Source of the DNA: Thalassospira povalilytica
Lineage (GTDB): Bacteria > Pseudomonadota > Alphaproteobacteria > Rhodospirillales > Thalassospiraceae
Direction of reading: 5' to 3'
NCBI RefSeq assembly: GCF_002844235.1
Contig: NZ_PGTS01000001.1
Location: 434,001 to 498,000 of the forward strand
Length of the DNA: 64,000 nt
Shown piece after piece: positions 1 to 64,000 of this stretch. The position numbers and the translations under genes are program-made. Numbering within the stretch: the stretch's first letter is position 1; each line of letters opens with the position of its first letter. Below the pieces are notes generated by a model, which saw only the letters and a list, made by a program, of their open reading frames with translations, did not search any database and was not told where the DNA came from.

Positions 1-40
1 GCAGCCTTTTTTCAAAGCGGCACTGAAGTTCGAAATGAAC

Positions 41-436
41 TCAGGCAGCCTGATCAGCAAGGGCACGAGCCATCTGGCTCAGAGCTTCCTGATGTTTTTC
101 GTGCTTGATGCTCGCAAAGTTGCGGGCCAGCTCAAGGCACATGCGCTGACGTGCGTTAAGCTCGGTTTCCTGATTGCCGTCGAGCCCTTCATAGAAGTAG
201 CTGACCGGAACGCCCAAGACCTGAGAGATTTCATACAGGCGACCGGCAGAGATACGGTTGATGCCGCGCTCATACTTGTGGGCCTGCTGGTAGGTGACGC
301 CGATCAGATCAGCCATCTGCTGCTGGGAAAGGCCCAGCATGATGCGGCGTTCGCGAATACGCTGACCAACATAACGGTCAGTGTCAGTAGCGCGGTTTGC
401 GCGCTTCGGTTCTTCGTTTGCAGCAATCTCAGTCAT
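41..436 (-). CDS. XRE-family helix-turn-helix transcriptional regulator
   Basis: A 131-residue cytoplasmic DNA-binding protein. The helix-turn-helix lies at about residues 25-80 and includes RIRERRIMLGLSQQQMADLI and VTYQQAHKYERGINRISAGR, the usual Cro/C1 (XRE) arrangement. The C-terminal half is helical (ARQRMCLELARNFASI), probably for dimerisation. The frame is open 25 codons further upstream, but I take the ATG at 436 because the upstream stretch does not look conserved. Size and motif order recall the PraR/PhrR-type regulators of alphaproteobacteria; that link is by resemblance only and target genes cannot be read from the sequence. The upstream gap to the next gene is AT-rich and probably carries its promoter. 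Confidence 0.85.
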   Translation of the reverse strand: MTEIAANEEPKRANRATDTDRYVGQRIRERRIMLGLSQQQMADLIGVTYQQAHKYERGINRISAGRLYEISQVLGVPVSYFYEGLDGNQETELNARQRMCLELARNFASIKHEKHQEALSQMARALADQAA

Positions 437-604
437 ATTATAATCCGTTATCAACCGCCAGTTATGGATCCCCACTTTGGATGCTGTTGGGCTTGTTTGT
501 TTTGTGCCCAATGAACACCGGATCGCAGCACTGTAGATGCACTGCGATTTGATGATCTGTATCTGAACTTTGGTCAGATAATCGTTACAGCAATCCGCCA
601 GAAG

Positions 605-961
605 CTAGCTATATAGGTCAATTGAGCTGTCTTTGTCTAGTCCAGAAGGCGAAAAAAAGACGTGGGTTTCTACGCCGTAAGGTTTGGAGTGTCGTGCATA
701 GCTGGCATGCATTTCCTGAATGACCGGCGGTTGCAAAAGGTTTTCCTGTGGTAAGAGCTGCCCCAAAAGCTGCGTCCAGAATGCTGCACTGCCCCCAAGA
801 TCATGGGGTTGCAACCACGCGCCACCATCCTGCGTGATTTCCCTGACGGGTGAAATTCGCGCAAGTTGATCTATTCCGATCCCGGCAGGACCATCCGTTC
901 CGGTGCTCGCAGACGGATTCCTGCGGGCCGGTTGCATGGGTATCGGTGTGATCGCGGTCAT
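605..961 (-). CDS. Small hypothetical protein
   Basis: A 118-residue ORF with an ATG start at 961 and only a weak ribosome binding site. I do not recognise the family. The N-terminal 30 residues are Pro/Ser/Thr-rich and look disordered; the middle (LGGSAAFWTQLLGQLLPQEN) could form an amphipathic helix. No signal peptide, membrane segment or catalytic motif is visible. It stands alone, between the XRE regulator and the phaR terminator. It is kept because its composition looks protein-like and no better frame exists over the same bases. Confidence 0.45.
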   Translation of the reverse strand: MTAITPIPMQPARRNPSASTGTDGPAGIGIDQLARISPVREITQDGGAWLQPHDLGGSAAFWTQLLGQLLPQENLLQPPVIQEMHASYARHSKPYGVETHVFFSPSGLDKDSSIDLYS

Positions 962-1356
962 GTGCTTTTCGGTCTACGGGGTTAAAACTGCCTGTCTGGT
1001 TCGGGACTCCGTGTGTTTCAGGGCGTGATCGGCCATTTGCCCGGCAAAAATTGCCGCCTTTCGGCGGTGCCGGACGGGTTCAAAGAGTTAACAAAAAGTT
1101 TATGCAAGAATTCTGCCGACAAATGCGATCCCCCGTTGCCGGAGGAAAGCAGTACGCGGCAAAAAACTAGATCCGCCAGCTACCAGCCACCAGGCATCAA
1201 GGGCCAAGCAACGGGCAAGGTCTTTGGTCGTGGTCTTTGGCTTAGGCATGGACATGCGGAAGATCGGCGCAGCAGCTCAAAGCCAACCGGCATCCGTCGA
1301 CACAGACGGCACCCGTCTGCTTCTCACGGGCGGTAAGCATGACGGGGTAGGTTGCC

Positions 1357-1394
1357 GGATGCCCCCGGATGCCCCCGGATGCCCCCGGATGCCC
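1357..1394. repeat. 10-bp tandem repeat (GGATGCCCCC)
   Basis: Three perfect copies of GGATGCCCCC followed by a partial fourth (GGATGCCC), lying in non-coding sequence. It is one of several short tandem repeats scattered through the intergenic spaces of this window. Confidence 0.9.
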
Positions 1395-1650
1395 AAGGCT
1401 GCCCGGTGGGCGAGAAGGGCCGAGGGGGATACAAGTTGGAATATGAGTCGGGATACGAGTTTGGATATTTATTGGAATTTTCTTGGGGGGATCGCTGGGA
1501 TGGTCATCGGCGAGCCAAGGGAAGTGCGCCGTGCTGCCTGACACGTCTGATCCCGCATCGCGGCGCCAAATCCCCTGATGTCACGCGCATCTTGCCGACC
1601 GGCATGTCATCGCGCCTTGTCGATTTCCGCGATCGGTGATTTCCGGCATG

Positions 1651-1687
1651 AAAAAAGCGGGATCGCCCGATGCGACCCCGCTTTTGA
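1651..1687 (-). terminator. phaR: Rho-independent terminator of phaR
   Basis: Read on the minus strand, a GC-rich stem (AAAAGCGGGGTCGC pairing with GCGATCCCGCTTTT, one mismatch) is followed by a run of T. It begins 27 bases past the phaR stop codon. The plus-strand reading is also flanked by A/T runs, so it may work in both directions. Confidence 0.8.
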
Positions 1688-1713
1688 ATTCTGTCGTCTG
1701 TGACGATTGATGC

Positions 1714-2334
1714 CTATTTGTCGGACTTTCCACCGGCCAGACTGTTAAGCTGTGCCTGCATCGCTTCAAGCTGGCTTTTAAGCTCGTTAAGGGACGCATC
1801 GGACGGCGCGCTTGCAGGCGCGGTCGGCTTGGTCGGGGTGGCACCGGGCTGTCCGCCATTTTCATTTTCCTGAAGGAACGGCGAGAACATTTTCATCGTC
1901 TGTTCAAACAGCGCGATATTCTGTTTGTTCATTTCCTCGAACTGGCCGAACGGGAACATGCCCTGCATCGTGCCCTGCATATATTCGCGCATCTGTTCCT
2001 GATTATGGCCAAAGGCGCGCATCGCCTGTTCAAGATAGCTTGGCACAAGCCCCTGAAGGCTGTCGCCATAGAACCCGATCAACTGGCGCAGGAAGCTGAT
2101 CGGCAAAAGGTTCTGCCCTTTGTTCTCTTCCTCGACGATGATCTGGGTCAGCACCGGACGGGTGATGTCTTCGCCCGACTTGGCGTCATAGACCACAAAG
2201 TCGGTATTTTCTTTGACCATCTGTGAAAGGTGATCAAGCGTCACATAGGAACTGGTGGCCGTGTTATAGAGACGGCGGTTCGCGTATTTCTTGATTACGA
2301 TGCGGTCCTGATCATCTGATTTCTTGGTGGTCAT
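1714..2334 (-). CDS. phaR: Polyhydroxyalkanoate synthesis repressor PhaR
   Basis: A 206-residue regulator of PHB metabolism. The N-terminal PHB/PHA accumulation regulator domain is clear at about residues 9-70 (RIVIKKYANRRLYNTATSSY, then VTLDHLSQMVKE, DFVVYDAKSGEDITR and VLTQIIVEEE). A second repeated-domain region follows (LLPISFLRQLIGFYGDSLQG), and the C-terminus is Pro/Ala-rich and ends in a short coiled coil (LNELKSQLEAMQAQLNSL). In known systems PhaR binds TGC/GCA-type operators and free PHB, so that phasin and PHB genes are derepressed when granules form. The ATG at 2334 is chosen over an upstream in-frame start at 2493 because the conserved domain begins right after it. It is divergent from the phasin-like/phaC pair. 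Confidence 0.95.
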   Translation of the reverse strand: MTTKKSDDQDRIVIKKYANRRLYNTATSSYVTLDHLSQMVKENTDFVVYDAKSGEDITRPVLTQIIVEEENKGQNLLPISFLRQLIGFYGDSLQGLVPSYLEQAMRAFGHNQEQMREYMQGTMQGMFPFGQFEEMNKQNIALFEQTMKMFSPFLQENENGGQPGATPTKPTAPASAPSDASLNELKSQLEAMQAQLNSLAGGKSDK

Positions 2335-2651
2335 GGCGTCTTTCCTGCTTCCCTGTTTCCCGGACGTCTGGCTGGCGAATGTTTGTAACGGTGGCTTTCT
2401 GCCTGATTTGCGTGTGCACAATTTACGATGTTGCGCAGCATTTTCGATTTTGCATTCGCTCAGAAGACAACAAGATTGCCGCGATTTTTCCAATGTGTCC
2501 AGTATTCAACGCGAAGTGCGGTGCGAAAAACAACTTGCGATATCGTTTATTGCTGCGCAGCACGGGAATTCGTTTTCCCCGAGCAGCCAACGATCTATAG
2601 TATTTGCCAGAACAAAGGCTTTGTATCAGGGACCGCAAAAAGGCCGCACCC
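2335..2651. promoter_or_regulatory. Divergent phaR / phasin-like-phaC control region with TGC/GCA palindromes
   Basis: This 317-base AT-richer interval separates two divergent PHB genes. It contains TGTGCACA at 2413-2420, TGTTGCGCAGCA at 2429-2440 (one mismatch from a perfect palindrome) and the perfect palindrome TGCTGCGCAGCA at 2551-2562. PhaR proteins of other alphaproteobacteria are known to bind TGC...GCA dyads, so these are candidate autoregulatory operators. The assignment is by motif and position only. Confidence 0.55.
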
Positions 2652-3557
2652 ATGACGACCGGAAAGGACAACCGGGATCACCCGGAAAGTTCGGAACAAC
2701 CATCGCCCGCATCTGATCCATCATCGGATGACGAAAAACTCGAACATCTTGCCACCCGTTTCCTGGCCCTGTGGCGTGAACAGGTCGCGGCAACCGCCGA
2801 CGGGGCCGATGCCGCAAGCGCGATCGGGCGTCTTTATGCATCCCTGGGGGCGGATACCACCCGCATGGGCGAAGGGTTCGAAGCCTGGGGCAAGCTGATC
2901 GGGCAAATGGCCATGGGCCAACAGGCCGACCCAAAATCGACCCATCCGTTTGCCGGGGCGATGGGGGCGGCGGCGTCCAACCCGCTGATGGCAATGATGG
3001 ATCAAATGGCAAAGGCCGCCCGCGATTTGCCGTCACAGCCCTTTGGCGGTGCGATGCCGTTCCCGCCCGGAATGGCGGAAATGGCCGGCATGTCGGGCAT
3101 GACCGGCATGAAGCCCGGTGCGGCAACTGCACCCGGTTCGGATGACAAAGCTGCGGATCACAAAACAGACACCGCCGAAAAAGCTGATGCCGGGACCGGC
3201 GGGGCTACCGGGACTACTGGGACTACCGGAAACGCATCGCCTGCGGCGGCGGCACCGCCAGCCGCGGCGACACCGGACGATCGGCCGTCACCGGCCAAAT
3301 CACGTAAAAAGACGACGGCTGCAAAAAATGCTGCAAAGGGGCAGGGGAAGAATGATCAGTCCGATGCGACCAAAACCGCTTCCGCCAAAAAGGCAAAGTC
3401 AGAAACGGGCAGGGCCACGGCCGCTTCCGATGCACATGGCAGTCGAGATGACGAGCTGGCTCAGCTCGCGCGCCGCATTGCCGATCTTTCTGAAACAATT
3501 GCTGCCCTGGAAGCCGGAACTGAAGGAACAGGCGGAAAACCTCCTTCGCGAGATTGA
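2652..3557 (+). CDS. Phasin-like / PHA synthase-associated protein
   Basis: A 301-residue protein I cannot place in a named family with certainty. Residues about 25-115 are helical and include a PHA-synthase-partner-like segment (LATRFLALWREQVAA, GEGFEAWGKLIGQMAMGQQ). The centre is Met/Gly-rich (MAEMAGMSGMTGMKPG), then Gly/Thr/Ala-rich, then a Lys-rich linker (AKSRKKTTAAKNAAKGQ), and it ends in a clean coiled coil (LAQLARRIADLSETIAALEA). That plan fits a granule-associated phasin or a PhaE-like subunit. The gene starts at the ATG at 2652, with AAGG nine bases upstream. Its last 206 bases overlap the PhaC-type gene in another frame, and both frames look genuinely coding. Confidence 0.75.
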   Translation: MTTGKDNRDHPESSEQPSPASDPSSDDEKLEHLATRFLALWREQVAATADGADAASAIGRLYASLGADTTRMGEGFEAWGKLIGQMAMGQQADPKSTHPFAGAMGAAASNPLMAMMDQMAKAARDLPSQPFGGAMPFPPGMAEMAGMSGMTGMKPGAATAPGSDDKAADHKTDTAEKADAGTGGATGTTGTTGNASPAAAAPPAAATPDDRPSPAKSRKKTTAAKNAAKGQGKNDQSDATKTASAKKAKSETGRATAASDAHGSRDDELAQLARRIADLSETIAALEAGTEGTGGKPPSRD

Positions 3558-4650
3558 AGCCTTCCATCCTGACGATATCGCCCAGGCCCTGGATCGTGTC
3601 GCCTTTGACCGGCATGCCGGATTTCATGACGGGGTGCGGTCCTATCAGCGCCATCCCTATCGCCGCCCGCGCGACGGGGCCGATGGCGATATTCCGGTCA
3701 TCTGGGAAGACGGATCGACCCGTGTATATGATTATGGTGCCCTGAGCCCCGATGATGATCAGGCGGCAGGTAAATATGTGTTGCTGGTGCCATCGCTGGT
3801 CAATCGCGGCTATATCCTTGATCTCAATGAGAAACGCAGCTTTGCCCGCTATCTCGCCAAATGCGGCTATCGCCCGCTTTTGGTTGAATGGGGCTATCCG
3901 GGGATTGATGAGGCCAATTTCGGACTTGATGATTATATCGCCGCCCGTCTGGTGACCATCCTTCAGGATGTCGCCGATATGAATGGCGGGCCGGTTCCGG
4001 TGGTCGGCTATTGCATGGGCGGGGTGCTGGCACTGGCGGCGACACTTCTGGACCCGGCACAGGTTTCAAAGCTTGTTCTGCTCGCCACCCCTTGGGACTT
4101 CATGGCGGCTGGCCCGACCCAGTCGCGCATTGCGGCCGCCTTTGCGCCGTCACTGCCCCATATGCTGGCCATTCATGACACCCTGCCGGTCGATGTGCTG
4201 CAAAGCCTGTTTGCCAGCCTCGATCCCTTCATGATTGGCGAAAAGTTCCGCCGTTTTGGTCAGATGGCAACGGATTCCGCTAGGGCTCATGATTTCGTCG
4301 CCCTTGAAGACTGGCTTAATGACGGGGTGCCGTTAACGCGCCGGGTGTCGGTCGATTGCCTGATCGGCTGGTATGTCGAAAACAAACCGGCCAAGGGCGA
4401 ATGGCAGATTGACGGCATTGATATCAATCCGGCGGATTTGTCCTGTCCGGTGCTGGCGGTCATTCCGGAAAATGACCGTATCGTGCCACCCGAAAGTGCG
4501 AAGGCGCTGTTTGATGCCTTCCCCGAAGATCTGCGTACCGAACTTCACCCGTCAAGCGGCCATATCGGGATGATGGTCGGATCGCGCGCCGAAAAATCAA
4601 CGTGGGACCCGGTCGCGAAATGGTTGGCAGGTGACAGGCCCGCGCCATAA
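3352..4650 (+). CDS. phaC: PhaC-type poly(3-hydroxyalkanoate) synthase (alpha/beta hydrolase fold)
   Basis: A cytoplasmic, granule-forming enzyme that polymerises (R)-3-hydroxybutyryl-CoA. The lipase-like box is GYCMGG with Cys at residue 221, as in PHA synthases, where Cys replaces the lipase Ser. The other triad members are visible in VIPENDRIVPP (Asp) and SSGHIGMM (His). The N-terminal segment GPRPLPMHMAVEMTSWLSSR and the later SYQRHPYRR agree with the alphaproteobacterial branch of these proteins. At 432 residues it is shorter than class I synthases (about 560-600) and nearer class III PhaC in length. The chosen ATG at 3352 has AGGGGAAG just upstream; another ATG lies at 3364. The frame stays open back to 3118, but that extension is only the shadow of the upstream gene. 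An intracellular PHB depolymerase-like hydrolase is the main alternative. Confidence 0.8.
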   Translation: MISPMRPKPLPPKRQSQKRAGPRPLPMHMAVEMTSWLSSRAALPIFLKQLLPWKPELKEQAENLLREIEAFHPDDIAQALDRVAFDRHAGFHDGVRSYQRHPYRRPRDGADGDIPVIWEDGSTRVYDYGALSPDDDQAAGKYVLLVPSLVNRGYILDLNEKRSFARYLAKCGYRPLLVEWGYPGIDEANFGLDDYIAARLVTILQDVADMNGGPVPVVGYCMGGVLALAATLLDPAQVSKLVLLATPWDFMAAGPTQSRIAAAFAPSLPHMLAIHDTLPVDVLQSLFASLDPFMIGEKFRRFGQMATDSARAHDFVALEDWLNDGVPLTRRVSVDCLIGWYVENKPAKGEWQIDGIDINPADLSCPVLAVIPENDRIVPPESAKALFDAFPEDLRTELHPSSGHIGMMVGSRAEKSTWDPVAKWLAGDRPAP

Positions 4651-5646
4651 TCAGCCTGATGTATCGGTTACCAGTTGATCGGGTTCCGGGTCGGGTCTGC
4701 GGTCCCAGCGGATGGTCAGGCGGGCCAGAAGGGCGATGATGATCAGGGTCAGGATCACCCGCCCGACCAGAACCACCCAGATATCGGCACCAAGTGCGAG
4801 CATGATTGCCGTATCCTCGATCAATGAATGCGACAGCGATAACCAGCTCAGTGACAGGAACAGCGTGCGCGGCGGGTAATTGTTCTTGCGCGCATCATCA
4901 ATGATCAGCGCCCCGCCAAATGTCAGGCCCAGCAACACACCAATGGTCGTGACCGGGGCGACATCACGCGACAGGCCCGAAACCCGCAGGATCGGCGACA
5001 GGGCAAGGGTGAACTTGTCGGTAAGCCCCGTGACCTTCATGACATCCAGCACCACCAGAAGCGCGGTGATTACGGCAAAACTGACAATCAGCGACTTGAC
5101 GGTCTGCACCCCCCAGTCCCCCCAACCGGCAAGCCCGGATGCGGTTTCACTGACCGTGCTGCCGGCCATCCATGAAAAATCCACCGGCTCGGACAGCCAG
5201 CCGGTCATATTGCTGACCCATGTGACCAATGCGCCATACCCGATGGCCGCCCCGACCCGAAGGGCCGTGGTGGCAATCAGGCTGGCACCGGCCCGTTTGA
5301 CAATCGCCTGTTCGACCGGAAGTCCATGGGCAAACAGCATCATGGCGCAAAGCGCGCTTAACTGTGCGGCCGTCATATCAAGATGGGCCGATAACCCGAT
5401 AAAGGCCCCAACCGCGCCATACATGCTGACCAGCGCACAGGTCGCCCAGATCAGGCCCGCCTCGGCCGGCAACCCGATCAATGACATCACCGGCGTCAAA
5501 AGATCCGATGCCACCTTGATCGCGCCGAATTCCTCGGCAATGCGGACAATGATCATCACCGGCAGCATCACCTTCATCAGGGTGATGAAAAGTTTCTGGC
5601 TGCGATTGATCAGATCAAAAACATAACGTTGCATGGCACGGGTCAT
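4651..5646 (-). CDS. Nucleoside recognition (gate) domain membrane protein
   Basis: A polytopic inner-membrane protein of about 331 residues with roughly eight hydrophobic segments. The two gate-type halves are visible, e.g. LFITLMKVMLPVMIIVRIAEE near the N-terminus (shown as an amphipathic-to-membrane transition) and VLLGLTFGGALIIDDARKNN in the second half. Such proteins (spore-maturation/YjiH-like) are thought to move nucleosides or related small molecules, but no substrate can be inferred here. The ATG at 5646 is taken; one at 5634 is also possible. Its stop codon directly abuts the phaC stop, leaving no base between the convergent genes. Confidence 0.75.
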   Translation of the reverse strand: MTRAMQRYVFDLINRSQKLFITLMKVMLPVMIIVRIAEEFGAIKVASDLLTPVMSLIGLPAEAGLIWATCALVSMYGAVGAFIGLSAHLDMTAAQLSALCAMMLFAHGLPVEQAIVKRAGASLIATTALRVGAAIGYGALVTWVSNMTGWLSEPVDFSWMAGSTVSETASGLAGWGDWGVQTVKSLIVSFAVITALLVVLDVMKVTGLTDKFTLALSPILRVSGLSRDVAPVTTIGVLLGLTFGGALIIDDARKNNYPPRTLFLSLSWLSLSHSLIEDTAIMLALGADIWVVLVGRVILTLIIIALLARLTIRWDRRPDPEPDQLVTDTSG

Positions 5647-5971
5647 CGGGGCGGTTATCCGTTGGTCATGATGTGGCGGGCCCTTTGGCGCGCGCAAGGA
5701 TCACATCCGAGCAGGTTGAAGTTGGGGCGGTGGCAGTGGACTGAATGATCTTCCCGGCATCTCTGGGGCAAAGATGCCGGTCTGTCCATCCCGTTCTTTG
5801 ACGGTCTTTGACAGGGGGCAAACCTGTCATCTCGATTTGTTCGCTGGTGGGCGAGGGTCTCTGATGCCCGGATCATGCCATGCGTTCCCGATGGGCGGGC
5901 GGCGAATTTGCGCAAACGCACGCAATGTGGCAGCGTTGTGTGATAAAATCGCGCTTTGGAGTTGCGTATCT
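5647..5971. promoter_or_regulatory. Divergent promoter region of gate protein and Lrp-type regulator
   Basis: A 325-base spacer with no supported gene. A palindrome TTTGCGCAAA at 5907-5916 lies 55 bases before the Lrp-family start codon and could be its autoregulatory site. That is a positional guess, since Lrp-type operators vary widely. Confidence 0.35.
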
Positions 5972-6433
5972 ATGGCCGAACTGGATCAGATCGATATGAA
6001 AATTCTGCGCCTGTTGCAGACAGATGCAGACATCCCCAATGCCGAGCTGGCCGAACGGATCGGCCTTTCGCCATCGGCCTGCTTGCGCCGGGTCGCCAGG
6101 CTGCGTGAAAACGGGGTGATTCGCAAAACAGTGGCGGTCATTGATCCGGCCTTTGTCGGTCGGCCCCTGACCGCGGTGATCAATCTTGAATTCCACCGGC
6201 ACGGTAATCGCTATCGCCAGGATTTCATTGCCAAGGTCCGCGACCTCGCCGCTGTTCAGCAATGCTACCTTGTCACTGGCGAAGTCACCGGCGTTCTGGT
6301 TTTGCATATGCGTGACATGGCCGAATATACCGCCCTGTGTGAAACGCTTTTTGACGCCGATGACAATATCGTCTGGTATCGGACCTATATTGTGACAGAA
6401 GTCCTAAAAGACGAGCCCTGCATCTATATTTGA
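5972..6433 (+). CDS. Lrp/AsnC-family transcriptional regulator
   Basis: A 153-residue regulator with the standard Lrp plan: N-terminal helix-turn-helix (DQIDMKILRLLQTDADIPNA, then LAERIGLSPSACLRRVARL) and a C-terminal RAM/AsnC ligand-binding domain (VQQCYLVTGEVTGVLVLHM, DDNIVWYRTYIVTEVLK). These proteins form octamers or larger assemblies and respond to amino acids. The ATG at 5972 is used because the conserved DxxD...LL start follows at once; the frame runs open further upstream with no family similarity. Its target is unknown; the divergent gate-domain transporter is the obvious candidate. Confidence 0.92.
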   Translation: MAELDQIDMKILRLLQTDADIPNAELAERIGLSPSACLRRVARLRENGVIRKTVAVIDPAFVGRPLTAVINLEFHRHGNRYRQDFIAKVRDLAAVQQCYLVTGEVTGVLVLHMRDMAEYTALCETLFDADDNIVWYRTYIVTEVLKDEPCIYI

Positions 6434-6446
6434 CGCGTTTCCTCGC

Positions 6447-7232
6447 TCAGCGTTTGGTTGCCACCCCTATCAGCATGTGTGCATGTTTTTCAGGAGATGC
6501 TAACGGAGAGAGAGCGAGTGCTGTTAGCCTGCTCAGTCTGCCATAGGGCACGCCATACTTGTGGTGCATGTGACGATTAAGGCCTTCGCGGGTATAGATC
6601 GGTTCAATATGTTGTGTGGAAAACCCGTTGACTTCAAATTCATCCCGGAGCTCGCCTCTTTCCAGTCGCCATTGGTAAAATTCTTTTTCAGCTTGGGATG
6701 GTTCGTTGTCTGAAATTACGTTTTCCGCATCTAATGTCTTCAGGCGACTATTGTAGAACGGTACACTGATAATCAGAGTGCCATTCGGTTTGAGGACCCG
6801 ATGCGCTTCCTTGAAACAATCCTGCAATCCGTTTTCAAAATGCTCGAATGTGCCCCAAGATATATAGAGATCGAAAAAGTTGTCTTCGAAGGACGTCTTG
6901 CGGATGTCTTCTCGGACAAAATACATATCTGGAAATTCTTCGCGCAGTGCTTGGACTGTCGGGGTGCTGAGGTCCAGCCCATATGGTTCATAGCCGAGAT
7001 CCTTAAGCAGGATACACCATTCGCCGAGCCCACATCCCCCATCAAGAACACGTACTCCCGCTCCAGGTTGTGGTGCATATTTGCGGACAATTTTGTATTC
7101 CGGGCGAAGCTTTATTCGCCACTGGGAACTGCGCTGGTTGTCAATTTTGTTCCAGTTTTCTGTCCAATGATTATCGAGGCGATCTTGTTCGTTTAAGCGT
7201 GGATCAGATTTTATTGAATAATCAGCGCGCAT
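6447..7232 (-). CDS. Class I SAM-dependent methyltransferase
   Basis: A 261-residue Rossmann-fold methyltransferase. Motif I is VRVLDGGCGLGEWCILLKDL with the acidic ribose-binding residue in YGLDLS; motif IV region reads FDLYISWGTFEHF and motif V region HRVLKPNGTLIISVPF. The N-terminal 65 residues are charged and probably form a substrate cap. It marks the left edge of the AT-richer polysaccharide region and is convergent with the Lrp gene, 13 bases away. A role in sugar O-methylation of a surface glycan is a guess from context. Confidence 0.8.
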   Translation of the reverse strand: MRADYSIKSDPRLNEQDRLDNHWTENWNKIDNQRSSQWRIKLRPEYKIVRKYAPQPGAGVRVLDGGCGLGEWCILLKDLGYEPYGLDLSTPTVQALREEFPDMYFVREDIRKTSFEDNFFDLYISWGTFEHFENGLQDCFKEAHRVLKPNGTLIISVPFYNSRLKTLDAENVISDNEPSQAEKEFYQWRLERGELRDEFEVNGFSTQHIEPIYTREGLNRHMHHKYGVPYGRLSRLTALALSPLASPEKHAHMLIGVATKR

Positions 7233-7806
7233 TCCATGGCCTAGTTGTTCGGTGTTACGTTCCTTTTGTGTGCTTGGTTTGCAAATTCCCGGCGAGAAAT
7301 CTTTTCTCCCTCACAAAGCGAAGGACTGTCGATTAAAGGAGTTTTTCAAAGGAACGCGCATATTTGCTAACCCTTTAGCACACCATGAAACAATTTTTAG
7401 ATTTATGCTGCAAAGTCGTCAATAATTTAAAAAATCATAGGACAATTTGAAGGATTTTTTGGCCTAATTTATAAGCCGTTCGTGGCCTGGTTCTTCAATC
7501 CTGTCATGGAAGACGTTAACTATTTAAGCCTTTTGTCTTGTTGGAAGCAGGAGTGCAGGCGGTGATTTCCCATTGTTTGGTTGGTGTTGCCTTCGATCAG
7601 AATTGACCAATTCTGATTCTCGGTATCGAGAGTCAAAGAGCAGAACCGACGTATTGAAGTAGATTGTGAGTTCTTGTTACCTTCTGCTAGGAGGAGTGCA
7701 CCGGTCAAAACCGATAAGGCTTGTCAATCGCGCGGATTTGTGTTTGGACCTTGTAGAATTTATATATTCCTGATCTGTTTCTTTTTTGTCCTGCGGATTT
7801 CGTTGA
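7233..7806. other. AT-rich spacer at the head of the polysaccharide cluster
   Basis: About 575 bases between divergent genes, clearly AT-richer than the surroundings. ORFs of 62-88 codons occur on both strands, without ribosome binding sites or recognisable products. It most likely holds the promoters of the methyltransferase and of the plus-strand glycan operon. No JUMPstart-like element was recognised. Confidence 0.55.
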
Positions 7807-8973
7807 ATGACTGATGTGACGAAGATTTTGCTCGTCATCCGCTCCTTGGAGCGTGGTGGAACAGAAAGGCATTTGTTGCGAACAATTCCTTCTGTCTCCA
7901 ATGCGCACAATAGAATAGAAATTTTTTGCTTCGAACGCCCGGGCGAACTGGCTTCTTCGATGAAAGCGCTAGGGGTTAACGTCGTTACCCCGCCTCTGAG
8001 TGGCTGGCTCCATCACGTTCCTCTTGCTCTGAAGCCTTTTTCAACGGTTTGGACGTGCCTATATTTTCTCATCTATATATTCTTCTCAAATCCAAAAATT
8101 ATTCATTTTTTCCTGCCTGCGGCATATTTGTTGCTTGGTCCTGTTTCGCTGCTTCATGTGACATCTAAGAAAATTATGAGTCGGCGAAGCTTGAACAAAT
8201 ATCTCGAAAAATATCCGAGGTTGATTTGTAAAATAGAACAATCTCTACACCGGCGAATGGATCTTATTCTGGCGAACTCAAACTCGGTTTTTCAGGAGCT
8301 TGAACAAAATGAACATGTTCCGCATGAAAAACTTCGCCTGATATATAACGGTGTAAGCGTCATTACTGGTGATGCAAAAAAGTACCGGGATGATGTTCGT
8401 GCAGAATTCGGCCTTCCGGACGATGCTGTTGTCCTGATAACGGTTGCAAATCTTTTGCCTTACAAGGGGCACGCCGATCTGGTTGAAGCTTGTGGCATCG
8501 TTGCAGCAACTCACAAAAAGCAGTTCAGATGGGCATTGATGGCTATTGGCAATGATAATGTTGGCTTGAAAGCAACACTTGAAATGCATGCAGCCAAGCT
8601 CGGAATTGCCGACAATGTCCACTTCGTCGGAAAGCGAACAGATATTGATAGATGTCTGGAGGCCGCAGATATCGGTGTCCTTGTTTCTCATGAGGAAGGG
8701 TTTTCGAACGCCATTCTCGAGGGGATGGCTGCGGGGTTGCCGATGATTGTCTCCGACGTCGGCGGGAACCCCGAGGCCGTTGTGCACAGTGAAACCGGCT
8801 TGGTTGTGCCTGTAAAATCTTCGACGAAGTTGGCAGAGGCGATCGAGTATTTATGCCTTAATCGTGATCTCGCGGCTAAAATGGGTGAAGCCGGACGTAA
8901 GCGCGCAATCTCAAATTTTTCAATCGAACGCTCAGCAAAAGGCTATGCAGCTGTTTATGATAGTCTAAAGTAA
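7807..8973 (+). CDS. Glycosyltransferase family 4
   Basis: A 388-residue GT-B fold glycosyltransferase, probably membrane-associated on the cytoplasmic face and transferring a sugar from a nucleotide donor to a growing lipid-linked glycan. The start KILLVIRSLERGGTERH is the typical N-terminal strand and Gly-rich loop. The donor domain begins near VVLITVANLLPYKGHADLVE, and the E-x7-E motif is in EEGFSNAILEGMAAGLPMIV followed by SDVGGNPEAV. Hydrophobic stretches around residues 75-115 may anchor it. It opens the plus-strand cluster that runs to the flippase at 15770. Confidence 0.88.
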   Translation: MTDVTKILLVIRSLERGGTERHLLRTIPSVSNAHNRIEIFCFERPGELASSMKALGVNVVTPPLSGWLHHVPLALKPFSTVWTCLYFLIYIFFSNPKIIHFFLPAAYLLLGPVSLLHVTSKKIMSRRSLNKYLEKYPRLICKIEQSLHRRMDLILANSNSVFQELEQNEHVPHEKLRLIYNGVSVITGDAKKYRDDVRAEFGLPDDAVVLITVANLLPYKGHADLVEACGIVAATHKKQFRWALMAIGNDNVGLKATLEMHAAKLGIADNVHFVGKRTDIDRCLEAADIGVLVSHEEGFSNAILEGMAAGLPMIVSDVGGNPEAVVHSETGLVVPVKSSTKLAEAIEYLCLNRDLAAKMGEAGRKRAISNFSIERSAKGYAAVYDSLK

Positions 8974-9043
8974 TATTTCTTTGGGCCTCTGCTGTTAGGC
9001 CATCCTGATTTCAATGAATTATTACTGATTTTCGGTTTCCACA

Positions 9044-9919
9044 ATGCACAGCAATTTCGAGTATCTGTTTGCGAAGGTTTTGGGGCGATTGGGGCCGGTC
9101 TTGTACCAGAAAAGACTTCTTTCCTGGGCAAAGCGGGCGGGCCTTTGTGAGCCTACGTTACTGCTTTCGTTTGATTGTGACACCGGCAGGGACGCGGATG
9201 CTTCTTTGCGGGTTCAGCGCTTTCTGTCTAAGTATGGAATTGCCGCATCATTCGCAGTTCCGGGTGAATTGCTTGAAGAACACTGGGATAGCTACAAGGC
9301 CCTCCTTGATATGGGGGCAACTTTTATCAATCACGGCTATAAACGTCACGCAGAGATTGATGAGGCAAGCGGCAAGCCATATTCGACTTTCACTTATCGT
9401 GACGTTACCGACAAGGAGTGGGAAGAAGATATTAAACTGGGGCACACCGCTTTAACCAGACTGACGGGTATCGCTCCGAAGGTTTTTAGAACACCGCATT
9501 TTGGCGAGTTCAATCAGCCCGCTCAGCTCTGCGGACTTTACAAAGTATTGGCTGATCTCGGATATGAAGTGTCCAGTTCGACAATTCCGGTTTTTGGCTT
9601 GATGTATGGAAGTGCCTTCCGTGCAGAGAAAGGCATTGTTGAGCTGCCGCTCAATGGCTGTATCGGTAAACCAGCACAGCTCATTGATAGTTGGGGCTTC
9701 CTTTCCGCGCCCGATGCGTTGGGAAAGGACCGGCTTGTCGCCGAACTTTCAAAATATCTGGCTCTTGCCGGGCGCGGAGAACCGTTTGTACTGAGTTTGT
9801 ATTTTGATCCCGCCGACATTGCGGACGAGCTTGATATACTCGATCTGCTGGCTCGATTTGCCGGGATCCGTTCTCTTCGGCTGGATGACGAAAAGCTGAT
9901 TTCGTTGGCGCGTAACTGA
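9044..9919 (+). CDS. Polysaccharide deacetylase (NodB-like) family protein
   Basis: A 291-residue protein with carbohydrate esterase 4 features: the first catalytic motif LLLSFDCDTGRD (paired aspartates), then INHGYKRH (the metal-binding H...H pair) and a later FRTPHFGEFN, equivalent to the R-x-P motif. Family members remove N- or O-acetyl groups from glycans. No signal peptide is visible, so it probably acts on a cytoplasmic or lipid-linked intermediate, as NodB does, and not on secreted polymer. It lies between two glycosyltransferases; the next gene starts 1 base after its stop. Confidence 0.75.
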   Translation: MHSNFEYLFAKVLGRLGPVLYQKRLLSWAKRAGLCEPTLLLSFDCDTGRDADASLRVQRFLSKYGIAASFAVPGELLEEHWDSYKALLDMGATFINHGYKRHAEIDEASGKPYSTFTYRDVTDKEWEEDIKLGHTALTRLTGIAPKVFRTPHFGEFNQPAQLCGLYKVLADLGYEVSSSTIPVFGLMYGSAFRAEKGIVELPLNGCIGKPAQLIDSWGFLSAPDALGKDRLVAELSKYLALAGRGEPFVLSLYFDPADIADELDILDLLARFAGIRSLRLDDEKLISLARN

Positions 9920-9920
9920 T

Positions 9921-11144
9921 ATGGCTGCTTCATCTGGGATGCCGCGTGTTCTGGTTATCGGTTACTGCTTTCCGCCTTCGGCAAGTCCGGAGGCATTCGT
10001 TACTGCGAAACTCCTCAAAAACATCAAAGACTGTGAAGTTGATGTTGTGACTTTGGCCGACGGCAATGTTTCGGAAATTCTCGATCACGAGATGGGGCGC
10101 TATGCAGACGGGATAAACGGCAAGGTTTATCGTGTTTCTGTTCCGAAATACCTGCAACGGTTAACTCGGATGCCAAGGCTGCCGCTCCGTCCTGACCGTT
10201 GGTCCTTGCTTAATCATCACGTCCTGAAGACGGCAGCCGGGCTCATTGAACAAGGTAACTATGATTGCCTGATAACCCGTTCGCAGTATCATTCGGCGCA
10301 TCTCGTAGGGCTTAAGATTAAGGCGAAATTTTCCGATCTCCCATGGGTGGCTTGTTTCTCCGATCCTTGGTCGCGGGCCGATCATCAGAAAAATGTCACT
10401 TTCTTCTCGGCCTGGAGTGACCGGCAAGAGAAGAAGGTTCTTGCAGCTGCTGACCGTCTCGTCTTTCCGTCAAGCGGTCTGAAAAATCACTTCATCAATG
10501 ATCTTCCCGAGCTGGAGACAAAATCCAGCGTTCTGCCGCATTCGTTTGATACAGAGATATACAAACTCTCACCTGAAACGAGGGGGGGCGGTGACGAGAC
10601 ACTTCTCGCCAGATTGTTTGGCTCGTTTTACGGCACGAGATCACCGGATGTTCTGTTTGCTGCGATTGATCAAATGCAAATTCCAGCGGGTCGCAAGTTT
10701 AGGCTGGAACTTTATGGCCCATGGCATAGCGCATACGACGATTTGGACGAACGCTATGCCGCTGATCCACAGAAAAGCATCATCTATCAGGGGCATATTC
10801 CGCACTTGGAGGCACTCAACAAAATGCAGCAAGCACATCTTTTGCTTCTGGTTGATGCACCCGGAAAAGGTAAAAGTTTTTATCTGCCGTCAAAAATTGT
10901 TGATTACATCGGGGCAAAGCGCCCTGTTCTTGCGCTATGCCGTGAAGGCTTGATCGCCGATATCACACGTAAGATTGGCGGTGTCGTGGCTGATCCGGCC
11001 GACGTCAACGACGTGCGTCGCGCTTTGGAAATGTGTGCAGCGAAACAGTGTGTGTATTCAGATATCAATATGGATTTCGTTCAGGAATTTGAAGCCGGAA
11101 ATGTCGCGGGTGAGTTCCGCTCTTTGATTGAAGAGTTGATTTGA
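9921..11144 (+). CDS. GT-B glycosyltransferase (family 4-like)
   Basis: A 407-residue protein beginning PRVLVIGYCFPPSASPEAFV, the N-terminal fold of group 1 glycosyltransferases acting on nucleotide sugars. LPWVACFSDPWSRADH is a segment found in many such enzymes, and the C-terminal donor domain includes FRLELYGPWHSAYDD, IIYQGHIPHLEALNKMQQAH and YLPSKIVDYIGAKRPVLAL. The usual E-x7-E is weak here (a lysine stands in SFYLPSKIVDY), so it belongs to a more divergent subgroup. The reading frame is packed against its neighbours, 1 base from the deacetylase and directly before the ligase, which indicates one operon. Confidence 0.8.
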   Translation: MAASSGMPRVLVIGYCFPPSASPEAFVTAKLLKNIKDCEVDVVTLADGNVSEILDHEMGRYADGINGKVYRVSVPKYLQRLTRMPRLPLRPDRWSLLNHHVLKTAAGLIEQGNYDCLITRSQYHSAHLVGLKIKAKFSDLPWVACFSDPWSRADHQKNVTFFSAWSDRQEKKVLAAADRLVFPSSGLKNHFINDLPELETKSSVLPHSFDTEIYKLSPETRGGGDETLLARLFGSFYGTRSPDVLFAAIDQMQIPAGRKFRLELYGPWHSAYDDLDERYAADPQKSIIYQGHIPHLEALNKMQQAHLLLLVDAPGKGKSFYLPSKIVDYIGAKRPVLALCREGLIADITRKIGGVVADPADVNDVRRALEMCAAKQCVYSDINMDFVQEFEAGNVAGEFRSLIEELI

Positions 11145-12473
11145 ATGAAATTGTTCTATGATAAAGTCAAAGATGATCTGGAATTTCACACCGGAATATT
11201 TCTGGCGTTAATTTCTGTTTTTCCATTTTTACGGATCAGGATTAACTACGCGTACTACGAATTTCATTCTTATTTACAGGTTGGTTTTGTCGCGCTTTCT
11301 CTTTGTCTGGTTTTGATTTTCGTTTCCGGTATCCGGAACGTTGCAGTTCAAGGTTTTAGGGACAGAGGGCTATATTTAATCTTGGCATGGTTTTCGATTT
11401 CGCTGCTTTCGTCACTGGCGGGCGAAAGCCCGGCGCTTTCCCTGAAAAGATTGATTGTGTCTTTTGTTCCGGGCGTGCTGATCTATCTTGCGGTGTCAGC
11501 CTGTCGAGAGCCGGTAAAAATAATCAGGGGGTTTGTTTTTGGGCTTTCGATGATTGCTGCGGTCTCTGTTTGTTATGCAATCATCGGGCTGCTTTGCGAA
11601 ATACTGGTATATGAGCCTGGCTTGAACCATGGTTCTCTTTATTTATTCGGTCTCGAATTTTCACAATCTCTTGGACAGCGGCAAATCTTGCTGGCTGGCC
11701 ACGCCGTTCAGTTAATGCGATTTTCGGGATTCTTCCCCAACCCGAACGGATTGGGTTTGGTTTGCGTGATCTGCTTTATTCTGCTCCGTTCCCTTCGAGA
11801 AGGCCGCCCTACTACCTTACTGTATCTTACTTCGCTTATGGTCATTGGGGTTATTCTATCGGGATCCAGAGGAGCCCTGATACTACTGATTGGAGCGGTG
11901 GTTTATAACCTGCTTTATGCGAGACTTGGTCAAAAGTGGTTTGCTGCGGCAATATCTCTGATGGTGTTCATTCTTCCAGTGGCGATCAGCAATCTGTGGA
12001 TTGAAATTTTGGGTGAAGAGCATCTCGGGGCCTGGGTCTTTGGTCAGGAAATCTTGTCGCTTGGTGAAAGAGGACAGATCATGGCGGCGGCGCTGAGGCA
12101 GGTGCAGGGCAGTTTGCTGATTGGCCATGGTTTCGGGATTGGTGCCGAAGTGGTTTTCGGTGCCGACGTAAGCGGTTTGGCCATTCATTCTGTCATTCTG
12201 AACTCAATGGTTGAAGTTGGTTTGGTCGGCACTGCGTTTCTTGTCTTTGTTTTTGCATACTTCGTTTGGCTCGGATCTTCGACTGGCCGTATGTCACCAT
12301 CTCGTGGCACTTCCGCTGTTTGTTTGACGGCAGTTTTGGTTGGGCTTTTCATCTCCCAGTCATTTGACCTCAGCGTGACCAGATTTCATTATCTGCATCT
12401 GGTCTTTTTCTTTGTTCTTGGTGCGCTTGCCAGCTTGGGCCGCGACAACAGAGAGAAACAGATAGATGTTTAA
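11145..12473 (+). CDS. O-antigen ligase / Wzy-type polymerase family membrane protein
   Basis: A 442-residue inner-membrane protein with about ten or more hydrophobic segments and a larger periplasmic loop before the end, the plan of the WaaL/Wzy (Wzy_C) superfamily. SGFFPNPNGLGLVCVICF and SGSRGALILLIGAVVYNLL match the usual conserved positions, and GHGFGIGAEVVF with a following AIHSVILNSMVEVGLVG resembles the signature before the last helices. Sequence alone does not separate a ligase, joining glycan to lipid A core, from a polymerase. The ATG overlaps nothing upstream but follows the previous stop directly; the downstream gene overlaps it by 8 bases. Confidence 0.82.
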   Translation: MKLFYDKVKDDLEFHTGIFLALISVFPFLRIRINYAYYEFHSYLQVGFVALSLCLVLIFVSGIRNVAVQGFRDRGLYLILAWFSISLLSSLAGESPALSLKRLIVSFVPGVLIYLAVSACREPVKIIRGFVFGLSMIAAVSVCYAIIGLLCEILVYEPGLNHGSLYLFGLEFSQSLGQRQILLAGHAVQLMRFSGFFPNPNGLGLVCVICFILLRSLREGRPTTLLYLTSLMVIGVILSGSRGALILLIGAVVYNLLYARLGQKWFAAAISLMVFILPVAISNLWIEILGEEHLGAWVFGQEILSLGERGQIMAAALRQVQGSLLIGHGFGIGAEVVFGADVSGLAIHSVILNSMVEVGLVGTAFLVFVFAYFVWLGSSTGRMSPSRGTSAVCLTAVLVGLFISQSFDLSVTRFHYLHLVFFFVLGALASLGRDNREKQIDV

Positions 12474-13539
12474 AGCAAGCCCGAGAACAGATTGCCCCGC
12501 AACTGAATGGAATGCTGCAGCAGACTCTTTTCCCAAGGCGTGGGCTTGGCACAGGACCGAGTTGCTTGATGCAAGATCTGCCTGGCGGCAGACGAATGAT
12601 GCCAGCTTTTATATAAGCGAGGTTTCCAACAAGGGGCGTATCGTTGCACTTGTTCCTTTGGTGATCGTGATGCCGCGTATGCTTTCGGGCTGGATCGGCG
12701 GGCATTTGGAAAGCACTGGCGGACCCGCTATACACCCGGACTTGCCGCAAAAATCCATGCGAAAAGTTCAGGAATGCATTCTGACTGAACTTGACGCTAT
12801 CGCAATGAAGCACAAGATACGCCGTGCCGACTTTTCAGTTGCCCCGCTCAGTCCCGAAATCCGGGCGATTGATCGGCCGGTACCAAACCCGCTTTGCAAT
12901 TTCGATGTAAAGGACAGATCAACCCAAAGCTGGATGTTGCCGTTGCAGCCTGCCGCGGGAGAGGACGGGCTTTGGCAAGGGTTGGAGCACCGGGCACGCA
13001 AGCAGGTTAAAAAGGCAGAACGCAACGGACTTTCCGTTGAAATGATTTCGCCGACTGCGGCCCTCTTGGATCAATATTACGACCTCCATTTGAAAACATG
13101 CGTGCGAAACAGCTTGCCTCCTCATCCAAGGGACTATTTTCAGGCTATTTTTGAAGACGTATCAAAATCACTACTTTGCAAAACGTGCGTGGTCAGTGCC
13201 GGCAAGCGTGTGATTTCGATCCAGAATTTTCTGGTTTTCAAGAATTGTGCACTTTACTGGACTGTCGCCAGCGACGACGACGCCTTGCAGCTTTGCGGTA
13301 ATGACTATGGAATTTGGCAGGCTATTCGCCACTTTCATGCTGCAGGATTGGACTTTCTTGAATGTGGGGAAGCATTTCCCGGCGCGATGCAGGGGAAGCA
13401 AAAGGGGCTTAACGATTTCAAGAAATCGTTTGGTGGGGAACTCTATCCGTATTACCGGGGATCAATTGAATACCGACCGGTTTTGGAAGGTATACTTGGT
13501 ATTATGAGATCATTGAGGAAAAGCGGGGCGGCAACGTGA
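12466..13539 (+). CDS. GNAT/FemAB-like acyltransferase (BioF2-like domain)
   Basis: A 357-residue protein of the FemAB/GNAT superfamily found in exopolysaccharide clusters. The N-terminal lobe contains GWIGGHLESTGGPAIHPDL, and the C-terminal lobe has EHRARKQVKKAERNGLSVEM, ALYWTVASDDDALQLCGNDY and FLECGEAFPGAMQGKQKGLN followed by FKKSFGGELYPYY, the standard late motif. Members transfer amino acids or acyl groups to glycan or peptide acceptors. It starts at the ATG at 12466 inside the ligase gene (8-base overlap), and its stop overlaps the next GTG start, so translation is coupled across three genes. Confidence 0.75.
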   Translation: MFKASPRTDCPATEWNAAADSFPKAWAWHRTELLDARSAWRQTNDASFYISEVSNKGRIVALVPLVIVMPRMLSGWIGGHLESTGGPAIHPDLPQKSMRKVQECILTELDAIAMKHKIRRADFSVAPLSPEIRAIDRPVPNPLCNFDVKDRSTQSWMLPLQPAAGEDGLWQGLEHRARKQVKKAERNGLSVEMISPTAALLDQYYDLHLKTCVRNSLPPHPRDYFQAIFEDVSKSLLCKTCVVSAGKRVISIQNFLVFKNCALYWTVASDDDALQLCGNDYGIWQAIRHFHAAGLDFLECGEAFPGAMQGKQKGLNDFKKSFGGELYPYYRGSIEYRPVLEGILGIMRSLRKSGAAT

Positions 13540-14285
13540 GCAGCTATGATCAAAAGCACTTTGATTCTTGCGCCGAGAGTTACGAAACCGAGATCGGTGA
13601 AGAATATCCTCAGTGGTTGAAATGGAATCTGCTTGAAAGGCATATCCGGAAGGGGGCTCGCGTTGCCGACATTGGCGGGGCCAACGGACGTCATGCTCGC
13701 GATGTCGCGGGAAAACTGGCCTGCGATGTCGTTTGCGTCGATCTTAGTGAAGGGATGCTTCGGCAACTAAAAGCACGTAGCATGGAAACCGGCAAAACCA
13801 ATGGTCAAGTGCCGGCACCCGTGGTGGCGAGGGCGCAGGCTATTCCGCTAGCGGATGGTTCAATGGATGCTGCTTGGTGTTATGCAACCTTGTTGCTCAT
13901 GCCCGACCAGGAAGTTGCGATCAGCGAAATTGCAAGAATAGTAAAGCCCGGCGGAACAATTATTCTGGATATCGGCAACCGCTGGAACTTGGGATGGATA
14001 TATTGGCAGCGTTTTTACAAGAAACGGGGCTTCCCGGGGATTTTTCCTCTTTCAGGATCGGCAATTCGCGACTTGGCAGTGAAGCTCGATTGCGAGATCA
14101 TTGAAAATGTACCGACGGGAATTCTAAGTCAGCTTATGTACATTCCCTTCGTCGATAAACATACCCCACTGCGAAGGCTGATTCACAAGCAGGGACAGTA
14201 TCCGGACATTGATGGCCGATGCAGTGCCATGTTGCCTGTTTTCGCCAATCGCTTTTATGTCGTCCTTAAAAAGAGGTCTGGCTAG
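13536..14285 (+). CDS. Class I SAM-dependent methyltransferase
   Basis: A 249-residue methyltransferase starting with GTG at 13536, four bases before the previous stop ends (GTGA overlap). Motif I is GARVADIGGANGRHARDVAG with the acidic VCVDLSEGMLRQLK following; AIPLADGSMDAAWCYATLLL and IARIVKPGGTIILDIGNRWN cover motifs IV-V. The form is that of the Methyltransf_11 family. Within this operon it probably methylates a sugar or a lipid-linked glycan, which is inferred from neighbours. Confidence 0.82.
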   Translation: MSSYDQKHFDSCAESYETEIGEEYPQWLKWNLLERHIRKGARVADIGGANGRHARDVAGKLACDVVCVDLSEGMLRQLKARSMETGKTNGQVPAPVVARAQAIPLADGSMDAAWCYATLLLMPDQEVAISEIARIVKPGGTIILDIGNRWNLGWIYWQRFYKKRGFPGIFPLSGSAIRDLAVKLDCEIIENVPTGILSQLMYIPFVDKHTPLRRLIHKQGQYPDIDGRCSAMLPVFANRFYVVLKKRSG

Positions 14286-15770
14286 TTGGTTTTAATTCTC
14301 GGACGCAAGGCGCTGGACTTCATTCGAAGTGATCTTGGAATGCGGTTCCTCGCAGAAGCAGCAGCGCGTTGTACCGGGTTCGTTGTGACGCCACTGATAT
14401 CCTGGGTTCTGGGTGCTGCCGTTTTCGGAAGTTATACTCAAATACTCAGTCTTTCCTTTGCCTTCGTCCCGATTGTATCAGCCGGATTGGGATATACTGT
14501 TATCCGCCAGGTGGCTTCCCGGGTTGACAGTCACGGCGATCCGGGAGTTCTGGTTTTTTCGATTGGGCTGATCTCGGTGCTCTGCTCGGCGCTTGCTTTG
14601 GCAATGTTTGTTTTTGCAGATTTCATTGCCGGATTTGTTTCACTCGGCTTTCCCGTTTCGCCGTTATCTCTTGCTTTGGCCGTCTCCGTACTTGCATGGA
14701 TGACGTCTGTTGAAGCACTGATACAGGAATATTTCAGGGCCCTGAAACTGGTGAAACAGTCTTTACAGGTCCAACTGGTTTCGATTTTTTTGCACCTTGC
14801 CCTGCTGCTCGCCTTTACCTTTGCCGGACATCTTTCGATCTGGTCGGCGATCGGCGTCCTGATTTTTGCAAAGATGCTGGTGAACGGCTTTGTTCTTGCC
14901 AGGACCATATTATATGGACGCAAGGAGCGAAAAGATCAGTTGAAAATGCCGGGGTTAAGGGTCCTGGTTTCAGGTGTTCCCTTTATGCTGTCAGGCTTGG
15001 CCGAGTGGGCAGGGAACCTTGGTGACCGGCTGGTAGTCGGGAAGTATCTGGGGGCAGAAACTGTTGCCCATTATACCGCTGCCATGATGTTGCTGTCCGT
15101 CATTGCCGCACTGGGAGCACCTTTGTGGTGGCTGCTGTTTCCCGAAATTGTGCGTGAACGGGCGCGCGGAAATTCCGAGGGGTGCGCCCGAATTGTGCAG
15201 AGCCGAACCATGGTGTTTGTCTGGCTTGCATTTCCTGCATTGACGCTGATTTGCGTGATTGCAAATCCTGCAATTTCTTTACTGGTTAATGCTCATTCAC
15301 TCGATATGGTCCTTGTTGTCCTTGTCTTGGGGATGGCGATGATCATTAATCAGCTTGCAACAGGCTGGGAGTATTATGTTGTTTCCGCGACTTCCGGAAA
15401 GCAGCTTATGGTCGCAACGATGGCATGTGCACTAATCGGTTTTGGCGGCGCCGTACTTTTTGCACCGCTTTACGGAATTCTTGGTGTGGCATTGGGTTTG
15501 TTATGCGGGAAGATGCTTTTTGCGCTTGTTTGTGCTGGTCTTGCACGGCGATACGGCTTCCCCGGGACCGTTGTGAATGGTCCGAAAACCGCTCTGTTGG
15601 CGATCGCAAGCGTACTGGTTTATTTCCTCGTGTCGACGATTCTGGGGTATTTCGGGTCACTTGGTGATATTGCGCAGGTCGTCTCGGCTTCTTGTCTTGT
15701 CGCTATGATATTCGCTGCCGGGTATCTGGCTTGCTACCGCAAAAAACTAGCTGACCAATTTGGCAAGTAG
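14286..15770 (+). CDS. Wzx-type flippase / polysaccharide biosynthesis membrane protein
   Basis: A 494-residue polytopic membrane protein with about 12-14 hydrophobic helices, of the MATE/MVF-like oligosaccharide flippase superfamily. Early sequence GMRFLAEAAARCTGFVVTPL and later GNLGDRLVVGKYLGAETVAH fit the conserved helices 1 and 7. It would carry the lipid-linked repeat unit across the inner membrane. The frame opens with a TTG directly after the methyltransferase stop; an ATG at 14340 is an alternative start. Its last 24 bases overlap the convergent wecB gene. Confidence 0.85.
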   Translation: MVLILGRKALDFIRSDLGMRFLAEAAARCTGFVVTPLISWVLGAAVFGSYTQILSLSFAFVPIVSAGLGYTVIRQVASRVDSHGDPGVLVFSIGLISVLCSALALAMFVFADFIAGFVSLGFPVSPLSLALAVSVLAWMTSVEALIQEYFRALKLVKQSLQVQLVSIFLHLALLLAFTFAGHLSIWSAIGVLIFAKMLVNGFVLARTILYGRKERKDQLKMPGLRVLVSGVPFMLSGLAEWAGNLGDRLVVGKYLGAETVAHYTAAMMLLSVIAALGAPLWWLLFPEIVRERARGNSEGCARIVQSRTMVFVWLAFPALTLICVIANPAISLLVNAHSLDMVLVVLVLGMAMIINQLATGWEYYVVSATSGKQLMVATMACALIGFGGAVLFAPLYGILGVALGLLCGKMLFALVCAGLARRYGFPGTVVNGPKTALLAIASVLVYFLVSTILGYFGSLGDIAQVVSASCLVAMIFAAGYLACYRKKLADQFGK

Positions 15771-16868
15771 CTCTGCGATCTGAACCGAAGATCGGCCTTG
15801 TCCTTGAAGTTTCTGCCATGTGACGATGGCGTTCGGATCAAGTGGTGTATCCAGGAACCCAGATACATGTTCTGACAGATCAAGCGCCCGGGATCCTGCG
15901 ATATGTCCAAGTCCCAGCTCGATAATTTCGGGGCGTTCTGTAATGTCACGGACAACAATAATCGGGACCCCGCAATAGGGAGCCTCTTCCTGCATGCCGC
16001 CAGAATCGCTGATTACCAGATCCGCCAGGGGAAGAACTGATATCATTTCTTCATACGGAAATGGCTCTGTCAGGCACAGGTTCGGGAACTCTTCATCATC
16101 AGAAAAGTGCTTTCTGACAACGTCACGCACTGCAGGGTTGGGATGAAGCGGCCAGATGAACATGCAATTCGAATGCATGCGCAAAGTCTTTTGAAGTTCA
16201 TCACAAAAATGATCGAGCCCCCCGTCAAAGGCTTCCCGGCGATGCATTGTGATAAGGACAAGTTTCGTCCTGCCCTTGGTCAGGCTGGATTTTTCCTTTG
16301 CCGGACTCTTCGGTGCATTTCTCAGGGCGACCAGCTTATCAATACCGGGATTTCCGACAACATGAATTTTCTCACTCGGAATTCCCTCACGCATGAGGTT
16401 GGCCCGGGCACCGGGAGTTGGCGCCAGATGGAGGGTCGTCACACGTGCGATCATTTGCCGCAGACCTTCCTCGGGCCACGGATTTTCCTGATCAAGAGTT
16501 CGGAGGCCTGCTTCGACGTGAACAAGCGGGATCTTGTTTAGAAAACTCGCCATTGCACCGGCAAAGGCCGTCATCGTGTCGCCCTGCACGACAACAAGTT
16601 CTGGGCGCTTTTGGGTGAATTCTGCTTCCAGCAAAGTCACTGTTTTTGCAAGAACATCGCTGGTCGATTGTGCGTGTGTCATGACATCGAAATTGACATC
16701 AATCGGTGTGTCCAGACACAGCTGCGCCTGTGCAAGCAATTCACGGTGTTGCCCGGTCGAATAGGTGGAAATTGCATCGTCACCAATACGCTGTCGTAAT
16801 GCATTCACAACCGGGCTCAGTTTAATCAGCTCCGGGCGCGTCCCAAAAATGACAGCAATTTTAGACAT
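15747..16868 (-). CDS. wecB: UDP-N-acetylglucosamine 2-epimerase (non-hydrolysing)
   Basis: A 373-residue cytoplasmic enzyme that interconverts UDP-GlcNAc and UDP-ManNAc. It starts KIAVIFGTRPELIKLSPVVN, the hallmark of WecB, and continues with VVQGDTMTAFAGAMASFLNK, VHVEAGLRTLDQENPWPEE and ISDSGGMQEEAPYCGVPIIV, the UDP-binding and catalytic region. The final motif region reads VRDITERPEIIELG. The ATG at 16868 is used; the frame is open 14 codons further. The gene lies one base after the stop of the preceding minus-strand glycosyltransferase, and its 3' end runs 24 bases into the flippase gene on the other strand. Confidence 0.95.
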   Translation of the reverse strand: MSKIAVIFGTRPELIKLSPVVNALRQRIGDDAISTYSTGQHRELLAQAQLCLDTPIDVNFDVMTHAQSTSDVLAKTVTLLEAEFTQKRPELVVVQGDTMTAFAGAMASFLNKIPLVHVEAGLRTLDQENPWPEEGLRQMIARVTTLHLAPTPGARANLMREGIPSEKIHVVGNPGIDKLVALRNAPKSPAKEKSSLTKGRTKLVLITMHRREAFDGGLDHFCDELQKTLRMHSNCMFIWPLHPNPAVRDVVRKHFSDDEEFPNLCLTEPFPYEEMISVLPLADLVISDSGGMQEEAPYCGVPIIVVRDITERPEIIELGLGHIAGSRALDLSEHVSGFLDTPLDPNAIVTWQKLQGQGRSSVQIAELLAKLVS

Positions 16869-16869
16869 G

Positions 16870-18069
16870 TTACTCACTTTGCTCGATAACGGGCGGTATG
16901 CCTTTGGCATTTATACTGTATGCCCGACTGGTTAGCAGGCGAAACATTTGTGTGTTGCAATGTTCGGGGTCGAATTGGGCTTGGAACTTTTGGCGTGTTT
17001 CATGTCCGATCTGCCGGCGAAGCTGATCGTCGTTATGCAGCTTGTTGAATGCATCCTGATAGCTTTCAGGCGCGCCCGAAGCCCAAACAATGGGAACTGC
17101 GTCGTATTCTGCTGGGGTGTGTCCGGCTTGGCGATTAAGAATAACCGGAAGACCAACCAGGCCTGCCTCGATAACCGTTTTCGGAACTTCCCGATACTCG
17201 GTATAGGCAACAAAGGCGTCGAACTTTCTCAGGCCATCTACAAGGTCGCTGTTTTCCTTGCGTGCAATCATTTCGACCCGATCGGCTATCTCGTTGTCTT
17301 TGACCCAGCTTTTTAAGTGAGGGCTTTCCGGGCCGTCACCGATGATTGTCAGTCTGGTGAATTTCGATTGCTTTACGGCATGGAGAATTGGCAGCACCGA
17401 CTTTCCGGTTATCAATCGGCCGACTGTAACAAGATCAAGGGAACGACCTTCTGCATAGTCGGTCTTGATATGCTGCTTCTGGACGGCAACAGCGTTGTGG
17501 ATCAAATGCACTTTGTTGCTGTACCGCTTCGCGATAGTTCCCAGGGCCGGGCTATAGACGGGCGCCAGAAAGTCTATGGTGGCATGGGTGTATTTGCGTA
17601 CCAAACTTTCAAGCAAAGCGATCAGTCGCTGTTTGATCGTGGTTGCTGTACCTCTGGGGCTATGGCCGTGTGTGGTGTGAATGCTGGCGACACTGATACA
17701 TTTAAAATGGCGTCCCAAAATTGCTGCGACCATACCTGCAAAGGTATCCCCATACGCACGAACCGCAAGATTTTCAGTATGCGAGAAATATGGTTTGAAC
17801 CTGCCGTGTATATACCTTCCGACCATGCCCGGAATGAAAAGTGTACGTATCAGTCCGTCCAAGCGAAGCAGGGGGATGCAATGGTATTCCACTTTTGCCT
17901 CGCCACAGAGCTGAGCAAGTACATCGTCGGAAGGTGCATCTGACACCAGGCTCAGGATAACGATCCGGTCAAAGCCGTTCGCAGGATTGAAATAGCTTGG
18001 AGGTATTTCACCCTTGGTGGTCCAGTCTGAAATGCGTGCCGCTACAACGACAATTAATGTATTCGGCAC
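16870..18069 (-). CDS. Glycosyltransferase family 4
   Basis: A roughly 399-residue GT-B glycosyltransferase. A donor-binding domain is evident from LDLVTVGRLITGKSVLPILH, FTRLTIIGDGPESPHLKSWV and YTEYREVPKTVIEAGLVGLP, the last carrying the E...E pair of the family. No ATG exists near the N-terminus; the candidates are a GTG at 18069 (giving PNTLIVVVAARISDW) and a TTG at 18096, and I use the GTG. It is co-transcribed with wecB, one base away. Acceptor and donor sugar cannot be inferred, though a ManNAc-type donor made by WecB is a reasonable idea. Confidence 0.82.
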   Translation of the reverse strand: MPNTLIVVVAARISDWTTKGEIPPSYFNPANGFDRIVILSLVSDAPSDDVLAQLCGEAKVEYHCIPLLRLDGLIRTLFIPGMVGRYIHGRFKPYFSHTENLAVRAYGDTFAGMVAAILGRHFKCISVASIHTTHGHSPRGTATTIKQRLIALLESLVRKYTHATIDFLAPVYSPALGTIAKRYSNKVHLIHNAVAVQKQHIKTDYAEGRSLDLVTVGRLITGKSVLPILHAVKQSKFTRLTIIGDGPESPHLKSWVKDNEIADRVEMIARKENSDLVDGLRKFDAFVAYTEYREVPKTVIEAGLVGLPVILNRQAGHTPAEYDAVPIVWASGAPESYQDAFNKLHNDDQLRRQIGHETRQKFQAQFDPEHCNTQMFRLLTSRAYSINAKGIPPVIEQSE

Positions 18070-18425
18070 AGGGTCCCGCCAAAGATGATTTTGCAAGTTG
18101 AAGCGTTCGGTTTTTTAGCCCGTTCGAGGCAACCTGAGCAAGAGGTTGTTAAACTGCGCAGAAATCGGGGCGATAAGTGAAGGCACATTGCCGTTATGTG
18201 CGTTCGCAAGATGCTGTTTGCGCAGCTGAATACGCGGATTTCGAGGACGGCTGGTACTAGCAACTGATTGACGTGTACGTAGCCGATATGGCACACACAA
18301 ATGAAAAGGCAAATTTCGGCTACGCAATGAAGATGTTGCACAGATTGAACGGTAGTTTCCGCGAAAGTCTAGGAAGCAGATTGTAAACGAAATTTTTCTC
18401 GGTTTGGTTTTATTTGGATACTGGC
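18070..18425. other. Divergent spacer between glycosyltransferase and methyltransferase
   Basis: About 355 bases of AT-richer sequence between two divergent glycan genes, probably with promoters for both. A minus-strand ORF crosses it (18115-18486) but has no recognisable product and no ribosome binding site. No clear operator was seen. Confidence 0.45.
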
Positions 18426-19196
18426 ATGCGTTCTCTTGTGTTGTCGTTAGTAGCTGTTCTTTCTTGGATCTACCGATTGGTGCCAAGCCGGATCAGGGGA
18501 GGGCTGATTTTTGGCCTGTTGATGCTGGAGTCACGTGTTGGAGCACCAGCCCAGTCTCTGCCGCGCCTCTACGCGATCAAGGATAACCTCGAAAGACTGC
18601 TGTCTGAGCGGGCAATGGCTTATGAGGGAGGAGAGCACCCCAAGCATCGCCTGATGCGCTATCACGACTTTTTCGTACAGAATATTTCATCTGACAGTAC
18701 TGTTGTCGATATCGGATGTGGCAACGGTGCGGTTGCAAGATCCATTGCTGCCGGTGTATCGGGCAGTAAGGTGATCGGCGTGGAAATGGATCGGGCGCGC
18801 TTCAGTCAGGCACAGGCTTCAAACAACCCAGAAAACCTGCAATTCATCTTCGGTGACGCATTTCAAGTTTTACCAGACGTTCAGGCCGATACGGTTGTGC
18901 TTTCGAATGTTCTTGAACATATCGAAGACCGGCAACGTTTTCTGCGCCGGATTGTTGAAGTGCTTGCACCTTCCAAGCTGCTGATACGTGTTCCTGCATT
19001 CGAGCGTGAGTGGCACGTTCCGCTTCGAGAGGAATTGGGGATCACCTATTTTAATGACCGGACTCATTATATCGAACACACAGTGGCTGAGTTCGAGGAA
19101 GAGATGCGTAATGCGGACATCAAAATAAACAGTCTGGGCACGATATGGGGCGAGATTTGGTCAGTTTGCGAGCCATTGCAGGTCGGGGATCAGTAA
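18426..19196 (+). CDS. SAM-dependent methyltransferase with hydrophobic N-terminus
   Basis: A 256-residue class I methyltransferase. The first 40 residues are hydrophobic and basic (SLVLSLVAVLSWIYRLVPSR, then GGLIFGLLMLESRV), suggesting membrane attachment. The SAM fold follows: STVVDIGCGNGAVARSIAAG, VIGVEMDRARFSQAQ, VVLSNVLEHIEDRQRFLRRI. The ATG at 18426 is preferred to an in-frame TTG at 18414. The gene sits three bases before a family 2 glycosyltransferase, so the pair is probably an operon. A membrane-bound methyltransferase could cap a lipid-linked glycan; this is inference. Confidence 0.8.
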   Translation: MRSLVLSLVAVLSWIYRLVPSRIRGGLIFGLLMLESRVGAPAQSLPRLYAIKDNLERLLSERAMAYEGGEHPKHRLMRYHDFFVQNISSDSTVVDIGCGNGAVARSIAAGVSGSKVIGVEMDRARFSQAQASNNPENLQFIFGDAFQVLPDVQADTVVLSNVLEHIEDRQRFLRRIVEVLAPSKLLIRVPAFEREWHVPLREELGITYFNDRTHYIEHTVAEFEEEMRNADIKINSLGTIWGEIWSVCEPLQVGDQ

Positions 19197-19199
19197 GGC

Positions 19200-20054
19200 A
19201 TGCAACCAACTGTCTCTGTCATCATACCTTGTTATAACGGGCATGCATTTCTCGAGCAGGCAATCCGCTCGGCGAAGGAGCAAACTGTAAAGCCCGTCGA
19301 GGTAATAGTGATCGATGATGGTTCAAACGATCCCGAGACCATCGAGTTTCTTGATCAGATGTCAGATGATGTCCGCCTCGTCAGACAGGAAAATCGCGGA
19401 TTGCCTGGTGCACGAAACAGGGGGTTCCTCGAAGCAAAGGGGGACTATGTCCTGCCGCTGGACTGCGATGACTGGCTGGAACCCAACTTCATTGAAGTCG
19501 GATTGAAGCTGATCTCCGAAAATGATGACATTGACTATGCATTTTCCTGGCTTGCGTTAGAGGCAGAGTCTTCTGGAGTGTTGAAAAAACATTATAATTT
19601 CTTCGAACAGTTATTTCTCAATCAGCTGCCTTACTGCCTTCTTCAGCCCAAAAAACTCTGGCTTGAGCTGGGGGGCTATGACGAAATGATGCGCTCGGGC
19701 TATGAGGATTGGGAGTGGAATATCCGGTTGGGAAAGGCCGGATATCGGGGGGGCGTGATAGAAAAACCGCTTTTCCACTATCGCGTGCAGTCAACAGCCA
19801 TGCTGGCAAGCATTTCTCGCCGCAAGCATGTTGATCTATGGATGTTCATTCGCGAGAAGCATTCCGACCTCTATTCTGGCAAGGCGCTTGTTGCCTTGTG
19901 GAGAGCTTGGCGCGACTGCCAGTCAACGCGGTCGCTTTCTCTCTATTTTGGCTGGGAGCTTCTTTATCGTCTTCTGCCGAAATCTGTCTTCCGGGGGTTG
20001 GTTGCAACCCTGTTTTCGCGATCCCATTCGGCACGTTTCAAGAAAAAGGCCTGA
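19200..20054 (+). CDS. Glycosyltransferase family 2
   Basis: A 284-residue GT-A fold enzyme. The N-terminus VSVIIPCYNGHAFLEQAIRS, the VIVIDDGSNDPE segment and the metal-binding DCDDW (a DxD variant) in YVLPLDCDDWLEPNF are the expected nucleotide-sugar motifs. GGYDEMMRSGYEDWEWNIRL supplies the later ED catalytic-base motif. It ends in about 40 residues of basic, partly hydrophobic sequence. Its stop codon lies inside a 24-base palindrome that can serve as terminator (20044-20067). Confidence 0.9.
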   Translation: MQPTVSVIIPCYNGHAFLEQAIRSAKEQTVKPVEVIVIDDGSNDPETIEFLDQMSDDVRLVRQENRGLPGARNRGFLEAKGDYVLPLDCDDWLEPNFIEVGLKLISENDDIDYAFSWLALEAESSGVLKKHYNFFEQLFLNQLPYCLLQPKKLWLELGGYDEMMRSGYEDWEWNIRLGKAGYRGGVIEKPLFHYRVQSTAMLASISRRKHVDLWMFIREKHSDLYSGKALVALWRAWRDCQSTRSLSLYFGWELLYRLLPKSVFRGLVATLFSRSHSARFKKKA

Positions 20055-20067
20055 TATCAGGCCTTTT
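20044..20067. terminator. Bidirectional terminator overlapping a stop codon
   Basis: A perfect 24-base palindrome (AAAAGGCCTGAT followed by its reverse complement) bounded by A and T runs. It covers the TGA of the family 2 glycosyltransferase at 20052-20054 and lies 9 bases from the end of the convergent aminotransferase gene, so one element can end both transcripts. Confidence 0.8.
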
Positions 20068-20075
20068 CTGGTCAT

Positions 20076-21281
20076 CTATTTGGCGATTTCTTTGATCGAC
20101 GAAATGACAATATCGACATCCTCAAGTGTCATTGACGCGTAGATCGGCAATGACAGGCACGTTTTGTAAAACTGCTGTGCGCCGGGCAAGTCCAGCCGCG
20201 GCGAGATCTTGCGATAATAGGGCTGAAGATGAACCGGGATGTAATGAACCTGGGTGCCGATGCCTTTTTCCCTAAGGCGGTCCATAACATAATTGCGCCC
20301 CTGCCCGAAAAAGTCGTTGTCGAAATGCGCAATCATGAGATGCGGACATGGCAGGCAGTTTGCCGTTTGTCCGGATAGCCGAACACCGTTCGGCAAGTTC
20401 TGTTCAGCCTCAAAATAAGCAGCGCGCAGTTCGCGTCTTTTTTGTGCAAACTGTTCAAGTTTAAGAAGCTGACTGTTCCCCAGCGCACATTGAATGTCCG
20501 ATGCACGGTAATTATATCCCGGCTCCGGCATTTCGTAATACCAGTTGCCCCACTTACCGGAGCGATCCATTCCCAGCGTTTCAGCGGTGAAGCTTTCAGG
20601 CGAACGCGTAATACCGTGATTGCGGAATAGTTCCAGCTTGTTTTTCAGGGCCTCGGAATTTGTGGTGACAGCACCACCTTCACCCATGGCAATTGTTTTC
20701 ACCGGATGGAATGAAAATGCCGTCATGTCGGACCACCGGCAGTCGCCGGTCGTGAACTCCAGATCGGCACCATAGTTTGTGCCGATCGCATGACATGCAT
20801 CTTCGACCACAAACATATTCTCGCGTTTTGCGACCGACGCGATGGCTTCCATGTCGCATGTTTGTCCGGCAAGTTGCACCGGCACAACTGCCTTCGGTTC
20901 GAGACCCGATTGTTTTGCGCGTGCAATTGCATCTTCCAGATGTTCAACGGTCATCAAACCGGTATCGGGATCGCAATCCGAGAAGACGACCTGTGCACCC
21001 GTAAATGTCATCGCATTGGCGGATGCGACAAAGGTGATTGCCGGTACAATAACCGCATCATTCGCGTTCAAGCCAAGCGCATAAGCCGCCATATGCAATG
21101 CCGCAGTCCCTGAATTGCAGGCGACAGCAAATCTTGCATTGGTTTGCTGCGCAAGTTGCATTTCGAATTGGTCCACAGCAGGCCCTGTGGTCAGGAAATC
21201 AGACTTCAGGACTTCGACGACGGCGTCAATGTCGGCCTGATCAATAAACTGGCGACCATATGGAAGAAATTTCTGTTTCAT
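20076..21281 (-). CDS. DegT/DnrJ/EryC1-family sugar aminotransferase (PseC-like)
   Basis: A 401-residue PLP-dependent nucleotide-sugar aminotransferase. The start LPYGRQFIDQADIDAVVEVL with DFLTTGP is typical of PseC and its relatives, which aminate C4 of a UDP-4-keto sugar. The cofactor lysine is K195 in SFHPVK, and the phosphate/ring contacts are in CNSGTAALHMAAYAL and VVEDACHAIG. PseC normally works with PseB; here the coupled gene is galE (4-base overlap), and no 4,6-dehydratase for UDP-GlcNAc is in the window, so the real substrate is open. Perosamine-type or bacillosamine-type aminotransferases are alternatives. Confidence 0.85.
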   Translation of the reverse strand: MKQKFLPYGRQFIDQADIDAVVEVLKSDFLTTGPAVDQFEMQLAQQTNARFAVACNSGTAALHMAAYALGLNANDAVIVPAITFVASANAMTFTGAQVVFSDCDPDTGLMTVEHLEDAIARAKQSGLEPKAVVPVQLAGQTCDMEAIASVAKRENMFVVEDACHAIGTNYGADLEFTTGDCRWSDMTAFSFHPVKTIAMGEGGAVTTNSEALKNKLELFRNHGITRSPESFTAETLGMDRSGKWGNWYYEMPEPGYNYRASDIQCALGNSQLLKLEQFAQKRRELRAAYFEAEQNLPNGVRLSGQTANCLPCPHLMIAHFDNDFFGQGRNYVMDRLREKGIGTQVHYIPVHLQPYYRKISPRLDLPGAQQFYKTCLSLPIYASMTLEDVDIVISSIKEIAK

Positions 21282-22264
21282 CTATCTGCCTGTTCCATGA
21301 ACTTCCACGCGTGAGAAATGATGTCTTCAAGGTCTGTAAACTTGGGTTCCCAACCTAGCAGGTTTTTTGCTTTTTCGTTATGGGAGACCAAACGGTACGG
21401 ATCCCCGGCGCGGCGCTCTTTGAAATTTATCTTTAGTCGACAATTTGTAATCTTTTCGCATAACTTTAGGACTTCGAGAACAGAAGAGCCTTCTTCACGG
21501 CCGATGTTGATTTGTTCAAATGCGGGGTCGGTTGCCTTCATTGCATATTGCAGGGCGGCGATATGGGCGTCGGCGAGATCGTCAACATGTACATAGTCCC
21601 GCACACACGTACCGTCCGGTGTAGGGTAGTCCGTTCCAAATACACTCATTGCCCGGCCATTGTTTTTCGCGGCCATCAGGCAAAGAGGGATCAGGTGGGT
21701 TTCTGGTTCGTGACGTTCACCAGCACGGCCAGCGGGATCCGCCCCCGCAGCATTGAAATATCTGAGCGCAAGAGCTCGAAAGCCGTGGATTTTACAATAA
21801 TCGGCAAGTATCGTCTCAACGATTGCTTTTGACCTGCCGTAAGGATTAGTCGGGCAAACCGGCTCAGATTCATCGATCAGATATTTCTCTGAATTGCCAT
21901 ACACGGCAGCCGTCGACGAGAATACAATCTTTTTGCAATCATACTGTTGCATGGATGCAAAAAGAACCTGAGATCCCGTTACATTGACATCATAAAACAG
22001 GCCCGGGGACGACATCGACTGTCCAGCTTCAATCAGTCCGGCCAGATGAATGACGGCAAGCGGACTATGCGCTGCGAAAACGCTATCAAGTGCCTTTTTT
22101 TTGCGAATGTCACCCTGAATAAAAATGGCCTCATCGGGCACTGCATCAGGATGGCCATTCGTCAAGTTGTCAAAGACGACTGGCGTGTAACCTTTTTCCA
22201 AAAGCTTTAAACAGATATGGGAGCCAATAAAGCCCGCTCCACCTGTAACCAGAATTTTTTTCAT
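21278..22264 (-). CDS. galE: UDP-glucose 4-epimerase
   Basis: A 328-residue extended SDR enzyme interconverting UDP-glucose and UDP-galactose (or the N-acetyl forms). The NAD-binding loop is VTGGAGFIGSHICLKLLE; the catalytic S-x-Y-x3-K elements are VFSSTAAVYG and NPYGRSK. GERHEPETHLIPLCL and FGTDYPTPDGTCVRDYVHVD are GalE signatures. The downstream aminotransferase ATG overlaps its stop (ATGA), so the two are translated together. It supplies galactose-type donors for the glycan locus. Confidence 0.94.
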   Translation of the reverse strand: MKKILVTGGAGFIGSHICLKLLEKGYTPVVFDNLTNGHPDAVPDEAIFIQGDIRKKKALDSVFAAHSPLAVIHLAGLIEAGQSMSSPGLFYDVNVTGSQVLFASMQQYDCKKIVFSSTAAVYGNSEKYLIDESEPVCPTNPYGRSKAIVETILADYCKIHGFRALALRYFNAAGADPAGRAGERHEPETHLIPLCLMAAKNNGRAMSVFGTDYPTPDGTCVRDYVHVDDLADAHIAALQYAMKATDPAFEQINIGREEGSSVLEVLKLCEKITNCRLKINFKERRAGDPYRLVSHNEKAKNLLGWEPKFTDLEDIISHAWKFMEQADR

Positions 22265-22736
22265 TAAAACAAGAGAGCCTGTCTGCGGGAAATTGTTTCA
22301 TTACGTATAATCAGTTTAGGCGATGTTCTGTCTATATCCACCTTAGACTGACGTACAGAGCAAATATAGAATTAGATAGGATAACTGGTGGCATGTGGCC
22401 TTTTAATTGCGAACCTGCTTTTGGACCGATGTAGTTTAATTTAAAGGAAGATCATGTACCAACACCGTGGGATTGTGACATTCGCTATTGCAATGCTTCG
22501 TCAGTGACACGCAATCAGAGATTCCAAGGCGCACAATGTCTGTCAACGATAGGTATTATGTTGTAGTCTGATCGCGCTCCGGGGCTTGGATCGGCGGGGC
22601 TGTCCGAAAGTGGTAGGCATCAATGCTTGGAAAATTGTTGCAGTGCGATAATATCGTCACAGGACCATGTCTGGGCAGAAATGAAAAATCGTTGCCCGGT
22701 CCAGGGAAACGTAATCAGGAATAATCGGAGGGTTTC
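22265..22736. promoter_or_regulatory. Upstream region of phaA with candidate PhaR site
   Basis: A 470-base divergent spacer between galE and phaA. TTGTTGCAGTGCGATAAT at 22635-22652, 85 bases before the phaA start, shares the GCAGTGC core with sites near phaB and the phasin gene and may bind PhaR. A 17-codon ORF at 22454-22507 has a good ribosome binding site (AAAGGAAGATC before ATG) but no recognisable product. Nothing else is evident. Confidence 0.45.
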
Positions 22737-23909
22737 ATGACCGACGTCGTAATTGTGGGTGCAGCACGTACACCAATCGGCGCATTCAGTGGCACGCTGG
22801 CGAATACGCCGGCACATGATCTGGGTGCTGTTGCCATCAAGGCTGCACTGGAACGCGCGGGCGTTGAAGGGGACGCGGTGGATGAAGTCATCCTCGGCCA
22901 GGTTCTCACAGGTGGTCAGGGGCAGAACCCCGCCCGTCAGGCCGCCATCGGCGCGGGCATCTCGGATCGCGCAACCGCCTTTTTGATCAACCAGGTCTGT
23001 GGTTCGGGGCTGCGCACGGTGGCCCTTGCCGCCCAGCAGATCATGACCGGGGACGCCAATATCGTGGTTGCCGGTGGTCAGGAAAACATGTCGCTTTCTA
23101 CCCATGTCGCACATCTGCGAGCCGGGCATAAAATGGGCGATGTCAAATTCATCGACAGCATGATCAAGGACGGCCTGTGGTGTGCTTTCAATGGCTATCA
23201 CATGGGCAACACGGCTGAAAACATTGCCGCCAAATGGGGCATTTCGCGCGAAGAACAGGACGCCTTTGCTGCCGGTTCCCAGAACAAGGCCGAAGCCGCC
23301 CAGAAATCCGGCCGCTTCAATGATGAAATCGCCGCGGTAACCATCGCCAACCGCAAGGGCGATATCGTCTTTGATACCGATGAATATCCGCGCCATGGTG
23401 CGACTGCCGAAGGCATGGCCAAACTGCGCCCGGCCTTTGACAAGGAAGGCACGGTCACGGCCGGCAACGCATCGGGCATCAATGACGGGGCTGCTGCCCT
23501 TGTTGTGATGTCGGCAGCCGAAGCCGCCAAACGTGGCCTGACCCCGCTTGCAACGATCAAAAGCTGGGCGACGGCGGGTGTTGACCCGGCCATCATGGGA
23601 TCGGGTCCGATCCCGGCCTCGAAAAAGGCCCTTGAAAAAGCCGGCTGGTCGGCCGCCGATCTTGACCTGATCGAAGCCAACGAAGCCTTTGCCGCCCAGG
23701 CAATTGCGGTCAATCGCGACATGGGCTGGGATACCGACAAGGTTAACGTCAATGGCGGTGCGATTGCGCTTGGCCATCCGATCGGGGCATCGGGCGCACG
23801 TGTCTTCACCACGCTGCTGTATGAAATGCAGAAACGCGACGCGAAAAAAGGTCTCGCGACGCTTTGCATCGGTGGCGGCATGGGAGTTGCGCTGTGCGTC
23901 GAGCGCTAA
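22737..23909 (+). CDS. phaA: Acetyl-CoA C-acetyltransferase (beta-ketothiolase)
   Basis: A 390-residue cytoplasmic thiolase condensing two acetyl-CoA to acetoacetyl-CoA, the first step of PHB synthesis. Start: [19 protein letters not shown]. The acylated cysteine lies in [18 protein letters not shown]; the [10 protein letters not shown] motif and the C-terminal [15 protein letters not shown] with the second cysteine are intact. The ATG at 22737 has GGAGG just upstream. phaB lies 250 bases downstream on the same strand, separated by a hairpin and its own candidate PhaR site, so the two may be transcribed separately. Confidence 0.96.
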
Positions 23910-23938
23910 CGCAAGTTTCTGACTGAATTTTCTGCTGC

Positions 23939-23971
23939 GCGGGGCGTCCTCTTGAATGGGGGAGGCCCCGT
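23939..23971 (+). terminator. Imperfect hairpin after phaA
   Basis: CGGGGC near 23939 pairs with GCCCCG near 23970 across an imperfect stem, followed by TTTGCATTT. The weak T-run suggests partial termination or RNA stabilisation between phaA and phaB. Confidence 0.4.
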
Positions 23972-23987
23972 TTGCATTTCAGAAAGT

Positions 23988-24007
23988 CATGCTGCAGTGC
24001 GACGAAA
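23988..24007 (+). promoter_or_regulatory. Candidate PhaR operator before phaB
   Basis: CATGCTGCAGTGCGACGAAA shares CTGCAGTGCGA with the site upstream of phaA and the GCAGTGC core with the phasin promoter. It lies 154 bases before the phaB start codon. Binding is inferred from recurrence only. Confidence 0.4.
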
Positions 24008-24160
24008 GACTAAACCGACCGGCTGACATAGATCATGGAGAAGTAATAAAATTACATATATAAGGTACTTTATGGATTAAAGTTACGTGCGTCGTAGAAG
24101 GGCAAACTACGAGACTCGTTATGAAGACAGGCTTGATGAACGAAGTTTAGGGAGGCGACC

Positions 24161-24883
24161 ATGACAAAAACAGCACTGGTAACCGGTGGAACGCGCGGTA
24201 TCGGCAAGGCAATCAGCCTGGCGCTCAAGGATGCGGGCTATACCGTTGTTGCAAACTATGCTGGCAATGACGAGGCCGCAAAGGCCTTCAGCGATGAAAC
24301 AGGCATTGCAACCTGCAAATGGAGCGTCGCGGATCCCGATGGCTGTGCGGCTGGCATCGCCAAGGTCGAGGCCGATATTGGCCCGATCGACATTCTGATC
24401 AACAATGCCGGCATCACCCGTGACGGTTTCATGCATAAAATGGAAACCGAACAATGGCATGCGGTGATCGAAACCAATCTCAGCTCGCTATTCTATATGA
24501 CCAAACCGGTTCTTGAAGGCATGCGGGCTCGCGGCTTTGGCCGCATTGTCAATATTTCCTCGATCAACGGGCAAGCCGGCCAGTTCGGCCAGACCAACTA
24601 TTCCGCGGCCAAGGCCGGTGTGCACGGCTTTACCAAGGCACTTGCCCAGGAAGTTGCGCGCAAGGGCATTACGGTCAACACCATCGCGCCGGGCTATATC
24701 AATACCGACATGGTGGCGGCTGTCCCGGAAAAGGTTCTCGAAGGTATCGTTGCCAAAATCCCGGTCGGCCGACTGGGCGAAGCCGACGAAATCGCCCAGG
24801 CGATCCTCTATCTTTGCGGCCCGAATTCCGGCTTCATCACCGGTTCCTGCCTGTCGATCAATGGCGGTCAGCACATGTTCTGA
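24161..24883 (+). CDS. phaB: Acetoacetyl-CoA reductase (NADPH-dependent)
   Basis: A 240-residue SDR enzyme reducing acetoacetyl-CoA to (R)-3-hydroxybutyryl-CoA, the PHB monomer. Cofactor loop VTGGTRGIGKAISLALKDAG; NNAG in ILINNAGITRDGFMHKM; catalytic Ser and Y-x3-K in IVNISSINGQAGQFGQTNYS with SAAKAGVHGF. The strings MTKTALVTGGTRGIGKAI and GFMHKM...W are typical of PhaB and not of FabG. GGGAGG precedes the ATG at 24161. A strong terminator follows its stop. Confidence 0.95.
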   Translation: MTKTALVTGGTRGIGKAISLALKDAGYTVVANYAGNDEAAKAFSDETGIATCKWSVADPDGCAAGIAKVEADIGPIDILINNAGITRDGFMHKMETEQWHAVIETNLSSLFYMTKPVLEGMRARGFGRIVNISSINGQAGQFGQTNYSAAKAGVHGFTKALAQEVARKGITVNTIAPGYINTDMVAAVPEKVLEGIVAKIPVGRLGEADEIAQAILYLCGPNSGFITGSCLSINGGQHMF

Positions 24884-24908
24884 TCCCGCCTGCGCCGGAC
24901 CAAAAAAC

Positions 24909-24941
24909 AACGCCCCGCAGACACATTTGCGGGGCGTTTTG
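24909..24941 (+). terminator. Rho-independent terminator of phaB
   Basis: AACGCCCCGCA pairs with TGCGGGGCGTT around an 8-9 base loop and is followed by TTTTG. It begins 25 bases after the phaB stop and may also stop the convergent isochorismatase-fold gene. Confidence 0.85.
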
Positions 24942-24952
24942 TCTATCCGGGA

Positions 24953-25546
24953 TCAGGCAGCCAATACATCCCTGGTCGAGACAATCTTGGCAAAGGTATC
25001 ACCCAGCATGGTCAGTTCGTGACGATGCAGGTCAGCGGCCGGAATTGCCTTGCCGCTGATCGCATCGGGCAGATCGCGCGTGGTGGTGGCATCCGATACC
25101 ACCGTGACCCCGTATCCCTTTTCATCGGCGACCCGGGCGGTGGTTGATACACAAACATGTGTCATGAAGCCCGTGATCACCACCTGCTTGAAACCGCCCT
25201 GTTGCAACAGTTCGTCAAGTCCGGTGCCGCCAAACGAACTTGGTACCGATTTGGTCAGGACCGCCTCACCCTCCTTGGGGGCAACCTCGGCCATGATTGC
25301 GGCATAGGGGCCGCTTGGATCAAACAGGCCGGTTGCGCGATGCTGAATATGGATAACGGTCCCGCCCTGTGCCCGCCAATGGCTCAGAAGTTTCTGAATA
25401 TTGGCCAGTGCGGGCTCAAGACCCGACAGTTGCAGTTTGCCGCTGCGGTATTCTTCCTGCGCATCAATCACGATCAGGGCGGCATCATCGGGTGTTCCGG
25501 TCACAAGACTTGCCCCGGCAAGATCAAAAATGGTTTTCGCAGTCAT
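24953..25546 (-). CDS. Isochorismatase-fold cysteine hydrolase
   Basis: A 197-residue cytoplasmic hydrolase. The catalytic Asp is in ALIVIDAQEEYRSG, the Lys in LTKSVPSSFGGTGLDELL and the nucleophilic Cys in VITGFMTHVCVSTTARVADE, the full Asp-Lys-Cys triad. Such enzymes hydrolyse amides or carbamates (nicotinamidase-like, N-carbamoylsarcosine amidase-like); the substrate is not readable. The ATG at 25546 is used because AAAGGA lies eight bases upstream; the ATG at 25555 leaves no spacing. It is divergent from a LysR gene with a perfect inverted repeat between them. Confidence 0.85.
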   Translation of the reverse strand: MTAKTIFDLAGASLVTGTPDDAALIVIDAQEEYRSGKLQLSGLEPALANIQKLLSHWRAQGGTVIHIQHRATGLFDPSGPYAAIMAEVAPKEGEAVLTKSVPSSFGGTGLDELLQQGGFKQVVITGFMTHVCVSTTARVADEKGYGVTVVSDATTTRDLPDAISGKAIPAADLHRHELTMLGDTFAKIVSTRDVLAA

Positions 25547-25627
25547 TTTCGGCATCCTTTGTTTGTTTCGCTGATGCCCCATCATGTCTCTGCGAAATTG
25601 CATTATCCATCGGCAATAATTCGATTA

Positions 25628-25649
25628 TAATCTGCAAAAATGCAGATTA
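25628..25649. promoter_or_regulatory. 9-bp perfect inverted repeat, probable LysR operator
   Basis: TAATCTGCA, four A, then TGCAGATTA: a perfect dyad in the 115-base space between the divergent hydrolase and LysR genes, 12 bases before the LysR start. The T-N11-A-like layout and location suit a LysR site controlling both genes. Confidence 0.65.
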
Positions 25650-25661
25650 GTGGAATGTATG

Positions 25662-26594
25662 ATGTCACTTGATTGGGAAGGATTACGGACCTTTGCCCAT
25701 GTTTGTCAGGCCGGGAATATGAGTGCCGCTGCCCGTGAACTCGGGGTGAACCAGACGACGGTGGCGCGCCGCATTGCCCGGCTGGAAGAATGGGTGGGCT
25801 ATGCCATTTTGCACCGCGATGGTCGTGCGCTGGCACCAACCGCCCGTGCGCAGGTTCTGTTGCAAACAGCCCAACACATGCAGGACACGGTATCGGATTT
25901 GCTGACACGCGATCCGGTTTCCGAACAGGCTGACGGGGCTGTTGGCGGCATTGTGCGCCTGACCGGGGTTGATGCGATTTTACAAGATTGCGTCGCCCCG
26001 CATATCGCCGATCTGCATCAACGCTTTCCGAAAATTGCTTTGGAACTGATCGGGGCCAACCGCAATCTCAGTCTGCCACAACGTGAAACCGATATCGCCA
26101 TCCGCCTGGCCCGACCCGATAGCGGGGCGTTTCATATCCGCAAGCTCGGCCATCTTGAATATGGCATCTATTGCAATCCGAACGGATTGCCGGCAACCGC
26201 GATGGATCCGCAAACCCTGCCATGGATTGACCTTGACGAATTCTTTGCCGACAAGCCCGAACAAAAATGGCTGGCCGATCATTTCCCCGACCGGACGGTC
26301 ATCGGCTATGCCAATCGCGGATCGATCATGGTTTCAATGATGACGGGGCATGCCTGTTGCGCCCTTTTGCCCCGATGCGTCGGGGATCGCATCGACTTTC
26401 TCAGATGCCTTGATACCTATCACCCGACCGGCCGCGAAGTCTGGCTTCTAACCCATCAGGAAAAACGCCATCTGCCCCATGTCCGCGCCGTCATCGACTG
26501 GCTGACCCGCATCCTGCTTGACGGGGATTTTATTAACGTTGGAAACACCGAGAGGCAGAGAAGTAAGATTGAGTTTCCTGGCGCGACAATTTGA
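25662..26594 (+). CDS. LysR-family transcriptional regulator
   Basis: A 310-residue regulator: winged HTH in LDWEGLRTFAHVCQAGNMSA with ARELGVNQTTVARRIARLEE, then a substrate-binding domain (GIVRLTGVDAILQDCVAPHI, ETDIAIRLARPDSG). The ATG at 25662 is the best start; ATG 25659 and GTG 25650 are in frame, but the GTG would put the operator against the start. The last 20 or so residues (after RILLDGDF) differ in character and codon use from the rest and coincide with the AT-rich boundary of the GDP-fucose genes, so the original 3' end may have been replaced. Probable target: the divergent isochorismatase-fold gene. Confidence 0.9.
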   Translation: MSLDWEGLRTFAHVCQAGNMSAAARELGVNQTTVARRIARLEEWVGYAILHRDGRALAPTARAQVLLQTAQHMQDTVSDLLTRDPVSEQADGAVGGIVRLTGVDAILQDCVAPHIADLHQRFPKIALELIGANRNLSLPQRETDIAIRLARPDSGAFHIRKLGHLEYGIYCNPNGLPATAMDPQTLPWIDLDEFFADKPEQKWLADHFPDRTVIGYANRGSIMVSMMTGHACCALLPRCVGDRIDFLRCLDTYHPTGREVWLLTHQEKRHLPHVRAVIDWLTRILLDGDFINVGNTERQRSKIEFPGATI

Positions 26595-26691
26595 TTGTTG
26601 TTTGAAGCGATACAGATGTTGGAAGGCTGTATCAAAGTGTTCTATAAACTCTTGAACTTCATTTGACTGCCTCCGTAGGAAATTCATCTAA

Positions 26692-28134
26692 ATGCAAAAA
26701 GATGCTGTGATCAAACCAGTAATTATGTGTGGTGGTTCCGGTACCAGACTTTGGCCTCTTTCGCGGAAAGCATTTCCAAAGCAGTTTATTCCTCTGTATC
26801 AAGGAAAGTCTCTTTTTGAATTGACCGTTGAGCGTGTGTCAAATCTCGGAGACGTTCTGGCGGTCAGTGGCGATGAGTATAGATTCTTCGTACAGGAAGC
26901 AGCAGATAAGCTGGGCGTAGAACTCCCCCAATTGCTTGAGCCTGCCGGACGGGATACTGCGCCAGCTATGGCTCTGGCAGCATTTTTTGATGGTGAAGCT
27001 GATGATTTGATCCTGTTCTGCCCGGCGGATCATTTTATACCTGATGCTTTACGGTTTCAGACGATGGTTCAAGAGGCTCAAAAGCTGGCGGACGAAGGCT
27101 GGATTGTTACCTTCGGAGTGCAGCCTGGTCTGCCGAGTACAGCATACGGCTATATTGAATTAGGCGAAAAGATTTCTGGAGAGGCAAGGAAGTCGCTTCG
27201 CTTCCATGAAAAACCCGACAGCAAAACGGCACTTGAATTTCTGTCGTCGGGTAAGTTTCTCTGGAACTCTGGAATTTTCTTGATCAAAAGGTCGGTATTG
27301 CTCAATGCGTTGAATGAGTTTGAGCCCGACATTTTTAACGCCTGTCAATCTGCAATGGCCGATGTAGTTCAGGACGGTTCTTTTTGGCGTCCCGGAGACA
27401 GTTTTGCTAGTGCGCCAAAGAAAAGCATAGATTACGCGGTGATGGAGCATGCAAAAAATATTGCGGTATTCCCGTTTAATGGTGTTTGGAGTGACGTCGG
27501 CAGTTGGAACGCAATGTTTGCACTAAGTGAGATGGATGATAATGGTTGCGGAAAGATTGGTGTCGCTGAAAATATTCACTCCATCAATTCGGAAAACACG
27601 CTTGTCCATGCCTCGGAGCGTCGTTTTGTTGTAACGATTGGGACGAGGGACCTTGTCATAGTTGATACACCAGACGCCCTGATGGTCAGCGCGCTTGATC
27701 AGGTTGAGAATGTTAAGCAAGCAGTTGCCGAGTTGGAAGTTGCCAATCGTACGGAAGCATCAGAGCATAGAAGAGTGGCTCGTCCGTGGGGTGCTTATGA
27801 CAGCATTGATCATAGTGACCGTTTTCAGGTCAAGCGGATTACCGTCAAGCCGGGTGCCCGGCTCTCGTTACAAAGGCACCGACATAGGGCAGAACACTGG
27901 GTCGTGGTAAAGGGTACAGCACTTGTGACCCGAGATAATGAGACGTTCTTGCTCAAAGAAAACGAGTCAACCTATATTCCCCTTGGTGCCGTGCATCGTA
28001 TGGAAAATCCGGGAAAAACACCTCTGGAACTAATTGAAGTTCAGTCAGGTAGCTATCTGGGAGAGGATGATATCGAGCGTTTTGACGATGAATATGGACG
28101 CACCACAAAAAATCGCGAATTGGGACAGGGATAA
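26692..28134 (+). CDS. manC: Mannose-1-phosphate guanylyltransferase / mannose-6-phosphate isomerase
   Basis: A 480-residue bifunctional enzyme giving GDP-mannose. The N-terminal nucleotidyltransferase has IMCGGSGTRLWPLSRKAFPK and later GVWSDVGSWNAMF; FLWNSGIFLIK is the sugar-binding region. The C-terminal cupin (type II isomerase) has RPWGAYDSIDHSDRFQVKRI, LQRHRHRAEHWVVVKGTA and YIPLGAVHRMENPGKTPLEL, with the metal-binding His residues. Length matches the family. It opens an AT-richer, tightly packed operon (manC, gmd, fcl), with gmd starting on the next base after its stop. Confidence 0.95.
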   Translation: MQKDAVIKPVIMCGGSGTRLWPLSRKAFPKQFIPLYQGKSLFELTVERVSNLGDVLAVSGDEYRFFVQEAADKLGVELPQLLEPAGRDTAPAMALAAFFDGEADDLILFCPADHFIPDALRFQTMVQEAQKLADEGWIVTFGVQPGLPSTAYGYIELGEKISGEARKSLRFHEKPDSKTALEFLSSGKFLWNSGIFLIKRSVLLNALNEFEPDIFNACQSAMADVVQDGSFWRPGDSFASAPKKSIDYAVMEHAKNIAVFPFNGVWSDVGSWNAMFALSEMDDNGCGKIGVAENIHSINSENTLVHASERRFVVTIGTRDLVIVDTPDALMVSALDQVENVKQAVAELEVANRTEASEHRRVARPWGAYDSIDHSDRFQVKRITVKPGARLSLQRHRHRAEHWVVVKGTALVTRDNETFLLKENESTYIPLGAVHRMENPGKTPLELIEVQSGSYLGEDDIERFDDEYGRTTKNRELGQG

Positions 28135-29256
28135 ATGACCAAACGGGCGTTAATAACCGGCATTACTGGCCAGGATGGTAGCTATCTGGCTGAGTTCCTG
28201 CTTGAGAAGGGATACGAAGTCCACGGTATCAAGAGGCGAAGCAGCTCCCTCAATACAGATCGTATTGATCATCTGTATCAAGATCCTCATGAGGATAATC
28301 GCAAGCTGGTGCTTCACTATGGTGATTTGGCAGACAGTAGCAATCTGACGCGAATTATCAATGATGTGAAGCCTGACGAAGTCTATAATCTGGGTGCGCA
28401 AAGCCATGTAGCTGTCAGCTTTGAGGCCGCAGAATACACCGCTGACATTGATGCTTTGGGAACTTTGAGACTTCTTGAAGCGATCCGTTTTCTTGGGCTG
28501 GAAAAGAAAACCCGTTTTTATCAGGCGTCAACGAGTGAACTGTATGGCTTGGTACAGGAAGTTCCTCAGAAGGAAACAACACCCTTTTACCCTCGCAGCC
28601 CTTATGCCGTCGCCAAGTTGTATGCTTACTGGATTTCTGTAAATTACAGAGAAGCTTATGGCATGTATGCCTGTAACGGAATTTTGTTTAACCACGAAAG
28701 TCCGCGCAGGGGAGAAACATTTGTCACACGCAAGATAACCCGCGCTTTGGCAAATATTTCTCAAGGCTTGGAAAGCTGCCTGTATCTTGGAAATTTGGAT
28801 GCTCTCAGAGATTGGGGGCATGCCAAGGACTATGTTCGAATGCAATGGCTTATGTTGCAACAGGAAGAAGCTCGTGACTACGTTATTGCAACTGGACGTC
28901 AGGCGTCAGTCCGTGAGTTTGTGAATATTGCTGCAAAGGAGCTAGGTATAACCTTGCGCTTCGAAGGTGAGGGAGTTGCTGAGAGAGGGATTGTAGAAGC
29001 ACTTGATACAAACATTTCTTCAGCGATCAAGGTGGGAGATGAAATCGTGCGGGTTGACCCGCGTTATTTCCGTCCAGCCGAAGTGGAGACACTGCTTGGT
29101 GATCCCTCAAGGGCAAAGAATGAGCTGGGATGGGAACCTGAGATAAGCATGGAAGATATGGTTCGCGAGATGGTTGCTCATGACCTCAAGAAAGCCCGGC
29201 AACTCCGCGTTTTGAAAGAGAATGGGTTTGATGTTGCAGTTAACGCATCGCAGTGA
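28135..29256 (+). CDS. gmd: GDP-mannose 4,6-dehydratase
   Basis: A 373-residue extended SDR enzyme converting GDP-mannose to GDP-4-keto-6-deoxymannose. NADP loop: [35 protein letters not shown] binds the cofactor phosphate. The catalytic region is [17 protein letters not shown] and [15 protein letters not shown] (Y-x3-K), and [20 protein letters not shown] is the GMD signature. Length is standard. It is followed after three bases by fcl, which finishes the GDP-L-fucose route. Confidence 0.96.
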
Positions 29257-29259
29257 TTT

Positions 29260-30219
29260 ATGATTAAAAAGGTTTTTGTTGCAGGTCATAATGGGATGGT
29301 CGGTAGTGCAATTGCTCGCCGACTAAGACTTGATGCGCAAATCGAACTTGTTACAGCTACGCGTGGCGAATTGGATCTTGAAAATCAAGAATCAGTAAAC
29401 CGTTTCTTTGTTAGACACTCCATAGATGAGATTTATCTTGCAGCTGCCAAGGTTGGTGGAATTCACGCGAATAACACCTATCCAGCAGACTTCATTTATA
29501 AAAATTTGTTAATTGAGGCCAATATCATCGGTGCTGCTCACCAATATGATGTTCAGAAGCTTCTGTTTTTGGGGTCTAGTTGCATATACCCGCGTGCTGT
29601 GACACAGCCAATGCGAGAGGACGCTCTCTTGACCGGTGTACTCGAGGCCACTAACGAGCCTTATGCGATTGCCAAGATTGCAGGTATCAAACTGTGTGAG
29701 TCCTTCAATCGGCAGTACGGCCGGGATTATCGCAGCGTGATGCCTACAAACCTGTATGGCCCTGGTGACAACTATCACCCTGAGAACAGCCACGTCATTC
29801 CTGCACTTTTGCGCCGTTTTCATGAGGCTAAAGTTTCTCGTGCTCAGGAAGTCATTGTGTGGGGGAGTGGGAAGCCATTTCGCGAATTTCTATTCGTCGA
29901 TGACATGGCTGCTGCATGTATCCACGTCATGAATCTGGATGACGCGACCTACAAAGATAAAACAGAAGAAATGTGTAGCCACATCAATGTTGGCTATGGC
30001 TCGGATGTTACTATTCGGGAATTGGCGGCTGAAATCGCAAAAACCGTTGGTTTTGAAGGCAAAATCGTTTTCGATACCTCAAAACCGGACGGCACGATGC
30101 GAAAATTGATGGACAGCAGTCGCTTGTTCTCAACCGGCTGGAAGCCATCTGTTGATCTTCAAAGTGGTTTGGCAATCGCGTATGAAGATTTCCTGAGCGG
30201 GAAGGCGCGCGAAGTCTAA
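29260..30219 (+). CDS. fcl: GDP-L-fucose synthase
   Basis: A 319-residue enzyme that epimerises C3/C5 and reduces the 4-keto sugar to GDP-L-fucose with NADPH. Cofactor loop [36 protein letters not shown] and [10 protein letters not shown] are characteristic; the catalytic Y-x3-K is in [20 protein letters not shown], and the later [20 protein letters not shown] fits exactly. Its final four bases overlap the stop of frcK on the other strand, an abrupt junction with the GC-rich neighbour. Confidence 0.96.
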
Positions 30220-30839
30220 ACAACCGTGACAGATGCCTTGCGGCTGGTTGTCATGATGATTCTGGCATTGGGCAGATCATTATGTTCGGCTTTGGTGATG
30301 GCAGATTGATGGTCAAAACCAAGGCCCTGCCACCGGTCAATCAGGCGTGCGCGCAGGGTTTCTTCAGGCACTTCAAGAAACACCGACAGATCAAAAAGCC
30401 CGTGAAGTCCGTTCCATGGTTCCTGATCAAGCAACAGGTAATTGCCTTCGACCAGAATGATGCGGTGGCGTGGCGAAATGGCGCGTGCCGATCCGCGTGA
30501 TATTTCAAGTGCGCGGTCAAAAACCGGCACATAGATCTCTTCATCTGGGCTATCGCGCAGCGCAAGCAGGATGCGTCTCAATCCCCCGACATCAAAGGTG
30601 TGCGGCGCGCCCTTGCGCGATAACAGGCCGCGCTGTTTCAGGATCGCATCATCAAAATGAAAACCATCCATCGGCACAACAGCAGCACCGGCTTCATCAC
30701 CCCCCAGATGGTGATAAAGCCGGTCGGACAAATGTGATTTGCCCGATGCTGGTGCCCCGATGATCGCAACCAGGATGCGCTGATCATCAGTTTGTTGTGC
30801 GCGGATCATCGCCGCCAGTTCGTCAATGTCGGGTGTCAT
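30216..30839 (-). CDS. frcK: FrcK-like kinase (P-loop nucleoside/fructose kinase family)
   Basis: A 207-residue cytoplasmic P-loop kinase related to uridine/pantothenate kinases. Walker A is [16 protein letters not shown]; the lid and base regions are PMDGFHFDD and [15 protein letters not shown]. Its place as last gene of a fructose ABC transporter operon is that of Sinorhizobium frcK. The ATG at 30839 is used; the longer frame start lacks family similarity. It lies 132 bases after frcA. In the Rhizobium system its exact phosphorylation target was not settled as far as I recall, so the role in fructose phosphorylation remains an inference. Confidence 0.8.
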
Positions 30840-30971
30840 CTGGGTTGGGTCTTCTGGAATTGATGTCTTGTGGCTTTTTGTTTTTGAACGGGCGGGGCAG
30901 GGCTGCCGTTTTGGGCCATCCTGCCCCGTCCGGTCTGGTGCCATATCGTTGTCGAGTCAGCCATCATCGGA

Positions 30972-31760
30972 TCAGGTAGCGGCATCCACTGCGGGTGGTT
31001 CCATTGCCCCGGTCATGAAGGCAACCGCATCGGACATGCTGTAATCATCGGGCTTGATGGTACAAAGCCGTTTGCCCAGCCGATGGACATGAATGCGGTC
31101 CGCGACCTCGAACACATGGGGCATATTGTGCGAAATCAGCACAATCGGCATGCCGCGCGCCTTCACATCGGCAATCAGATCCAGCACACGCCGGCTTTCC
31201 TTCACACCAAGGGCGGCGGTCGGTTCATCCATGATCACAACGCGCGATCCGAATGCAGCCGCCCGTGCGACCGCAACCCCCTGGCGTTGCCCCCCAGAAA
31301 GGGTCTCGACCGCCTGGTTGATGTTCTGAATGGTCATCAGGCCAAGCTCGGACAGTTTTTCACGTGCAAGCCGTTGCATTTCCTTGTGATCAAGCGCACC
31401 GAAATATTTGCCCATGAAGCCTTTCTTGCGAAGCTCGCGGCCCATGAACATGTTATCGGCAATCGACAGGGCCGGCGACAGCGCAAGGTTCTGATAGACC
31501 GTCTCGATCCCGGCTTCGCGGGCCTCCATCGGCGATGTGAATCCGATCGGCTTGCCATCAAGTTCGATGCTGCCTTCATCAATCGTGATCGCCCCTGAAA
31601 GCGCCTTGATCAGCGATGATTTCCCCGCCCCGTTATCGCCGATAACGGCCAGAACCTCGCCGGGATAAAGATCGAAATCGGCATGATCAAGTGCGGTTAC
31701 CCGGCCATAGCGTTTGACAATCCCGCGCGCCCGAAGAACCGGTTTTGCTGTGTTGCTCAT
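30972..31760 (-). CDS. frcA: Fructose ABC transporter ATP-binding protein
   Basis: A 262-residue single-domain ATPase of the sugar ABC family. Walker A GDNGAGKSSLIKALSG, signature LSGGQRQGVAVARAAAFGSR, Walker B RVVIMDEPTAAL, and the switch His in VLISHNMPHVFEVADR are all present. It energises uptake through FrcC. Most sugar importers of this class use a double ATPase of about 500 residues; the single-domain form matches the FrcA type. Its ATG overlaps the frcC stop (ATGA), so translation is coupled. Confidence 0.92.
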   Translation of the reverse strand: MSNTAKPVLRARGIVKRYGRVTALDHADFDLYPGEVLAVIGDNGAGKSSLIKALSGAITIDEGSIELDGKPIGFTSPMEAREAGIETVYQNLALSPALSIADNMFMGRELRKKGFMGKYFGALDHKEMQRLAREKLSELGLMTIQNINQAVETLSGGQRQGVAVARAAAFGSRVVIMDEPTAALGVKESRRVLDLIADVKARGMPIVLISHNMPHVFEVADRIHVHRLGKRLCTIKPDDYSMSDAVAFMTGAMEPPAVDAAT

Positions 31761-32839
31761 GACGACACCTTTCTGATCCACTGGTCAATGGCCACGGCAA
31801 TGATGGTCAGCCACCCAATGGCAAAGACCTGCCACAGAACATCCACCCCCGCCAAGCGAAGCCCGGAATTGAACACACCAACAATCAGCGCCCCGATCAG
31901 CGGACCGATGATTGATCCGCGCCCGCCAAACAGCGAGATGCCGCCAATTACAACTGCGGTAATCGATTGAAGATTGGCTTCCTGAAAGCTTTGCGGTGAA
32001 ACCGATCCGACACGTCCGATCGATGCCCATGCCCCGATGCCGCATACAAGCCCGGCCAGACCATAAACCATGATCAGGGTGCGGTTGGTGCGAATGCCCG
32101 AAAGCTCGGCGGCTTCCTTGTCATCGCCAATCGCATAAACATGCCGCCCCCAGCTGGTATGGTTCAGGATGTACCAAAGCACCCCGAAAATCACCAGCAT
32201 CAGGATCGACCCATAGGTTATGCGCGCCCCGCCAAGCGCGATGCTTTCGCCAAAGAATTTCAAAAGCGGGGCAATTTCATCAAGCGTCTGGCTGCGGATC
32301 GACTGCGCGCCCGAAAGCCACAGATTAAGCGCAAAGAAAATATTCCAGGTGCCCAGTGTGACGATGAAAGGCGGCAACTTGATCCGGGTGACCAGAAAAC
32401 CGTTAAGGCCCCCGGCCGCAATCCCGCCGATACAGCCCGCAATGATCGCAATCGGGGCGGGCACGCCAAGGGTGATGGCAAGCTGGCCCATGATCACCGA
32501 CATCAGAACCATGATCGCCCCGACCGAAAGATCAATGCCCGCGGTCAGGATGACAAGGCTTTGTGCCGCGGCCAGAATCCCGATGATCGAGACCTGCTGC
32601 ATGATCAGCGACAGGTTAAAGGGTGAAAAGAATTTGCTGCCTGCAACGAAACCGAAAATCACGATGGACGCGATCAGAACGATCACCGGTACCATCGTCG
32701 GGTTGCCGTGCAGGAAATGCTGCACATTGTCAAACAGGCTGCGTGATTTGTGTTCGAATGTTGCAATGGAGCGGTCACTGGACTCAAGCGACTGCTCGAA
32801 ATCCTGTTTTTTGCGTGACGACTGAGCTGTATCGCTCAT
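31757..32839 (-). CDS. frcC: Fructose ABC transporter permease
   Basis: A 360-residue inner-membrane permease of the RbsC/XylH type with about 8-10 helices. The first 60 residues are cytoplasmic and charged. The family signature lies in ILTAGIDLSVGAIMVLMSVI, and AYAIG-like elements appear in YAIGDDKEAAELSGIRTNRT, which is the conserved coupling loop. The ATG at 32839 has GGAGGAA upstream. A long spacer with a perfect hairpin separates it from frcB. Confidence 0.92.
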   Translation of the reverse strand: MSDTAQSSRKKQDFEQSLESSDRSIATFEHKSRSLFDNVQHFLHGNPTMVPVIVLIASIVIFGFVAGSKFFSPFNLSLIMQQVSIIGILAAAQSLVILTAGIDLSVGAIMVLMSVIMGQLAITLGVPAPIAIIAGCIGGIAAGGLNGFLVTRIKLPPFIVTLGTWNIFFALNLWLSGAQSIRSQTLDEIAPLLKFFGESIALGGARITYGSILMLVIFGVLWYILNHTSWGRHVYAIGDDKEAAELSGIRTNRTLIMVYGLAGLVCGIGAWASIGRVGSVSPQSFQEANLQSITAVVIGGISLFGGRGSIIGPLIGALIVGVFNSGLRLAGVDVLWQVFAIGWLTIIAVAIDQWIRKVSS

Positions 32840-32965
32840 CTGTTCCTCCCGACCTGGTTCGGGTCTGTGCGGGGCAGGGTGCGCGCACGGCCCGGAAGTC
32901 ACCCGTCCGGTTCTGATGACCGGTTTGGTTTGCGGATGTCGACCAAGTGTAATCTAAAGTGGGAC

Positions 32966-32995
32966 AAGGAGGGCGAACTTCTTGCCGCCCTCCTT
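32966..32995 (-). other. Intercistronic hairpin between frcB and frcC
   Basis: AAGGAGGGCG and CGCCCTCCTT form a perfect 10-bp stem with a 10-base loop, 18 bases past the frcB stop. No T-run follows on the minus strand, so it looks like an mRNA-protecting or partial-termination element that lets the binding protein be made in excess over the permease. Confidence 0.6.
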
Positions 32996-33012
32996 CGAAG
33001 CGGAAGGGATCC

Positions 33013-34041
33013 TTAACCCCAGCAGCGATCCGTGCCTTCGGCAACGCTGATTGACGGCACGCCGTCAACAGGCTGGTCGGTCACAAGATTGACGCCGGTG
33101 TTATAGAAGTTCAGGCCCTGCGAATTCTGCGGTTTTTCACCGCTATCCGCCCATGCCTTGATTGCTTCGATTCCCTTGGACGCCATCAGAAGCGGATATT
33201 GCTGGGAGGTCGCGCCAATCACGCCATCCTTGACGTTGGCCACACCCGGGCAGCCGCCATCGACCGAAACAATCAGAACGCCTTCTTCCATGCCAAATGC
33301 CTTGAGCGCCTCATAGGCACCCGCCGCGGCCGGTTCGTTGATCGTATAGACAACATTGATATCCGGGTCGCGCTGCATAAGGTTTTCCATGGCTTTGCGG
33401 CCACCTTCCTCATTGCCGCTGGTCACGTCGTGACCAACGATCCGGGCGTCATCCTCGTCCCCGATCTTGTTGGGGTCCTTGATGTCGATCCCGAAACCTT
33501 TCATGAAGCCCTGATCGCGCAAGACATCGACCGACGGCGCACTTGGCGACAGATCAAGCAGCGCGATTTTCGCATCACTTGCCTTGTCGCCCAGTTTGGC
33601 CGCCGCCCACTGACCAATCAGCTCGCCTGCCTTGAAATTGTCGGTGGCAAAGGTCGCATCGGCCGCATCAATCGGTTCAAGCGGCGTATCAAGCGCAATC
33701 ACAAGCAGCCCGGCATCGCGGGCCTTTTTGACCACCGGCACAATCGCCTTGGTGTCCGATGCGGTCAGAAGAATACCCTTGGCCCCCGATGCAATGCAGG
33801 ACTCGATGGCCTGGACCTGTGTTTCATGGTCGCCATCGATTTTCCCGGCATAGGTCGAAAGATCGATGCCGAGTTCCTCGGCCTTGGCCGAAGCCCCTTC
33901 TTTCATTTTGACAAAGAACGGGTTGATGTCGGTTTTGGTGATCAGGCAGGCCCCGATATCGGCAGCCTGTGCCGCGTTGGGGGCAGCCGAAAGACCAAGA
34001 GCAAGCGCACCAAGGGTTGCGCCAAGAAGTGCTTTTTTCAT
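33013..34041 (-). CDS. frcB: Fructose ABC transporter substrate-binding protein
   Basis: A 342-residue periplasmic binding protein of the ribose/galactose type. Signal peptide residues 1-25 ([20 protein letters not shown], then AAQAAD). Mature features: [40 protein letters not shown], and the conserved end DRCWG; it agrees well with remembered Sinorhizobium FrcB. It binds fructose (possibly also ribose or mannose) and delivers it to FrcC. The ATG at 34041 has GGGAGGAAACAC upstream and begins the signal peptide. It is first in the minus-strand operon, facing frcR across a perfect inverted repeat. Confidence 0.94.
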
Positions 34042-34182
34042 GTGTTTCCTCCCAGGGATGAACCTGAATGGCTGATCGGTTTCGACCAGCACCATTTGTT
34101 TTCCAACAGATCGTGGCGCGCATTTTCTTCAGGGCCTTCAACCTGTCTGCCGCCTAGCACACACCAATCCGGCGAGGCTGTC

Positions 34183-34211
34183 AATTAATAAATCCGGTTG
34201 ATTTATTAATT
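34183..34211. promoter_or_regulatory. 12-bp perfect inverted repeat, probable FrcR operator
   Basis: AATTAATAAATC, spacer CGGTT, then GATTTATTAATT. It is central in the frcB/frcR divergent space, 142 bases from the frcB start and 57 from the frcR start. ROK-type regulators bind AT-rich dyads of this kind, so control of both genes is likely. Confidence 0.7.
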
Positions 34212-34267
34212 AATCCTGTCACTCTGAACCGCAATCGGGCATTAAAGGACCCGAGTGGGAGGACCAG

Positions 34268-35515
34268 ATGACGCAAACCATATCGACCAGCCCCGACCAA
34301 ACAGGGGCGGAAGATCAGGCAGCACGTCCGCTGCATCCGGGCGGTGGCGCCAATCAGCTGCGTGTGCGCGCCTATAATGAACGGCTTGTCCTGTCGCTGG
34401 TCCGCCGCAATGCCGGTCTGTCAAAGGCCGATATTGCAAGGCTTTCGGGGCTTTCGGCCCAGACGGTGTCCGTGATCATGCGCGCCCTTGAAAAGGACGG
34501 ATTGCTCAAACGCGGCACCCCGGTCCGCGGCAAGGTCGGCAAACCCAAAGTCCCGATGGCGCTTAATCCTGACGGGGTATTTTCCTATGGTCTGAAGATC
34601 GGCCGGCGCAGTGCCGAACTGATCCTGCTGGATTTTGTCGGCACCGTGCGGGCGTCGCTCAAGGAAGCCTATAAATACCCGACCCCTGATGGCATCCGCC
34701 AATTTGTCCGGGACTCGATTGACCGCATCACCGCCGGTCTTGGCACGGATCAGCGCAACCGCATTGCCGGGATCGGCATTGCCGCCCCGTTTGAACTCTG
34801 GAACTGGGTGGATGAAGTCGGCGCCCCGGTCGAAGACATGAATGCCTGGCGCGAAGTCGATCTGATCGACACCATCGGTGCCATCGTGCCATTCCCGGTC
34901 TTTCAGCAAAATGACGCGACCGCCGCCTGCGGGGCCGAACTGGTCTTTGGCCTTGGGCCGAACTATGCCGACTTTGCCTATTTCTTTGTCGGATCGTTTA
35001 TCGGCGGTGGCGTGGTGCTCAATCAGGCGCTCTATGCCGGGCGTACCGGCAATGCCGGGGCTTTCGGATCAATGCCGGTTTCCTCGCGCAGCGGCCATCC
35101 CAGCCAGCTGATCGATCAGGCATCGATCTTTGTGCTTGAAGATATGCTGACCCGCGACGGCCGCGATCCCGCCATGCTGTGGCGCGACCCGGACTATTGG
35201 AACACGCTGGGTGAAACCCTTGATATCTGGATCAGCCACACCGCACGCAGTCTGGCAATCGCCATTACCTCGGTCTGTTCGGTGATCGATTTCGAAGCGG
35301 TGATTGTCGATGGCGGCTTTCCGCCTGATGTCTGTGCCCGGCTGGTCGCGGCAACCCGGGCGGCCACCAGCGACCTTGACCTTCAGGGCATCGAACGCCC
35401 CCATATCGAACAGGGCCAGGTCGGCAGTGCCGCGCGTGCCATCGGGGCGGCAAGTCTGCCTTTATTCTCGCGCTATCTGCTTGATCAGAATGTCCTGTTC
35501 AAGCAGATGCAATAA
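34268..35515 (+). CDS. frcR: ROK-family transcriptional regulator of fructose uptake
   Basis: A 415-residue regulator with an N-terminal winged HTH (NERLVLSLVRRNAGLSKADI, ARLSGLSAQTVSVIMRALEK) and a C-terminal ROK sugar-kinase-like fold (RIAGIGIAAPFELWNWVDEV, NDATAACGAELVFG, GSFIGGGVVLNQALYAGRTG). The kinase-type metal Cys cluster found in many ROK proteins is not obvious, consistent with a sensor without catalysis. It is divergent from frcB and so most likely represses or activates the frcBCAK operon in response to fructose or its phosphate. Confidence 0.9.
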   Translation: MTQTISTSPDQTGAEDQAARPLHPGGGANQLRVRAYNERLVLSLVRRNAGLSKADIARLSGLSAQTVSVIMRALEKDGLLKRGTPVRGKVGKPKVPMALNPDGVFSYGLKIGRRSAELILLDFVGTVRASLKEAYKYPTPDGIRQFVRDSIDRITAGLGTDQRNRIAGIGIAAPFELWNWVDEVGAPVEDMNAWREVDLIDTIGAIVPFPVFQQNDATAACGAELVFGLGPNYADFAYFFVGSFIGGGVVLNQALYAGRTGNAGAFGSMPVSSRSGHPSQLIDQASIFVLEDMLTRDGRDPAMLWRDPDYWNTLGETLDIWISHTARSLAIAITSVCSVIDFEAVIVDGGFPPDVCARLVAATRAATSDLDLQGIERPHIEQGQVGSAARAIGAASLPLFSRYLLDQNVLFKQMQ

Positions 35516-35536
35516 CCCCGGACCCAGCCCCAGCCC

Positions 35537-36307
35537 CTAGAAACTGTCCTTGCGCTTGCGGATCTCGGCAAAGATATCGACCGGGCTTTGGCCGCTCATG
35601 CCGATTGCTGCGGCAACCGACGGCTCATCAGCCCGCAGGAACGGGTTGGTCGCAAGCTCGACATCCAGACGCGACGGAATGGTCGGCAAATTGCGCGCCC
35701 GAAGCCCGTCAATATCCTGACAGCGCGCAATCAGGATCGGATTGTCCGGTTCGATGGTTTTGGCAAAGCGCGCATTGGACTGGGTATATTCATGCCCGCA
35801 ATAGACCTGGGTGCTGCCCGGAAGGTCGCGGAACTTGCAAAGAGAATCCCACATCTGTGCCGGTGTGCCTTCAAACAACCGCCCGCAGCCCAGCGCAAAC
35901 AGGCTGTCGCCCGAAAACAGCGCGGTAACCGCCGGGAAATAAAACGCGATATGGCCGCTGGTATGGCCCGGAACGTCAAAGACCCGCCCCTTGAGATCCC
36001 CGATCAGAACCTGATCCCCTTCGGCGCATGTTTCATCCATATTGGGAATGCGCGCACTTTCCGCCGCCGGACCCAAAAGCTTCGCCCCGTATTTTTCAAT
36101 CAGTTCGCCATTGCCGCCAATATGGTCATGGTGGTGATGGGTATTGATCACCAGATCAAGGTTCCAGCCCCGTTCCTCAAGGGCGGCAATCACCGGGGCT
36201 GCTTCGCCCGGATCAATCACGGCGGTGACGTCGCTGTAATGACAGCGCACAAGATAGGTGTAATTGTCTGAAAGACACGGAATAACGATCACTTCGCCCG
36301 CGGCCAT
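35537..36307 (-). CDS. gloB: Hydroxyacylglutathione hydrolase (glyoxalase II)
   Basis: A 256-residue metallo-beta-lactamase-fold thioesterase that hydrolyses S-lactoylglutathione, completing methylglyoxal detoxification. Metal ligands: INTHHHHDHIGGNGELIEKY, the downstream VPGHTSGHIAFYF, FSGDSLFALGCGRLFEGT and the glutathione-site YCGHEYTQSNARFA; C-terminal HAGH-C residues follow. The ATG at 36307 with AGAGG upstream is preferred to the GTG at 36322. It is divergent from a methyltransferase gene, a common neighbour in alphaproteobacteria as I recall. Confidence 0.95.
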   Translation of the reverse strand: MAAGEVIVIPCLSDNYTYLVRCHYSDVTAVIDPGEAAPVIAALEERGWNLDLVINTHHHHDHIGGNGELIEKYGAKLLGPAAESARIPNMDETCAEGDQVLIGDLKGRVFDVPGHTSGHIAFYFPAVTALFSGDSLFALGCGRLFEGTPAQMWDSLCKFRDLPGSTQVYCGHEYTQSNARFAKTIEPDNPILIARCQDIDGLRARNLPTIPSRLDVELATNPFLRADEPSVAAAIGMSGQSPVDIFAEIRKRKDSF

Positions 36308-36473
36308 GGCGTACCTCTGCACTGAATTTGTGTAATTGCCCCAAGACTATCAGCAAGGACTGTCTTGAAACAATCACCCAAAATCCAAAGATTTTGACAT
36401 TCTATGCTAGGGTCGGGACCGAACTGTCTGCAAAGATGTTTCCGTGCCGCAAAGGGGATGATAGGTTTACCGA

Positions 36474-37316
36474 ATGCCGCAGGATGTCGTTGATCTTCAC
36501 CGTTTTTATGCAAGCAGTATCGGTCAGGCCGCCCGTCGCCTGATCCGCAGGCGCCTGCGCGTCATGTGGTCGGATGTGCGGGGCATGCGGGTGCTGGGCT
36601 TTGGCTATGCCACACCCTATCTGCGCCCCTTTATCGGCGAGGCCGAACGCGTCATGGCCTTCATGCCCGCCCGTCAGGGCTGCGTGCACTGGCCCGTGGA
36701 CGAAGAAAACCGTGTCGCCCTGACCGAAGAAACCATGCTGCCGCTGCCGGACAGTTCGGTTGATCGCATTCTGCTGGTTCATCTGGTCGAACATTCCGAT
36801 TCCATGCGCCGTCTGATGCGCGAATGCTGGCGGGTCTTGACGCCCAATGGCCGGATCGTGGTCGTGACTCCGAACCGAAGCTCGCTTTGGTCCTGGTCGG
36901 AAAAGACGCCGTTTGGTTATGGCCATCCCTATAGCGTGTCCCAATTGCAAAATCTGATGCGCGAAAACATGTTCCTGCCGGTCCAGCACAGCCGCGCGCT
37001 GTTCCTGCCACCGACCCAGCGCCGCCTGTTCCTGCGCTGGTCGCAGCTGTTTGAAAATATCGGATCGCGCCTGTTCAAGGCCTTTGCCGGTGTCTCGATC
37101 GTCGAAGCCGGCAAACAGCTTTATGCCAGCACCGGCACCCCGTCGCGCAAGCGCCGTCTGGTCCACATTCCGGTAACCGTACCGCCCCTTCGCCCGGCCG
37201 AAGGCAATCACCAGCATCAAAAGGACCACGTCCTGTCATCGCGGTCCGCCAGGGTCGATGCCGCCGATGTCGCCGATGATGCGCGGCTTACGGATCGGAC
37301 CGACAAGCCCGCATGA
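36474..37316 (+). CDS. SAM-dependent methyltransferase
   Basis: A 280-residue methyltransferase of the Methyltransf_11 type. The usual Gly-rich motif is atypical (MRVLGFGYATPYLRPFIGEA), with MLPLPDSSVDRILLVHLVEH and LMRECWRVLTPNGRIVVVTP giving motifs IV-VI. The final 45 residues are low-complexity, His/Asp/Ala-rich and likely disordered. The atypical motif I raises the question whether it binds SAM normally. It faces gloB across 166 bases. Confidence 0.8.
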   Translation: MPQDVVDLHRFYASSIGQAARRLIRRRLRVMWSDVRGMRVLGFGYATPYLRPFIGEAERVMAFMPARQGCVHWPVDEENRVALTEETMLPLPDSSVDRILLVHLVEHSDSMRRLMRECWRVLTPNGRIVVVTPNRSSLWSWSEKTPFGYGHPYSVSQLQNLMRENMFLPVQHSRALFLPPTQRRLFLRWSQLFENIGSRLFKAFAGVSIVEAGKQLYASTGTPSRKRRLVHIPVTVPPLRPAEGNHQHQKDHVLSSRSARVDAADVADDARLTDRTDKPA

Positions 37317-37342
37317 TGTCCGGGCCGGTTTGGCGCCCGGAT

Positions 37343-37382
37343 TGGCAATGATCGGCAATGACCTGCAATGATCTGCAATGAT
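37343..37382. repeat. 10-bp tandem repeat (GGCAATGATC-type)
   Basis: Four consecutive 10-base units: GGCAATGATC, GGCAATGACC, TGCAATGATC, TGCAATGATC, between the methyltransferase and the solute-binding gene, about 55 bases before the latter's start. Confidence 0.9.
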
Positions 37383-37436
37383 CTGTTACCTCATGACAAT
37401 TGACAGACCCGTGCAGTCTTCCCCCATAATGGGGGC

Positions 37437-38276
37437 ATGAATTTCAGAAATGCTGTGCGAAATGCTGTCCGCTTTACGGGGTGCATGCTGGTCGGGGCTG
37501 TGCTGACCACATCGCTTTGCGCCCGCGCCGAGACGATCCAAAGCAGCAATATCCCGCGCACGATTACCCTTTATGCCGAAGACAGCAACCGTCCCTATGC
37601 CTATTTTGACGGAACCGGCGCCGAAGGCATCTATGTGCGCATCCTCAAAAAGGCCTTCGCCAGAATGCCGCAATATCATCTCGATATTGTCAGCGTGCCG
37701 TTTCGCCGTGGCATGGAATTGCTCAAGGATGGCAAGATCATGGGGTTTTTCCCGCCCTATGCGCGCAAGGACCGCGACTGGATTGACCGCTATTCGATCC
37801 CGATCCTGCGTGAAACGGTCGTCGTCCTGTGCAGCAATGATTACGCCCATAGCCACGATCTCAAAGTCTTTCCGCGCGATTTCAAGGATGCCCGTTTTGC
37901 CAATAATGCCGGCTATCGACTGGCGGGCGAGGCATTCTTTGACATGGTCGATGCCGGTGACATCACCCTTGAAGAAGCCAACACAACCGCCAGCAACCTG
38001 CGTTTTCTGATGGCCGGGCGGGTTGATTGCTATGTCAATGAACGCATGGCCATTCTGGCGGGAATGCGCGAACTTGCCATCGACAAGAACATGGCGCGCC
38101 TGTTCAACGAAACCGCCATCATCGGGCAGGAATTCGGCTTTGTTGCCTATGGTCCGGACCCGGAGAACCAGTGGCCCTGGCGCGATCAGTTCGCCGATGA
38201 TCTCGACAAGGCCCTGGCTGACATGCGCAACCAGGGTGAAATAGACCGGCTGGTTGTCGATTATTTCGCCTATTAG
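37437..38276 (+). CDS. Periplasmic solute-binding family 3-like protein
   Basis: A 279-residue secreted protein with a signal peptide of about 30 residues (basic start, then GCMLVGAVLTTSLCARAE). The mature part has the two-lobe binding fold: TLYAEDSNRPYAYFDGTGAE, IYVRILKKAFARMPQYHLDI and VPFRRGMELLKDGKIMGFFP. No permease or ATPase gene is near, so it may be an orphan sensor-type or transport-independent binding protein. Ligand unknown; polar amino acids are typical of the family. Confidence 0.82.
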   Translation: MNFRNAVRNAVRFTGCMLVGAVLTTSLCARAETIQSSNIPRTITLYAEDSNRPYAYFDGTGAEGIYVRILKKAFARMPQYHLDIVSVPFRRGMELLKDGKIMGFFPPYARKDRDWIDRYSIPILRETVVVLCSNDYAHSHDLKVFPRDFKDARFANNAGYRLAGEAFFDMVDAGDITLEEANTTASNLRFLMAGRVDCYVNERMAILAGMRELAIDKNMARLFNETAIIGQEFGFVAYGPDPENQWPWRDQFADDLDKALADMRNQGEIDRLVVDYFAY

Positions 38277-38350
38277 GTGCCGGTTCGTTCTGCTGTTGCC
38301 CGTGCCTGGGCTGGCTGTCTGCTTTGGCTGCCTGATTTGGCTGTTTGGGC

Positions 38351-38980
38351 CTAGCGCGCCGAAACCGCAAGCCCGATCCCGAAACTGACAAAGATGCTGC
38401 CTGAAATGCGCTGGAACCATTTCTTGCCATTCCCGGTCAGGAACTGGCGCGACCGGGCGGCAAACATCGAATAGGCCATGATCGATGAAAACGACATGAT
38501 GACAAATGTCGTATCCATGATGGCAAATTGCGAAATCAGCGGCGCATTATGGTCAATGAATAACGGGAACAGCGCGGTAAAGAACGCAATGGCCTTGGGA
38601 TTGCTTGCCGAAACGATGAAACCCTGAACATAAAGGCGCAAGATACCCGGCGCGCGTTTGGGTTCGGTGCTGTTGACCCCTTCGACGGCGGGCAGTCTGC
38701 TGTCGCGCCAGAACTTGATGCCCAGCCAGATCAGATAGGCCGCGCCGACATAATGGATGATCGAAAACAGCACGCCCGATGTCATGATCAGCGCGCCCAG
38801 ACCCAGTGCGGATAACAACCCCATAAGCCCGGTCCCCGTCACACAGCCCAGCGCCCCGATCAGCGACGCACGCGGGCCGAACCGGATGCTGTTGGTAATG
38901 CCCAGCATGATGGCCGGGCCGGGGGTCAGGGTGGCGATAAAGACTGCCAGAAAATAAAGGGCGAATTGATCACTGGTCAT
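38351..38980 (-). CDS. LysE/RhtB-family amino acid exporter
   Basis: A 209-residue inner-membrane protein with about six helices, the size of RhtB-type exporters. Near the start ATLTPGPAIMLGITNSIRFG is the family's most conserved segment, followed by GALGCVTGTGLMGLLSALGL and a central YVQGFIVSASNPKAIAFFTA. It probably exports homoserine/threonine or related amino acids. It is convergent with the solute-binding gene and stands alone. Confidence 0.9.
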   Translation of the reverse strand: MTSDQFALYFLAVFIATLTPGPAIMLGITNSIRFGPRASLIGALGCVTGTGLMGLLSALGLGALIMTSGVLFSIIHYVGAAYLIWLGIKFWRDSRLPAVEGVNSTEPKRAPGILRLYVQGFIVSASNPKAIAFFTALFPLFIDHNAPLISQFAIMDTTFVIMSFSSIMAYSMFAARSRQFLTGNGKKWFQRISGSIFVSFGIGLAVSAR

Positions 38981-39084
38981 GCTGGGGCGCTTTCATTGGG
39001 GCGGGCTCGATGCCGAACGCCATTCAATGGTATGGTCTAAGCGCGGTCAATTACCATGATTGCGCATCAGATGCGCAAAAACAA

Positions 39085-39113
39085 ACAGGCCATCCGAACG
39101 ACGGATGGCCTGT
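39085..39113 (-). terminator. Terminator of the petABC operon
   Basis: A 12-bp perfect stem (ACAGGCCATCCG with CGGATGGCCTGT) and 5-base loop, followed on the minus strand by TTGTTTTTG. It starts 28 bases past the petC stop. Confidence 0.85.
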
Positions 39114-39140
39114 TCAAAGGTCTTGGGCAGATGACCGAAC

Positions 39141-39917
39141 TTAATGTTCGATATCGCGCCAGATTTTGCGTTTCACCGCATACAGCATCGCCGTCAGCAC
39201 GATCAGGAACAGGATGACCTTAAGGCCAAGCTCCTTGCGGGCTTCAAGTTCCGGCTGTGCCGTCCAGTTCAGGAAGGCAACAACGTCACGTGCATGCTGT
39301 TCCAGGGTTGCCGGGGTTCCATCGGTATATTCGACCGCTTCATCATAAAGCGGCGGTGCCATGGAAATCTGGTGGCCCGGGAAATAGTGGTTATAGGATT
39401 TGCCATCGGAAAGATCGAACCCTTCCGGGGCTTCTTCCTCGTAACCGGTCAGAAGCGCGAACACATAGTCCGGCCCCGCGACACGTGCTTTGGTCATCAG
39501 GGACAGATCAGGCGGAATTGCCCCGCCGTTCGAAGCAGCCGCAGCCTTTTCGTTCGGGAACGGAGACGGGAAGTAATCCGACGGCTTGCCCGGACGGGTG
39601 AACATGTCACCATCGTCATTCGGACCGTCTTCAATGTCATATTCCGCCGCAATCGCCTTGATCTGGTCTTCGTTAAATCCAATGCCTTCAAGGTTGCGGA
39701 AGGCAATGAACCGCAGGCTGTGACAGCCCGCACAAACGTTTTTATAGACCTGGAAACCACGTTGCAGCTGGGCACGGTCATACGTGCCAAACAGACCCTT
39801 CCAGCTCCAGTCCTGTGACGGCGGTACCGGGGCGTCCCCGGCAGCCTTGGCTGCGTTACCGGTGAATGCAGTTACCGCGAAGGCGGCAGCAATTGCGGTC
39901 AGTGCGAACTTACGCAT
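39141..39917 (-). CDS. petC: Cytochrome c1 (bc1 complex)
   Basis: A 258-residue membrane-anchored c-type cytochrome of respiratory complex III. Signal peptide 1-25 ([20 protein letters not shown]); haem-binding CAGCHSL in [18 protein letters not shown]-terminal anchor [20 protein letters not shown]. It passes electrons from the Rieske centre to soluble cytochrome c. The ATG at 39917 has GGAGGG upstream; a GTG six bases earlier is less likely. It overlaps the cytochrome b stop by 8 bases. Confidence 0.96.
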
Positions 39918-41181
39918 TTGCACCCTCCTTCAAAACAGACTCACTGATGCTTGCCGGAAGCGGTTTGGTTCTTTCAAGCTTCCCGACCAATGGCATCACA
40001 ACAAGGAAATGCGCGAAGTAATACAGCGTCGAAAGCTGACCCATCACGATAACCTTAAGACCCGGAATTCCCATGAAATAGTCATCCGGTGCCTTCGCCC
40101 CGCAATAGCCGAGGATGAAGGTATCGATCACAAACAGCCAGAAGAACCATTTGTAAACCGGACGGAATTTCGAGCTGCGAACCTTCGAGGTATCAAGCCA
40201 CGGAATAACGAACAGGATGACGATCGATGCAAACATCGCCAGAACACCAAGCAGCTTTGCCGGGATGCCAAGGATGGTGAAATCGATCGAACGCAGGATC
40301 GCATAGAACGGCAGGAAGTACCATTCCGGCACGATGTGCGGCGGGGTTACCAGCGGGTTGGCCGGAATATAGTTGTCCGGGTGACCAAGGTAATCCGGTG
40401 CAAAGAACACAAACGCACAGAAGAAGATCAGGAACACGCCCAGCCCGAACAGATCCTTGATCGTGTAATAGGGGTGGAACGGAATGCTGTCTTGCGGGGT
40501 TTTGATTTCAACGCCGGTCGGGTTGTTCGACCGCACACTGTGCAGCGCCCAGACATGCAGGACAACAAGGCCCAGAATGACGAACGGCATCAGATAATGC
40601 AGCGAGAAGAACCGGTTCAGCGTCGGGTTATCAACCGAGAAACCGCCCCAAAGCCACGTCACCAGCGGATCGCCAATGATCGGGAAGGCCGAGAACAGGT
40701 TGGTAATAACCGTCGCACCCCAGAAGGACATCTGGCCCCAGGGCAGGACATAACCCATGAACGCAGTCGCCATCATCGCAAGCAGGATCAGGATGCCGAT
40801 CCACCACAGAACTTCGCGCGGCGCCTTGTAGGACCCGTAATACAGGCCACGGAAAATATGGATAAAGACGCAGATGAAGAACATCGATGCGCCATTCATG
40901 TGGATATAGCGGATCAGCCAGCCATGGTTCACATCACGCATGATGCGCTCGACCGACTCAAAGGCCATATCGGTATGCGGGGTATAGTTCATTACCAGGA
41001 AAATCCCGGTAAGGATCATCGTCACCAGAACAAAGCCCGCCAGGGAACCAAAGTTCCACATATAGGACAGGTTTTTCGGGGTCGGATATTCGTAAGCGGA
41101 ATGGTGCAGCATGGAGATTACCGGAAGACGGTCATCAACCCATTTCACCACTTTGTTATTCCATTGAGGTGCGCTCATCAT
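39910..41181 (-). CDS. petB: Cytochrome b (bc1 complex)
   Basis: A 423-residue integral membrane subunit with eight helices. The bis-haem histidines are in [20 protein letters not shown] and in [20 protein letters not shown], and the quinol-oxidation motif [15 protein letters not shown] is intact. It houses haems bL and bH and both quinone sites. The start at 41181 is followed by a second Met. It lies 8 bases after petA, in the usual petA-petB-petC order. Confidence 0.97.
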
Positions 41182-41189
41182 ACAGCTCC

Positions 41190-41741
41190 TTAGCCGATAC
41201 GGACGGTTGTGTCGGTGAGGAAGGTGTAGGTCGGCACCTCAAGATTCTTCGGCGCAGGACCACGGCGGATACGGCCCGACGTATCATAGTGCGAGCCATG
41301 GCACGGACAGTACCAACCATCATAATCGCCACGGGCTTCCCCGGTGGCGGTGCCCATCGGGATGCAACCCAGATGGGTGCATACGCCGACAACAATCAGC
41401 CATTCCTTTTTCTCGACACGCGCGTCGTCGGCCTGCGGATCGACCAGCTCGTTCAATGCAACCTCGTTGGCTTCATTGATTTCGCGCTCTGTACGATGGC
41501 GGATAAAGACCGGTTTGCCTCGCCACATTACCTTGACGGCCTGACCAACCGGGATGTTGGCCAGATTAACCTCGACCGAGGCAAGTGCGAGAACATCTTT
41601 GGACGGGTTCATGCTGTCCACGAACGGCCACAACGCAACACCGGTGCCAACGACACCGACGGCAGTGGTCGCCAAGGTCAGGAAATCCCTGCGGTTCTCG
41701 TCCGGCTGGTGATCGCCGGATGAATGCACCGTTTGCGACAT
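41190..41741 (-). CDS. petA: Rieske iron-sulfur protein (bc1 complex)
   Basis: A 183-residue subunit of complex III. The two cluster-binding boxes are CTHLGCIP and [10 protein letters not shown] twin-arginine-like [19 protein letters not shown] precedes and includes the single membrane anchor, matching Tat export of Rieske proteins. The hinge follows ([20 protein letters not shown]). The ATG at 41741 has GAGGG upstream. It is the first gene of petABC. Confidence 0.96.
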
Positions 41742-42135
41742 AATTTATCCCTCTTTCTGCCCCCAAAACAGGCATGTGGATTGCCAAAAGCAAGACTTAG
41801 GACATCCTCGTTTGAATTCCCTTGATGAAAATCAAACAATGACGTCACTAAAAGCCTTTAGGCCTGTTTCCGCTCCGTCATACTAACAAAAATTCGGTTT
41901 GTTAAGGAGAACTTGGAGTTGCAATTTGTTTGCATTCAATAAGATCATTTGGTTTTGCGGTGCACAATTCGGTAAAACCTAGCGTATTTGCGGGTATCGT
42001 GGGCCTTGCGAACCAATGGTTTGGCGCTTTGGTTTTTCTTATTCCAAAAAAGTCTAATAGGGCTATTAACGGGTAATTATATGTCTTCAATGATCTGATT
42101 CGACATCGGATCACCAACGATTCTAAAAGTGCGTC
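41742..42135. promoter_or_regulatory. AT-rich promoter region of petABC and trmL
   Basis: About 395 AT-rich bases between divergent petA and trmL. No supported gene; a 71-codon minus-strand ORF (41902-42117) has no ribosome binding site or known product. It should contain promoters for both operons. No specific operator was identified. Confidence 0.5.
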
Positions 42136-42606
42136 ATGAGAATTTGTTTATTTGAACCCGACATCCCGCAAAATACCGGAACGATCCTGCGCATGGCGGC
42201 CTGTTTCGGATTGCCGGTCGATATTATCGAACCGTGCGGATTTTTGCTGACCTCGGCAGCACTCAAACGCGCCGGGATGGATTATCTTGGCAAGGCCGAT
42301 TATATACGCCATGCCGATTGGCGCAGCTTCGTCGAAGCCCGCGATCAGGGCACGGTGCCGGGTCGTCTGGTTCTGCTGACCACCAAGGGGGCCGAACCCT
42401 ATTGCGATTTCGAATTCCGGCCTGACGATATCCTGATGCTGGGCTCCGAAAGCAAAGGCGTCCCTGATCAGGTCCATAACTATGTCGATGCCCGGGTGGT
42501 GATCCCGATGCAGCCCGAAATGCGATCGCTCAATGTGGCGATGGCAACCGCGATGACGCTGGGCGAAGCGCTCCGCCAGACCAACAGCTTTCCAAAGAGG
42601 ACGTAA
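42136..42606 (+). CDS. trmL: tRNA (cytidine(34)-2'-O)-methyltransferase
   Basis: A 156-residue SPOUT-class enzyme that methylates the wobble ribose of tRNA-Leu. The start [20 protein letters not shown] is the family hallmark; [20 protein letters not shown] and [20 protein letters not shown] form the trefoil-knot SAM site. Length matches TrmL. Its stop shares one base with the hemF start (TAATG), so the two are coupled. Confidence 0.95.
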
Positions 42607-43469
42607 TGAGCAGCAAGGACGAAACCCTGATCGAAACCCGCAAGAACACCGCAAAGGCGTGGTTCCGTCAGCTGCGTGATGAAATCTGTGCCAGCTTCGA
42701 GGCGCTTGAAGACAGCTATGCCGGACCGCTGTCGGACCGTCCGGCCGGGCGGTTTGAACGCACGGTCTGGGAACGCGGCCCGGGCGAGGGCGGCGGTGAA
42801 ATGTCGGTCATGAAGGGCCGGGTGTTTGAAAAGGTCGGGGTCAATATCTCGACCGTGCATGGCGAATTTTCCGAAAAATTCCGTGCCGAAATTCCCGGTG
42901 CGGCCGAAAACCCGAATTTCTGGGCGGCGGGCATTTCGCTGGTGGCCCATCCCTGTTCGCCCCATGTTCCGGCGGTGCATATGAATACCCGCCATATCGT
43001 CACCACCAAGGCATGGTTTGGCGGCGGGGCGGATCTGACCCCGGTCTTCCCGCAAGACGAAGACACCGCCGATTTCCACGGCGCGCTCAAGGCCGCCTGT
43101 GATGCCCATGGCGATGATTATTACGACCGCTTCAAAAAATGGTGCGATGAATATTTCTGGCTGCCGCACCGCAACGAACCGCGCGGGGTTGGCGGGATTT
43201 TCTATGATTATCTTGATGCCGACTGGGATGCGGACTTTGCCTTTACCCAGGATGTCGGCAAGGCGTTTCGCGATATCTATCCGAAACTGGTGGCGCGCCA
43301 TTACAACAAATCCTGGACCGACGAAGACCGTCAGGCACAGCTGGTCAAACGCGGCCGCTATGTCGAATTCAATCTGCTGCACGACCGCGGCACGCGCTTT
43401 GGCCTGATGACCGGTGGCAATACCGAAGCCATCCTGATGTCGCTCCCGCCCGAAGCGAAATGGCCATAA
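42606..43469 (+). CDS. hemF: Oxygen-dependent coproporphyrinogen III oxidase
   Basis: A 287-residue cytoplasmic enzyme converting coproporphyrinogen III to protoporphyrinogen IX with O2. Conserved parts: [87 protein letters not shown] and the final [20 protein letters not shown]. All catalytic regions are present and length is normal. Haem supply fits the neighbouring petABC. Confidence 0.97.
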
Positions 43470-43674
43470 GTAAAATGGCCCTAAGCAAAATGGCCCCAAG
43501 CAAACGAAGACGCCTGGACTAACCAAAGCCATCGGCCGACCCTCGAACGCAGCGATCAAGACGATCAAGGCATCACGCCCGCTGCGTTCGCTCCGGCGCC
43601 AGCGCCACACCGGCAGTGGCACCACAACGGCACCAGCCCCAGCTCTCGCATCATCCCATCCCCGGCCCAATCCC

Positions 43675-43710
43675 CAGCTCTGGCTCTGGCTCTGGCTCTA
43701 GCTCTAGCTC
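43675..43710. repeat. Compound hexamer repeat (NRGCTC)
   Basis: Six units in a row: CAGCTC, TGGCTC three times, TAGCTC twice. The unit changes block by block, as in other repeats of this window. Confidence 0.9.
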
Positions 43711-43816
43711 CGGCCTCGACCCCGTTCCATCACGGCAAAAGCCGGGCCGGGGATACAGCCAGAGGCAGAATGAGGACAAAGGCAATTGCAAAGGCCGTGG
43801 AAATGGCGAAAACCAC

Positions 43817-43840
43817 GGCAACGGCAACGGCAACGGCAAG
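43817..43840. repeat. Hexamer repeat (GGCAAC)
   Basis: GGCAAC three times then GGCAAG, immediately before a 12-bp inverted repeat. Confidence 0.85.
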
Positions 43841-43846
43841 GGAAGG

Positions 43847-43880
43847 AGGCTAGGCAAGGCAAACAAGGCTTGCCTAGCCT
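43847..43880. terminator. 12-bp stem hairpin between convergent genes
   Basis: AGGCTAGGCAAG and CTTGCCTAGCCT pair perfectly around a 10-base loop. No T-run follows on either strand, so a terminator role is only probable from its place between two convergent genes. Confidence 0.45.
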
Positions 43881-43924
43881 AGCCATACGACGGCCTGTTC
43901 GCTTTTTCGCGGAGGGCTGCGGGG

Positions 43925-44842
43925 CTACTGGGTGGAAACGGCCGGGGCTGCGGGCTTGGTCGTTGCGTGCGGGCTGTTCAGATTGTGCCAGTTCTCGACC
44001 GCCGGGTTGATGACGCCGTTATTGACCAGACAGCGGTGGATAAAGCCGTTATCGCGCATGACCCGGATCCCGCGATCGAGTGCGGCAACGACTTTGTTGG
44101 CGTCTTCAAGCTGGTCAGACACCATGAAATGCTGGGTTGCCGGCAGCGACACCTTGATCCCGGTGATCGGGTAAAGCCAGATCCCGTCAATCTCGCGGCC
44201 CATATCTTCCTGTGACGAGAATTCAAGCAATGTGAAATCGGCCCGTCCGGCATCAATCAGGGAAAACATCTGTCTGGTTGTCGCCGCACTGATCAGGCTT
44301 GCAACCGGCAGGCTTTCAAGAACCTGCCAGTCCAGTCGCCAGGTGCGAATGCCGACCGCGCGCAATGTCCCGATATCTTCCAGTGTTTCCGGCAGATCAT
44401 CCGCCATAAATCCCGGGCGGGCGTACAGGCCCTTTTCGATTTCGCCCGACTGAAACAGCGGGGCGGTTTTAAGTGCCCCTTCCGCCGGGGAAATATTGAA
44501 CACCCAGTCGGTTTTGACATCGGCAATGCCGGCCTGGATCATTTTGCGGCTGCGTTCGGAATTGGGGGACTGCACCGGCACGACCTCGGCTGTGATCCCG
44601 CCGGCCGTCAGGGCCTCGCGCAGCAATGTGTAATTCATCAGTGACAGGTTCGACTGCCCCGGAATCCGGCATTTCCGACAGTCTTCCGACCCGCTGTTGA
44701 TACAGGCTTCCACACCCGCGATATCGGCCTGATTGATCGGAAGGCGGATGGTCTGGATATGTTCTGGCGGTTTGGCGTCGGCACCGGACACGGACGCAAA
44801 AAACCATGCAGCTATGCCCAACACAGACTGCCTGAACCGCAT
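43925..44842 (-). CDS. Periplasmic solute-binding family 3-like protein
   Basis: A 305-residue secreted protein with a signal peptide of about 23 residues (RQSVLGIAAWFFASVSGADA). The mature part has an unusual Cys-bearing insert (VEACINSGSEDCRKCRIPG) before the binding-protein fold, seen in LLREALTAGGITAEVVPVQ and RKMIQAGIADVKTDWVFNIS. The cysteines could form disulfides in the periplasm. No transporter partner is nearby. Ligand unknown. The tail is Ala/Pro-rich. Confidence 0.78.
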   Translation of the reverse strand: MRFRQSVLGIAAWFFASVSGADAKPPEHIQTIRLPINQADIAGVEACINSGSEDCRKCRIPGQSNLSLMNYTLLREALTAGGITAEVVPVQSPNSERSRKMIQAGIADVKTDWVFNISPAEGALKTAPLFQSGEIEKGLYARPGFMADDLPETLEDIGTLRAVGIRTWRLDWQVLESLPVASLISAATTRQMFSLIDAGRADFTLLEFSSQEDMGREIDGIWLYPITGIKVSLPATQHFMVSDQLEDANKVVAALDRGIRVMRDNGFIHRCLVNNGVINPAVENWHNLNSPHATTKPAAPAVSTQ

Positions 44843-45052
44843 GACGTTCCCTCATTCTCTTTTGTTCTTTATAAATTAGTTTTACCGTAACCAACGGTAA
44901 AATACTATCCAAAAGTATTATTTCAAATGGTTGGGTGTGAAGCACGCAACACGCACACATCTCCGGCCAACAGCCTCAGACCATTAGCACAGCACAACGC
45001 CCAAAACCCACCCCGACAAATCATCCCAAAATCCGCAATCCGTCCCGATCCC

Positions 45053-46000
45053 TCAATCGAAATCGGCAGGTATTTGCGAATGATCGTGCGGCAGTTCCCC
45101 GAGATGCTGCTTCATCCATCTGACTTCCTCGGATGCGGTTTTGCCAAAGTGTCGTTTGAATTCCCGACTGAATTGCGACGTGCTGACATAACCGACCGTG
45201 TTGGCAACCTCTGCAACCGTCTGGCCTTGGCGTGCCAGCAACAGGCGTGCCTCATGAAGCCGCATGGATTTGATGTATTGGCCGGGGCTGCTGCCAAGGA
45301 GCCGCCGAAAATGTGCGTGATAGGATGGCACGCTCATTCCTGCATGGGATGCCAGGTCGGAAATCGATATCGGCTTGGTGAAATTCTCGCGCAGATAGCC
45401 AAGGCTGCGCATAATCCTTCCTGTGTTGCCACGTTGGGTCAGGGTCGCAATCATGTTGCTTCCTTGCGGGCCGCCCAAAATGCGGAAATACAATTCCCGC
45501 AACAGGCCATCGCCGAGGACGGCCGTTTCGACCGGGCTTTGCAGGGCGGTCAGCAACCTGCGCAGAACATCCTGTATTGCCGGGTCTATTTTGGTCGAGA
45601 TCAGCGTTTCGGCATCCGCCATCGCGGTGTTTTGCGCCCCGTGCTGTTCAAGCGTGTCAATCACTTCAGCCAGCAGCCGCATGTCAAAATCAAGATATAT
45701 GGCAAGCAATGGGCGTTCAGGACTGGCAGCAGACTCCATGCGAAAAGGCACAGGGACCGCGACGGCCAGATAATGCTCCTCGTCATATACAAAGACATCA
45801 CCATCAAAAATGCCGCGTTTGCTGCCCTGACAGACAAAGACGACGCCAGGCTGATACAGCACCGGAACATTGTGTAGCACGCTTTCACTGCGCAACACGC
45901 GCAGGCCTTCGATCGGCTGCTGGTTATAGCCCTCTTTGGGGGCAAGTGCCGCGGCGAGTTCGGCAAGGTTGGCGGTCGGGCGTTCGGTCATTGCGCTCAT
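45053..46000 (-). CDS. AraC-family transcriptional regulator
   Basis: A 315-residue regulator with an AraC-type N-terminal sensor domain (YQPGVVFVCQGSKRGIFDGD, VYDEEHYLAVAVPVPFRME) and two C-terminal HTH motifs (SISDLASHAGMSVPSYHAHF, TVAEVANTVGYVSTSQFSRE). This N-terminal type is found in regulators of alcohol/aldehyde genes. It is divergent from a short-chain dehydrogenase 107 bases away, the likely target. It is the common YqhC-like arrangement of an AraC regulator beside an oxidoreductase. Confidence 0.92.
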   Translation of the reverse strand: MSAMTERPTANLAELAAALAPKEGYNQQPIEGLRVLRSESVLHNVPVLYQPGVVFVCQGSKRGIFDGDVFVYDEEHYLAVAVPVPFRMESAASPERPLLAIYLDFDMRLLAEVIDTLEQHGAQNTAMADAETLISTKIDPAIQDVLRRLLTALQSPVETAVLGDGLLRELYFRILGGPQGSNMIATLTQRGNTGRIMRSLGYLRENFTKPISISDLASHAGMSVPSYHAHFRRLLGSSPGQYIKSMRLHEARLLLARQGQTVAEVANTVGYVSTSQFSREFKRHFGKTASEEVRWMKQHLGELPHDHSQIPADFD

Positions 46001-46107
46001 TCATAGGATTAGGCATCAGACTTAGCGTATCTGGCGTGTATTTCAGCCTGATTTGATAATATTTGACAATTTGCCATCTTATCAAGTCAATGAAAGGATC
46101 ACGTCTT

Positions 46108-46932
46108 ATGATCAAGCGCTTTTTCATAACCGGTGCCAATTCCGGTTTCGGGTTTGCCATCGCCAAAGCAGCCGTTGATGCAGGCCATATTGTGATTGGC
46201 ACCGTGCGTTCAGACGCCGCCCGTGCTTACCTGACGTCTGAACTGCCCGGTCTTTGTCCGGTGCAGATGGATGTCACCGATTTCGATGCTATTCCGGACA
46301 TTGTCGCGACGGCCGAACATGATTTCGGTCCTGTTGATGTTTTGATCAACAACGCTGGCTACGGCCATGAAGGCGTTCTGGAAGAATCCCCGCTTGATGA
46401 AATGCGTCGGCAGTTTGACGTCAATGTCTTTGGTGCGACTGCGGTGGCCAAGGCATTCTTGCCGCGTTTCCGTCAACGCCGTTCCGGTTCCATCGTCAAT
46501 ATCACGTCCATGGGTGGGCTGATAACCATGCCGGGTATTGCCTATTACTGTGGCAGCAAATTCGCCCTTCAGGGGATTTCAGAAGTGATGCGCGCTGAAA
46601 TGGCACCTTTTGGTGTGCATGTCACAGCGGTTTGTCCCGGTTCATTCAGAACCGACTGGGCCGGGCGGTCGATGGTACGAACAGATCGGTCAATCCCGGA
46701 TTATGACACCCTGTTCGAGCCGATCCGAAAGGCGCGTCTGGAAAAAAGCGGCAAACAATTGGGCAACCCCGACAAGCTGGCGCTTGCCGTGCTTGAACTG
46801 GTCGAAATGGATAACCCGCCCGCGCAGTTGCTGTTGGGCAGTGATGCCTATCAGTTGGTGTCCGATAAACTCAACCGCATGCAGGACGAAATCGCCCGAT
46901 ACAAGAATTTGACCCTCTCGACAGATGGCTAG
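46108..46932 (+). CDS. Short-chain dehydrogenase/reductase
   Basis: A 274-residue classical SDR oxidoreductase. Cofactor loop FITGANSGFGFAIAKAAVDA; NNAG in VDVLINNAGYGHEGVLEESP; catalytic Ser/Tyr/Lys in SIVNITSMGGLITMPGIAYY and YYCGSKFALQGISEVM. Many such proteins reduce aldehydes or ketones with NADPH. The ATG at 46108 has AAAGGA nine bases upstream; ATG 46090 is less likely. It is probably controlled by the divergent AraC regulator. Confidence 0.9.
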   Translation: MIKRFFITGANSGFGFAIAKAAVDAGHIVIGTVRSDAARAYLTSELPGLCPVQMDVTDFDAIPDIVATAEHDFGPVDVLINNAGYGHEGVLEESPLDEMRRQFDVNVFGATAVAKAFLPRFRQRRSGSIVNITSMGGLITMPGIAYYCGSKFALQGISEVMRAEMAPFGVHVTAVCPGSFRTDWAGRSMVRTDRSIPDYDTLFEPIRKARLEKSGKQLGNPDKLALAVLELVEMDNPPAQLLLGSDAYQLVSDKLNRMQDEIARYKNLTLSTDG

Positions 46933-46996
46933 ATATCAAGTCCGGCGGATCGCACATTGACAGAAAGGCACCATTCTGCCGGGCTGGGGGATCGTG

Positions 46997-47048
46997 CCTT
47001 TCCTTCTTTCCCCTTTCCCCTTTCCCCTTTCCCCTTTTCCCTCTTTCT
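46997..47048. repeat. 52-base pure pyrimidine tract with TTTCCCC repeats
   Basis: Every base from 46997 to 47048 on the plus strand is C or T. Four exact TTTCCCC units occupy 47007-47034. It lies between the convergent dehydrogenase and GST genes. Such tracts can form triplex (H-DNA) structures; that is a known property and not shown here. Confidence 0.9.
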
Positions 47049-47207
47049 GATGCCTCGATGCCTCCTGCCTGCCAGGGCCAGGACGGAATGCCTCGTTTAC
47101 GCGTGCTGAATGCAGGGGGCTTGCGCGACGGCGGTCGCGCTGGGGAGAAGTTATATTGTATGAGGAATTGGTGTCCTGATTTTACAATTTATTACAGGTG
47201 CTTACGC

Positions 47208-47858
47208 CTAATCGTGGGTTTGGCCGCTAAAGGTGGTTCGGGTCATGGATGGGCGGGTGCGGAAATCCTCATACCATTTGCTCAGGGTCGGGCGGCCGGT
47301 TTTGAAGTCGACCAGATCGCGAAAGGCGATCCAGTCAAGGCCGGTGGCAAGGGCGATATGGCCGATGGTGATCGGGTGTCGGGGATCAAGATGTGCTTCG
47401 AGATAGTCGAAGGTTTCGATCAGTTTGGCTTTCTGTCCGTCGGCCAGAGGCGGATAGCGTAAAGGTTCCGGGCGGCGCGCGGTTTCCCAGCGATACAGCA
47501 CCCCGGCATCGCACATGCCCTGTGCCAGGGCATGCAAACGCAAGGCATGCAGCCGTTTTGGCATCTTGTGGGGGATCAGCTTGCGCCCGCCATGCAGCCG
47601 GTCGAGATAGTCACAAATCACCAGTGAATCATAAAGCGTCATGCCATCTGGCAGGATCAGCACCGGCACCTTACCCAGCGGATTGGCGGCAAAGATCGCG
47701 TCATTGCGATTGGTCGGGCTGGTTTCGTGATGGATAACCTCAAGCCGGTTTTGCAGGCCCGCCTCGATGGCAAAGACCAGTACCTTGCGGGCAAAGGGCG
47801 AGTGGGTCTGATACAGAAGCTGGTGGTCGGGTTTTAAATCATCAGACTTTTGGGGCAT
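47208..47858 (-). CDS. Glutathione S-transferase family protein
   Basis: A 216-residue protein of the thioredoxin-fold plus helical-domain type. The N-terminal domain has LLYQTHSPFARKVLVFAIEA with a Ser at the glutathione-activating position, the cis-Pro NPLGKVPVLILPDG and LYDSLVICDYLDRLHGG (the Ser-containing glutathione-binding loop). The C-terminal helical domain includes IGHIALATGLDWIAFRDLVD. Substrate unknown. It ends between a convergent gene on one side and the ilvE terminator upstream. Confidence 0.9.
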   Translation of the reverse strand: MPQKSDDLKPDHQLLYQTHSPFARKVLVFAIEAGLQNRLEVIHHETSPTNRNDAIFAANPLGKVPVLILPDGMTLYDSLVICDYLDRLHGGRKLIPHKMPKRLHALRLHALAQGMCDAGVLYRWETARRPEPLRYPPLADGQKAKLIETFDYLEAHLDPRHPITIGHIALATGLDWIAFRDLVDFKTGRPTLSKWYEDFRTRPSMTRTTFSGQTHD

Positions 47859-47925
47859 CGATTTCGGCCTTGGCTGGGGGCTGCGTGCTTGAATGCGACT
47901 TAGCCATGCGGTTTGGTGGCAGGCA

Positions 47926-47955
47926 ATAAAAAACCCGGCCCATCAGGACCGGGTT
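47926..47955 (-). terminator. Rho-independent terminator of ilvE
   Basis: On the minus strand AACCCGG pairs with CCGGGTT and is followed by TTTTTATTG. It starts 48 bases beyond the ilvE stop. Confidence 0.82.
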
Positions 47956-48002
47956 GATTATTTGGCAAAATTTAATAATCGGTGCGATTATTAAATGCAG
48001 AC

Positions 48003-48899
48003 TTATTCGGCAGCGACAGCAGCTTTTTCGCCACGGACCAGCGCCATGTAATCTTCCATCAGCGTCTTGCAGACGGTGGCCGGGGTGAATTTGTACTGGC
48101 CGATTTCGGCAACCGGGGTGACTTCGGCCGCGGTGCCGGTCAGGAAGCATTCTTCGAAATCTGCCATTTCTTCGGGCATGATGGTCCGTTCAATGACTTC
48201 ATAACCGCGCGCTTTGGCAAGGCCGATCACGGTACGGCGGGTGATGCCATCCAGGAAGCAATCCGGGGTCGGGGTATGGATTTTGCCATCCTTGACAAAG
48301 AAGACGTTCGCACCGGTCGCCTCGGCGACATGACCACGGTAATCAAGCAGCAGGGCATCGGCATAACCCTTGCGCTCTGCCTCGTGCTTGGACAGGGTGC
48401 AGATCATGTAAAGACCGGCTGCCTTGGCGTTGGTCGGCGCGGTGTTCGGTGCCGGACGGGCCCATTTCGACAGGTCAAGGCGGATGCCCTTAAGACGTTC
48501 TTCCGGTGCGAAATAGCTCGGCCATTCCCAGCAGGCAATCGCCACATTGATGCGGGTCGACTGCGCGGAAACGCCCATCATTTCACTGCCACGCCAGGCA
48601 ATACGACGGATATAGCCTTCGGTAATGTTGTTGGCAGCAAGGGTTTCGATGACCGCATCATCAAGTTCCTTGGCGCCATATGGGATCTTCATATCCAGGA
48701 TTTCACCGGACTTGATCAGGCGTTCGCCATGTTCAGCCAGCTTGAAGACCTTGCCATTGTAGCAACGTTCACCTTCAAAAACCGCACTGCCATAATGGAC
48801 AGCGTGGCTCAGCACGTGCAAAGTGCTTTCACGCCAAGGTTTTAGTTCACCATTATACCAGATAAAACCATCACGGTTATCGAAGGTTGGAGTCGTCAT
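48003..48899 (-). CDS. ilvE: Branched-chain amino acid aminotransferase
   Basis: A 298-residue fold-type IV PLP enzyme for the last step of leucine, isoleucine and valine synthesis. Conserved: NRDGFIWYNGELKPWRESTL, LSHAVHYGSAVFEGERCYNG, the Lys-containing NAKAAGLYMICTLSKHEAER and ECFLTGTAAEVTPVAEIGQY. The length fits. It is divergent from a MarR-type regulator, a gene order I recall from related alphaproteobacteria. Confidence 0.94.
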   Translation of the reverse strand: MTTPTFDNRDGFIWYNGELKPWRESTLHVLSHAVHYGSAVFEGERCYNGKVFKLAEHGERLIKSGEILDMKIPYGAKELDDAVIETLAANNITEGYIRRIAWRGSEMMGVSAQSTRINVAIACWEWPSYFAPEERLKGIRLDLSKWARPAPNTAPTNAKAAGLYMICTLSKHEAERKGYADALLLDYRGHVAEATGANVFFVKDGKIHTPTPDCFLDGITRRTVIGLAKARGYEVIERTIMPEEMADFEECFLTGTAAEVTPVAEIGQYKFTPATVCKTLMEDYMALVRGEKAAVAAE

Positions 48900-49012
48900 T
48901 TGCCAAATTCCAATTCAAAATCGTTCCTGGACGTAACTTTATGTCCTTATTTGTCTGGTCGAAGTAACATTCATAGATTAATATGTCAATAAAACTGACT
49001 TAACGGATAAGC

Positions 49013-49528
49013 ATGGCAGATATCTCTACACGTAAAGTCAATCCGCTTTTCCTGCGGGAAGAAGAGCTTAGGCAGGGCATCGAATTGCTGTTCTATGCCT
49101 ATCGCGATTTCACCGCGGTCGCGGACCAGATGCTTGAGCAATATAATTTCGGGCGCGCCCATCACCGGGTCATTTATTTCGTCAGCCGCAATCCCGGAAT
49201 TACTGTCAGTGATCTGTTGTCGATTCTGAAAATCACCAAACAGTCGCTGTCACGCGTGCTGGGCCAGTTGGTGCGCGAAGGGTTTATCGAACAGCGCACC
49301 GGATTGCAGGACCGCAGACAGCGTTTGCTGACCCTGACCGAAAAGGGGGAGGCACTTGAACGCGAACTGACCGAAAAGCAGCGTGCCCTGATTGCCGCGG
49401 CCTATCGCGAAGCGGGGGCAGAATCGGTTGAAGGTTTCCGCAAGGTGATGCTTGGCATGCTGGGCGAGGAAGACCGCAAGCGGTTCGGCGATGATGGCCC
49501 GACCGGATTGCGCCAGCGCGCCGGGTAA
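49013..49528 (+). CDS. MarR-family transcriptional regulator
   Basis: A 171-residue winged-helix regulator. The core is YNFGRAHHRVIYFVSRNPGI, VSDLLSILKITKQSLSRVLG (recognition helix) and QRTGLQDRRQRLLTLTEKGE, the wing. Dimer helices lie at both ends. It is divergent from ilvE (113 bases apart) and upstream of a two-component pair; control of ilvE is plausible. The ligand is unknown. Confidence 0.92.
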   Translation: MADISTRKVNPLFLREEELRQGIELLFYAYRDFTAVADQMLEQYNFGRAHHRVIYFVSRNPGITVSDLLSILKITKQSLSRVLGQLVREGFIEQRTGLQDRRQRLLTLTEKGEALERELTEKQRALIAAAYREAGAESVEGFRKVMLGMLGEEDRKRFGDDGPTGLRQRAG

Positions 49529-50060
49529 AAACGCGCCGGTTAAAAAGCCGCTGCTTGCGGCGTGCGGCTTCTGGTGGCCGGAGCTTGATCCAGATCCAGA
49601 TCCAGATCCAGATTCTGATCCTGATCCTGATCCTGATCCTGATGGTTCTGATCGCTGGGCCCGATGCGCGATGCCCTATAGCGGACGCCCTGTGGTGGAT
49701 GTTGGGGGCTTGTGTCGGGGCCTGACGGCGGTGGAAACGCCCCGGTGGTATGGCCGCGTCATTATGGCCGCATCCCAATTATGGCCGTATCGCAGCCGCG
49801 TCCCGGCCGTATCACAGTCGGATTATAGCCGCGCCGTGGGTGGGGATCGCGTCGGGATGGCGGGGCGTTGCGCCGATGTTTGATCCGGAAAACTCAATTA
49901 CGCCATATATTGATATATAAAGTGTCTTGCGTCGGTGGCGCGGGGCACTTTATTGCATGGTTCCATGGTCTTGGCGCCTTGATCCTTACGCTTTTGAAAC
50001 ACTTTATCGCCAAGTTACTGGGCATTGAATGAGATTGATCTCGATCGTTGGGGGCCTGCA
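49529..50060. other. Repeat-bearing spacer before the two-component operon
   Basis: About 530 bases without a supported gene. It contains the GATCC-type repeat at 49587-49640, and farther on the similar blocks ACTTTATTGC (49947-49956) and ACTTTATCGC (50001-50010), 54 bases apart, which could be response-regulator sites. A 143-codon ORF through the repeat encodes an Asp-Pro run and is not credible. Confidence 0.55.
49587..49640. repeat. Compound hexamer repeat (GATCCA / GATCCT)
   Basis: Nine hexamers: GATCCA four times, GATTCT once, GATCCT four times. In one frame it would read Asp-Pro repeats, but no gene covers it convincingly. The unit changes halfway. Confidence 0.92.
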
Positions 50061-50789
50061 ATGACTGGTGCTGATCAGCCACATATTCTGGTGGTCGATG
50101 ATGATGATCGCCTGCGTGATTTGCTGACCCGCTATCTTGGTGAAAACGGGTTTTCTGTCTCGGCTGCGCGGGATGCGGCCCATGCACGGGCAAGCCTGGC
50201 CGGGTTGCAATTTGATCTGATCGTTCTTGATGTCCTGATGCCCGGTGAAAAGGGTGTTGATCTTGCGCGCAGTCTGCGCGAATCAGGATCGAAAGTACCG
50301 ATCCTTTTGCTGACCGCCCTGTCGGAAACCGAGGACCGGATTGCCGGGCTTGAAGCCGGAGTTGATGACTATCTGGCCAAACCGTTCGAGCCGCGCGAAC
50401 TGGTTCTGCGGATCGAGGCGATCCTGCGCCGTTACGGGGAACAGCCCGAACCGGTCGAACCTGCCACAGAGATTGCCCGATCCGATATTGTATGTTTTGG
50501 TCGCTTCAGCTTTGATCTTGGCAAAATGACACTGCAATGCGAGGGCGAGCATGTCTATCTGACAACCGCCGAGCAGGCGTTGCTGGCCGCCCTGATCAAG
50601 CGGCGTGGACAAACCACGTCACGCGAACAACTTCATGAAATGATCAGCGGCAATGCCGTTGATCCGGCGGCGTCGCGCAGTATTGATGTGCAGGTGACCC
50701 GTCTTCGTCGCAAATTCGAAGAAGACCCGAAACAACCAAGATACTTGCAGACAGTACGTGGTCGGGGCTATGTCCTTTATGCCGATTGA
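50061..50789 (+). CDS. OmpR-family response regulator
   Basis: A 242-residue regulator. The receiver has acidic DDDD near residue 13, the phospho-acceptor D57 in LIVLDVLMPG, and the Lys in VDDYLAKPFEPRELVLRI. The winged-helix DNA-binding domain includes LTTAEQALLAALIKRRGQTT and VQVTRLRRKFEEDPKQPRYL with TVRGRGYVLYA. The ATG at 50061 is preferred to the TTG at 50025. It is 51 bases before its probable partner kinase. The inducing signal is unknown; OmpR-type pairs in this order are often linked to envelope or osmotic responses. Confidence 0.94.
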   Translation: MTGADQPHILVVDDDDRLRDLLTRYLGENGFSVSAARDAAHARASLAGLQFDLIVLDVLMPGEKGVDLARSLRESGSKVPILLLTALSETEDRIAGLEAGVDDYLAKPFEPRELVLRIEAILRRYGEQPEPVEPATEIARSDIVCFGRFSFDLGKMTLQCEGEHVYLTTAEQALLAALIKRRGQTTSREQLHEMISGNAVDPAASRSIDVQVTRLRRKFEEDPKQPRYLQTVRGRGYVLYAD

Positions 50790-50840
50790 GCAAGATCCGA
50801 GAACGAGACGGTGGTGCTGAAATGAACAGGGAATTGCACT

Positions 50841-52175
50841 GTGGGTAGTGAACAAAAAAGCCCGATCAAGTCATTGATGCCGACGGGCCTTTTGGGGCGG
50901 TCGTTGCTGATTCTGATGACGCCGATGCTGTTGCTGCAAATCGTCACCGTTCTGATCTTTTTCGAACGTCACTGGGATACGGTTGCCCGCCAGCTGAGCC
51001 GCGGGCTTGCGGGCGATGTTGCCTATGTCATTGACTATCTGAACGAATATCCCGACGAGGATCATTATCGTTCCTTGCAGCATTCCGCGCGTGCGCATAT
51101 GCAGCTTGATATCGTTTTCGAACCCAACGAAATTCTGGGCGAGCAAACACTCGATCCCCCGCTTGGACTGGTGTCGGAGGAACTTTTCGTCGCGCTGAGC
51201 GAGCGGGTGCAGCGGCCATTCTATTTCAATCTTGATCTGGATAACCGCCGCCTGGAAATCCGGGTGCAGTTCAAGGAAGGTGTCCTGTCGATCGTCGCAC
51301 CGCGCAAACGGCTTTACAGTTCGACGACCTATATCTTCTTTATGTGGATCGCCGGTTCTGCGCTGATCCTGTATGGGGTTGCCGTGATCTTCATGCGCAA
51401 TCAGGTACGGCCGATCCGCCGTCTGGCCAAGGCCGCCGATCAGTTCGGCCGCGGGGTCGAGGTTGGCGATTTCAAACCCGAAGGGGCAGCCGAAGTCCGG
51501 ATGGCGGCAACGTCGTTTATGTCGATGCGTGACCGCATTGCCCGCCATCTGTCGCAAAGAACCGCACTTCTGGCCGGGGTGTCGCATGACTTGCGGACAC
51601 CACTGACCCGCATGAAGCTTGAGCTTGCCATGCAGCAATCATCGCCCGGTGTCGATGCCCTGAAACAGGATGTGATCGATATGGAGCGCATGGTTGATGC
51701 CTATCTGGCATTCGCGCGCGGCGAAGAAGGCGAAAAAGCCGAGACAACCGATATCGGCAAGCTTCTGACCGATCAGGTCGGCGAGGCCCTTCGCGACGGG
51801 CAGCAGATCGATCTTCATATCGAAGACAGTCTGGAAATGGATGTGCGACCGCAATCCCTGCGCCGCTGCATTTCCAACATCATGTCCAATGCCGGGCGTT
51901 ATGCCAACAATCTGTCGGTCCGGGCCGGTCGCCGTGGTCAGGATTATGAGATCGTGTTTGATGATGACGGGCCGGGCATCCCGGCCGAAAAGCGCGAAGA
52001 AGTCTTCAAACCGTTTTACCGGCTTGAGGAATCGCGCAATCAGGCAACCGGCGGGGTCGGGCTTGGCATGACCATCGCACGTGATTCCGCGCGCGGCCAT
52101 GGCGGTGATGTGTATCTTGAAGATGCACCGGGTGGTGGCCTTCGTGTGCGTCTGGTACTGCCGATCGGCAATTGA
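50841..52175 (+). CDS. EnvZ-like sensor histidine kinase
   Basis: A 444-residue inner-membrane kinase starting with GTG. Membrane helices lie at about 19-40 and 163-184 with a periplasmic domain between; a HAMP segment follows (NQVRPIRRLAKAADQFGRGV). The H box is GVSHDLRTPLTRMKLELAMQ with phospho-acceptor H249; N box in RCISNIMSNAGRYANNL, then G boxes VFDDDGPGIPAEKREEVFKP and GGVGLGMTIARDSARGHGGD. It phosphorylates the upstream response regulator. A clear terminator follows. Confidence 0.94.
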   Translation: MGSEQKSPIKSLMPTGLLGRSLLILMTPMLLLQIVTVLIFFERHWDTVARQLSRGLAGDVAYVIDYLNEYPDEDHYRSLQHSARAHMQLDIVFEPNEILGEQTLDPPLGLVSEELFVALSERVQRPFYFNLDLDNRRLEIRVQFKEGVLSIVAPRKRLYSSTTYIFFMWIAGSALILYGVAVIFMRNQVRPIRRLAKAADQFGRGVEVGDFKPEGAAEVRMAATSFMSMRDRIARHLSQRTALLAGVSHDLRTPLTRMKLELAMQQSSPGVDALKQDVIDMERMVDAYLAFARGEEGEKAETTDIGKLLTDQVGEALRDGQQIDLHIEDSLEMDVRPQSLRRCISNIMSNAGRYANNLSVRAGRRGQDYEIVFDDDGPGIPAEKREEVFKPFYRLEESRNQATGGVGLGMTIARDSARGHGGDVYLEDAPGGGLRVRLVLPIGN

Positions 52176-52192
52176 TCGCGCAATAGCAAAGC

Positions 52193-52222
52193 AAAAGCCC
52201 CGCCAAATCGCGGGGCTTTTTT
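52193..52222 (+). terminator. Rho-independent terminator of the two-component operon
   Basis: AAAAGCCCCG and CGGGGCTTTT form a perfect stem around a short loop followed by TTG, 18 bases after the kinase stop. Confidence 0.88.
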
Positions 52223-52285
52223 GTTGCCAGATCCATGCCGGTTTCAGGCATGCGGCAGATGGCGCAATCACCGGGAACGGCGCGC

Positions 52286-52981
52286 TTAAAAGAAAGTCGC
52301 GATTTCCGACAGGTCCTTTTTCTCGGTCGCGTGGGCCGGGATTGTGGCGTCGGATGCGGGATAGCCGGTGACAAGCAGGATATAGGGTTTGTTGTGATCG
52401 GGCCGGCCACAGATTTCGGTCAGGAAGCTCATCGGGTTTGGCGTGTGGGTCAGAGTGGCAAGACCGGCACGATGCAGGGCGGCAATCAGAAAACCCGTGG
52501 CGATCGATACCGATTCCGGCACGTAATAGTTCTTGCGCAACTTGCCATCGGCAGAGGTGCTTTTGCGTTCGCCAAAGATGCAAATCAGCCAGGGTGCGGT
52601 TTCAAGGAACGGTTTGCTGTCATCGGTTCCCAGCGGTTTGAGGGCATCAAGCCATTCTTCGCCAGCGCGGCCTTCGTAAAAGGCGCGTTCTTCTTCCTCG
52701 GCAGCAAGACGGATTTGCTTTTTCATCGCCGGATCGCCGATCACCGAGAAATGCCATGGCTGATGATTGGCGCCATTCGGTGCAGTACCAGCAGCGCGAA
52801 TGCAGGTTTCAATAATGTCGCGCGGCACCGGGCGGTCGGAAAAATCGCGCACGGTATGGCGCGTTTTGATGTCGTCATAAAAGGCCTGCGCACGGGCCCG
52901 CATGTCGGCAATGTCATATTCCCGATAGTCGGGCAGGGGGATCGGCACAAATTCGGTGGTGAGTTTCTTGGCGGCTGACAT
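52286..52981 (-). CDS. Nitroreductase family protein (iodotyrosine deiodinase-like)
   Basis: A 231-residue FMN-dependent oxidoreductase. The FMN-binding start [20 protein letters not shown] and the segment [20 protein letters not shown] resemble the IYD/HUB branch of the family; later [20 protein letters not shown] and a C-terminal [13 protein letters not shown] are normal. Substrate unknown, perhaps halogenated or nitro aromatic compounds. The promoter region holds ATTGTCAGACAAT, 29 bases upstream of the start, matching the operator expected for the adjacent GntR protein. Confidence 0.9.
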
Positions 52982-53009
52982 GACGCTTCCTGAAATGTTG
53001 TTAGTTTAA

Positions 53010-53022
53010 ATTGTCAGACAAT
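53010..53022. promoter_or_regulatory. FadR-type GntR operator (nitroreductase copy)
   Basis: ATTGTCAGACAAT is a perfect 13-base palindrome and fits the TNGTNNNACNA consensus of the FadR subfamily. An identical copy stands at 54040-54052. Confidence 0.75.
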
Positions 53023-53060
53023 CGTAAATGTGATGGTCAGAGCCAGCAAGCGATAAAATA

Positions 53061-53150
53061 TGCCTTGCCTTGCCTTGCCTTGCCTTGCCTTGCCTTGCCG
53101 TGCCGTGCCGTGCCGTGCCGTGCCGTGCCGTGCCGTGCCGTGTCGTGTCG
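53061..53150. repeat. Compound pentamer microsatellite (TGCCT)7(TGCCG)9(TGTCG)2
   Basis: Eighteen consecutive 5-base units over 90 bases: TGCCT seven times, TGCCG nine times, TGTCG twice. It lies between the gntR 3' end and the nitroreductase operator, 80 bases upstream of the nitroreductase start codon. This is the longest and purest repeat in the window. Confidence 0.97.
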
Positions 53151-53252
53151 GGAAGGGGATGCTATGGGATGTGAGAGCCGCACCCGTCCTGTTGTCAGTG
53201 CAGTGGGCGGGGGAAGCATTGGAGGCCGGTTTTTTTGGATGCTGCGCGGCAG

Positions 53253-53936
53253 TCAGTCGGACGCCGGGGCGCCGAAATGGTCATCTGACAGGGCCTGGAC
53301 CAGCTGTCTGGATTGATCGATATGGTCGATCATGATGGCTTCGGCCTGTTTGGCATCATTGGCCCTTACGGCTTCGAGCAACTGACGGTGGGCGGCATTG
53401 GTTGCCAGGACCTTTTCATCGGCAACCAGAACCCGAAATTGCAGCCAATAGACATTGTTGGCGATCCGGCGGAGCTGTTCACGGAGCAATTCATTCTTGC
53501 TGACATCGGCAAACAGCATGTGAAAGGCAAGGTTATGGCGCGACATGGCATTAAGGTCACGCGATGCTTCGGCCGCATCAAGCGCGGTCTGGATGGTTTC
53601 AAGCGGTGTGATCGCCGATGCAAGGACCGGGGTTGCCAGACGGACAGCCAATCCTTCAAGCGCACCGCGCACGGTGAAAAGATCATCAACTTCGCGCCTT
53701 GTCATGTGACGAACACTGACCCCGCGATAGGGCTGGGATGACAGCAGGCCGTCCGAGCTGAGCTGACGGAAGGCTTCGCGTACCGAGGGGCGGCTGACAT
53801 TGAGCTTTTTGGCAAAATCGATTTCCGTCAGCCGTTGTCCGGGCACCAGACGTCCTTCGCGAATGGCGCTGGTAATCGCATCCGCGATTTGCTGAACAGT
53901 CAGCGGGTCGGAGTTTTCGGCAACGGATTGCGTCAT
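53253..53936 (-). CDS. GntR-family regulator (FadR subfamily, FCD domain)
   Basis: A 227-residue regulator. The N-terminal winged HTH covers IADAITSAIREGRLVPGQRL and FAKKLNVSRPSVREAFRQLS. The C-terminal FCD domain has VDDLFTVRGALEGLAVRLAT, the metal-binding-type His in SRHNLAFHMLFADVS and a final H-bearing AHRQLLEAVRANDAKQAEAI. FadR-type proteins bind TNGTNNNACNA and respond to organic acids. Two identical such sites lie before this gene and before the downstream nitroreductase, so it probably controls both, including itself. Confidence 0.93.
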   Translation of the reverse strand: MTQSVAENSDPLTVQQIADAITSAIREGRLVPGQRLTEIDFAKKLNVSRPSVREAFRQLSSDGLLSSQPYRGVSVRHMTRREVDDLFTVRGALEGLAVRLATPVLASAITPLETIQTALDAAEASRDLNAMSRHNLAFHMLFADVSKNELLREQLRRIANNVYWLQFRVLVADEKVLATNAAHRQLLEAVRANDAKQAEAIMIDHIDQSRQLVQALSDDHFGAPASD

Positions 53937-54242
53937 ATATCACCGCATTGAGATGTATCATTGTGTCGCCGCAAGGCAGGGTATATCAAGCCTGCAGAAT
54001 ATCTTGCCAAGCGGGTTCAGTCTGCATACTGTGCCTGATTGTCAGACAATATTCTACACTTAATTTGTATTGTTTTATGTAATTTACACAAAATGACAAG
54101 AAATACGGATTGTTTCCTTGCGATATACGTTTGATTGATGTTAAATCGCGCCAACTTGGCATGGAATGCGTGCCGGGATAAAACTCCGTGTTTCCCGCCA
54201 CGGTTCCACAAACAGACAGACGAAACGGATTGATGTAGCGTT
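53937..54242. promoter_or_regulatory. Divergent control region of gntR and fpr
   Basis: A 306-base AT-rich spacer. At 54040-54052 it carries ATTGTCAGACAAT, identical to the site before the nitroreductase; it is 104 bases upstream of the gntR start and about 190 before fpr. No gene was found in it. Confidence 0.7.
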
Positions 54243-55019
54243 ATGGCCAGCAATTTTAACGAAGAAACAGTCACTTACGTCCATCACTGGACTGACACAC
54301 TCTTCACGTTCAAAACCACCCGCGATCCGGGCTTCCGATTCATCAATGGTCAGTTCGCTATGATCGGACTCGAAGTCGAAGGCAAGCCGCTTTTGCGCGC
54401 CTATTCGATGGTCAGTGCAAATTATGACGAAGAGCTTGAATTCTTTTCGATCAAGGTGCCGAACGGCCCGCTGACATCGCGTTTGCAGCACATCAAGGTC
54501 GGGGACAAGATTCTGGTCGGGCGCAAGCCGACCGGCACGCTTATTCATGACAACCTGCTTCCGGGCAAGAATTTGTGGCTGCTGTCGACCGGTACCGGTC
54601 TGGCACCGTTCATGAGCGTCATTCGCGATTATGAAACCTATGAGCGCTATGAAAAGGTCATCCTTGTTCATGGCTGCCGCGAGGTACGTGAACTGGCCTA
54701 TCAGGAATTCATTCACAGCGAACTGCCCAATAACGAGTTCTTTGGCGAAGATGTCCAGAACAAGCTTCTGTACTATCCGACCGTGACCCGCGAGGAATTC
54801 AAAAACCAGGGCCGCATCACCGAACTGATGAAGTCCGGCAAGCTGTATGACGACCTTGGCCTGCCCAAGCCGAGCCTTGAAAATGACCGCTTCATGCTGT
54901 GTGGCAACCCGGAAATGATTGCCGACACCCGCCAGATGCTGGTCGAGTGGGGCGGCAAGGAAGGTAACATGAACGAACCGGGTCACTTTGTGATCGAGAA
55001 GGCCTTCGTCGAAAAATAA
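54243..55019 (+). CDS. fpr: Ferredoxin-NADP(+) reductase
   Basis: A 258-residue cytoplasmic flavoprotein moving electrons between NADPH and ferredoxin or flavodoxin. FAD-binding RAYSMVSANYDEELEFFSIK (the RxYS motif), NADP-binding STGTGLAPFMSVIRDYETY, LVHGCREVRELAYQ and the late FMLCGNPEMIADTRQML are present. The C-terminus (ending FVIEKAFVEK) lacks the plant-type Tyr and is of bacterial subclass I type. It is divergent from gntR; shared control is possible but unproven. Confidence 0.95.
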   Translation: MASNFNEETVTYVHHWTDTLFTFKTTRDPGFRFINGQFAMIGLEVEGKPLLRAYSMVSANYDEELEFFSIKVPNGPLTSRLQHIKVGDKILVGRKPTGTLIHDNLLPGKNLWLLSTGTGLAPFMSVIRDYETYERYEKVILVHGCREVRELAYQEFIHSELPNNEFFGEDVQNKLLYYPTVTREEFKNQGRITELMKSGKLYDDLGLPKPSLENDRFMLCGNPEMIADTRQMLVEWGGKEGNMNEPGHFVIEKAFVEK

Positions 55020-55040
55020 GCTGCCTTTTGCGGGCGGATG

Positions 55041-55076
55041 ATGGCGGCATGTCGTTTGATATGCCGCCATTTTTTA
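55041..55076 (+). terminator. Rho-independent terminator of fpr
   Basis: ATGGCGGCAT pairs with ATGCCGCCAT around a 10-base loop and is followed by TTTTTAT, 22 bases past the stop. Confidence 0.88.
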
Positions 55077-55115
55077 TGCCCGGATTCAGATTCCCTGATA
55101 GGTTGCAGTGATCCT

Positions 55116-55127
55116 CCTCATATGAGG
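55116..55127. promoter_or_regulatory. CCTCATATGAGG palindrome before the first PAS receptor
   Basis: A perfect 12-base palindrome 97 bases before the start of the chemoreceptor gene, next to GGATAGG/CCTATCC blocks. A near-identical element (CCTCAAATGAGG) lies before the second receptor at 56844-56855. Confidence 0.5.
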
Positions 55128-55224
55128 ATAGGTTTACTTAGTTCTTTTGTATAGTATCCTATCCTAATGCATCGGGCTGGTTATGGCTAAGTCGTTTTCC
55201 TGATGCTGAGTGAGAGGACATCAC

Positions 55225-56715
55225 ATGGGACTTTTCGACTTATTCAAGCGTGGTGACGCCCACGCCGCTGCAAGAACGCTTGATGCACTGGAACAATCGC
55301 TGGCGGTTATCGAGTTCGATTTGCAGGGCAAGGTTTTGCGCGCAAACAAGAACTTCCTGTCGGTCATGGAATACGAGCTGTCCGAGATCGTCGGCAAACC
55401 GCACGCGATCTTTGTGCCTGAAGACATCCGCAAGAGCCCGGATTACGAGACCTTCTGGTCCGATCTGCGGGCGGGGTCGTTTAAAAGTGCCGCATTCCCG
55501 CGAATCACCAAATCAGGTCGCCAGGTCTGGATCGAGGCCACCTATAACCCGGTGCGCGATCGCAAGGGCAAGGTCGTCAAGATCGTCAAATTTGCGTCTG
55601 ATATCACCAAGCGTCAGGAAATGCTGGCGAGCTTTGAAGGCAAGGTAAATGCCATCAACCGCAGTCAGGCTGTCATCGAGTTCGATCTGAACGGTACGAT
55701 CCTTGATGCCAATGACAATTTCCTGTCGGTTATGGGCTATCAGCTGTCGGAAATTGTCGGCAAGCATCACCGTCTTTTTGTCGACCGTGATTATGCCAAG
55801 AGTCAGGAATATGTCGATTTCTGGCGCGAACTGGCCAAGGGCAATTTCTGTTCGCAGCAATTCAAGCGGTTTGCCAAGGGTGGCAAGGAAATCTGGATCG
55901 AGGCATCCTATAACCCGATCTTTGATGCCAATGGCGTGCCTTACAAGGTGGTCAAATACGCCATTGATATTACCGATCAGATCACGCTTCTGACCGATCT
56001 TAAAAAGATGATCGACAACAATTTCGGCGAAATCGATCGCAGTCTGAGCGACCTTGATCAGCGCTCCAGCGATGCCTATTCGTCCTGCGAAAAAACGTCG
56101 GCCAACGTCCAGACTGTTGCCGCCGGTGCCGAACAGCTTGCCGCATCGATTTCGGAAATCTCGCGCAGCATGGCAGAAGCCCGCGCGACCACCGATCAGG
56201 TGTTCGAGAAATCGATTGCAGCTGGTGCATCGACCGAAAAAATGAACGAAGTGGTCGCCGCCATGGGCAGCATCATCGATGTGATCCAGGACATTGCAGG
56301 TCAGATTAACCTGCTTGCGCTGAATGCGACGATTGAATCGGCCCGCGCCGGTGAAGCCGGCAAAGGTTTTGCCGTTGTCGCCAACGAGGTCAAAAGCCTT
56401 GCCAATCAGGTCGCCAAGGCAACCGAACAGATCACAAGCGAGATCGAAGGCGTGCAGAGCATTTCGGTCGAAGTATCCGATGTGCTTGGTGCAATCCGCA
56501 ACGAAGTCGAAGGTGTGTTGAACAATGTGACCACCATTTCGTCAGCTGTTGAGGAGCAAAGTGCGGTGACCCAGCAGGTGTCAAGCAGCATGCAAAGCAT
56601 GGCAACATCGGTCGAGCAGTTTTCAAGCAGCGTCAATTTCATCCGCGATGCATCGTCCGCAGTACAAAGCAATGTCGGACGGACCCGCGAAGCGGCCCTG
56701 GTACTGGCGCGCTAA
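55225..56715 (+). CDS. Soluble PAS-PAS methyl-accepting chemotaxis protein
   Basis: A 496-residue cytoplasmic chemoreceptor with no membrane segment. Two similar PAS domains (about residues 20-125 and 142-250) begin [20 protein letters not shown] and [19 protein letters not shown] and end in WIEATYNPV / WIEASYNPI. The MCP coiled coil follows; the signalling tip [20 protein letters not shown] with [12 protein letters not shown] (residues about 359-394) is intact. It should signal to CheA/CheW. The PAS ligands may be redox or oxygen cofactors, unproven. The ATG at 55225 has GAGAGGA upstream. Confidence 0.93.
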
Positions 56716-56843
56716 CGGGCATATCGGCTTTGGCAATGTTGCCAAAGACCATCGATCTGAAAGGGGTCATGACGGGAAACTGTCATGGCCCATTCTTTTT
56801 TGGGATGAGGCTCAAAATCCTATCCATAGGTATGTAGTTTACT

Positions 56844-56855
56844 CCTCAAATGAGG
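56844..56855. promoter_or_regulatory. CCTCAAATGAGG element before the second PAS receptor
   Basis: Five-base arms around two central bases, in a block (CCTATCC ... CCTCAAATGAGG ... GGATAGG) that resembles the upstream region of the first receptor. It is 85 bases before the start. Confidence 0.45.
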
Positions 56856-56940
56856 ATGTCTGGATAGGGGGCTGGGCGCTATATTCGCCGCAACGAATAT
56901 TTGCAACGGCGCATAAAGTTGCTTCTCAGGAGATCCGGCC

Positions 56941-58293
56941 ATGAATTCAATCATTTCCATTCTTCGCGAAAATATCGATGTCTCGGACGAGCTGATCGCT
57001 GCGATAGATGCATCATTCGCTGTGGTGGAGTTTGATCTGGATGGCACAGTGCTGAACGTCAATGAAAGCTTCATGAAGCTGACCGGCTATGAAGAGGATG
57101 AGGTTGTCGGACAGCATCATTCGATGTTCCTGCCAGAAGAAATGCTTAATGGCCCGGATTACGAAATGTGCTGGGCGGATTTGCGGGCGGGCAAGCGCAA
57201 ACAGGTTGAAGTACCGTGCATCACGAAATCCGGGGACCGTATCTGGGTCGAGGAAACCTATGCCCCGGTGCGCAACAGCGATGGCGAACTGGTCAAGATT
57301 GTGCGGTTCGGGGTGAATGTCACGGAACGCCATGAAATGGTTGCCGATCTGCAAGGCAAGGTCGATGCAATCCGTCACAGCCACGCCATCGTCAAATTTG
57401 ACGCCAATGGCATCATCCTGAATGCCAACCGGCATTTTCTGGCGGCGATGGGCTATGATCTTTCTGAAGTGGTCGGACAGCATCACAGCATGTTCGTTGG
57501 CGAGGAATATGCCAAAAGTTCGGCCTATCAGGCGTTCTGGCGGTCGCTTGCCAATGGCGAGTCAAAAATACGCCAGTTCAAATATTTCGGCAAAGACGGA
57601 CGGGAAGTCTGGTTCGAGGCGACCTATAGCCCGGTGCTTGATGTCTATGGCGAGGTGATCAAGATCATCAATCTTGCTGTGGATATTACTGACGAGGTCA
57701 GCGAGCTGATTGGCTTGAAATCAACGCTTGAGGTCAATTTTGCCGAGGTCGATGAACATATCGAAGGTGTTGATCGCAAATGCGAAACCGCCGAACAGAT
57801 GTTCCGTCAGGCCCAGGCCCATCTCGAAGCCAGCAATATCGCATCGGGTGTTCTGGTCGGATGTGTTGGTGAAACGCTGGAACGCATGACCGAATTGCGG
57901 TCGGTCTCCGACCATGTTTTCGATACGGTCATCGAAGGCGATGTGGCGGCGGTCGCGCTTGAAAATGCGGTCGACAGGTTGCGTGACGGTGCCGGGGAAA
58001 ATTCCGAACTTGCAGAACAGATCGATAATCTTGATGAATGCGTTACCGAAAGTTCGCGGATCCTGACGTCATTGCGTCTTGAACTGAAGGAGATGCTGAA
58101 CCGGATGGCGGTGGTGTCGCTGGCGATCGAGAAACATGGCGATGTTACCGGTCAGATGACCAGTGAAATGCACGGCATTCAGACATCGCTTGATGCCGCC
58201 CAGAACGCGATTGCAACCATCGGTCAGTCGACAGAGGAAATGGCCCTTACCATCGGCCGGTCGCGGGAAGTATCCGTCGTATTGGCGCGCTAG
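56941..58293 (+). CDS. PAS-PAS protein with degenerate chemoreceptor module
   Basis: A 450-residue paralogue of the preceding receptor. Two PAS domains are well kept (SFAVVEFDLDGTVLNVNESF, SHAIVKFDANGIILNANRHF, WVEETYAPV, WFEATYSPV). After about residue 255 it keeps a helical, Glu-rich coiled coil and the same C-terminal ending (GRSREVSVVLAR against [12 protein letters not shown]), but the signalling tip (the ALNA-x-IE-x-ARAGE...GFAVVA core) is absent; in its place is unrelated sequence such as LERMTELRSVSDHVFDTVIE. It probably cannot contact CheA/CheW. It may form mixed oligomers with the first receptor or signal otherwise. Confidence 0.85.
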   Translation: MNSIISILRENIDVSDELIAAIDASFAVVEFDLDGTVLNVNESFMKLTGYEEDEVVGQHHSMFLPEEMLNGPDYEMCWADLRAGKRKQVEVPCITKSGDRIWVEETYAPVRNSDGELVKIVRFGVNVTERHEMVADLQGKVDAIRHSHAIVKFDANGIILNANRHFLAAMGYDLSEVVGQHHSMFVGEEYAKSSAYQAFWRSLANGESKIRQFKYFGKDGREVWFEATYSPVLDVYGEVIKIINLAVDITDEVSELIGLKSTLEVNFAEVDEHIEGVDRKCETAEQMFRQAQAHLEASNIASGVLVGCVGETLERMTELRSVSDHVFDTVIEGDVAAVALENAVDRLRDGAGENSELAEQIDNLDECVTESSRILTSLRLELKEMLNRMAVVSLAIEKHGDVTGQMTSEMHGIQTSLDAAQNAIATIGQSTEEMALTIGRSREVSVVLAR

Positions 58294-58319
58294 TCGGGCG
58301 AGGCAGCGCGGCAATGAGC

Positions 58320-58350
58320 GGGACAGGCATGATCGTGCCTGTCCCTTTTT
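58320..58350 (+). terminator. Terminator of the PAS receptor pair
   Basis: GGGACAGGCA pairs with TGCCTGTCCC around a 6-base loop, followed by TTTTT. It sits 26 bases past the second receptor's stop and before the convergent CsaA-like gene. Confidence 0.88.
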
Positions 58351-58368
58351 CATACGGGCGGGCATTGC

Positions 58369-58713
58369 CTAGAACAGGCGCGCCCCATTGGGGACATCCT
58401 GATCCGGGCGGATCAGAACGATGCCCTTGTCGTCTTCGCCGTCGGGGAAGCCCAGACACAGGAATTCGGACATGAACGGGCCGACCTGTTTTTTCGGGAA
58501 ATTGACCACACCGGCGACCTGGCGGCCGATGAGTTTTTCCGGGCTGTAATATTTGGTGATCTGGGCGGATGTTTTCTTGGTCCCGATTTCCGGGCCGAAA
58601 TCGACCCAAAGTTTCAGGGCCGGGCGGCGGGCTTCGGGGAATTCCTGGGCGTCGATGACAGTACCGACGCGAATATCGACTTTCAGAAAGTCATCAAAAC
58701 TGATTTCGCTCAC
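58369..58713 (-). CDS. CsaA-like tRNA-binding domain protein
   Basis: A 114-residue protein made only of the OB-fold tRNA-binding domain also found in methionyl- and phenylalanyl-tRNA synthetase tails. FDDFLKVDIRVGTVIDAQEF, KLWVDFGPEIGTKKTSAQIT and LIGRQVAGVVNFPKKQVGPF agree with CsaA; the length matches. CsaA binds tRNA and has been linked to protein export as a chaperone in Bacillus; its role here is unproven. Confidence 0.9.
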   Translation of the reverse strand: MSEISFDDFLKVDIRVGTVIDAQEFPEARRPALKLWVDFGPEIGTKKTSAQITKYYSPEKLIGRQVAGVVNFPKKQVGPFMSEFLCLGFPDGEDDKGIVLIRPDQDVPNGARLF

Positions 58714-58864
58714 TGTGGGGCCTCCTTGTTTTGCGCAAGCTTAGTCGAGGCACAGACCGTAAATCAATCGGTTAAGGTGGGCGCGATATCCGGCAAAAGA
58801 AAAATGGCAGGACCAAAAGGCCCTGCCATCAAGTAGATTACGGGAAGTGTTCAGCGAAAAGCTG

Positions 58865-59317
58865 TTACTTCGCAGCAGCGGTCTTTTCGATCGCTGCCTT
58901 GAATTCATCAAGGGATTCGGTAAAGCGAGCCTGCAGAAGAGAAAGAGCTTCTTCCTGGGACTTGGTTACCAGACCAGAGAGTTCCTTGGCGTTCGAAAGT
59001 GCTTCTTCGTATGCAGCTTTCGCGGCTTCGGTCTGCTTGGCAGCCGTTGCCATCGGATCGTCAGCGGTAGTAGCAGCGAAATCCTTGCCCTGGGTCTGAA
59101 CTTTATCCAGCAGCGTTTTGAAGATTTCGCTCTGACGCTGAGCGACAGCCTGGAACCCGTCGAAGGCCACCTTGTTGGCTTTGGTGAGGGCTTCCACGTT
59201 TTTACGCTGGAAAGCCATCATTTCGTTCACGTCAACACCCGGAATTTTGAAATCCGCAGTGTATTTGGTGAAGTCGAGGTCAAAGAACGGGTTGGTTGCC
59301 TTTTTTGCGGCGGTCAT
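58865..59317 (-). CDS. phaP: Phasin family protein
   Basis: A 150-residue granule-coat protein, mostly amphipathic helix: MAFQRKNVEALTKANKVAFD, FQAVAQRQSEIFKTLLDKVQ and LLQARFTESLDEFKAAIEKT. It is Ala/Lys-rich without Cys, as usual for phasin_2 proteins that coat PHB granules and control their size. The ATG at 59317 has GGAG nine bases before it; an upstream ATG at 59332 lacks this. TGC/GCA dyads 50-120 bases upstream look like PhaR operators. Confidence 0.92.
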   Translation of the reverse strand: MTAAKKATNPFFDLDFTKYTADFKIPGVDVNEMMAFQRKNVEALTKANKVAFDGFQAVAQRQSEIFKTLLDKVQTQGKDFAATTADDPMATAAKQTEAAKAAYEEALSNAKELSGLVTKSQEEALSLLQARFTESLDEFKAAIEKTAAAK

Positions 59318-59365
59318 GGTTTTGCACTCCATCAACATTTGCAACAGGTGTGGAATGAGGCGCTA

Positions 59366-59440
59366 TTGTGCGCCGCACAAATTCAACTGCAATATGCCGG
59401 AATGCATCCGATCCGTCAAGGGTTATTTTGCACTGCACAA
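59366..59440 (-). promoter_or_regulatory. Probable PhaR operators of the phasin promoter
   Basis: TTGTGCGCCGCACAA at 59366-59380 is a perfect 6-bp dyad with a 3-base spacer. TTTTGCACTGCACAA near 59426-59440 (minus strand TTGTGCAGTGCAAAA) is a second, related site. PhaR of other bacteria represses phasin genes through such TGC/GCA sequences. Confidence 0.6.
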
Positions 59441-59545
59441 TAACTTTAAGGTTAATGTTTTGTGTCGTGATGTTCCCATAGGTTGGGTTGTCGGATTTCC
59501 TGCGTCAGATCAGAAACTTAGCCATCCGGCACGGATTGCCTTTGC

Positions 59546-60232
59546 TTATTGACGGGCATCGGTCGGTTGTGTGTCCGCCCGGTGGGATGATTTTTTCGAC
59601 CGGATCTGCTGGCATTTTTCAGACAGTTTGCGACACAGTCCTGTCGCCTTGCCCAGACCTTTTTCAACCTGTCCGTCCCAACCGGCGGCCTTTGACAATT
59701 CCCGATCAAGATAGGCCATGGTCGGGGCAAAGTCGGTGCTGTCATCGTCAAGCCAGTGGCGGAATGTTCTGGCATAGATGGCGGTAAGGCCGGCAACCCG
59801 AAGGGATCCCTGAAGGCCCGATGTGCGAAAACCGGCTGCTTCAAGCATCCAGCGCATCGATCCGAAATGGCTTTTGATCGCGCGGATCGAGTCTGCGGGG
59901 CCCAGATCCCCCCGTGATTTAAGGATCGAGCGCAGGGCATCACGATGGTCGGCCAGGGCGTCAAACCGCGCCATGATCACCGCAATCAGCCGGTCATGGC
60001 CGGGTTCGGCAAAGTCATCCTCGTGAAGATCGGCCAGGACTTCGTGGTCGATCCGGGCGATGAAGCGGCGCAGGATATCGGCCTTGCCACCGACATGGGC
60101 GTGGCAATCGGCGATGGTCACGCCCGCGGTTTGGGCAATGTCGATGATGGTGACGTCATGCCAGCTTTTTTCTGTTGCCAGTTTCAGGGCGGCATCGATC
60201 AGGATATTGGCGATATCCTTTTTGGCGGGCAT
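59546..60232 (-). CDS. TetR-family transcriptional regulator
   Basis: A 228-residue regulator. The HTH is DVTIIDIAQTAGVTIADCHA with HVGGKADILRRFIARID; the recognition helix is unusual in having ADCHAHV in place of the common STLYHYF-type sequence. The remainder is helical with an IYARTFRHWLDDDST segment, and the last 30 residues are basic and probably disordered. The ATG at 60232 has GGAG seven bases upstream. It is 34 bases after proC on the same strand; their link is open. Confidence 0.85.
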   Translation of the reverse strand: MPAKKDIANILIDAALKLATEKSWHDVTIIDIAQTAGVTIADCHAHVGGKADILRRFIARIDHEVLADLHEDDFAEPGHDRLIAVIMARFDALADHRDALRSILKSRGDLGPADSIRAIKSHFGSMRWMLEAAGFRTSGLQGSLRVAGLTAIYARTFRHWLDDDSTDFAPTMAYLDRELSKAAGWDGQVEKGLGKATGLCRKLSEKCQQIRSKKSSHRADTQPTDARQ

Positions 60233-60266
60233 GACGGTCTCCAATCTTTGTGGGTGTCGTTATCAA

Positions 60267-61082
60267 TCAGCCGGCAAGTTCGACCGACCGTTTGCGTGCA
60301 GCTTCGACCGCGCGGGTCATCAGTTCGGGCAGGCCGGTTGTCTGATCCATCAGAACATCAAGGGCCGCGGCCGTGGTGCCGCCCGGACTTGTGACATTCT
60401 GACGAAGGGTGGCAGCGGTTTCTTCGCTGGCATCAAGCAGGAAACCGGCCCCGATCACGGTCTGCCGGGCAAGCAGCATGGCCTGCTCTGCCGGAAGGCC
60501 GGCTGCTTCGCCAGCCTGTGCCATGGCTTCGACCATATGGAAGATATAGGCCGGACCGCTGCCCGAAAGGGCGGTAACCGCATCCATCAGGCTTTCATCT
60601 TCGACCCAGGATACCAGCCCGACTGTGGCCAGCAGGGTTTCGCACATGTCACGCTGGGCGATGCTGACATTTTCGGTCGGGCACATCACGGTCATGCCGC
60701 GCGAAACCGCCGCCGGGGTATTGGGCATGGCACGCACGATGCGGGCAAGCTCACCCAGATGGCGTGCGAAAAATTCGATGGTCTTGCCCGCGGCAACCGA
60801 CAGGAACACGGTTTCGGCCCGGACCAGCGGTTTATAGGCGTCAATCAAATCGGGAAGGACCTGTGGCTTGACGGCAAACAGAACGACCTGCGGGATAAAG
60901 TCCTGCGGAACATCGGCGACATCGGTGATGCCATTGATGCCATAGCTGGTGGCAAGTTTCTCGGCTGCTTCGGGTTGTTCGACAATATAGACATTGTCGG
61001 CCTTGAGCCCCTGGGCCAACCAGCCTTCAAGCATGGCACTTCCCATTTTGCCACAGCCGACCAGCAAAAGACGCGTATTCAT
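60267..61082 (-). CDS. proC: Pyrroline-5-carboxylate reductase
   Basis: A 271-residue enzyme reducing pyrroline-5-carboxylate to proline with NAD(P)H. Rossmann loop LLVGCGKMGSAMLEGWLAQG, VLFAVKPQ, RAMPNTPAAVSRGMTVMCP, SGSGPAYIFHMVEAMAQAG and the C-terminal NVTSPGGTTAAALDVL are all standard. Length is normal. It starts at ATG 61082. Confidence 0.96.
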   Translation of the reverse strand: MNTRLLLVGCGKMGSAMLEGWLAQGLKADNVYIVEQPEAAEKLATSYGINGITDVADVPQDFIPQVVLFAVKPQVLPDLIDAYKPLVRAETVFLSVAAGKTIEFFARHLGELARIVRAMPNTPAAVSRGMTVMCPTENVSIAQRDMCETLLATVGLVSWVEDESLMDAVTALSGSGPAYIFHMVEAMAQAGEAAGLPAEQAMLLARQTVIGAGFLLDASEETAATLRQNVTSPGGTTAAALDVLMDQTTGLPELMTRAVEAARKRSVELAG

Positions 61083-61415
61083 GAAATCTGCTCCGCTTTA
61101 TCCATCGGGTTCTGTTGAGTGTGTTGCGATCAACAGTCGTCAAGCAATGCCGTAGCGATCTTCTCAAGGTGGGTCAAGTCGCAGCGAAGGACAAGTGGTC
61201 TTGTCCCGATGCTGTTGAAAAAACAGGTTTTAGCCGCTTTGCGGATGCTTTGGCTGGCAAGTGCGGCCTTTGCCGGATTTTGTTTCGCCCGACCCCGTTC
61301 TGCCACGGCGATTACGGGCAATCTGTTGCGCAGGCAAGGTCGCGGAAAGTGGTGAAAAAAATCAACAACCGATAAAACGCATGGCAATGGCGTCACACCC
61401 CTGTCAAATCCCGAC

Positions 61416-61471
61416 GGGGTTGCGGGGTTGCGGGGTTGCGGGGTTGCGGGGTTGCGAGGTTGCGAGGTTGC
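61416..61471. repeat. 8-bp tandem repeat (GGGGTTGC)5(GAGGTTGC)2
   Basis: Seven consecutive octamers: GGGGTTGC five times, GAGGTTGC twice, in the proC/ybjN spacer. The unit changes in block fashion. The G-runs could form a G-quadruplex on the plus strand. Confidence 0.95.
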
Positions 61472-61694
61472 GGCAGCGCGGGTTGGCTGCGGATCGGGGA
61501 TCAGGGCATCGGGATGTCGGAGTCTGGTGATATCGCGGGGCCGGGGACCCGGCTCCGGGTTGGCAGGGCAACGGCGATTGAGGCGTCGGGATGTGGGAGG
61601 CGTGATATCGAGTGCCGGGCTGGTCAACTGCCATGCTCCAATCTTCACCCCGGTTTCGGCTCCGGCCTCGGTCTCGGCCCCGGTTCCGGCATCC

Positions 61695-61736
61695 GCCTCA
61701 GCCTCAGCCTCAGCCTCAGCCTCAGCCTCAGCCTAG
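61695..61736. repeat. Hexamer repeat (GCCTCA)6
   Basis: GCCTCA six times then GCCTAG. Degenerate C/G/T-rich repeats extend upstream of it. Confidence 0.92.
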
Positions 61737-62169
61737 GCTTCATGCTCAACCTTTGCTTTGACCACGATGACAGGCGGATATGGGATGCGCGCTGTCTGGC
61801 GGTTCGGTTCGGGCCGTGGCGTGCGAGGGCGGTGAGGTTGGGGGCGCGGACCTTGTGATCCGGTCGGGGCGCGGCGACCGGCGGGGGATGGGGAGGCAAA
61901 CTGTCTGGTGGCGCCGCCTTACCTTGCCGGGGGGCGGTGGTGGTGTTGGCGATCACGTGGACGAGGTGCTCGGGCCGGGCCCCGAAACAGAGGCGGTACT
62001 GGTTATGAAGGGAAGGTTTCAGATTCGCATGCGCCAAGCACGGACCGGCGAGTATGCCGGTCGCGGTTGCAGATGAGATTGGCGGTCCGAGGGGAGGCGG
62101 TCTGTTGCGGCCCGGCATTGATCAAAAAGGGCAGGGCCGCACTTATTCGAAACATATGCGAAAGGCGGT

Positions 62170-62676
62170 TTATGCCTGTCCGGCCGGTTCAAGCATGGCA
62201 TGGGTCAGGGCTTCGTCAGGAGACTTGCCTTGTCCAAGCACGAAGTTGAAAGCCGGGAAGAAGCGTTCGCATTCCGAAATCGCGATATCGATCAGTTCTT
62301 CGAACTGTTCGACCATCGGCGGGACATCGCCACCAAACAGCAGAGTATGACGGAACAGCGGCATGTTTTCTTCGAGCCACAATCCGAAATGCCCGATCCA
62401 GAGCTGTTCATTGCATTTGGTCACCAGTTCATACATGCGCGGACGCAGCGGTTCTGGCACAAACAGATCAAAGCAGCAGGCAATATGCAGTGCTTCGGCA
62501 TCGTCGCGCCAGGTGAAATAGACCAGATAGGTACACCAGTGGGCCGGAATTTCGACCACCACCTCGTCTGAGCTGCGTCGTTCCAGATGCCATTGGTTCG
62601 TGCGGGCGATATCTTCGACAAGAAGCAACGGATTTTCGTCGCCAAGGTCGCCAATATCCTCCATTTGGTCGTTCAT
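62170..62676 (-). CDS. YbjN-domain protein
   Basis: A 168-residue cytoplasmic protein of the YbjN / type III secretion chaperone-like fold. Features: DEVVVEIPAHWCTYLVYFTW, LHIACCFDLFVPEPLRPRMY and VTKCNEQLWIGHFGLWLEEN, which match the domain. The function is poorly known; it has been connected to stress and motility responses in enterics. The ATG at 62676 is chosen because conserved sequence starts just beyond; the upstream extension is basic and unlike the family. Confidence 0.85.
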   Translation of the reverse strand: MNDQMEDIGDLGDENPLLLVEDIARTNQWHLERRSSDEVVVEIPAHWCTYLVYFTWRDDAEALHIACCFDLFVPEPLRPRMYELVTKCNEQLWIGHFGLWLEENMPLFRHTLLFGGDVPPMVEQFEELIDIAISECERFFPAFNFVLGQGKSPDEALTHAMLEPAGQA

Positions 62677-62876
62677 ATATACCCAGCCTGTATCAGCATG
62701 TGCGAAAGGGCGCGCACTATATGCCGGTGCCCGCCGTCTTTCAACCGTCCCGCGACGCAGGACAGCAATGAATTTCGGAAATGGGGTCAACCCTGATCCG
62801 TTTTATCGGTCTGATCGACCTTTCCGCGATCCTGATAAGACGGTCTGCATCCCTTTATGTGGGGATTAAACCGCGC

Positions 62877-63203
62877 TTAGGAGTCTTTTTTTGCAGCTGA
62901 TTTTGATGCGGTGCGTTTTGCCGCGGGTTTGCTGGCCGGTGCCGCGGCGGATTCCGCAGTTTCAAGGCGCTTTTCAAGATCGGCAATGCGGGCTTCAAGC
63001 GCATCGATGCGTTCGGCGGCCTTGATGGCAACGTCGTGAACAACGTCGAATTCTTCGCGGGTGACCATATCCATGCCCATCAGGATTTTTTCGAACTGCT
63101 GACGGACAAGGGCATCAACTTCGCCTTTGACGCCGGTCATGGTGCCCAGTGCAGAATTGGTCACACGGGTAAGGTCGTCGAGAATGCGGTTGTTGATCTG
63201 CAT
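62877..63203 (-). CDS. ubiK: Ubiquinone biosynthesis accessory factor UbiK (BMFP domain)
   Basis: A 108-residue coiled-coil protein. NNRILDDLTRVTNSALGTMT and MVTREEFDVVHDVAIKAAER give the BMFP family core; residues 60-80 form a heptad coiled coil (IDALEARIADLEKRLE) and the C-terminus is an Ala/Lys-rich tail. UbiK assists ubiquinone synthesis together with UbiJ in Escherichia coli. The ATG at 63203 has GGAGACC upstream. Its position near YbjN and proC is recalled as common in alphaproteobacteria. Confidence 0.9.
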   Translation of the reverse strand: MQINNRILDDLTRVTNSALGTMTGVKGEVDALVRQQFEKILMGMDMVTREEFDVVHDVAIKAAERIDALEARIADLEKRLETAESAAAPASKPAAKRTASKSAAKKDS

Positions 63204-63417
63204 TGTTGTGGTCTCCGGCTTCTGGATCAAAGTGTTGCGCATAATATGGGTGTTTGGCCTGACAGGGCAAGCCGATCATCCGATCAGTCGCAGCAGGTTT
63301 TGTTATCAGTTTGACGATATCGTGATTTTAAGTGGCTTTTCTTGCTCCAGATCAGGGGCGGTCCTATAAAGTGACCAGAAAATTTGATTAATGGGCTGAG
63401 CCCGCCAGGAGAATGCA

Positions 63418-64000
63418 ATGCTTATCGTCACCGGTGGTGCCGGTTTTATCGGTTCCAATATTGTTGCTGCCCTTGAAGAACGCGGTGAAACCGAAATTGT
63501 TGTCGTCGATCGTCTGCGCGACGGTATCAAATGGAAAAACATCGCCAAACGCAATCTGCGCGACATTGTTCATCCCGATGATTTGCCGGCATTTCTTGAA
63601 AAGCATTCCGGGGATGTCGAGGCCATTTTCCACATGGGCGCGATTTCCGCGACCACGGAAACCGATGCCGACAAGATCCTGAACAACAACCTGAAACTGA
63701 CGACCTGGCTTTGGGAATGGTGTTCGCGTCATTCCGCGCGCCTGATCTATGCATCCTCTGCCGCGACCTATGGCGATGGCAAACAGGGGTTCGATGACAG
63801 CTTTGATGCCGAGGATCTGGCAAAGCTGGCACCGCTTAATGCCTATGGCTGGTCCAAGCATGCGACCGACCGCCGGTTCCGTCGCATTCTTGATCAGAAC
63901 GGTTTCCGCCCTAAACAGTGGGCAGGGCTTAAATTCTTTAACGTTTATGGCCCGAATGAGTACCATAAGGGCGGCATGCGGTCGGTCGTCTCGCAGATGT
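63418..64000 (+). CDS. hldD: ADP-L-glycero-D-manno-heptose-6-epimerase (partial, runs off the window)
   Basis: The first 194 codons of an extended SDR enzyme of LPS inner-core heptose synthesis. LIVTGGAGFIGSNIVAALEE, VDRLRDGIKWKNI (HldD-specific), IFHMGAISATTETDADKILN and the catalytic SSAATYGDG with AYGWSKHATDRRFR are seen. FFNVYGPNEYHKGGMRSVVS is the matching later motif. The family is about 320-330 residues, so some 130 are cut off. The ATG at 63418 follows AGGAGAATGCA. Confidence 0.95.
   Translation, partial: MLIVTGGAGFIGSNIVAALEERGETEIVVVDRLRDGIKWKNIAKRNLRDIVHPDDLPAFLEKHSGDVEAIFHMGAISATTETDADKILNNNLKLTTWLWEWCSRHSARLIYASSAATYGDGKQGFDDSFDAEDLAKLAPLNAYGWSKHATDRRFRRILDQNGFRPKQWAGLKFFNVYGPNEYHKGGMRSVVSQM

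Follow-up and report, generated by a model that had tools for sequence, protein, structure and literature searches.

A maintained, tipless relative of a soluble PAS-PAS chemoreceptor in Thalassospira

The window analysed here, a 64 000 nt stretch of the Thalassospira povalilytica genome, contains a pair of related genes between fpr and csaA. The first, R1, encodes a soluble PAS-PAS chemoreceptor; the product of the second, R2, is descended from chemoreceptors but has lost the hairpin tip that contacts CheA and CheW. Comparison of R2 across the genus supports its being a working gene in which the tipless form is maintained by selection. The reading favoured here, which we consider somewhat better than an even bet, is that selection maintains R2 as a soluble PAS sensor that is no longer coupled to CheA and signals via its hairpin to another partner. 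The features of the locus, in window coordinates, are as follows.

55115..55128, strand not assigned: palindrome TCCTCATATGAGGA upstream of R1 (sequence scan)
55225..56715, + strand: R1, 496 aa, soluble chemoreceptor of PAS-PAS type whose MCP signalling domain is intact (ORF list, Pfam)
56230..56469, + strand: R1 hairpin tip region, residues 336–415, mostly missing from R2 (alignment, conservation)
56764..56791, + strand: R1–R2 intergenic stem-loop, terminator-like, with T run (consensus match only)
56843..56856, strand not assigned: palindrome TCCTCAAATGAGGA upstream of R2, a perfect match to TCCYCAWWTGRGGA
56941..58293, + strand: R2, tipless PAS-PAS protein, 450 aa (ORF list, R1 alignment, Pfam)
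56998..57333, + strand: R2 PAS domain 1, residues 20–131 (Pfam, AlphaFold2)
57358..57696, + strand: R2 PAS domain 2, residues 140–252 (Pfam, AlphaFold2)
57697..57990, + strand: R2 hairpin arm 1, residues 253–350 (AlphaFold2, conservation)
57871..57945, + strand: best conserved R2 hairpin stretch, residues 311–335 (column conservation)
57991..58002, + strand: predicted new 4-residue turn of R2, residues 351–354, replacing the receptor tip (AlphaFold2)
58003..58290, + strand: R2 hairpin arm 2, residues 355–450 (AlphaFold2, conservation)
58320..58345, + strand: terminator-like stem-loop after R2 (consensus match only)

Loss of the receptor tip in R2

R1 comprises 496 aa counted from an ATG (501 aa from the upstream GTG at which the ORF list starts it), and has a PAS-PAS-MCPsignal architecture in Pfam, with PF00015 at E 4e-32. 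It is most conserved in the tip, where 69 of 80 columns are invariant among the nine species in which R1 and R2 are both intact. An initial annotation took R2 for a copy of this preceding receptor. Pairwise alignment bears this out, with 39 % identity and a shared C-terminal ending, GRxRE...VLAR, and Pfam finds both PAS domains in R2. The same annotation held that the tip contacting CheA and CheW was gone while the coiled coil around it was kept. This is also what the alignment indicates: the gaps total 46 residues, every one of them falls within R1 columns 331–415, around the hairpin tip, and the predicted hairpin is otherwise intact.

PF00015 was not among the families matching R2 at E≤10, and was not found in three further short R2-type proteins; the long form from Thalassospira lohafexi (G005, protein P0026) matched it at E 0.86 and 9.9 bits, the cut-off being 34.6. 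A regular expression for the tip motif matched none of the 13 R2-type genes, but all 19 intact receptors at the locus and the 3' piece of a split R1 in G020. Chemoreceptor methylation sites follow the consensus [ASTG]2xx[EQ]2xx[ASTG]2. This pattern was absent from the hairpin arms of all 13 R2 proteins and present in 9/9 R1 proteins and 9/10 single receptors. The other soluble PAS-PAS receptors of the locus thus share with R2 the PAS pair, the arms, the C-terminal end and the promoter element described below, but differ from it in keeping the tip (19/19 intact) and the methylation consensus (18/19). Since R2 lacks the two MCP-defining features tested, the PF00015 tip domain and the methylation consensus, it should not be filed as an MCP.

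A long antiparallel helical hairpin, itself an MCP feature, is nevertheless predicted for R2. The AlphaFold2 model, for which 16 R2 sequences were used, has helices at residues 250–350 and 355–449 and a turn at 351–354 (mean pLDDT 85.7, pTM 0.44). As the two helices are joined by a short turn, the arms are kept and the end of the hairpin has apparently been re-closed. Judging from the turn positions, the loss is nearly symmetric, with about 23 residues removed from each arm. Comparison of the model with PDB folds returned PAS/LOV domains and hardly probed the hairpin, and no NCBIfam equivalog reached its cut-off against R2. By eye, among the flavin-contact residues given in one report (PMC12442639), His and Trp are kept in the R2 PAS region and Asn is not; because these residues are only partly kept, no PAS cofactor is claimed.

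Conservation and origin of the tipless form

R2 is present in 13 of 29 Thalassospira genomes. Twelve of the proteins are 450 or 451 aa long and the thirteenth, from G005, has 499 aa. All R2 forms fall in one clade, with 100/100 support, whether the tree is built from full-length sequences or from the PAS domains only. Aligned with each other, the 12 short forms show a single gap column in 451, and no gap in the 198 columns of the hairpin, 42 of which are invariant. The best kept stretch of the hairpin is residues 311–335, with 9/25 columns invariant in the nine species that have R1 and R2 intact.

Over 14 pairs, dN/dS (NG86) is 0.09–0.18 for R2 as a whole and 0.08–0.24 for the hairpin; six of these pairs have dS >1, which makes their ratios rough, and in the eight closer pairs the range is 0.09–0.15. 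The second PAS domain is the most constrained part (0.02–0.17, 14 pairs). R1 gives 0.03–0.08 in 11 pairs; R2 evolves faster, with dN/dS about 0.13 vs 0.06, and is thus under weaker constraint. When changes were placed neutrally, the minimum of 200 placements exceeded the observed number of amino-acid differences in each of six R2 pairs (23, 33, 42, 48, 78 and 200 against 12, 15, 23, 24, 41 and 107). A pseudogene is rejected on dN/dS and the neutral-placement test.

The reading of R2 as a decaying remnant, for which its faster evolution than R1 and its absence from four genomes inside the clade that carries it (G006, G009, G003 and G024) might be cited, seems most improbable, given that none of the 13 genes contains a stop or frameshift, dN/dS is low and the promoter element is intact in 13/13. 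Frameshift decay or erosion of the orthologues, against which the initial annotation had set its proposal of selection on the tipless form, was therefore not what was found: occurrence in a single clade, purifying selection, a hairpin free of indels in the 12 short forms and a conserved upstream element all agree with that proposal. R2 might alternatively serve as a ligand or cofactor sink, or as a structural protein, with a hairpin of no signalling role. This would fit the strong constraint on the second PAS domain, but the invariant hairpin columns and the lack of indels in 12 sequences are hard to square with a mere spacer, and we regard it as improbable.

The species tree was built from rpoB, fpr and csaA (rpoB was missing for G020, G021, G024 and G025, and csaA for G013); the split G020 R1 was left out of the trees, and four of seven outgroup loci were dropped, having no long open frame carrying the tip motif. 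All R2 carriers fall in one 17-species clade (ultrafast bootstrap 93; some inner nodes down to 40). Within it, ten species have both genes (R1 being split in G020), three have R2 only (G002, G015 and G005), two have R1 only (G006 and G009) and two have neither (G003 and G024). In G020 (L045), an 88 %-complete genome, the frameshift that splits R1 beside an intact R2 may be an assembly error. In the protein tree, R2, R1 and the receptors of G006 and G009 lie on one side of a branch with 98/99 support, which fits a duplication in the ancestor of the 17-species clade; a group of only R2 and R1 is poorly supported (69/69). An origin of R2 by duplication of R1 in that ancestor is thus supported by the trees.

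The long G005 form (L049) branches first within R2, the other 12 forming a group with support of 82/73 in the full tree and 98/97 in the PAS-only tree. It has no recognisable tip, and its model shows a receptor-length hairpin with a predicted turn at 376–381, where confidence is low. The simplest account of the short forms would be one deletion after G005 split off, and the G005 form is possibly an intermediate. Its extra segment scored 9.5 bits against a receptor-tip profile, a value reached by 2/2000 plain and 4/2000 pattern-kept shuffles; the turn regions of seven tested short forms gave scores reached by 41–239/1000 plain and 101–439/1000 pattern-kept shuffles. Whole-hairpin scores were 11.5 bits for the short form P0012 vs 10.7 for G005 (reached by 1 and 0 of 1000 shuffles, respectively). 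As the whole-hairpin scores of some short forms match that of G005, the profile is a weak instrument, and the view of the extra segment as a decayed tip is no more than suggestive.

These results bear on whether R2 still has a tip that has diverged beyond recognition, which had been raised as a possible objection. The receptor-length hairpin and segment score of G005 lend it some colour, and it may describe that form. It is disfavoured for the 12 short forms: 45–46 residues are missing from them relative to R1, and the turn regions tested among them do not stand out from shuffles. For R2 at large we consider it very unlikely.

The R2 hairpin was not found outside Thalassospira in a protein search, in 199 genomes drawn from the order or in a species-genome collection, each of limited reach. 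Searching proteins with the hairpin alone gave 11 matches, all of the R2 family, and missed seven known members (P0001, P0003–P0006, P0013 and P0014). Classification by eye of 121 proteins, the best 120 of 1104 matches plus P0121, gave 89 with a tip, 18 of the R2 family and 14 that appear truncated, shifted or joined to another output. An R2 hairpin profile matched 34 of the 199 order genomes. All 198 profile positions were matched only in 10 R2 carriers (E≤1e-91), G005 was matched as two strong pieces, and the remaining matches reached E 2e-15 at best with partial coverage, among them receptors in which the two arms matched separately. Scanning the species-genome collection with one R2 sequence returned nothing; scanning with the hairpin alignment, by two peptide patterns only, returned nine confirmed loci, all in Thalassospira. 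The licence-limited literature searched yielded no description of a tipless receptor family, of the Thalassospira receptors or of the palindrome.

Relationship to R1 and the shared palindromic element

The initial annotation proposed that R2 acts as a partner or decoy, for example by dimerizing with R1 and tuning it. Selection on the tipless protein is supported; the specific role with R1 is not. Co-occurrence of R1 and R2 in the 17-species clade is not significant (Fisher p 0.54). In the three R2-only genomes, no R1-like match was seen elsewhere: the other matches at E≤1e-20 were ≤35 % identical over the full length, or were proteins of other length. R2 is under the same constraint in close pairs where one member has R2 only, with dN/dS of 0.13 (G015/G021) and 0.10 (G002/G014); both values mix branches with and without R1, and G005 has no close pair. 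R1 as an obligate partner is ruled out by the R2-only species G002, G015 and G005.

Among the very close species G004, G012, G023 and G026, R1 alleles (55225–56715 and its relatives at L042–L046) have apparently been exchanged by recombination, and R2 has not. Over the six pairs, dS is 0.53–1.17 for R1 vs 0.15–0.22 for R2; in four of these pairs it is 0.13–0.18 for fpr and 0.11–0.35 for csaA. Forcing the four R1 genes together was rejected (p-AU 3e-38). Between G004 and G026, G012 or G023, identity per 250 bases is 0.78–0.90 across R1 and 0.90–1.0 across R2. Comparison of G012 with G022 shows the reverse, R1 being the more similar gene, which would follow if these two share an R1 type.

A broader proposal is that R2, by way of its PAS domains or its hairpin arms, forms heteromers with R1 or other PAS-type soluble receptors and tunes them as a dominant-negative, spacer or adaptor. 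The PAS domains and arms of R1 and R2 are homologous, adjacency in 10/13 carriers and the shared promoter element make co-expression likely, and CetB-type PAS proteins are described as acting via a separate tip-bearing protein (PMC2628428; PMC12442639). As far as R1 is concerned, the three carriers without it, the undiminished constraint in pairs that include them and the apparent exchange of R1 without R2 tell against such a role, as does geometry: with R2 arms shorter by about 23 residues, the two bundles would end at different heights. As 10 of 13 carriers keep R1 next door (split in G020), an optional interaction is possible, as is a role with other receptors; the proposal as a whole has an appreciable but clearly lesser chance of being correct.

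The palindrome TCCYCAWWTGRGGA is perfect upstream of R2 in 13/13 genomes, with its centre 79–94 nt before the start codon. It precedes every R1, R2 and single receptor at the locus (29/33 perfect, 33/33 with ≤2 mismatches), a level reached by 0.8 % of shuffled upstream regions. Terminator-like stem-loops flank R2, which is therefore likely, though by no means certain, to be transcribed as a unit of its own; three such sites were found vs 1.5 expected. No sigma-70-like promoter was detected in 56600–58400.

Seven genomes contain 28 TCCYCAWWTGRGGA sites in total, two to six each, and none for the reversed control. Ten lie at the R1/R2 locus and 18 elsewhere (L086–L103). Of the latter, six are upstream of receptor genes and seven of response-regulator genes (12 of these 13 by scan and L101, where the listed frame starts before the site, by eye), two precede a small open frame and for three the scan gave no gene within 500 nt. 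Pfam confirms receptor or response-regulator domains in 13/13 of the genes concerned. The receptors, found in relatives, include several transmembrane ones; three of the response regulators carry EAL, each in another species, one carries HDOD and three are receiver-only. At several sites the flanking genes are divergent, and the target could be the other neighbour. The distribution suggests that receptors and response regulators form a small putative regulon marked by TCCYCAWWTGRGGA. The small open frame, seen in two species, encodes a protein of 120–123 aa (L093:1592–1954 and L097:1544–1915, both on the − strand) that appears cupin-like by eye; neither copy had a Pfam match at E≤1e-5.

Possible output of R2 and its precedents

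In the favoured reading of R2 as a CheA-independent PAS sensor, neither the kinase-contact tip nor the methylation consensus survives in the protein, which has kept the PAS pair and a predicted antiparallel hairpin with a new turn. It would share control by the palindromic element with R1 and, in relatives, with transmembrane receptors and response regulators. On sensing an internal cue, of redox, oxygen or metabolite type, the PAS pair would alter the hairpin, which could not drive CheA and would instead bind another output protein through residues 311–335 and the facing residues 370–397. Candidate outputs are a response regulator or a c-di-GMP enzyme of the same putative regulon, on the model of BdlA; another receptor is a less likely candidate. 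R1 is not required as a partner.

BdlA and CetB offer partial precedents. According to published reports, BdlA of Pseudomonas aeruginosa activates the phosphodiesterase DipA and recruits RbdA (PMC4047105; PMC9769550). It is likewise a soluble PAS-PAS protein with a chemoreceptor-type domain (PAS-PAS-TarH), and R1 has this architecture in Pfam, with two PAS domains and a signalling domain. Compared by description, BdlA keeps its TarH domain and undergoes cleavage between the two PAS domains, whereas R2 has no MCP domain match. CetB of Campylobacter and Magnetospirillum resembles R2 in that it is a PAS protein with no kinase-contact tip of its own (PMC2628428; PMC12442639); it is, however, small and acts with CetA, whereas R2 combines two PAS domains with a 198-residue hairpin. 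The neighbours of R2 are fpr, R1 and csaA, and no CetA-like transducer lacking a sensor domain lies beside it.

That purifying selection acts on all but the tip, the most conserved part of the receptor, suggests a use for the PAS pair and hairpin that does not involve CheA. More tentatively, and with the balance somewhat against it, R2 may represent the conversion of a chemoreceptor into a CheA-independent sensor, in which the tip was excised, the hairpin was re-closed by a new turn and the coiled coil became a new output domain. If this is true, a stepwise route may be visible, from R1 through the G005 form, with its full-length hairpin and unrecognisable tip, to excision in 12 species. With the long-form relative, and with related species that carry R1 only, R2 only or both, the R2/R1 set constitutes a natural system for studying how receptor-like proteins gain non-chemotaxis outputs.
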